A DNA stretch of 22,126 nucleotides. Source: a virus. This document shows positions 1 to 22,126 of the stretch, piece after piece. Positions within the stretch are counted from its first letter, which is position 1, and each line of letters starts with the position of its first letter. The notes beneath the pieces are model-generated. The model did not search any database and was not told the DNA's origin. It saw nothing but the letters and a program-made list of their open reading frames with translations. Both the position numbers and the translations under genes were made by a program. Location of the stretch: the IMG/VR virus record IMGVR_UViG_3300032223_001269, positions 1 through 22,126 of that record; one strand, written 5' to 3'.

Positions 1-601
1 CAAGGCGATATTGATGAATGCCTTGGTTCCATGACACCAGAACTTCGACAAAGGAACCGGTCGCTGGAGCGGTATCAGGCACGACATCCACAACTTTAAA
101 CGGAATTGCTGCCGTAGTTGCAGTGCTGTTCAGTACACAATGTGCGCTGTTGCCGGTGGTCGTGCTGCCAGCGTTAGGAACCAGCGCGGCGTTTCCGCCA
201 ACCAAGTTTGCACGGGTAGCTTGTGCAACAGTAGTGGTGCCAGAAACAATTGCGGTCTTCATCACCAGATCGGGATCATCCGCAACATACGCAGAGATAG
301 CGGTCGAGGTGTCCGGGGTGCCGGTCGTCAGAGCGGGGAAGTATTGCGAGTAAACGCGTTGGCCCAAGGAGTTGATGTAGCTACAACCCATGAAAATACC
401 AACTACGTTAACGGTAGTGACGGTCAACACAGCGGTGGTAATACAGCCGTTGGAAGACATCAAAACCACATCACCAAAGTAAATGCTGGTGCCGTGCGCC
501 GTTTGAATCGGAATTTGCCGGGTCGAACCGGAAAAAACCTGTCCACCCAGCAGATTTACGGGGATTAGCCCGTACGGTGCTGAAACAGTAGGATAAGCCA
601 T
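1..601 (-). CDS. Virion structural protein, partial (cut by left window edge)
   Basis: The frame is open from an ATG at 601 to the window edge, giving about 200 residues with no stop, so the C-terminus is missing. The product begins MAYPTVSAPYGLIPVNLLGG and is rich in T, S, V and G with short beta-type segments and few charged residues. I recognise this N-terminal pattern as one that recurs in phage head-region proteins of environmental tailed phages, from memory and not from a search. The ATG is preceded by AGGAG at good spacing. It follows portal, scaffold-like and 149-aa head genes, which fits a head or decoration role. Whether it is the major capsid protein cannot be decided from this fragment. 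Confidence 0.75.
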   Translation of the reverse strand, partial: MAYPTVSAPYGLIPVNLLGGQVFSGSTRQIPIQTAHGTSIYFGDVVLMSSNGCITTAVLTVTTVNVVGIFMGCSYINSLGQRVYSQYFPALTTGTPDTSTAISAYVADDPDLVMKTAIVSGTTTVAQATRANLVGGNAALVPNAGSTTTGNSAHCVLNSTATTAAIPFKVVDVVPDTAPATGSFVEVLVSWNQGIHQYRL

Positions 602-616
602 ATAGAACTCCTAAAA

Positions 617-1066
617 TTAAGCTCCGGTGCCAAACGTAACTTTGGTCCGGTGGTCTTTGAAAAGTGGCATCCGAGGATCGTTTTCCCGCATGAGATTATT
701 ATCCACCGACTGCATCTGTTTATTAGTCACGTCTTGGAAGTAGGCGCGACGTTCGTTATTTATTTCCGCTGGCATCTTGCAAAGCATGAGTCCACCAATC
801 ACGATATTGTCTTTGAACCGGTCGTTTTCAACGGCGGACAAAAACACCTCGGGGTGATCTACAGCTTTAACAGGCTCCCAACCTTCACGAAGCTTGAGAG
901 AAACATTCATGGGATCAGATTCCCCACGCGTGCTTAAGCGTACCCAGCGAAAATCATATCCCGGTTCGGCAATTGGATTAGGCAGTACATCCGGCTTGAC
1001 CCAACTACGTTTGCGTTCAGTCTTTTCACGGGTTTCTAGTTCACGAGCAAGTCTGTTCTCAGCCAT
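617..1066 (-). CDS. Conserved head-region protein, 149 aa
   Basis: This is a soluble 149-residue protein with no signal peptide or membrane segment. The N-terminal 35 residues are charged (ENRLARELETREKTERKRS). A Trp/Arg-rich middle (YDFRWVRLSTRGESDPMNVS) and a Glu/Arg/Asp-rich C-terminal half follow. Its start codon overlaps the last 8 bases of the upstream scaffold-like gene, which suggests translational coupling, and it lies 15 bases before the next virion gene. I know no biochemical function for it. The position between the scaffold candidate and a virion protein supports a head-assembly or structural role, as an inference from context only. Confidence 0.7.
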   Translation of the reverse strand: MAENRLARELETREKTERKRSWVKPDVLPNPIAEPGYDFRWVRLSTRGESDPMNVSLKLREGWEPVKAVDHPEVFLSAVENDRFKDNIVIGGLMLCKMPAEINNERRAYFQDVTNKQMQSVDNNLMRENDPRMPLFKDHRTKVTFGTGA

Positions 1067-2084
1067 TTTGTTTCCTCATATCTTCTACAACCTGTTTGGC
1101 GTAAAGTTCCAACGGAAGTCCTAACCGTCTAGCTAAGGCAACTTGTGTCTTCGTCAGCGTGATTTTCCTAGGCGCAACGCTGCGTGTTACAGGTGCCACT
1201 ACATTTCTACGACGTGGTTCCGCTGGCTCAACTGCTTCCTCTGTTCCCTCAAAATTATCAGGAAAGATTTGGCGCATACGAGAATTAATCTTCTCGTAGT
1301 ATTCGTCAGATTGAGGGCTGACGCCCTGCTTCACCAATTTTTGGTGCAACCCCAAAGCAAAATGAGTCATTTCATCATCAGGCCCAAACCAAGGATTGTC
1401 TTTTTGCCAATCCAAAGCCCTTGAATCCACAGCCATTTGCGGGGCGATTGTTTGCTGTTCTACACTACTTTCTGCTGTTTGTACAGGGGGGAGCGTAAAA
1501 TTATTTATCTTATCTGCTTTTATCTTAGCAGAAGTTAAATCCTCCTGCGCTTTGATAATTGCATCAGAGTCCCCTGCTTCATAAGCTTGCTTATATTGGT
1601 ACTTTGCTACATTAATTTCGCTGGTTACTTCTTTCTTAGCTTGAGCAAGGAGAACTTCTTGATTTTTGCTAACAGCACCCTTAAGCTGCTTATTCTCCTC
1701 CATGAGCTGTTTGGTAACCCGAAGAGCCTCATCTTTTTCGCGTTGGGCCGCTTCAGCAATGCGCCTTTGGTCGTGGAAGCCTTTACTGAAGTGCTTGATG
1801 CGCTTACGGGTTTTCTCCGAGTAACTCTCAAGTTCTTCTTCGGTAATTTCGTCCGGAGGTTTGGACTGTTTCTTACCTTGGTCTTCCTTGGGAGTGTCAT
1901 CAATTACCTCGATTTCTACCGCTTTTTCTGCTTGTTTTTCAGGTTCTTGCGGCGGCGAAGCACTTTCTAACGGTGAATCGGAGCCGTCGATAACGATTTT
2001 AATGTCGTCTTCGCCTTCAACGGCTGGCTGATTCTCTATTTTGTCCGGGTTAGGGAACTCAAATTGCACTCTTTCAAATGGCAT
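1059..2084 (-). CDS. Putative scaffolding protein, 341 aa
   Basis: A scaffold directs capsid subunits to form a procapsid and then leaves or is degraded. The sequence fits this type by composition. About the first 85 residues are strongly acidic and Pro/Glu-rich. A long charged helix with heptad character runs from roughly residue 105 to 195 (RRIAEAAQREKDEAL then EENKQLKGAV). The C-terminus is a basic amphipathic helix (TKTQVALARRLGLPLELYAK), which in scaffolds often contacts the capsid protein. There is no protease motif. It sits between the GroES-like gene and the 149-aa head gene, overlapping the latter by 8 bases. The call rests on composition and order and not on a recognised domain. Confidence 0.65.
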   Translation of the reverse strand: MPFERVQFEFPNPDKIENQPAVEGEDDIKIVIDGSDSPLESASPPQEPEKQAEKAVEIEVIDDTPKEDQGKKQSKPPDEITEEELESYSEKTRKRIKHFSKGFHDQRRIAEAAQREKDEALRVTKQLMEENKQLKGAVSKNQEVLLAQAKKEVTSEINVAKYQYKQAYEAGDSDAIIKAQEDLTSAKIKADKINNFTLPPVQTAESSVEQQTIAPQMAVDSRALDWQKDNPWFGPDDEMTHFALGLHQKLVKQGVSPQSDEYYEKINSRMRQIFPDNFEGTEEAVEPAEPRRRNVVAPVTRSVAPRKITLTKTQVALARRLGLPLELYAKQVVEDMRKQNG

Positions 2085-2094
2085 TTAATGCTCC

Positions 2095-2466
2095 TTATGC
2101 ACGAGTTACACCGTGCGGATTAGCTACGATGGCATCGATACTGTCATCATTCATCAGGCGGTACTCCACTCCATTAACTTTAAAGCGAGTGCCAGAATTT
2201 GCCCGAAACAGCACGTAATCCCCCGCCTTACACCACGGGCCCGTCGGATAGCGTTCTACGTCGGCATAAGCTTGTTCGCCCATATCCAAGACCAAACCAA
2301 CAACAGTCATCAGTTTTTCCTCGTACATAGTCCTGTCAGCTTTAACAATCCCTGCGTCACCAAAAGTTTCTTCCACCTGCGGTAGCGCAATCAGCAGCTT
2401 GTAACCAACGGGTTTTGGAAGTTGTTGCTCCAATTCTTCGTCGGTAATAGCGGTTTGCTCAGTCAT
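2095..2466 (-). CDS. GroES-like (Cpn10) co-chaperonin, 123 aa
   Basis: GroES caps GroEL during protein folding, and phage versions (T4 gp31 type) help fold the capsid protein. The sequence shows the Cpn10 pattern: PVGYKLLIALPQVEE as the first strand, AGIVKAD, a mobile-loop region, VVGLVLDMG, WCKAGDYVLFRANSGTRFKVNGVEYRLMNDDSIDAIV. This matches the G-D-x-V-L-F and E-Y-x-x-x-x-D-x-I-x-A-I signatures of the family. The frame stays open upstream to 2580, but that part overlaps the preceding gene. I chose the ATG at 2466 because a GGAAG lies 9 bases upstream; the ATG at 2472 is too close to it. The last bases of the preceding 66-aa gene overlap this start. Confidence 0.82.
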   Translation of the reverse strand: MTEQTAITDEELEQQLPKPVGYKLLIALPQVEETFGDAGIVKADRTMYEEKLMTVVGLVLDMGEQAYADVERYPTGPWCKAGDYVLFRANSGTRFKVNGVEYRLMNDDSIDAIVANPHGVTRA

Positions 2467-2659
2467 CGTCATCTTCTTCCATTTGAGAACGCGAAAGGTC
2501 TTTAGTTGCTTGGATAGCAAGTCGTAGACCCCGGATACGACCCGCCACCTCACGATATTCGGCGTAGTCTTTAACTCCACCGTTTATCAAGAAGTCCGCA
2601 GAGGAAGCAACATCTTCCTCGTATTTTTCTATCAGCACGTCAAAGACGGTCTTTGCCAC
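2459..2659 (-). CDS. Small conserved phage protein between portal and GroES, 66 aa
   Basis: This is a 66-residue, mostly helical acidic protein (AKTVFDVLIEKYEEDVASS, then YREVAGRIRGLRLAI) ending in a run of Glu/Asp (EEDDDD). It starts 3 bases after the portal stop and its end overlaps the GroES start, so it belongs to the morphogenesis operon. The pattern Y-x-x-x-x-G-R-I-x-G-L-R-x-A-x near the middle looks familiar from small proteins next to portal genes in other phages, but no function is known to me. A role as a head-assembly accessory is an inference from position. Confidence 0.7.
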   Translation of the reverse strand: MAKTVFDVLIEKYEEDVASSADFLINGGVKDYAEYREVAGRIRGLRLAIQATKDLSRSQMEEDDDD

Positions 2660-2662
2660 CGG

Positions 2663-5173
2663 TTATTCCTTTGGTTGTTTTGGCTTTACTTGGGGTTTAG
2701 AGGTTTCATGCAACAGTTTCATTGCATCCAACTTGAGCTTGCTCTGGGCCTGTTCGGTCTGTGATTGTGAGCGAAGTTGGTTTTGACGCTCTTGAGACTG
2801 CACGCGGGACTCATTCTGTTGATGCTGCGACTGAACCCGTGCCATCTCTTTTTGCATGTCCACCTCAACCCGCTGTTTATCCAACTGCAATTTAGCGGCT
2901 GCAATCTGAGCATCGGATTGATCTTTCTGGGTTTTGCGTTGGACTTCAGACTGCTGAACTTGGACCTTGGCTTGCTCCAACTGAAACATGGGGTCTTGGG
3001 CTTGTTGTTGTGCCTGTTGTTGAGCCGCTTGCTGTTGATGAGCTTGAGTGAGTTGTTTACCTGCCTCAGCCACCAACTTAGCCAACAACACTTCAATATC
3101 TTCAGGCAACGGTGCATCAGGCGCGGGTAGCGGGGCCCCAAGCTTGTCTTCAATCTGTTTGCGATAACTAAAGGCCAGATGTTCTGCAATGTGCGCTTGG
3201 GCTGAGGCCATAAGCTGCTGCGCCATCGGATTCTGCCCAATAGTCTGGGCAATCATCGGGTCTTGCATGAAACTCATGTGGGTGGTGATGTGGGCATCGT
3301 GGTCTTGGTATATAAACGCCTTGACCGGCTTGCCAACCAGTATCGCCATGTTCTCAGACACAGGATCACGCGGTTTCTGATCTTCAGTCGTGGGCACAAT
3401 CTTGTCTGCATTACGGATACCCAAAACTTCAATCATCTGCCTGTGCAAGTACGGCAAGTCATAAATCTGCGGGGCTTGCTGTGCCATCTGAAACACTGCT
3501 TGATACTGCACCACCCGTTGGGCCATTGTGCTGCTATTGGGGTCGCTAACCGGTATAACGTCAACCATCGCATAGTCAGATTTACGGGCGCGAGATACCC
3601 CTGTCTCCGGCTCATACTGATAGTCCTCCGGCGCGAAGTCCGAAATAATGCCTTTGAGCAGCTTGAACTCCTGCTTCATGGCAAAGTGAACCCGGGCTTG
3701 CACCGCCGCCATTGGCTTTAAAGTTCTCTCCAACAACGCCAATGTCGTTCCAACCGGAGCTTGTGCGCTCATGTCGGAGATGTTCATGTCACTGATAGCC
3801 CCAAGACGACGGCCTTCGTCCGTTATTTTATCCAACAGCCCTGCCAAGACCTGAGACGGTTCTTTATATGGCAGAGTCATAATGTTATCTTTGATGGCCC
3901 CGCTTGGGACATCTACGTCTCTAAACTCTCCCGGAGCTATCGGTGTATCGTCACCCTTTACGCGCAATCCACGAGACTTCAAGCCCCCGGGCAGGTTAGA
4001 CAAGGTTCCAGCATCAACCAACTGCCTGATGATGGCCGTACCCGCACGGGCGTAACCACCGATGATGTGTATCAACCCAAGCCCGTAGAACCCAAACCCG
4101 GGTACATATACATAATGTACGAAGTGGTTGCGCTTGAGTTTCAGGGGGTCTTCTGGCTCCCAATTACGCCGGATAGCCAACACTTCGCCCGTGCCTTTTT
4201 CTATTGTCACAACGTAAGGCTTGGCAAGCTCCTTGTCCTCATCCTCACTTTCTTCATCTATCCCCGGCAAGCAACAGTCGGCATGGATTTCGTACAAGGT
4301 GTACCGGTCATCGTTTGACAGCACGTACCCGCCTTCCCGGGCTTTTTTCTTCTCGATATCACTAAAAAACGTCTCAGGCTCGCCTAGTTCTACATCACGA
4401 TAAAACCCACTGACCTGAAGTTCCTTGACTTCGTTCTTGGTCTTGCGCATGATGTGCGTAACGCGTTCAGCCATCTCGATATGTGAGGCACCATAAGGCA
4501 CAATCACGTCCTCCGCCGGTACATACAGAGATACCTGCCGCTCAAGGGTGGGGTCGTAATAAACTTTCTTGAACGCCGAACCCGCCAACCCAAGGCTATA
4601 GAGCATGCGTTCGTGCTCACTGCGGTACTCGATCATTTTTTCGGTCAACTGATAGTTCATGTCCTCACCAACACGAACAGCCGCTTCTTCTTTTTCTTTA
4701 GTAGATTTACCAATAATCTTGGTCTTCACCGGCCCAGCGGCGGGAAACGTCTCACTCATGGTTTCAGCTTGAAACCTTATGGCAGCTTCAGCTAGTATCG
4801 TAGAATACACACCGCACGCCCCGTCCCACGGCTGGGTGCGCTCTTCATACTTAAACCCAACAACTTCCAGCCCTTTTGCAAAAGTGTCTGCCCACTCTTT
4901 TCTCGCATTCAAGTCCGCATCAATATCCTCAACCAACTCACTAGCAAACATCGCTAGTTCTCCTGCGTTCATTGTTTCTGCAATGTTCTCGTCAAACTCA
5001 CTTTCCCCTTCTTCTTCGCCCGGGGCTATCGTAATCTCAACACTGCCGTCATCCAACGTAACCATATCTGGGTTAACGATATCAATCTGCAACCCTTGTT
5101 CTGTATCTATATCCCCCAAAGTGTCCAACCCTTGCGGGGCCTGATACAAACCTTTATCCATGTTTGTTGCCAT
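2663..5173 (-). CDS. Portal protein, 836 aa
   Basis: The portal forms the dodecameric ring at one capsid vertex through which DNA enters and leaves. The protein has an acidic N-terminal leader to about residue 65. A long central body resembles large portals of tailed phages: WADTFAKGLEVVGFKYEERT and WDGACGVYSTILAEAAIRFQ near the start, then GLAGSAFKKVYYDP, VPAEDVIVPYGA, and FGFYGLGLIHIIGGYARAGT. The last 130-140 residues are a Gln-rich coiled coil (AHQQQAAQQQAQQQAQ). The length exceeds the common 450-750 range mainly because of this tail and the acidic leader. It lies two genes downstream of TerL, the usual place. Start: ATG at 5173 with AAGGAA upstream. Confidence 0.88.
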   Translation of the reverse strand: MATNMDKGLYQAPQGLDTLGDIDTEQGLQIDIVNPDMVTLDDGSVEITIAPGEEEGESEFDENIAETMNAGELAMFASELVEDIDADLNARKEWADTFAKGLEVVGFKYEERTQPWDGACGVYSTILAEAAIRFQAETMSETFPAAGPVKTKIIGKSTKEKEEAAVRVGEDMNYQLTEKMIEYRSEHERMLYSLGLAGSAFKKVYYDPTLERQVSLYVPAEDVIVPYGASHIEMAERVTHIMRKTKNEVKELQVSGFYRDVELGEPETFFSDIEKKKAREGGYVLSNDDRYTLYEIHADCCLPGIDEESEDEDKELAKPYVVTIEKGTGEVLAIRRNWEPEDPLKLKRNHFVHYVYVPGFGFYGLGLIHIIGGYARAGTAIIRQLVDAGTLSNLPGGLKSRGLRVKGDDTPIAPGEFRDVDVPSGAIKDNIMTLPYKEPSQVLAGLLDKITDEGRRLGAISDMNISDMSAQAPVGTTLALLERTLKPMAAVQARVHFAMKQEFKLLKGIISDFAPEDYQYEPETGVSRARKSDYAMVDVIPVSDPNSSTMAQRVVQYQAVFQMAQQAPQIYDLPYLHRQMIEVLGIRNADKIVPTTEDQKPRDPVSENMAILVGKPVKAFIYQDHDAHITTHMSFMQDPMIAQTIGQNPMAQQLMASAQAHIAEHLAFSYRKQIEDKLGAPLPAPDAPLPEDIEVLLAKLVAEAGKQLTQAHQQQAAQQQAQQQAQDPMFQLEQAKVQVQQSEVQRKTQKDQSDAQIAAAKLQLDKQRVEVDMQKEMARVQSQHQQNESRVQSQERQNQLRSQSQTEQAQSKLKLDAMKLLHETSKPQVKPKQPKE

Positions 5174-5174
5174 A

Positions 5175-5438
5175 TTATTTCCTTATCGTTGCCCGATTTG
5201 TTTTCGGGTTGTACGTAAGCTTTTTTTCAGACTTACCTGTACGTTTTGATTCCCGGTCTTTAGCGCGTTCTTCAGCAGTCATAGCATTACGTGCTTGCCC
5301 TGCTTGTGTGAGAGTTTTGCCGTCCTCTTTCATCTGCCCCCGTTGTTGCAGTATCTTTATCGCCGTAGCCCTGTCCCCAACCTGTGCTGCAAGCCGGTCT
5401 ACCAACTGCCCCTTACCCATAAATTTCTGAGTAACCAT
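5175..5438 (-). CDS. Small basic phage protein between TerL and portal, 87 aa
   Basis: This is an 87-residue, strongly basic protein. Residues 5-35 look helical (KFMGKGQLVDRLAAQVGDRA, then AIKILQQRGQM), followed by a polar, Lys/Arg-rich second half (ERAKDRESKRTGKSEKK) ending YNPKTNRATIRK. The first part has the look of a short helix-turn-helix or SAP-like fold, but I cannot assign a family. It lies tightly between TerL and portal, 11 bases after the TerL stop and one base before the portal start. A nucleic-acid-binding accessory role in packaging is possible given the charge; this is inference. Confidence 0.65.
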   Translation of the reverse strand: MVTQKFMGKGQLVDRLAAQVGDRATAIKILQQRGQMKEDGKTLTQAGQARNAMTAEERAKDRESKRTGKSEKKLTYNPKTNRATIRK

Positions 5439-5449
5439 ATCCTAATCCT

Positions 5450-6985
5450 TTAGTAGTAGGCTTGACGCCGCTTTGCTTTGAAGTATTTAACCTCTTCGGG
5501 TTCATCTAACGCCGTACGCACAAACCCCCCGCTTCTGAACCGCATGAGTGCAAGCGTAGTGGCATCCACATAATCGTCATGTTCCCCAGCCGGGAATGAC
5601 GCAATCTCGTCCGCCACTTCTTCCGCCCAATTAGTCTGGGGTTTCCATACGCGCCCCGAAGCAAACAGGTCTGCTACAGAATTTAACCGGCTAATCTTGT
5701 CGTTCCCTCTACTGGGGGTATACTCTTGCACAGGGACACCCATTGCCCTAAGCTCATATATAAGAGGGGCCCCAGATGCTTTCTTCTCGACAATGAGGCC
5801 GTCAGGCATCCAAGACTTGTAATGGTCAAGTGTAACTTGTTTTAATTCAGGGAATTCCAGCCTGTCCCTGAACGCATTAAGCAAGATGATGTTGAACGCA
5901 CCTTTGCCCTTGTCATCGGCCTCGTCTTGAAACACTCCCCACGTCGTACAGGCACTATAGTCAGCCCGATTGGATTTCTCAAACGCTGTGTCCCACGTCT
6001 GGAGGATATAGGCACATTTTGGGGGTCTTTCCTCCTGCCACTCCCGCCACCACTCCCTTTTAACAATGGCCCCTTCGCGGGAAGTAGGAGATTGTTGGTA
6101 CTGAGCATTCCATTTGTAAGCAGGAAGCTCGGTTTTTAGGGCTGTAAGCTCTTTTAAAGACCAAAACTCAGGCCAAAGGGGTTTGGGAGGGTCATATTCG
6201 TCAAATAAAGCGGGAAATTCGATCACTTCCCACTCTTCTCCACCCCTTTGGGTAGTAGATTTGAGCACTTGACCGGTTAAATCACGCTGACTCCAGCGCG
6301 TCATCACTATAATAATGGCCCCACCCGGTTGTAGCCGTTGCCGAGGCCCAGATGTGTACCATTCGTACACTTTATCGTAGATTTCGGGGCTAGTTTCAGC
6401 CATTGTTGCTTCTTGTTCGCTGTGCGGGTCATCAATTATGAGGACATCAGCACCTTTACCGGTCACTGTACCGCCAACACCAATAGCAAAGTAGTCCCCG
6501 CCCATGTTTGTGTTCCATCTACCCGCTGCTTTTGAGTCAGATTGCAGCGAAACACCGGGGAAAATGTCGTTATATAGCTCAGAATCAACCAAATTTCGCA
6601 CTTTTCTACCAAAACCGACAGCTAATTCGGCAGTATTGGAGGTTTGGATGACCTTTTTATGGGGGAAAGACCCTAAAAACCATGCTGGCAGCAGCCAAGA
6701 AGCAAACTCAGACTTGGTGTGGCGGGGTGGCATGTTGATTATGAGCCGCTTTAGCTCCCCCCTAGCCACTCGTTCAAATGCACGGGCCATTATCGTATGG
6801 TGCTTCCCCGCTATAAACACCGGCCACGCCTTCTTTACAAACTTCAAGAAGTGCTTACGACAGCCTTCAATCTCTTTGCTGTGCTCTAGCGCATCCAACT
6901 GCCGAAGAATAGCTCGTTGATCTGTTTCCGATAGCTTATGGATGTTGTTATATAAGTGTTGCAGTTCTTGCACGGAGCCAATCAT
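5450..6985 (-). CDS. terL: Terminase large subunit (TerL), 511 aa
   Basis: TerL is the ATP-driven motor and headful or cos nuclease that packages DNA through the portal. Domain 1 is the ATPase: Walker A variant MPPRHTKS at about residues 85-92, Walker B VLIIDDPH at 181-188, and coupling motif MTRWSQRDL at 228-236. Domain 2 is the RNase H-like nuclease: D332 in WDTAFEKS, E400 in IVEKKASG, and D470/D474 in GEHDDYVDATT, so all the usual acidic residues are present. The length is normal for the Terminase_6 type. It overlaps the upstream TerS candidate by 4 bases. The catalytic set is intact, so I expect it to be functional. Confidence 0.93.
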   Translation of the reverse strand: MIGSVQELQHLYNNIHKLSETDQRAILRQLDALEHSKEIEGCRKHFLKFVKKAWPVFIAGKHHTIMARAFERVARGELKRLIINMPPRHTKSEFASWLLPAWFLGSFPHKKVIQTSNTAELAVGFGRKVRNLVDSELYNDIFPGVSLQSDSKAAGRWNTNMGGDYFAIGVGGTVTGKGADVLIIDDPHSEQEATMAETSPEIYDKVYEWYTSGPRQRLQPGGAIIIVMTRWSQRDLTGQVLKSTTQRGGEEWEVIEFPALFDEYDPPKPLWPEFWSLKELTALKTELPAYKWNAQYQQSPTSREGAIVKREWWREWQEERPPKCAYILQTWDTAFEKSNRADYSACTTWGVFQDEADDKGKGAFNIILLNAFRDRLEFPELKQVTLDHYKSWMPDGLIVEKKASGAPLIYELRAMGVPVQEYTPSRGNDKISRLNSVADLFASGRVWKPQTNWAEEVADEIASFPAGEHDDYVDATTLALMRFRSGGFVRTALDEPEEVKYFKAKRRQAYY

Positions 6986-7536
6986 GCAGGGGGAGCTTCT
7001 TCAAATATTTCTTCGGGGGCTTCTTCCACTTCTTCCAGCTCTACATCCTGTATGTCTAGTTCTTCTTCTGGGGATTCAAGGACTTCTTTCTCCGTCACCT
7101 CCAAAGCAAGCAACCTTGTGATGCGCTCCCGCAGGGCACTAGCCAGTTCATCCGAAGTCTTGTGAGTGACTGTAATTTCCGTCTGAGTAGTAAACAGCCC
7201 TACCTCAGAAATTTTACCTAGAAGTTCCAAGGCTTTTAGCTCTTGCCGTGAATCACCGCAGTGAGACATCTCAATCAACTTATGCATCACGTAAGTGCGC
7301 AGTTGTACGGCGTCTTTAATTACCTGATGGTCATAGGCACCGACAAGCGCGGATAGCCTGACCGTAACTGTGTTGCTCCCTACAGATGTAGAGTTGTCAG
7401 CTACGTGGGGTATTTCTGCTTTGGGCACCGGTGCCGGGGTTGGGAGTTCGCCAATGCCCAGCAAATCAAGCATTGCCTCCGTCCGTGCAGCTACGGCAAC
7501 ATGAGGAGAAAAGAATTCTTCGGAAGTAGTAATCAT
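6982..7536 (-). CDS. Probable terminase small subunit, 184 aa
   Basis: TerS proteins bind the packaging start site and recruit TerL. I call this one mainly by position: it is the first gene of the late operon and its stop overlaps the TerL start by 4 bases (ATGA). The middle (residues ~60-115, VRLSALVGAYDHQVIKDA to LELLGKISEVGLFT) is helical and fits a TerS core. The C-terminal 45 residues are very acidic (EKEVLESPEEELDIQDVELE). A classic N-terminal helix-turn-helix is not obvious. The Shine-Dalgarno site upstream of the ATG at 7536 is weak, so a start slightly downstream is possible. Confidence 0.6.
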   Translation of the reverse strand: MITTSEEFFSPHVAVAARTEAMLDLLGIGELPTPAPVPKAEIPHVADNSTSVGSNTVTVRLSALVGAYDHQVIKDAVQLRTYVMHKLIEMSHCGDSRQELKALELLGKISEVGLFTTQTEITVTHKTSDELASALRERITRLLALEVTEKEVLESPEEELDIQDVELEEVEEAPEEIFEEAPPA

Positions 7537-7803
7537 GTGGAGAAACGGGACTCCGGGTTCATAAGCGCGTTTAAGGCTATTAGTATATGTGTAGAACTAT
7601 ATTTATGCAAGGGGGAGGTTGGGACTCCTACCGGGGGGGTGTTTCTATATAGAGGGGGGTGGGGTACGGATTTTTTAAAATTACGTATCGTTTGAGCGGA
7701 ACATAGTGTTAGAGAAGTGGCAGGAGTCCCTAACCTAGCTTGGGGGGTTGGGTGGAGGTGGGTCACGGCGTTACCTATCTTTTACCTGTTTATTAGGTAA
7801 TGC
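7537..7803. promoter_or_regulatory. Divergent intergenic region, G-rich, with GGGACTCC repeats
   Basis: About 270 bases without a credible gene separate the leftward late operon from the rightward 191-aa gene. The plus strand has many long G tracts (7611-7670 and 7741-7762), some of seven G, enough to form quadruplexes. The word GGGACTCC occurs at 7547-7554 and 7621-7628, and inverted at 7723-7730; the last two extend to a 9-bp inverted repeat. TTACCT (7782-7787) and AGGTAA (7795-7800) form a 6-bp inverted repeat just before the rightward -35 box. These may be TerS binding or packaging signals and operators, as an inference. Confidence 0.45.
7582..7610 (-). promoter_or_regulatory. Weak candidate promoter for the late operon
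   Basis: Read on the minus strand, TTGCAT (7605-7610) and TATACT (7582-7587) are separated by 17 bases. The -10 matches the sigma70 consensus at five of six positions and the -35 at only three. It would start transcription about 40 bases before the TerS start codon. A late operon may instead need an activator or a phage factor, so I rate this low. Confidence 0.25.
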
Positions 7804-7832
7804 TTGACGCGATACCCTTATTGTGAGACAAT
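7804..7832 (+). promoter_or_regulatory. Sigma70-type promoter P1 with overlapping palindrome
   Basis: The -35 box TTGACG (7804-7809) is followed after 17 bases by GACAAT (7827-7832), preceded by TG at the extended -10 position. ATTGT (7820-7824) and ACAAT (7828-7832) form an inverted repeat with a 3-base centre overlying the -10. The same arrangement is found at two other promoters in this window. Downstream, ATCGGT (7839-7844) and ACCGAT (7853-7858) form another inverted repeat before the ribosome binding site of the 191-aa gene. Confidence 0.75.
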
Positions 7833-7878
7833 ATGCTTATCGGTTGATTGAGACCGATTAACTCAAGGAGATATTGTA

Positions 7879-8454
7879 ATGAGCGAAAAACAGGTAGTTT
7901 CGACATCAAAGATTTTTGGCGTGGAAATCGCAAAACAGGTTGCGGAGGCGATGCAAGCCGAATCGAAAGCCAGAAAGCAGTGGGCTAACCTTGCGGCATC
8001 ATTGCATGAGCAAGGCGTGCTTTGCACGCACCTTGTGCAGCCAACGGAGGGAAAACCCAATGACAGTTTCAACCTTGGGTTTTTCACGGGCCTCCGAGCG
8101 ATCATTGTTGCCAATCTTGAACGAGGTTATCGTGACGTTATGCTCACGTCAGGCGGCACAATGACCGCTAAAGCTGACGTTCCAGAAGGTTTTCCACGGA
8201 AAACGTGGGAGCAAGGCAACAAGGAGGTGAAAGGGTATTTTAATAAGATTAGGGAGCACCTTCGTCGGATAGAGTCGGAGGAGGCGGACGGAGAGGCATC
8301 CTCGGCGCGCATGCTTAAGAAACTTGTAAATGATACCCTTGTAGCATTATCGGTGCAGGTTGGAAAAACTCCCGAAAAGAGGAGAGACGCAACTCCCTTC
8401 GATGTTCAAGTACTTATTGAGACCTGCCGCAAGGCAGTCGCAGCTCTGAAGTAA
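7879..8454 (+). CDS. Hypothetical protein, 191 aa, single-gene unit
   Basis: This 191-residue soluble protein has a helix-rich start (FGVEIAKQVAEAMQAESKAR, then QWANLAASLHEQGV), a central segment FFTGLRAIIVANLERGYRDV, and a Lys/Arg/Glu-rich second half with coiled-coil tendency (KEVKGYFNKIREHLRRIESE). No enzyme motif is visible. It is preceded by AAGGAG with 8-base spacing, has its own promoter P1, and ends in a duplicated terminator, so it is made as a single-gene transcript facing away from the late genes. That layout fits a regulator, a single-strand DNA-related protein or a moron-type accessory gene. I do not recognise its family. Confidence 0.8.
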   Translation: MSEKQVVSTSKIFGVEIAKQVAEAMQAESKARKQWANLAASLHEQGVLCTHLVQPTEGKPNDSFNLGFFTGLRAIIVANLERGYRDVMLTSGGTMTAKADVPEGFPRKTWEQGNKEVKGYFNKIREHLRRIESEEADGEASSARMLKKLVNDTLVALSVQVGKTPEKRRDATPFDVQVLIETCRKAVAALK

Positions 8455-8469
8455 AACTAAACAGGCAGA

Positions 8470-8521
8470 GCCCCGTGAAAGCGGGGCTTTTTTTCGCCCC
8501 GTGAAAGCGGGGCTTTTTTTC
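8470..8521 (+). terminator. Tandemly duplicated intrinsic terminator
   Basis: GCCCCG (8470-8475), a 6-base loop TGAAAG, CGGGGC (8482-8487) and seven T form a textbook intrinsic terminator 15 bases after the 191-aa gene. The whole 26-base unit is repeated exactly at 8496-8521, giving two identical hairpins each with a T tract. The identity points to a recent slippage duplication or to selection for near-complete insulation of the repeat region that follows. Confidence 0.93.
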
Positions 8522-8570
8522 GCCCAAAAATCCTGAAGGTATCGACGCTATCGAGGTCGAACGGTTCTAT

Positions 8571-8661
8571 GGATGCCAGTTCTCAGGGTCGGGCCAGCTT
8601 CGTTCGATTTGGCTTGTAGGTTCTTGAGGGATGCCAGTTCTCAGGGTCGGGCCAGCTTCGT
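8571..8661. repeat. 33-bp direct repeat, 58-bp period
   Basis: The 33-base block starting GGATGCCAGTTCTCAGGGTC is present exactly at 8571-8603 and 8629-8661. The two copies are followed by related but unequal bases and then by a common TTTGGCTTGT. The word GATGCCAGTT returns at 9645-9654, about 1 kb away. No reading frame is maintained across the repeats, and no tRNA-type cloverleaf fits. Confidence 0.85.
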
Positions 8662-8683
8662 CGCGTCGTTTGGCTTGTTGCGG

Positions 8684-8700
8684 CCTTCACGGAGTGAAGG
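8684..8700. repeat. 7-bp perfect hairpin CCTTCAC/GTGAAGG
   Basis: CCTTCAC (8684-8690) and GTGAAGG (8694-8700) pair perfectly around a GGA loop, just after the second 33-bp repeat. A short GTTA/TAAC inverted repeat and five T follow, so a weak terminator is possible, but the T tract is displaced from the stem. Confidence 0.6.
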
Positions 8701-8815
8701 TTACCATAACGTTTTTGGCCTGTCAAGCGAAATTTAAGGTTATTTGAAAAAAAGAATATTAGGCAGAAAAAGCAAGGAAACGGCGTTACCTATCTATTAA
8801 CGTGTTTATAGAAGC

Positions 8816-8836
8816 AAAACTAAAACAAACGCGTTA
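8816..8836. repeat. AACGCGTT iteron copy a
   Basis: The 21 bases from 8816 to 8836 (core AAACAAACGCGTTA) are identical to the first 21 bases of the copy at 9515-9541. The core AACGCGTT is itself palindromic. Confidence 0.8.
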
Positions 8837-9117
8837 ATAGATGCTGCAACGCAACATTTTAGCGTTTTTTTGGGCTTTTTTTAGGAAAAGTAGAAAAGTA
8901 ACTTATTGATTACGCAGGACATTCCAGATGTTTCGGAATATTCTTTAATGTGAGTGTTTAAGGTAGTTACGTAAGCCTTTGAATATACTTAAATGTTCTA
9001 ATGTTCTAAAAAAAACTTGAAAACAACCCCCCCCAAACGACTTTTTGCCAAATAACTTGTACAGACGAGTTTATAGAACGCACAACACTAAGCAAAACTC
9101 CTAAGTTGACGAACTCC

Positions 9118-9133
9118 TACAAACGCGTTTGTA
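9118..9133. repeat. 16-bp perfect palindrome around AACGCGTT (copy b)
   Basis: TACAAACGCGTTTGTA is a perfect 16-base palindrome. It is the symmetric form of the core shared by the other copies and could bind a dimeric protein. It lies beside AACTTGTACA/TGTACAAGTT inverted words. Confidence 0.85.
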
Positions 9134-9419
9134 CAAGTTTTGAAAAAAAAAGTCCGGATAGCTTTGTAATCTCATAGAACATTAGAATATTAGAACATTT
9201 GACAATGAAAGCACTCTTTTTATTTATTAGAATATTATATATTATATATATATAACAATGACTTGCACGCACCAGACCCAAGCCCTTTTTTGCAAACCTT
9301 TGTTCTTTTACGTTTAGAACATTCAAGAATAGCTCAGAATAACTAATGTATTCAAGGACTTGCCTTCCCCCAACCATGCCAATTTACCCCTATTTTGCTG
9401 CGTTGCAACACGTTTTAGC

Positions 9420-9542
9420 TTCTGCTAACGCGTTTGTTTTACTTTTAGCCAAAAAACGTTCTGCTAACGCGTTTGTTTTACTTTTGGGGGTTAGAACATT
9501 TGAAAAACCCAAGGAAAACTAAAACAAACGCGTTAGCAGAAC
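9420..9542. repeat. Three long AACGCGTT repeats forming a large inverted repeat
   Basis: A 27-base block beginning TTCTGCTAACGCGTTTG occurs exactly at 9420-9446 and 9459-9485. Its reverse complement, with one mismatch, is at 9515-9541. The second and third copies extend to 28-base arms (9458-9485 and 9515-9542) around a 29-base centre that itself has GGG/CCC pairing, so a long hairpin or cruciform can form. Upstream, 9397-9419 resembles 8841-8863 (both have GCTGC, GCAACA and TTTTAGC), suggesting an older, larger duplication. Confidence 0.85.
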
Positions 9543-9584
9543 TCGTTCGGTGCTTATAGAACTCCCTCTGCGTTTATAGAACGT

Positions 9585-9650
9585 CACCCCCTTAAGCCCT
9601 TGATGCCACTTAGTGTGGCGGTTCGCCACCCCCTTAAGCCCTTGATGCCA
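9585..9650. repeat. 24-bp direct repeat flanking a hairpin
   Basis: The 24-base block starting CACCCCCTTAAGCCCTTG is identical at 9585-9608 and 9627-9650. Between and overlapping the copies, GTGGCG (9615-9620) and CGCCAC (9624-9629) form a perfect 6-bp stem with a GTT loop. The array ends about 20 bases before promoter P2, so it may be a regulator binding site. Confidence 0.85.
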
Positions 9651-9671
9651 GTTTCCCGAAAATCGCATCGC

Positions 9672-9701
9672 TTGACGAGACCCTCTTTATTGTGCTACAA
9701 T
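9672..9701 (+). promoter_or_regulatory. Sigma70-type promoter P2 with overlapping palindrome
   Basis: TTGACG (9672-9677) and TACAAT (9696-9701) are 18 bases apart, with TG at the extended -10 position. ATTGT and ACAAT flank a 3-base GCT centre over the -10. This promoter would drive the rightward early gene cluster. Its position rules out a start at 9692 for the first gene, which instead begins at 9797. Confidence 0.8.
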
Positions 9702-9709
9702 ATACACAT

Positions 9710-9757
9710 ACTAGAGGAACAAGAGAACGGTCTAGTAAAGCTTCCTTGGGAAGCTTT
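9710..9757 (+). promoter_or_regulatory. Structured 5' leader of the early transcript
   Basis: Immediately after P2, ACTAGA (9710-9715) pairs with TCTAGT (9731-9736). Directly abutting it, AAAGCTTCC (9737-9745) pairs perfectly with GGAAGCTTT (9749-9757) around a TTG loop. A 9-bp stem stacked on a 6-bp stem at the start of the transcript may protect the 5' end or serve as an antitermination or control element. There is no T tract, so it is not a standard terminator. Confidence 0.5.
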
Positions 9758-9796
9758 GGGGATAGTAAGTGTTCTAAAACAAACAAGGAGAGAGAA

Positions 9797-10075
9797 ATGC
9801 CAAAGAGAATCGTGCATGTGGTAGTAAAGCCGAAGTGGGCCGTAGAAGGTACGACGGAGGTGGCAGTGGATGCCTTCATGCGTAACCGAGGGTTGCTGAG
9901 TTCGTACGAGCTTAGGCTACTGCAAGATCAGTTGGGGTCGATTGATGCGGGTGACGACGAGGTTGATATGGAGTCGATTGAGACCGGTACGAGGATTATG
10001 GAAGAGGAAGAGTTCTTGATGGACTGCCAGCAAGACTTCCACTATCCCGCGCTTGGCGACCAAGTATACCAATAA
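9797..10075 (+). CDS. Hypothetical early protein, 92 aa
   Basis: This is the first gene after promoter P2. The ATG at 9797 follows AAGGAGAGAGAA. The product is a 92-residue acidic protein (pattern VVVKPKWAVEGTTEVAVDAF near the start, EEEEFLMDCQQDF near the end) with one short beta segment and helical middle. No known domain is recognised. The frame extends upstream to 9692, but those codons overlap the promoter and are unlikely to be translated. As first gene of the early unit it could be a host-directed protein; that is inference. Confidence 0.75.
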   Translation: MPKRIVHVVVKPKWAVEGTTEVAVDAFMRNRGLLSSYELRLLQDQLGSIDAGDDEVDMESIETGTRIMEEEEFLMDCQQDFHYPALGDQVYQ

Positions 10076-10092
10076 CAAACAAGGAGAAACAA

Positions 10093-10341
10093 ATGAAACT
10101 TTCATTCGCAGCAGTAAAGGCTCTCGCCGCCCACGGCGCAAAGATTGACTCTTGTGCAGGGGTTGAGTTGGACGGGGAGCATATCGGTTACCCCGCCGAC
10201 GAGGTAAGTTCGGAGTACACGAAGGGGCCGGTGTGCCCCACCACAGGGTTGACCGTCCGGAATGCGCGGTGCGTCTTTAACGATGAGACGAAGGAAGAGG
10301 TCTGGCTTCCGATGAACTACACAACAAAGGAGGTGAACTAA
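10093..10341 (+). CDS. Hypothetical protein, 82 aa
   Basis: The start is an ATG preceded by AAGGAG after a 17-base gap. The 82-residue product begins with a helix (KLSFAAVKALAAHGAKID) and then has a Gly/Cys/Pro-rich part with three spaced cysteines and short strands (GYPADEVSSEYTKGPVCP). The 3' end contains AAGGAGGTG, which serves as the ribosome binding site of the next gene, whose ATG follows the stop without a gap. I do not recognise the family. Confidence 0.75.
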   Translation: MKLSFAAVKALAAHGAKIDSCAGVELDGEHIGYPADEVSSEYTKGPVCPTTGLTVRNARCVFNDETKEEVWLPMNYTTKEVN

Positions 10342-10548
10342 ATGAATGAGTGCTGTTGGTGCGGGGCCGACGTTGCCCCCGCGAGATGGGCCCTGAACAT
10401 ACAGACCTGCCTGTCGTGCGGGGAGAACCAAGCCCGAGCGGAGCGCAAGAAGTGGTGCATAGCACCCATGCACAAGTCGAACTACATGCTGATCACGAAT
10501 CACGAAGACTTAAAAGGTCTTAACAACAAAGGAGGGCTGGTGAGATGA
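10342..10548 (+). CDS. Small zinc-ribbon protein, 68 aa
   Basis: Two CxxC pairs, C4-x-x-C7 (CWCG) and C23-x-x-C26 (CLSCGE), form a treble-clef or ribbon-type zinc site, so a structural zinc is likely. A tail WCIAPMHKSNYMLITNHEDL follows and then GLNNKGG. From memory, this tail pattern recurs in small phage zinc-finger proteins. The function is unknown; such proteins often bind nucleic acid or a host polymerase subunit. The stop is immediately preceded by a GGAGGG and overlaps the ATG of a 3-codon frame. Confidence 0.78.
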   Translation: MNECCWCGADVAPARWALNIQTCLSCGENQARAERKKWCIAPMHKSNYMLITNHEDLKGLNNKGGLVR

Positions 10549-10737
10549 GAACCTGATGTGCAGCAGGTATAGCTCTGCATGGGGTAGCGAAACCCGTGGG
10601 TCAGATGGCAAGGCCCAGCGTGAATGAGCCGGTGGTTGACCGTATCGAGCCGGTAAGGAACTCGCAGCACGAAACGGCGCACCTTAAACGAACGCCTCGA
10701 CGGTGCATGAGGCATTTAACTTACAGGGAGAAATGAG
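10549..10737 (+). other. Structured non-coding segment or minigene chain before the ring nuclease
   Basis: These 190 bases lack a normal gene in an otherwise gapless cluster. Several helices can form: TGCAG/CTGCA (10559-10578), GGGT/ACCC (10582-10595), GGTCA/TGACC (10599-10641), GCACC/GGTGC (10679-10706), plus GAGCCGGT repeated at 10626-10633 and 10650-10657. Alternatively, tiny frames chain through it: a 3-codon frame at 10545, a 23-codon frame at 10556-10627 and a 10-codon frame at 10624-10656 overlap by 1-4 bases. A basic 43-aa frame (10605-10736) ends just before the next ATG. I cannot tell whether it is RNA, minigenes or a decayed gene. Confidence 0.35.
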
Positions 10738-11034
10738 ATGACTATCTATATTGGCAACGCGTTTAGCCTGCAAATGGTGCAGGACGAGGACTTGCAGCGC
10801 GTGAGATTCCACGCCACCGAGGGCGAAGAGGCACCGGACTTGTCCAATGCGGTGTCCTGTGTCGGTCATGCCGACACTGCGGCGGTTCTGGGCGTGGAGT
10901 GCGCTCGGATCAACGTCACCCTGATTGAGGGCGACAGGATGTGGGTTGCCCAGTTGATGGGTGGCCGGTTGCCGGAAGGCAGCACTACCTTGCCGGAGGG
11001 GTTCCGGTTTCGTTGGATTCTTGTGGAGGTGTGA
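10738..11034 (+). CDS. acrIII-1: Viral ring nuclease, AcrIII-1 / DUF1874 family (anti-CRISPR), 98 aa
   Basis: Viral ring nucleases of this family cleave cyclic tetra-adenylate, the second messenger made by type III CRISPR complexes, and so stop activation of Csx1/Can-type effectors. The product shows the DUF1874 pattern: YIGNAFSLQM at the start (N7), AVSCVGHADTAAVLGV with H44, INVTLIEGDRMWVAQL, and GGRLPEG with R77 and E80. Compared from memory with SIRV1 gp29, H44 corresponds to catalytic H47, and R77/E80 keep the three-residue spacing of R85/E88. The length is typical (about 95-120). It forms a dimer in studied members. It lies in the early operon behind promoter P2, as expected for an immune blocker. 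Start: ATG after GGGAG. Confidence 0.85.
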   Translation: MTIYIGNAFSLQMVQDEDLQRVRFHATEGEEAPDLSNAVSCVGHADTAAVLGVECARINVTLIEGDRMWVAQLMGGRLPEGSTTLPEGFRFRWILVEV

Positions 11035-11035
11035 G

Positions 11036-11248
11036 ATGAAAATTAAACTTAGATTCATAGGGAATACCCCGTCCCACCGTCTGAGCTACGACAACGTAGC
11101 TGTAGATGAGAATGGTAAGTTTTACACCCGAATGGCGTGTGACCCCGACTTCGATCACTGCTACGAGGCGGTAGCAGAGTGCCCCCCGCTGGATACAGTC
11201 CCCCCACCCTCAGATACGTTCCACGAAGAGGAGGTGAATGAAAGATGA
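11036..11248 (+). CDS. Hypothetical protein, 70 aa
   Basis: The ATG at 11036 follows the block GGAGGTGTGAG that also ends the ring nuclease gene. The 70-residue acidic product starts KIKLRFIGNTPSHRLSYDNV and has a Pro-rich stretch (CPPLDTVPPPSD) near its end; it looks partly disordered. No domain is recognised. The upstream part of the frame, back to 10961, overlaps the ring nuclease and is not credible. The stop overlaps the next ATG (ATGA). Cotranslation with the ring nuclease is likely. Confidence 0.72.
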   Translation: MKIKLRFIGNTPSHRLSYDNVAVDENGKFYTRMACDPDFDHCYEAVAECPPLDTVPPPSDTFHEEEVNER

Positions 11249-11322
11249 AAGCAATTGTGCTGGTGTATCAAGATGGGGCTAGGCATATGCCGCCGTTCCG
11301 TTGGATTCTTGTGGAGGTGTGA
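11245..11322 (+). CDS. 25-aa microgene sharing its 3' end with the ring nuclease
   Basis: A 26-codon frame opens with ATG overlapping the previous stop and preceded by GAGGAGGTG. Its last eight residues, FRWILVEV, are the same as the ring nuclease C-terminus, and 28 bases of DNA are identical (11011-11038 and 11299-11326). Either it is a real micropeptide or the remnant of a partial duplication of the ring nuclease 3' end that now just carries the ribosome binding site for the next gene. The N-terminal part (KAIVLVYQDGARHMPP) is unlike the ring nuclease. Confidence 0.5.
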   Translation: MKAIVLVYQDGARHMPPFRWILVEV

Positions 11323-11323
11323 G

Positions 11324-11404
11324 ATGGAAATGCTGATTGTATGGCTGTTGGGCGTCGTTACAGGCGCAGTTGTAATGGGGTTCTTTATGTGGAAAGGGGT
11401 GTGA
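11324..11404 (+). CDS. Single-pass membrane microprotein, 26 aa
   Basis: The ATG at 11324 is placed by the duplicated GGAGGTGTGAG block. The 26-residue product is almost entirely one hydrophobic helix (MLIVWLLGVVTGAVVMGFF) followed by a short WKGV tail. It most likely inserts in the inner membrane. Proteins of this size in phages can be lysis-related, superinfection or transporter modulators, but nothing here decides between these. Confidence 0.6.
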   Translation: MEMLIVWLLGVVTGAVVMGFFMWKGV

Positions 11405-11405
11405 A

Positions 11406-11585
11406 GTGAGGAGATTCATAGTGGTAATCAAGCCAATGATTATCTATGCCGATAGTTATGCCGAGGCATGGGAACAAGCGAAAGTAGTCATTCAGGAAGC
11501 GGCATACGACAAGGCCAATTTGAATGACTACTTCGATGTTCAAATAATAAAAAACGTGCAACGAAGGGGGGTGTTAGATGAGTGA
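11406..11585 (+). CDS. Hypothetical protein with GTG start, 59 aa
   Basis: GTG at 11406 follows GGGGTGTGAA, giving 59 residues: a strand RFIVVIKPMIIYA, a helix SYAEAWEQAKVVIQEAAYD, and a strand FDVQIIKNV. This beta-alpha-beta layout is compact and credible as a small fold. The stop lies inside the first codons of the next gene (8-base overlap). No family is recognised. Confidence 0.68.
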   Translation: MRRFIVVIKPMIIYADSYAEAWEQAKVVIQEAAYDKANLNDYFDVQIIKNVQRRGVLDE

Positions 11586-11814
11586 ATTTACGTGGAATCA
11601 CAGGTTGGTCAACGTCCCGTCCGAGAACGGTGGTGAGCCGTGGATCGCTGTGCAGGAGGTGCATTACGAGGATGGCAAGCCCACGGGTTACGGCGAGCCT
11701 TGCTGTGGTAGCGAAACGCTGGAAGGTGTAAAGCAAATCTGCGCGTGGTTCGCAGAAGCAGCAAGCAAGCCGGTGCTGCACGAGGACGACTTTAACTCTG
11801 AAGAGGAGGTGTGA
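11578..11814 (+). CDS. Conserved small phage protein, 78 aa
   Basis: The product begins SEFTWNHRLVNVPSENGGEP, then has strands WIAVQEVHYEDGKPTGYGEP and a helix TLEGVKQICAWFAEAASKPV ending near VLHEDDF. I recognise the order 'WNHRV - E-V-x-Y-D-x-G-x-P - helix - KPVL' as a recurring small protein of phages and prophages with no known function. Start: ATG after GGGGGTGTTAG. The gene ends EEEV within a GGAGGTGTGAA block that provides the next ribosome binding site. Confidence 0.78.
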   Translation: MSEFTWNHRLVNVPSENGGEPWIAVQEVHYEDGKPTGYGEPCCGSETLEGVKQICAWFAEAASKPVLHEDDFNSEEEV

Positions 11815-11815
11815 A

Positions 11816-11983
11816 ATGGACAAGAAGTATGTCAGTAGGGCTATCAACCTGCCCGAACACACAGCCAATGCGCTGGACAAGGCGAAGCTTCTACTGGAGC
11901 AGGAGATAGGCTTGCAGCATCTGTCGTACAGCCAAGCCATCCAAATCTTAGCGGTGCAATATGTCAAACAAAAGGGGAACTGA
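11816..11983 (+). CDS. Putative ribbon-helix-helix protein, 55 aa
   Basis: The 55-residue product has a short N-terminal strand (KKYVSRAINLPEHTA) and two helices (ALDKAKLLLEQEIG and SYSQAIQILAVQYVKQK). That is the layout and size of ribbon-helix-helix (MetJ/Arc-type) DNA-binding proteins, which act as dimers. A regulator of phage or host promoters is therefore plausible. The C-terminal ILAVQYVKQKG has a near copy in the 16-aa frame at 12676. The ATG is placed by GGAGGTGTGAA. Family assignment is by pattern only. Confidence 0.65.
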   Translation: MDKKYVSRAINLPEHTANALDKAKLLLEQEIGLQHLSYSQAIQILAVQYVKQKGN

Positions 11984-11984
11984 G

Positions 11985-12131
11985 ATGGACAAGATTGAAG
12001 AAGCGATGGAAGCTTATTGGGGCAAGCGTTGCCCCGACTACGAGCCTGAGTGCATGGTCTGCAAGGCGTGGGATGAGTACGATGCGATGAAAATAACAAT
12101 CATGGACTACAACGACAACAAGGAGGTGTGA
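11985..12131 (+). CDS. Small cysteine-containing protein, 48 aa
   Basis: The 48-residue acidic product contains C16, C23 and C26 in RCPDYEPECMVCKAWDEYD, a possible partial metal site; only three cysteines are present. The ATG is preceded by AAAGGGGAACTGAG. Its 3' end, AAGGAGGTGTGAG, encodes NKEV and acts as the next ribosome binding site. From memory, the ECxxCxAWxxYD pattern is seen in small phage proteins of unknown role. Confidence 0.65.
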   Translation: MDKIEEAMEAYWGKRCPDYEPECMVCKAWDEYDAMKITIMDYNDNKEV

Positions 12132-12132
12132 G

Positions 12133-12405
12133 ATGGAAATAACATCCGATGAAGACAACTACTGGGGCTTTTCTGCGTGGGTAATTCAGTTTACCCCGTG
12201 GCAGTTTGCCTCGATTGTGTACGCAGTCGAGTGGAATAGGTTTGCACTCGGCTTCCTCTTTGAGACGAGTGGGTTCATACAGCTAAACCTGTGGCCCGTA
12301 CGCCTGTCCATCTACTGCGGCGACTCGCGCAACAACCAGATGTCCAAGTGGTATGGATGGAAGAAAGGTGACCCATACCCCGCCGATGACAATGAGGAGG
12401 TGTGA
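12133..12405 (+). CDS. Hypothetical aromatic-rich protein, 90 aa
   Basis: The 90-residue product is unusually rich in Trp and Phe (WGFSAWVIQFTPWQFASIVY, then FALGFLFETSGFIQLNLWPV). The hydrophobic stretches alternate with polar residues, so a beta-rich fold is more likely than membrane helices. The C-terminus, WYGWKKGDPYPADDNEEV, is polar. The ATG is placed by GGAGGTGTGAG, and its own end carries the same block. I do not recognise the family. Confidence 0.7.
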   Translation: MEITSDEDNYWGFSAWVIQFTPWQFASIVYAVEWNRFALGFLFETSGFIQLNLWPVRLSIYCGDSRNNQMSKWYGWKKGDPYPADDNEEV

Positions 12406-12406
12406 G

Positions 12407-12679
12407 ATGAGCAGATACACGCTGGAGTTCTACCGCGATGACCAAGCCTCGTCGTATGAGCAAGCCAAGAAAGACGGGGCGGTACGGGAAATCTGGGTGG
12501 AGGAGCCGGAACTATTCAAGCTTTACCCCAACCCATTCAATCATGGGCAGATCGCAGACCTCATTGAGGTAATTAATAAGGCAACAGACATGATGGAGGG
12601 TGGTGCTGTGATTAATTATTATCTTACAGAAGATGGGGTGGTGACCGCCAAGGAAGAAGATTATAGGGGGATCGAATGA
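12407..12679 (+). CDS. Hypothetical protein, 90 aa
   Basis: The start at 12407 is set by GGAGGTGTGAG; the frame is open further upstream but there overlaps the previous gene. The product has a strand RYTLEFYRDD, a helix EQAKKDGAVREIWVEEPELF, and a helix HGQIADLIEVINKATDMMEG before a final strand. It is acidic and soluble. The stop overlaps the ATG of the 16-codon frame that follows. No function can be assigned. Confidence 0.72.
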   Translation: MSRYTLEFYRDDQASSYEQAKKDGAVREIWVEEPELFKLYPNPFNHGQIADLIEVINKATDMMEGGAVINYYLTEDGVVTAKEEDYRGIE

Positions 12680-12726
12680 TAATCCTTCTAGCGGTGCAGT
12701 ACATAAAGGAGGAAGGATGGAGCTAA
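12676..12726 (+). CDS. 16-aa microgene resembling the RHH protein C-terminus
   Basis: The frame MIILLAVQYIKEEGWS starts in the stop of the previous gene. It closely matches the end of the RHH-type protein at 11816 (ILAVQYVKQKG). The DNA is also similar (AGCGGTGCA conserved), and the frame contains AAGGAGGAAGG, the ribosome binding site of the next gene. It may be a leftover from a partial duplication that supplies that site, and not a functional peptide. Confidence 0.4.
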   Translation: MIILLAVQYIKEEGWS

Positions 12727-12800
12727 CCATCTGGGAAGCGGTTGTAATGGGGATCGCCTTGGCGGTCATGTTCATGCTGTTTATTGGTGAAGGGGATTGA
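12717..12800 (+). CDS. Single-pass membrane microprotein, 27 aa
   Basis: ATG at 12717 follows AAGGAGGAAGG. The 27-residue product has one hydrophobic helix (AVVMGIALAVMFMLFIG) with acidic ends (MELTIWE and EGD). It is the second such microprotein in the cluster, each following a duplicated 3' fragment of another gene. A location in the inner membrane is likely; the role is unknown. Confidence 0.58.
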   Translation: MELTIWEAVVMGIALAVMFMLFIGEGD

Positions 12801-12801
12801 T

Positions 12802-13683
12802 ATGGGTTGGAACAACGGTTCTGCAACGCACGGTTTGAAGGCGATAGACACCTATGCCGACGCGCAAATCAAGTACAACACTACCAAGGAAATACGAGGC
12901 AGCGCAAACGTGCGGCCTCTGGGGGATCGAAGGTACGGGCACACAGCAAACATCGTGAGTTCCTCACCTGAAGACACCAACCCCGACTACTACGCAGCCA
13001 AGCTGTACAACACTGAGTGCATCAAGTGGTTGAGGCCCGACGATGGCATCGAGCGGGTTATAGTTTCGGTGGATAAGTGGCCGACAAAGACAACCTGTAT
13101 GTTCTTGGACAGGACTATGCCCTACAACTTGGGGGCGGTATTGTCCCGCTTTATTGTCAGAGTAAACGGATGGCCCGTACCGCGACAGGGCTCACTTACG
13201 TTGGAGTTCCGAGAAGACAAGTGGCAAGCCATCGATGCTCAAGTGGAGGTAGTCCACAAGATCAACCGCACCAAGGCTAACGAGGTCCGCAGGACGTTCA
13301 AGGACTTCAGGAACTGGCTTCACGGCATGCTGTCTCTGCGCGAAAACAAGTTTGAAGAAGTTGATCCGAGGATGCCGATATTCAGCCAGACCGCAACAGC
13401 GTTGGAACCCACAACCGTGCTTGCGTTCATGTTAGCACCCGACAGCGACCCAGATAAGTACATCAAGTACGACAAAGTAATGATGTGGGGGGCTCTCAAC
13501 TACGGAAATACTAAGTATATAAATAATGGAGGGATGTTGGGCGGGGGGTATAAATACACAAGGTTTTTCACGATGAAGCAGTTCGATTTGATGTTGATGA
13601 AGCTCCATGCAAAAGACGTGCTGGTCGTCGAAGAACTGCCGCACGGGGTTGTGAAAACTGATGCATACGCTAAGTGGCTGTAA
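12802..13683 (+). CDS. Hypothetical protein, 293 aa
   Basis: The ATG at 12802 lies 7 bases after AGGGG; a TTG 18 bases upstream is a weaker alternative and overlaps the membrane microprotein. The 293-residue product is soluble and mixed alpha/beta, with segments IERVIVSVDKWPTKTTCMFL, SLTLEFREDKWQAIDAQVEV, and a basic helix TKANEVRRTFKDFRNWLHGM. No nucleotide-binding or catalytic motif is evident. It is the last gene before promoter P3 and the largest of the early cluster. I do not recognise it. Confidence 0.8.
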   Translation: MGWNNGSATHGLKAIDTYADAQIKYNTTKEIRGSANVRPLGDRRYGHTANIVSSSPEDTNPDYYAAKLYNTECIKWLRPDDGIERVIVSVDKWPTKTTCMFLDRTMPYNLGAVLSRFIVRVNGWPVPRQGSLTLEFREDKWQAIDAQVEVVHKINRTKANEVRRTFKDFRNWLHGMLSLRENKFEEVDPRMPIFSQTATALEPTTVLAFMLAPDSDPDKYIKYDKVMMWGALNYGNTKYINNGGMLGGGYKYTRFFTMKQFDLMLMKLHAKDVLVVEELPHGVVKTDAYAKWL

Positions 13684-13710
13684 AGCCGCCAACCGTAAAA
13701 AAAGGGGTGC

Positions 13711-13739
13711 TTGACCGGACCCCCATTATGTGGTACAAT
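13711..13739 (+). promoter_or_regulatory. Sigma70-type promoter P3 with overlapping palindrome
   Basis: TTGACC (13711-13716) and TACAAT (13734-13739) are 17 bases apart, with TG at the extended -10 position (TGGTACAAT). TGT and ACA flank a GGT centre, a shortened form of the palindrome at P1 and P2. The flanks GCTTGAC and ACCCC are also shared. It would start the AAA+/VWA operon with a leader of about 60 bases. Confidence 0.8.
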
Positions 13740-13805
13740 ATAGTTGTTCGGTTGGGAAGTAATAAAAAAACGGTTGTAATCTCATAACAAACAAGGAGAA
13801 GTAAG

Positions 13806-14864
13806 ATGTCCGCACTTAATTTCAATACGGCATTGTCGTTGACACAAGCTGCCGACCTCATAGCAGCAACGCCACAGATCAGGTACTACCTGCGGGGGGA
13901 ACCGGGGATCGGCAAGACCGCGCTACTCAAGCTCCTCCAGAGCCGACTGCCAGAGCACAAGATGGTCTATGTGGATGTGCCGAACCTCGACCTTGGGGAT
14001 ACCGCGATGCCGGTAATTAAGCATGACACCAAGACCACAACGTACTACCCGAACGAACGGTTCGGTCTGCATACAGGGGAGAAGGTGTGCATCCTGTTGG
14101 ATGAGTTTACCAAAGGCGCAGAGCCGGTCAAGAACATGCTGCATCCGATGCTAAACGAGGGGAGGTTCGGCGATGTGCTGCTGCATCCTGATACCCGCAT
14201 ATGTATGACGGGTAACCTGAGTTCGGACGGGGTTGGCGACAACCTGAAGGCACACAGCAAGAACCGCATCACTACTATCACGGTGCGCAAGCCCACCGCA
14301 ATGGAATGGATTCATTGGGGGTTGGACAACGACATCGAGCCGACGGTGTTGGCGTTCAGTAGGCAGTTTGAGCATATCTTCGCAAGCTACACGGAGGTGG
14401 GCGCGTCGGACAATCCCTATATCTACAATCCCAAGCGGCAGCAAGATGCGTTCGTGTCGCCTCGGTCGTTGGAGAAAGCGTCGTTTATCGTGAAGGCGCG
14501 TGGGGTGTTGGACAACGCTAGCGTGGTAGCTGCACTTGTGGGCACATGTGGGGAGTCATTCGCCAAGGACTTCCATGCGTATCTGGACTTCAGTGATCAG
14601 TTGCCGACCAAGGAGAGCATCCTCCAGAACCCCAAGAACGCCAAGGTTCCTGACAACCCCGCAGCGCAAGGCATCCTCGTGTACGGCGGCATCAGTTGGG
14701 TGACCAAGGAGACGTTGACTCCGTTCATGGAGTACATCGAACGCTTACCGGCGGAATGGCAAGCGGTGTTCTGTATCAACCTTGCCAAGAGTAACAAGCA
14801 GAACATGGCGTTTAGCAGCAGGAAGTTTAGTGAGTGGGTATCCAAGAACCAAGACCTTTTGTAA
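13806..14864 (+). CDS. MoxR-like AAA+ ATPase, 352 aa
   Basis: MoxR-type AAA+ proteins are hexameric remodelling ATPases that usually work with a VWA-domain partner on a target complex or metal enzyme. Seen here: Walker A GEPGIGKT (residues 31-38), Walker B CILLDE (95-100), sensor 1 MTGN (N137) and an arginine-finger candidate in KNRI (R154). The second half (residues ~160-352) is helical. The order Walker A - DLGD - Walker B - MLHPMLNEGR - TGNL is the MoxR/CobS style. It is the first gene of the P3 operon, with AAGGAG before the ATG, and is followed by the VWA gene after 15 bases. Substrate unknown. Confidence 0.88.
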   Translation: MSALNFNTALSLTQAADLIAATPQIRYYLRGEPGIGKTALLKLLQSRLPEHKMVYVDVPNLDLGDTAMPVIKHDTKTTTYYPNERFGLHTGEKVCILLDEFTKGAEPVKNMLHPMLNEGRFGDVLLHPDTRICMTGNLSSDGVGDNLKAHSKNRITTITVRKPTAMEWIHWGLDNDIEPTVLAFSRQFEHIFASYTEVGASDNPYIYNPKRQQDAFVSPRSLEKASFIVKARGVLDNASVVAALVGTCGESFAKDFHAYLDFSDQLPTKESILQNPKNAKVPDNPAAQGILVYGGISWVTKETLTPFMEYIERLPAEWQAVFCINLAKSNKQNMAFSSRKFSEWVSKNQDLL

Positions 14865-14879
14865 ACAAGGAGAGCAAAC

Positions 14880-16097
14880 ATGAGTGAACAAGGTAAAGAA
14901 GAACGCCGTCTGAGTAAGGCGGTGATAACCCTGATGCGGCAACCGAGGTTCGCGTTCTATTCGGGGATGTTGATGATGGGGCGTACGTCAGTCGAAGATG
15001 AGGGGGTGCCGACTGCGTATACCGATGGGCGCAACCGCAAGTTCGGGCGGGAGTTCATCAGGGGATTGAAGGACAAGGAGTTGGCGTTCGTGGCGTTGCA
15101 CGAGTGCATGCACGACTTGTATATGCACTTGACTGTGTGGCTCAAGTTGTACAAGGAGAATCCGAAGCTGGCAAATATGGCGTGTGATTACGTCATTAAC
15201 TTGGAGTTGGTTCTCCTCGACCCTAAAGAAGACTTTATCGCTATGCCCAGAGACAAGAGCGGTAAGGCAATGGGCTGTCTGGACATGCGGTTCAAGGGTA
15301 TGAACAGCAAGCAGGTGTTTGATATCTTGAAAGACGAAGGAGGGCACGACACAGGGGAAGACGGAGAGGATGGGTTCGATGAGCATGGATGGGAAGAAGC
15401 GCAAGGCCGCAGCACGGAGGAGAAGGAAGAGATAGCCAAGGAAGTAGAACGTGCCATACGGCAGGGGTTGGTAGCTCTTAAGAAAGCAGGTAAAGGCGCA
15501 GGAGATATCAGTCTGGAGTTGGCTGAGTTGATTGAGCCGAAGGTTGATTGGCGCGAAGTATTGCGCGAGTTCGTGAAGGCAACGTGCCGCGCACCGCAGG
15601 TAAGTAGTTGGCGCAAGGTCAACCGTAGATTCCTTGCGGGTGGCGGGGGTAGCTCCGACTCTTACATGCCGAGCATGATCGGTGAAACTGTTGGACGGCT
15701 GGTAATTGGCATCGACACATCAGGTTCTATTGGTGGGGAGGAGTTGGTTGCGTTCTTATCAGAGGTCAAGTCGATAGCGGAGGATGTCAACCCCGAGAAG
15801 ATTGATCTGGTGTATTGGGATACGCGGGTAGCAGGGCATGAGGAATACGAGCAGAGCAACATGGCCGACCTCGTTAAGTCAACTAAGCCGGTTGGGGGTG
15901 GAGGTACTTCGCCCAGTTGCGTGACTGACTGGCTGCATAAGACGAAGATCGTGCCCGAGTGCAGCATCATCTTAACGGATGGTTGTGTGGGGGGCGACTG
16001 GGGTGGGGACTGGCCGAGCCCCGTGCTGTGGTGCATCGTGGGGCCGTACGGCAAAAGCATTATGGCGGGTACAGGCAAGACCGTGCATGTGGATTAA
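14880..16097 (+). CDS. Metallopeptidase-like (DUF2201-type) and VWA domain protein, 405 aa
   Basis: The N-terminal part (about residues 10-120) holds an HExxH motif, HECMH at 74-78, in ALHECMHDLYMH, and a nearby ACDYVINLEL (D103) that may supply the third zinc ligand. An acidic linker (residues 150-195, EDGEDGFDEHGWEEAQ) follows. The C-terminal VWA domain has a complete MIDAS: D279-T-S281-G-S283 in GIDTSGSIGG, T343 in GGGTSP, and D367 in LTDG, so it should bind Mg2+ and a ligand. This is the usual partner of a MoxR ATPase. Real protease activity is not certain, since many such domains serve as binding modules. Start: ATG after AAGGAG. Confidence 0.85.
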   Translation: MSEQGKEERRLSKAVITLMRQPRFAFYSGMLMMGRTSVEDEGVPTAYTDGRNRKFGREFIRGLKDKELAFVALHECMHDLYMHLTVWLKLYKENPKLANMACDYVINLELVLLDPKEDFIAMPRDKSGKAMGCLDMRFKGMNSKQVFDILKDEGGHDTGEDGEDGFDEHGWEEAQGRSTEEKEEIAKEVERAIRQGLVALKKAGKGAGDISLELAELIEPKVDWREVLREFVKATCRAPQVSSWRKVNRRFLAGGGGSSDSYMPSMIGETVGRLVIGIDTSGSIGGEELVAFLSEVKSIAEDVNPEKIDLVYWDTRVAGHEEYEQSNMADLVKSTKPVGGGGTSPSCVTDWLHKTKIVPECSIILTDGCVGGDWGGDWPSPVLWCIVGPYGKSIMAGTGKTVHVD

Positions 16098-16143
16098 ACA
16101 GATGGCTAAAATAATACTTGACAGTGTAAAGGAGAAGCGTATC

Positions 16144-16395
16144 ATGCAAGGAAAACTAGAAGGTAAGTGTATCGTTTCGGCGTCGTATTCGGACATAGTG
16201 TTGTCCCCAGAGGATGCAATAACTCTGTTGGACATATATTCGAGGGCCGAGAAGTACGAGCATCATATTAACTACACAACAAAAGAAGAGTCCCACCATG
16301 TCTGGGATGTGACGTCACTGATAAACGTGAAGTCGATACCACTATCACTATATCAGTGCGCAAAACTCGCAGGTAAACGAGAAGATAAACAATAA
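16144..16395 (+). CDS. Hypothetical protein, 83 aa
   Basis: I chose ATG 16144, which follows AAGGAG by 9 bases, like the next gene (AAGGAGAAGCATC). An in-frame ATG at 16102 has no visible ribosome binding site but would add 14 residues. The product is mixed alpha/beta (CIVSASYSDIVLSPEDAITL, LLDIYSRAEKYEHHINYT) with a short C-terminal helix. It sits between the VWA gene and the 288-aa gene, so it may be an accessory of that module. No family is recognised. Confidence 0.68.
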   Translation: MQGKLEGKCIVSASYSDIVLSPEDAITLLDIYSRAEKYEHHINYTTKEESHHVWDVTSLINVKSIPLSLYQCAKLAGKREDKQ

Positions 16396-16410
16396 ATAAG
16401 GAGAAGCATC

Positions 16411-17277
16411 ATGTCAGGAATAACTCAATCAGCAGTATTGGTCGATCTGAATGTCAGCGTGTGGACGGCGCGTAAGTTGGATAGGAAAGTGTCCGAAGAA
16501 GTAGATGCTATGAAGGGGGCGACAGTACGGGCGGGTAACTACTCCAAGAACTTGTTGGCAGGTAGTGGATCGCTTGATAAGATCGTGAAGCAAGCTGCCC
16601 TCGCAAGGACATGGCATACAGGACAGACGTTGCCGTGGTCTGATGCAGGTACACGCATGCTGCCGACCAAGAACTTCTTGGACTATAAAACTGGCATCAC
16701 TCAACGCGAGGCCGAGTTCAACGCGCTGTGCGTAACCTTCTACGCAGACTACCCAAACTTGGTTAATGCGGCGGTAATGCGGTTGGGGGGTATGTGTGAT
16801 CTATCAGAATACCCAGACGTGAACGCATTGCCTAACAAGTTCAAGTTTAAGGTGCAGTTCAGTCCGATAGCCGAGGCCGGAGATTGGCGCGTGGACGTGG
16901 AGAACGAGACGCGTGATGAGTTGATCAAGCAGCACGAGGATAACCTGAGAGACAAAGAAGCTACAGCCATGCAGGACTTGTGGGCTCAGTTGCATGAAAC
17001 CCTTACTCATACATCCTTGATGTTGTCTGATATTAAAGATGACGCAGGAGTACCGAGTCGTCGTCCGTTCAGAACAAACATGATCGATAACGCGTTAACG
17101 CAATGCTCGATGTTGTCCAAGCTGAACGTAGCCAACGATCCCAAGATGGAGCAAGCACGGCGGGATATGGAACGTGCGTTGACGGGTGTGCATGTAGATA
17201 CCCTGCGTAGCAGCGACGAAGCGCGGCTCAGTGTTAAGAGCAAGCTTGACGACATCCTCAACAAGATGGATTGGTAA
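16411..17277 (+). CDS. Putative third component of the AAA+/VWA module (DUF3150-like), 288 aa
   Basis: The product begins VLVDLNVSVWTARKLDRKVS and continues with AGNYSKNLLAGSGSLDKIVK, a layout I associate with DUF3150-type proteins that accompany CobS/MoxR ATPases and VWA proteins in phages and plasmids. This is by memory of pattern and order and not verified. The middle is helical, with VTFYADYPNLVNAAVMRLGG and a charged helix near residues 165-200. There are no membrane segments or catalytic motif. ATG follows AAGGAGAAGCATC. The role may be that of adaptor or substrate of the ATPase, as an inference from gene order. Confidence 0.68.
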   Translation: MSGITQSAVLVDLNVSVWTARKLDRKVSEEVDAMKGATVRAGNYSKNLLAGSGSLDKIVKQAALARTWHTGQTLPWSDAGTRMLPTKNFLDYKTGITQREAEFNALCVTFYADYPNLVNAAVMRLGGMCDLSEYPDVNALPNKFKFKVQFSPIAEAGDWRVDVENETRDELIKQHEDNLRDKEATAMQDLWAQLHETLTHTSLMLSDIKDDAGVPSRRPFRTNMIDNALTQCSMLSKLNVANDPKMEQARRDMERALTGVHVDTLRSSDEARLSVKSKLDDILNKMDW

Positions 17278-17287
17278 GGGGGTAGGT

Positions 17288-18184
17288 ATGAGTGTAACTA
17301 ATGTAACTCTAAGTAATGTAGTAGAACCGTATATTCGCCACCCAGTTTTAGAGCTAGTACCAGCAGACTACGAGGGCAAGACGTTTGTTTTGCAGGAAGA
17401 GCTGCTGTTTCTTCTGCACAGGATACATCGTAAACATCCAGAGTGGGCGTTCAGAGTCGGAGGTAAAGCAAGTTTGTGGAACGCTGGGTGGGCGGTGGCT
17501 GTGGAAAACCCAAACCTTTACACATTCACTAAGGTGGAAGTGCTTTCAAACGGCGCAGTGTTGGGGGGGATCAAAACCAGACGAGATTATTTTCTGGGGG
17601 TTAGTAATGTTTTGGTGTACAGCATATCCTGCAAACGCATTATTAAAAAGCGAGGGCCTTCAAAGGTGTCGCAGACAAGCAACGATAAAAAAGCGATGAA
17701 GCTGGTGTTGGATAACTTTCGAGCAGATTCCCTACTTGAACTAGCTACTAATATTATTTCACAAGGTAGACAGTTGGGGCAACGCGCTGTTGATGGCCCC
17801 AACACAAGCCTTAATACGGTTACGAGGCGGCTATCAGGCACGGCAATGCAGTTTGTAATGGCTAACAAGGATCAGTTCTTGGCGGCATTTCCAGAAAGCA
17901 GGGGGTGGATTAGTACAGTGGAGTCTGCACAGGACGATTTGAATGTCGTGAATAACATAAACAGTTCGCCGAAACTGTACATCTGTATCGAGCAAGACGA
18001 CTTGTACGCATTTACCGAACTAAACGAACTCAAGTATCACGATACCCCCGATGGTAACGCACTACCGGAGTGGGTAAGACGTAAGGTGGGGTTGCTGAAG
18101 TTGATAAAACCAACACAGTACCTGCGTGATGTAGGTGTCCGTATTAGCGACAAGATGTATTCAATAATAGACCAAGGGGAATAA
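17288..18184 (+). CDS. Hypothetical protein, 298 aa
   Basis: The ATG at 17288 is chosen because GGGGGTAGGT lies just upstream; the frame is open back to 17231 but there overlaps the preceding gene. The product is mixed alpha/beta: EGKTFVLQEELLFLLHRIHR, WAFRVGGKASLWNAGWAVAV, a Lys-rich centre (CKRIIKKRGPSK), and a C-terminal ICIEQDDLYAFTELNELKYH. It is the last gene of the P3 operon that is close in size to the module genes. I see no known domain. A connection to the ATPase module rests on operon position only. Confidence 0.75.
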   Translation: MSVTNVTLSNVVEPYIRHPVLELVPADYEGKTFVLQEELLFLLHRIHRKHPEWAFRVGGKASLWNAGWAVAVENPNLYTFTKVEVLSNGAVLGGIKTRRDYFLGVSNVLVYSISCKRIIKKRGPSKVSQTSNDKKAMKLVLDNFRADSLLELATNIISQGRQLGQRAVDGPNTSLNTVTRRLSGTAMQFVMANKDQFLAAFPESRGWISTVESAQDDLNVVNNINSSPKLYICIEQDDLYAFTELNELKYHDTPDGNALPEWVRRKVGLLKLIKPTQYLRDVGVRISDKMYSIIDQGE

Positions 18185-18185
18185 C

Positions 18186-18584
18186 ATGAACAAGTTACAA
18201 AAGATTGAGAAGCTGTTGGTTACGAGCATGTCCGTGAAAGATATTGCCAAACAAGTGAAATGCACACGGGACTATGTGTATCAGGTGAGGCTCAAGCGCA
18301 ACAAGGAGAAGCAGGTAGTGAAGAGGGTGGCAAGAGAAGAGGTAAAGCCTGTCGTGCAGCAGGTAACCACCGTCACACCTAACGACATACAAGTGGGTGG
18401 CTCACATTACAAGGAGCAGGACATTCAACCGTGGGATGCCATCCATGCATGGAAGCTTGGGTTCTTCTCTGGCAACGTGGTTAAGTATGTTGCTCGTCAC
18501 AACCAGAAGGGCGGTGTTAATGATCTGCGTAAAGCCCGTCACTATCTGGACAAGTTAATTGAACTTCACACCAAGGTGAAATGA
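18186..18584 (+). CDS. HTH plus DUF3310 (SaV-like) protein, 132 aa
   Basis: Residues 1-40 form a helix-turn-helix of the resolvase/sigma type (VKDIAKQVKCTRDYVYQVRL), followed by a Lys/Arg/Val linker. Residues 66-130 match the DUF3310 family: VGGSHYKEQDIQPWDAIHAW, LGFFSGNVVKYVARHNQKGG, DLRKARHYLDKLIEL. DUF3310 is widespread in phages and is described as a putative nucleotide kinase-like or nucleotide-related domain with no firm activity. The fused DNA-binding part suggests a regulator. It starts one base after the preceding stop. Confidence 0.85.
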   Translation: MNKLQKIEKLLVTSMSVKDIAKQVKCTRDYVYQVRLKRNKEKQVVKRVAREEVKPVVQQVTTVTPNDIQVGGSHYKEQDIQPWDAIHAWKLGFFSGNVVKYVARHNQKGGVNDLRKARHYLDKLIELHTKVK

Positions 18585-18748
18585 TGGAAAAAGATAATGT
18601 AAAAGACGCAATACGGGCAGAGAAGGTTTGTCTGGCAAGGCAGCGGCACGGCAAGCCGTTTGCCTTTGAATCGGGAGCCACATGGAAACCCAGACAGGTT
18701 CCTTTTTTGACAGAGTGGTTGCAGGGTAGAGGGAGGGATGTGAAATGA
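18584..18748 (+). CDS. Hypothetical protein, 54 aa
   Basis: The ATG shares one base with the previous stop (TGATG). The 54-residue basic product contains AIRAEKVCLARQRHGKPFAF and TWKPRQVPFLTEWLQGRGRD. The ribosome binding site is the AAGGTG in the end of the previous gene. Its stop overlaps the next ATG. No domain is recognised. Confidence 0.62.
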   Translation: MEKDNVKDAIRAEKVCLARQRHGKPFAFESGATWKPRQVPFLTEWLQGRGRDVK

Positions 18749-18921
18749 AAACCAAGGAACAGATCAAAGATAAAGCAAGGGAGATTGCACATGGTATTTA
18801 TTACTGTGACAACGGTGAAGTGTGGCAACCGTTCGAGAACAACAGCGAAGAAGCTATTCAAGAAATGGAAGATGATTTGGCTATTTCATACGAGCACGCA
18901 ATGCTCTGGGCGGTGAGATGA
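18745..18921 (+). CDS. Hypothetical protein, 58 aa
   Basis: The ATGA overlap with the previous gene sets the start; GGGAGGGATG precedes it. The 58-residue acidic product is helical at both ends (TKEQIKDKAREIAHGIYYCD and EEAIQEMEDDLAISYEHAML). The stop overlaps the next ATG. No family is recognised. Confidence 0.65.
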   Translation: MKTKEQIKDKAREIAHGIYYCDNGEVWQPFENNSEEAIQEMEDDLAISYEHAMLWAVR

Positions 18922-19214
18922 AAATCAAAGTGAGTGAGGCAACGAATCTCCAGCTTGATTGGGCTGTAAAAGAAATTGAAGATGGGCGAACGGACGGCAT
19001 AAAGAATTACAGTCCCTCCACCAGTTGGGCGCAAGGTGGTCCGATCATTGAGCGGGAAAGGATAAATATTAGCGATGATGGCGGCGATGGGTGGAAAGCC
19101 GATGATTCTATCGGTCATTGGGGTTACGGCCCCACACCCCTACTCGCAGCCATGCGCTGCTACGTCGCAAGCAAACTCGGTGAAGAAGTTGAGATACCGG
19201 AGGAGTTGAAATGA
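18918..19214 (+). CDS. NinX / DUF2591 family protein, 98 aa
   Basis: The product shows the DUF2591 pattern of lambdoid and other phages: KVSEATNLQLDWAVKEIED, then YSPSTSWAQGGPIIERERI, and GHWGYGPTPLLAAMRCYVAS KLG near the end. NinX-type genes lie in early or late-regulation clusters and have no known activity. The length is typical. ATG overlaps the previous stop; GCGGTGAG provides a weak ribosome binding site, so coupling is likely. Confidence 0.87.
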   Translation: MKIKVSEATNLQLDWAVKEIEDGRTDGIKNYSPSTSWAQGGPIIERERINISDDGGDGWKADDSIGHWGYGPTPLLAAMRCYVASKLGEEVEIPEELK

Positions 19215-19429
19215 ACGAGCGCATAAAGGAACTAGCCCATCAAGCAGGGGATGACCAGAACAAGTTTGCGGAACTCATCATCGCGGATTGCCTTGTCTGT
19301 TGTGCGGTGGTGGCTCAAGCGGCGATAAATGCCCGTGATGGGGCAAGTGATGCTTATTCACACGGCAGGGAAGACTCTGCTTCTCTTTGCAAGGCAATGA
19401 TTAGAAGCCATTTTGGGGAGGGAAAATGA
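19211..19429 (+). CDS. Hypothetical phage protein, 72 aa
   Basis: The product begins NERIKELAHQAGDDQNKFAE LIIAD, a helix-rich pattern common to small phage proteins that end in a short HFG motif, here SHFGEGK. The middle is Ala-rich (CCAVVAQAAINARDGASDAY). ATG overlaps the previous stop; GGAGGAGTTGAA precedes it. Function unknown. Confidence 0.72.
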   Translation: MNERIKELAHQAGDDQNKFAELIIADCLVCCAVVAQAAINARDGASDAYSHGREDSASLCKAMIRSHFGEGK

Positions 19430-19626
19430 ATATAAGACTGCTGGCATCTTTAGAAGATGCGTTGGAGGAGTGGTCAAACGTTCAATGCGAGGGAGATAAC
19501 TGGCCCGTCGGTATTAATTTTTATCCAGACCAGATCGCACACATGGCACTTGCCGCGTCACTTGTATTTGACGCAAACGAACAAGCATTTGACGCAAATG
19601 AACAAGCTTCGGGGGAGGAGAAATGA
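19426..19626 (+). CDS. Hypothetical protein with tandem FDANEQA repeat, 66 aa
   Basis: The 66-residue acidic product has a helix LASLEDALEEWSNVQCEGDN, a segment WPVGINFYPDQIAHMALAAS, and then FDANEQA twice in tandem near the C-terminus. The DNA of the two 21-base units differs at two positions, so slippage created the repeat. ATG overlaps the previous stop, with GGGGAGGG upstream. No family is known to me. Confidence 0.68.
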   Translation: MNIRLLASLEDALEEWSNVQCEGDNWPVGINFYPDQIAHMALAASLVFDANEQAFDANEQASGEEK

Positions 19627-20054
19627 TGGGTAGAGGGGAAATAAGTGACAAGGAACGCATCGCGGAACTAGCCGACGCATTCAACAAGGTCTGCGCGGAG
19701 AACGCTGATTTCGTAGCGCAGTCGGTTACTGACGAGAACCGCATCGCACAACTAGAAACCGATTTGAAAGACTTATACGAGGACATTAAGCGCCTTACAG
19801 ATGAGGCTTACAAAAGGGAGGAGCAACTTGCCGCCGTGACAGCCGAGCGGGATGGGCTGCGGAGGGATGCGGATAGGTATATGTGGCTTTATCCGCATTA
19901 CGAAGTGGTGCATCTTTTGAAGATCAAAGCACCTTCAATTCCATGCCCAGATAAATTAAAGTATTGCGCGACTGCGCACTATGGACCAGTCACAAAGGCG
20001 ATGATTGATATCGCCATCGACGCCGCCATCGCGCAGATTGAGGAGGGGAAATGA
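19623..20054 (+). CDS. Coiled-coil phage protein, 143 aa
   Basis: Residues ~8-85 form a heptad-rich helix (ISDKERIAELADAFNKVCAE through KREEQLAAVTAERDGLRRDA). A C-terminal part DADRYMWLYPHYE ... AIDAAIAQIEEGK follows. I recognise the RDADRYxWL ... IDAAI pattern as a common phage protein end with no assigned role. Two ATG codons are adjacent (19623 and 19626); the first overlaps the previous stop and GGGGAGGAG serves either. Probably oligomeric. Confidence 0.75.
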   Translation: MMGRGEISDKERIAELADAFNKVCAENADFVAQSVTDENRIAQLETDLKDLYEDIKRLTDEAYKREEQLAAVTAERDGLRRDADRYMWLYPHYEVVHLLKIKAPSIPCPDKLKYCATAHYGPVTKAMIDIAIDAAIAQIEEGK

Positions 20055-20194
20055 ACGACGAGACAATTGAACTGGTAAAACGACACAGGGAGGCAGCGCA
20101 TCAGCAGGGTGTATCCGTTGGTATTTTCTGCACAGGTGCAGTGTTTTTTATTGCTTGTTTAATATTCAAAATTGTGGGGGTGACCTGCTCATGA
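20051..20194 (+). CDS. Single-pass membrane protein, 47 aa
   Basis: The 47-residue product has a polar helix NDETIELVKRHREAAHQQGV and one hydrophobic segment (GIFCTGAVFFIACLIFKIVG). An N-in or N-out single pass is likely; the basic residues before the segment favour N-terminus inside. ATG and stop overlap neighbouring genes by 4 bases (ATGA). Role unknown. Confidence 0.62.
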   Translation: MNDETIELVKRHREAAHQQGVSVGIFCTGAVFFIACLIFKIVGVTCS

Positions 20195-20481
20195 CTTTCG
20201 ATAATTTTAAAAATTACGTTAGAGACAAATGCAATTACGAAACAATCTATGACGACGGTGAAGGCAGGGTTATTCTTGTAATCACTCTGTTAGACGCATA
20301 CACCATGACGCATCGTGCGCCAAAAGATTGGGTAGGTCTGACGGGTACAGAAATCAATCACATATTTGCGGCGAATGTTGAATACCCAGAACGCATGATG
20401 CAAGCAGTGGAAGCATTGCTCAAGGAGAAGAACGCGCCATACGTCTGCCAAGTTAAAGAAATACAGGAGAAGAACACATGA
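20191..20481 (+). CDS. Hypothetical protein with WVGLT motif, 96 aa
   Basis: The start at 20191 (ATGA overlap) is preferred over 20155, which would overlap the membrane protein gene. The product has a segment FKNYVRDKCNYETIYDDGEG and then DWVGLTGTEINHIF and a helix ERMMQAVEALLKEKN. The W-V-G-L-T-x-x-E motif followed by a helix ending LKEKN also appears in the next gene. From memory it is frequent in small phage proteins. Function unknown. Confidence 0.72.
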   Translation: MTFDNFKNYVRDKCNYETIYDDGEGRVILVITLLDAYTMTHRAPKDWVGLTGTEINHIFAANVEYPERMMQAVEALLKEKNAPYVCQVKEIQEKNT

Positions 20482-20846
20482 CTTCACTGTGCGAAAAGAC
20501 CGGACATCTAATCCGACTAACGAAAACGGATAGGGGTTCAGGAGATCAATACGCTCACTGCCAAATCTGTGGGTGCGCTGTCGTTAAGGGAAGTTGGAAT
20601 ACACCGTGGAAGCAACCTAAAGCTGAGGACGATCTTAACAACGTGCGTTACAAAGCCAATTATCGTTACGATACCAAGCTGACGGAAGAGGATCGGAAAA
20701 ACAATGAAACATGGGTAGGTCTGACGGATGAGGAGTTGCGCCAGTGCATTGGGATTGGCACAGAAAATTCTGATTGGAATGTTGGTGTAGTGCAAGAGTG
20801 GCTGCGTAAGGTAGAAGCCAAGCTCAAGGAGAAGAACAATGGATAA
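20478..20846 (+). CDS. Small protein with CxxC and WVGLT motif, 122 aa
   Basis: The N-terminal part carries C5, and C28-x-x-C31 in AHCQICGCAVVKG, a possible partial zinc site. The C-terminal half has WVGLTDEELRQCIGIG and a helix VVQEWLRKVEAKLKEKNNG. It shares the WVGLT...LKEKN module with the preceding protein, and 16 bases of DNA around that motif are identical. ATG overlaps the previous stop. Confidence 0.72.
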   Translation: MTSLCEKTGHLIRLTKTDRGSGDQYAHCQICGCAVVKGSWNTPWKQPKAEDDLNNVRYKANYRYDTKLTEEDRKNNETWVGLTDEELRQCIGIGTENSDWNVGVVQEWLRKVEAKLKEKNNG

Positions 20847-20985
20847 CCTTGTTAAATGGGTTTATGCAGAGAACATTGTGACAATTATTTGTGCTTGTCT
20901 GTCTGCATACTTTATAAGTTCTTGGTGCTTTTTTTTGCTACTTAACATTTCTGCGATCAAACCCAAGGAGAAGAACGGTGGGTAG
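20839..20985 (+). CDS. Single-pass membrane protein, 48 aa
   Basis: ATG at 20839 follows AAGGAGAAGAACA. The 48-residue product has a long hydrophobic part (IVTIICACLSAYFISSWCFF then LLLNIS) and ends in a basic tail IKPKEKNGG. The tail codons contain AAGGAGAAG, the ribosome binding site of the next gene. Role unknown. Confidence 0.6.
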   Translation: MDNLVKWVYAENIVTIICACLSAYFISSWCFFLLLNISAIKPKEKNGG

Positions 20986-21232
20986 ACCCTTAAAACACAT
21001 ATGGGTTGGAGTAAAGGAGGACACTTGTCGCATTTCAGAATTCCCTTACTACGTAGATAGTTGGTCAAGGGATTACCCAATGGATGACCTCCCTCCTGCT
21101 GTTGCGCTGCTTGTCGATTATGTTAAGGCTCATGGCACCCCAAAAAACCCGCTTCGTAAGGGTGGGTGGGAAAACTACTGGCTTGCTTTGGACGTTCCAC
21201 AAGCCCTAATAGAGGATGTAAAAAATGGGTAG
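20978..21232 (+). CDS. Hypothetical protein with GTG start, 84 aa
   Basis: GTG at 20978 follows AAGGAGAAGAAC and overlaps the previous stop. The 84-residue product starts GRPLKHIWVGVKEDTCRISE, then has SWSRDYPMDDLPPAVALLVD and ENYWLALDVPQALIED. It is soluble and acidic in the middle. No family is recognised. Confidence 0.66.
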   Translation: MGRPLKHIWVGVKEDTCRISEFPYYVDSWSRDYPMDDLPPAVALLVDYVKAHGTPKNPLRKGGWENYWLALDVPQALIEDVKNG

Positions 21233-21371
21233 GCCAATACCGAAGCAGCCGATGTGCAACACATGCTGGAACTCACCGGCAGTTAAGCTAGTCACAGTCC
21301 CATCAGGAACACGACGCTGGAAATGCCAGCATTGTATTGACGCAAGTAAACCAAAAAGGAAAGTGAAATGA
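21225..21371 (+). CDS. Small zinc-ribbon protein, 48 aa
   Basis: Two CxxC pairs, in MCNTCWNS and KCQHCIDA, give a four-cysteine zinc ribbon, with a basic C-terminus KPKRKVK. It starts MGRP like the product of the preceding gene. ATG overlaps the previous stop. No strong ribosome binding site is seen (AGAGGATG at some distance), so coupling is likely. Nucleic-acid binding is plausible. Confidence 0.65.
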   Translation: MGRPIPKQPMCNTCWNSPAVKLVTVPSGTRRWKCQHCIDASKPKRKVK

Positions 21372-21529
21372 CAGCAACTGAAGTTCTACAAGAAGCACTA
21401 AATGTACTGGAACGGCACGTTCCTGCTGACACTGAGGACGGGGCTGTGATAGAGAAAGTAAGCAAAGCAATCGAACGATTCAAAGCAAACTCACGTAAAC
21501 CAATTGGAGATACAAATGGACAAGATTAA
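21368..21529 (+). CDS. Hypothetical protein, 53 aa
   Basis: ATG overlaps the previous stop after AGGAAAGTGAA. The 53-residue product is mainly one or two helices (TEVLQEALNVLERHVPADTE and AVIEKVSKAIERFKANS). Its last codons overlap the start of the next gene by 14 bases. Function unknown. Confidence 0.6.
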   Translation: MTATEVLQEALNVLERHVPADTEDGAVIEKVSKAIERFKANSRKPIGDTNGQD

Positions 21530-21797
21530 ACTCACCCCCGAAGAAATGCGCGATCTTGGTAACGTTTCAAAGTATGAAACTGTCAGCGGCCCAGTCTATG
21601 CACAAATGATTACCTACAAAGCCTTGCCATACCCCCTGCCGGAGAAGTTCCAGAAACAACTAAAGGCTTGTGGTCGGTGGAACGGTGAAGCCCCCTCTGG
21701 GGATATCGTGGGCCTGTACACCCTTGAGAAAAAGATGCGCGAGATGTTCGGAGTCTACGTTACACGCCCGTTCATTCAGCCCAGAAGGTCATTGTGA
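21516..21797 (+). CDS. Hypothetical protein, 93 aa
   Basis: ATG 21516 lies 8 bases after GGAG; a TTG at 21504 is a weaker start. The 93-residue product begins DKIKLTPEEMRDLGNVSKYE and continues QMITYKALPYPLPEKFQKQL and GLYTLEKKMREMFGVYVTRP. It is basic and soluble. The stop overlaps the next GTG. No family recognised. Confidence 0.68.
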   Translation: MDKIKLTPEEMRDLGNVSKYETVSGPVYAQMITYKALPYPLPEKFQKQLKACGRWNGEAPSGDIVGLYTLEKKMREMFGVYVTRPFIQPRRSL

Positions 21798-22126
21798 ACC
21801 TAGCGCAAGCCATCAACCCAGACCGGACACTCAAGCAACCGCAGAAGCAGTACCCGATCTACAAGCCAACCCTTGATGAGCCGTGGATTCATATTAGATT
21901 TATCAAGGCAAAGCCCAGACCAAACGCAGCAATCGGGAACCTTGTTGACATCTGCACGAGGCTGGCAGCAGCACTAACCGACAAGCCACAACCGGCGATA
22001 GTGGTATCTAAGGAAGCGGTGGTTACGTTGGAACAAGCTTTAAACGCACTATCCAAGATGGCAAGAGAAGGTCTTGTGAGTAGGATAAAGGTGTCAAAGA
22101 AGTGGCTGTACTTTAGAAACCCGGAG
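21794..22126 (+). CDS. Hypothetical protein, partial (cut by right edge)
   Basis: A GTG at 21794, overlapping the previous stop and preceded by AGAAGG, opens a frame with no stop to the window end (111 codons). The product has a basic, Pro/Gln-rich start (RTLKQPQKQYPIYKP), a helical middle, and a winged-helix-like end (LEQALNALSKMAREGLVSRI then KVSKKWLYFRNPE), in which the strand-rich wing follows a recognition-type helix. DNA binding is a possibility. The C-terminus is outside the window. Confidence 0.62.
   Translation, partial: MNLAQAINPDRTLKQPQKQYPIYKPTLDEPWIHIRFIKAKPRPNAAIGNLVDICTRLAAALTDKPQPAIVVSKEAVVTLEQALNALSKMAREGLVSRIKVSKKWLYFRNPE

Follow-up and report, generated by a model that had tools for sequence, protein, structure and literature searches.

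Why does a freshwater phage encode a MoxR-type ATPase and a VWA protein side by side, and on what would such a pair act? The question is raised by a 22-kb phage fragment of freshwater source (IMG/VR record IMGVR_UViG_3300032223_001269; 22,126 nt, hereafter the window), whose long IMG/VR relatives examined here were ~59-67 kb in length. An earlier note on this DNA had described five genes under one promoter and considered three classes of target, namely a host enzyme, a DNA complex or phage assembly. The five ORFs of this cassette (A, V, s, D and X in Table 1) were all found to be real, with purine-rich ribosome-binding sites seen in the sequence, and the cassette was conserved beyond chance. 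The five conserved genes probably encode an ATP-driven protein-remodelling machine. The adjoining DUF3310 gene, a neighbour in 37 of 48 relatives, was not considered a part of it.

Table 1. Features of the window, with positions counted from its first letter
Feature	Position	Strand	Remarks
Portal	2663-5173	-	
Terminase	5450-6985	-	
U, 293 aa	12802..13683	+	Family unassigned; directly 5' of promoter; conserved neighbour
Sigma70-type promoter	13711..13739	+	TTGACC-17-TACAAT, extended TG
A, MoxR-type AAA+ ATPase, 352 aa	13806..14864	+	Homologue of N4 gp24
V, DUF2201 HExxH domain and VWA domain with full MIDAS, 405 aa	14880..16097	+	Homologue of N4 gp25
s, 83 aa	16144..16395	+	Family unassigned; 3' of V
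D, DUF3150-like, 288 aa	16411..17277	+	Profile comparison via plasmid homologues
X, 298 aa	17288..18184	+	Fast-evolving partner
DUF3310 gene (phage 'nucleotide kinase'-associated)	18186..18584	+	PF11753, E 8e-12

Elsewhere in the window, two divergent gene arms were separated by a ~1.2-kb AT-rich tract with few ORFs (8455-9700), which has the appearance of a control region or replication origin. It contained a 33-nt direct repeat and several AAAACAAACGCGTTAGCAGA-like elements in both orientations; tandem identical terminator-like hairpins were located at 8470-8521, and the GC skew of the window changed sign at ~6-8 kb.

Protein A displayed the motifs GEPGIGKT, LLDEF, TGN, NR and SPRS. Residues G36, K37, D99, N137, R154 and R220 (Walker A/B, sensor 1, arginine, sensor 2) were invariant in 25 diverse relatives, which bore out the full Walker and sensor motifs noticed earlier. 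As a single protein, A scored slightly below the cut-off for AAA_5 (20.8 bits; cut-off 22); it matched phrog_1297 with an E-value of 1.3e-44 and had relatives in 335 phage records. The profile of the A family matched Midasin (E 4.8e-38), and the nearest solved structures were Midasin AAA modules. PADLOC models returned no specific anti-phage defence match, only short and weak matches to ATPase motifs.

Protein V matched PF13203 (98.6 bits, cut-off 23.2; E 6e-28), PF09967 (54.7 bits, cut-off 26.4; E 1e-14) and phrog_1314 (E 1e-82), and its relatives were found in 737 phage records. It displayed both an HExxH motif (HECMH, residues 74-78) and a complete MIDAS, formed by DTSGS at 279-283 (D279, S281, S283), T343 and D367, as had been claimed before; HExxH and DxSxS were retained in all 122 distinct freshwater relatives. 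In a broader set of 30 diverse V proteins, from freshwater, N4-like, jumbo and cyanophage members, Vequintavirinae and plasmids, all MIDAS residues were invariant. HExxH was kept in 27 of the 30 and lost in a Variovorax plasmid, a Paraburkholderia plasmid and phage Littlefix. A binding function of the metal site thus looks universal in this alignment, and the peptidase-like motif does not. From these motifs we infer that the cassette is active.

In many RefSeq phage records, as well as in phrog_1314, the DUF2201/VWA proteins (N4 gp25 and relatives) carry the label 'HNH endonuclease'. The diverse members aligned here displayed metallopeptidase-like and VWA motifs, not HNH, and the label seems to be an error passed on from record to record.

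CobS/CobT and NorQ/NorD are examples of MoxR-VWA pairs that handle metals, and the VWA partners of bona fide DUF3150 proteins gave weak matches to CobT models; both points would suit a cassette devoted to metal-cofactor insertion or to a cobaltochelatase-like auxiliary metabolism of the CobS/CobT type. V itself, however, had no match to CobT models in NCBIfam or Pfam, and neither the scan of window proteins nor the reading of annotated homologous loci brought up a gene for a metalloenzyme client. We regard this role as very improbable.

The single sequence of D scored 14.5 bits against Pfam DUF3150 (PF11348), below the cut-off of 24.9, and the protein is therefore named DUF3150-like rather than a Pfam member. 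A profile of phage and plasmid D proteins matched bona fide DUF3150 with a probability of 95.8% (E 7.6e-9, 224 columns), compared with 43.7% for a profile of phage proteins only, without the plasmid intermediates. D thus appears to be a distant relative of DUF3150, and its earlier assignment gained support from this comparison via plasmid relatives, which have the same MoxR/VWA neighbours. The AlphaFold2 model of D (pLDDT 87) was mostly helical; its structural comparison gave nothing significant, the best Z (8.8) belonging to assorted and uninformative helical bundles. Bona fide DUF3150 genes were found in 11 of 300 Burkholderiales genomes, where most had genes for a Walker-A ATPase and/or a VWA protein next to them. 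A PF11348 search of three Cupriavidus-type genomes holding D homologues gave no match, because D is sub-threshold for Pfam there as well. In Tunturiibacter phage Tunturi_3, gp96 (L163:5734-6762) is a D-family protein (E 4.9e-24) labelled HNH endonuclease, and no match to A or V was present within the 12.7-kb stretch examined.

X and U had no clear relatives in Pfam, PHROG or PDB, and no relationship was detectable between U and X or between X and D. The AlphaFold2 model of X (pLDDT 85) displayed two alpha/beta domains, one at the N-terminus and a small one at the C-terminus, with a long helix in the centre, and Foldseek returned no significant match to it (best E 0.31). A frataxin-like assignment of X, prompted by a best Z of 6.1 (YdhG/frataxin-like protein) and by several frataxin/YjbR/Nqo15-like rows over residues ~36-147, was rejected as too weak. 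Short peptide patterns (P0004) gave zero viral loci, though relatives of P0004 occur in A/V loci.

A or V served as the query in gathering homologous loci; the presence of these two genes is therefore partly built in, while that of D, X, s and U is independent of the query. Among the 124 distinct contigs, each gene being counted where the flank was long enough, D was present in 96 of 99, X in 98 of 99, s in 88 of 116 and U in 66 of 83, and the order U-A-V-s-D-X was kept in nearly all relatives. Pairwise identities of the other genes were correlated with V identities, at Mantel r values of 0.86 for A, 0.89 for D, 0.84 for X, 0.74 for U and 0.67 for s, and none of 200 permutations gave values as high. 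Median pairwise identities of 72%, 68% and 64% for A, V and D, respectively, define a slow core, as opposed to 26% for both X and U, which are fast; s displayed 37%. The neighbourhood comparison proposed in the earlier note therefore showed genes that do co-occur, and the cassette is no chance insertion. X and s, which had been left unassigned as possible additional parts, are real parts that co-occur and co-diverge with V.

The promoter before A would by itself be within chance, as a 7-kb scan found six promoter sites where 6.7 were expected; its conservation is what spoke for the single promoter claimed. Of 107 distinct sequences preceding A in relatives, 43% held a sigma70 match of at least 10/12, against 2% of dinucleotide shuffles, although these sequences are related and the percentage does not count independent events. 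By the same criterion, sites upstream of U, V, D and X amounted to 0% in the relatives, a contrast that holds in spite of the relatedness. This pattern is good support for one transcription unit that begins with A, and U probably forms a separate one. A promoter-like site at 16118 was rejected since it overlaps the start of s, and no site of its quality was found upstream of D in the relatives.

The location of the cassette in phage genomes was consistent. V was encoded on the strand opposite to the terminase in all 16 near-full-length relatives, and thus not with the late or structural genes, and it shared a strand with DNA polymerase A in all 15 that have this polymerase, mostly at a distance of 5-11 kb. 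A PD-(D/E)XK nuclease (15 of 16) and an SNF2-type helicase (16 of 16) were found near the polymerase on the same strand as V. This position beside replication genes suggests that the client is a replication or recombination complex; the evidence from position is circumstantial, as such neighbours may just mirror an early-gene region.

The N4 locus was recovered by the A and V family profiles built here, and gp24 and gp25 are core genes of the N4-like phages, with middle transcripts and no assigned function (PMC4193335, PMC7650795). The phage MoxR-VWA pair, already known from N4 and from jumbo phages, is hence not new. In the N4-like phages LUZ7, Littlefix, nACB1 and D505, the A-V pair was closely followed by helicase and DNA polymerase genes. 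None of the N4-like phages examined had D close to A-V, and D is accordingly not needed by every pair. In Littlefix, LUZ7 and nACB1 (L207-L209), A and V are separated by a small gene of ~137-165 codons, which may represent a different third subunit replacing D. Three records from different cyanobacterial hosts, OQ594354.1, OL906435.1 and PP438419.1 (MinM2, Pag-Yong1 and Pra-JY27), were identical in length (65,014 bp) and match score; a single phage may have been deposited three times, or the records may share a contaminant.

Relatives of the cassette were also encountered on plasmids. Of the 44 plasmid records with D homologues, 16 were typed conjugative, and V lay within ~2 kb of D in all 20 plasmid records among the matches listed (two lists compared). 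A, D and V were consecutive in all ten Cupriavidus/Ralstonia/Burkholderiaceae genome loci fetched. Bona fide DUF3150 was more abundant still, with 1,154 plasmid records of which 976 were typed conjugative, figures for which no enrichment is claimed. An IncC plasmid displayed ssb, bet and exonuclease genes, then DUF3150, then a VWA gene, and a mobilizable Citrobacter plasmid the order ssb, RecT, exonuclease, MoxR, DUF3150, VWA. The plasmid context of ssb, RecT and exonuclease is not exactly copied in phages, as no YqaJ exonuclease was found in the 16 near-full-length relatives. Conservation of MoxR and VWA genes in R478, Rts1, SXT and R391 had been described in a 2009 study of pCAR1 (PMC2642839).

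Occurrence on plasmids bears directly on the third target class, phage assembly. In that case the encoded chaperone would assist virion assembly and process structural proteins by proteolysis. Such a role is reported for the MoxR/VWA pair of Acidianus two-tailed virus, and A-V pairs were found near structural or chaperone genes in S-TIM5 and PBECO4, in the latter just 3' of the virion structural genes. Iyer and colleagues proposed the same role for jumbo-phage pairs of MoxR and metallopeptidase-VWA proteins (PMC7824862), and a structural cluster lies near gp24/25 in some N4-like phages (PMC4193335). Yet the A-D-V triad also resides on conjugative and other plasmids, which make no virions, N4 gp24/25 are middle and not late genes (PMC4193335), and a processing role fits poorly with the three homologues devoid of HExxH. 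The plasmid triads, together with the strand position in phages, argue against assembly and for an early or middle remodelling activity linked to DNA metabolism. A virion-assembly role is thus improbable for this cassette, and of the three classes first considered it is the host protein and the DNA-associated complex that still stand.

Our preferred reading, with a probability of about 0.5, is a MoxR AAA+/VWA remodelling machine with a DUF3150-like subunit, acting early or in the middle of infection on a client that is located on mobile-element DNA or is a host blocker. The cassette would be expressed from its host-type promoter early or mid-infection, as N4 and gene position suggest. A would form an ATP-driven ring by analogy with NorQ/NorD, the best mechanistic template, in which the VWA domain sits on the pore of a hexameric ring and an acidic patch on the client is bound through the MIDAS (PMC9976466). 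The invariant MIDAS of the V family fits client binding of this type: the VWA domain would dock on the A ring, and the metal site would grip the client protein. D and X could be scaffold or client-recognition subunits, and ATP hydrolysis would distort, free or mature the client. Most likely this client is a complex of proteins on mobile-element DNA that is replicating or recombining, or else a host protein blocking it. Trimming of the client by the HExxH domain may occur but cannot be the universal activity. The cassette would thus probably serve the replication or survival of mobile DNA in the host and not the building of particles.

A rival reading directs the machine against the host, the ring and its MIDAS adaptor dismantling or disabling a restriction or defence complex on incoming DNA, with X and U providing target specificity. 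It remains a candidate because X and U evolve fast next to a slow core, as in a host-directed arms race, and it also agrees with the sigma70-type promoter and with a machine common to phages and conjugative plasmids. Relaxed constraint may, however, explain the fast X and U, and both were missing from the plasmid and N4-like loci examined. We consider counter-defence of this kind rather unlikely, less so than assembly.

Since phage and plasmid versions are joined through D, the published virion-assembly proposal cannot cover the whole family. N4 gp24/gp25 are the core pair of a large phage family, and in the loci read plasmid DUF3150 genes had MoxR genes, VWA genes or both as neighbours; the evidence points to a role common to both versions, in the metabolism of mobile DNA or in counteracting the host, which is directly testable in N4. 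As a tentative generalization, less probable than our main reading, MoxR-VWA-DUF3150 could be a general mobile-DNA machine of virulent phages and conjugative elements that remodels or strips proteins on element DNA undergoing replication or recombination, host defence complexes possibly among them, while the fast-evolving X and U would serve this phage clade as target receptors.

Compared with known systems, NorQ/NorD, CbbQ/CbbO and RavA/ViaA share with the cassette a MoxR ring and a VWA adaptor with MIDAS; their clients are cellular enzymes, and to our knowledge they have neither a DUF2201 HExxH domain nor a DUF3150 partner. The jumbo-phage pair combines A with a V bearing an N-terminal metallopeptidase domain, as in the window; D and X are not mentioned in the part of the source available, in which the role proposed is virion assembly (PMC7824862). 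Triads of the IncC/IncH type and of pCAR1, SXT and R391 (the last three per PMC2642839) follow the same three-part MoxR-DUF3150-VWA logic, and those read adjoined ssb/RecT/exonuclease genes. Their VWA proteins are CobT-like and longer and their MoxR proteins displayed a CbbQ_C domain in the members scanned, unlike in the window, to which only D is tied by the profile comparison made here. In the Burkholderiales and Rhodovastum plasmid triads, A, D and V are all homologous to those of the window, adjacent and on one strand; their order is A-D-V where the window has A-V-s-D, searches found neither s nor X nor U, and HExxH is lost in some (Variovorax, Paraburkholderia). Phage N4 gp24/gp25 and the Schitoviridae differ in that the N4-like phages examined are devoid of D and X and that most members aligned are only ~16-24% (A) and 26-32% (V) identical to the window, but they resemble the cassette in the homology and order of A and V, in MIDAS and HExxH, and in their location in an early/middle, replication-side region.
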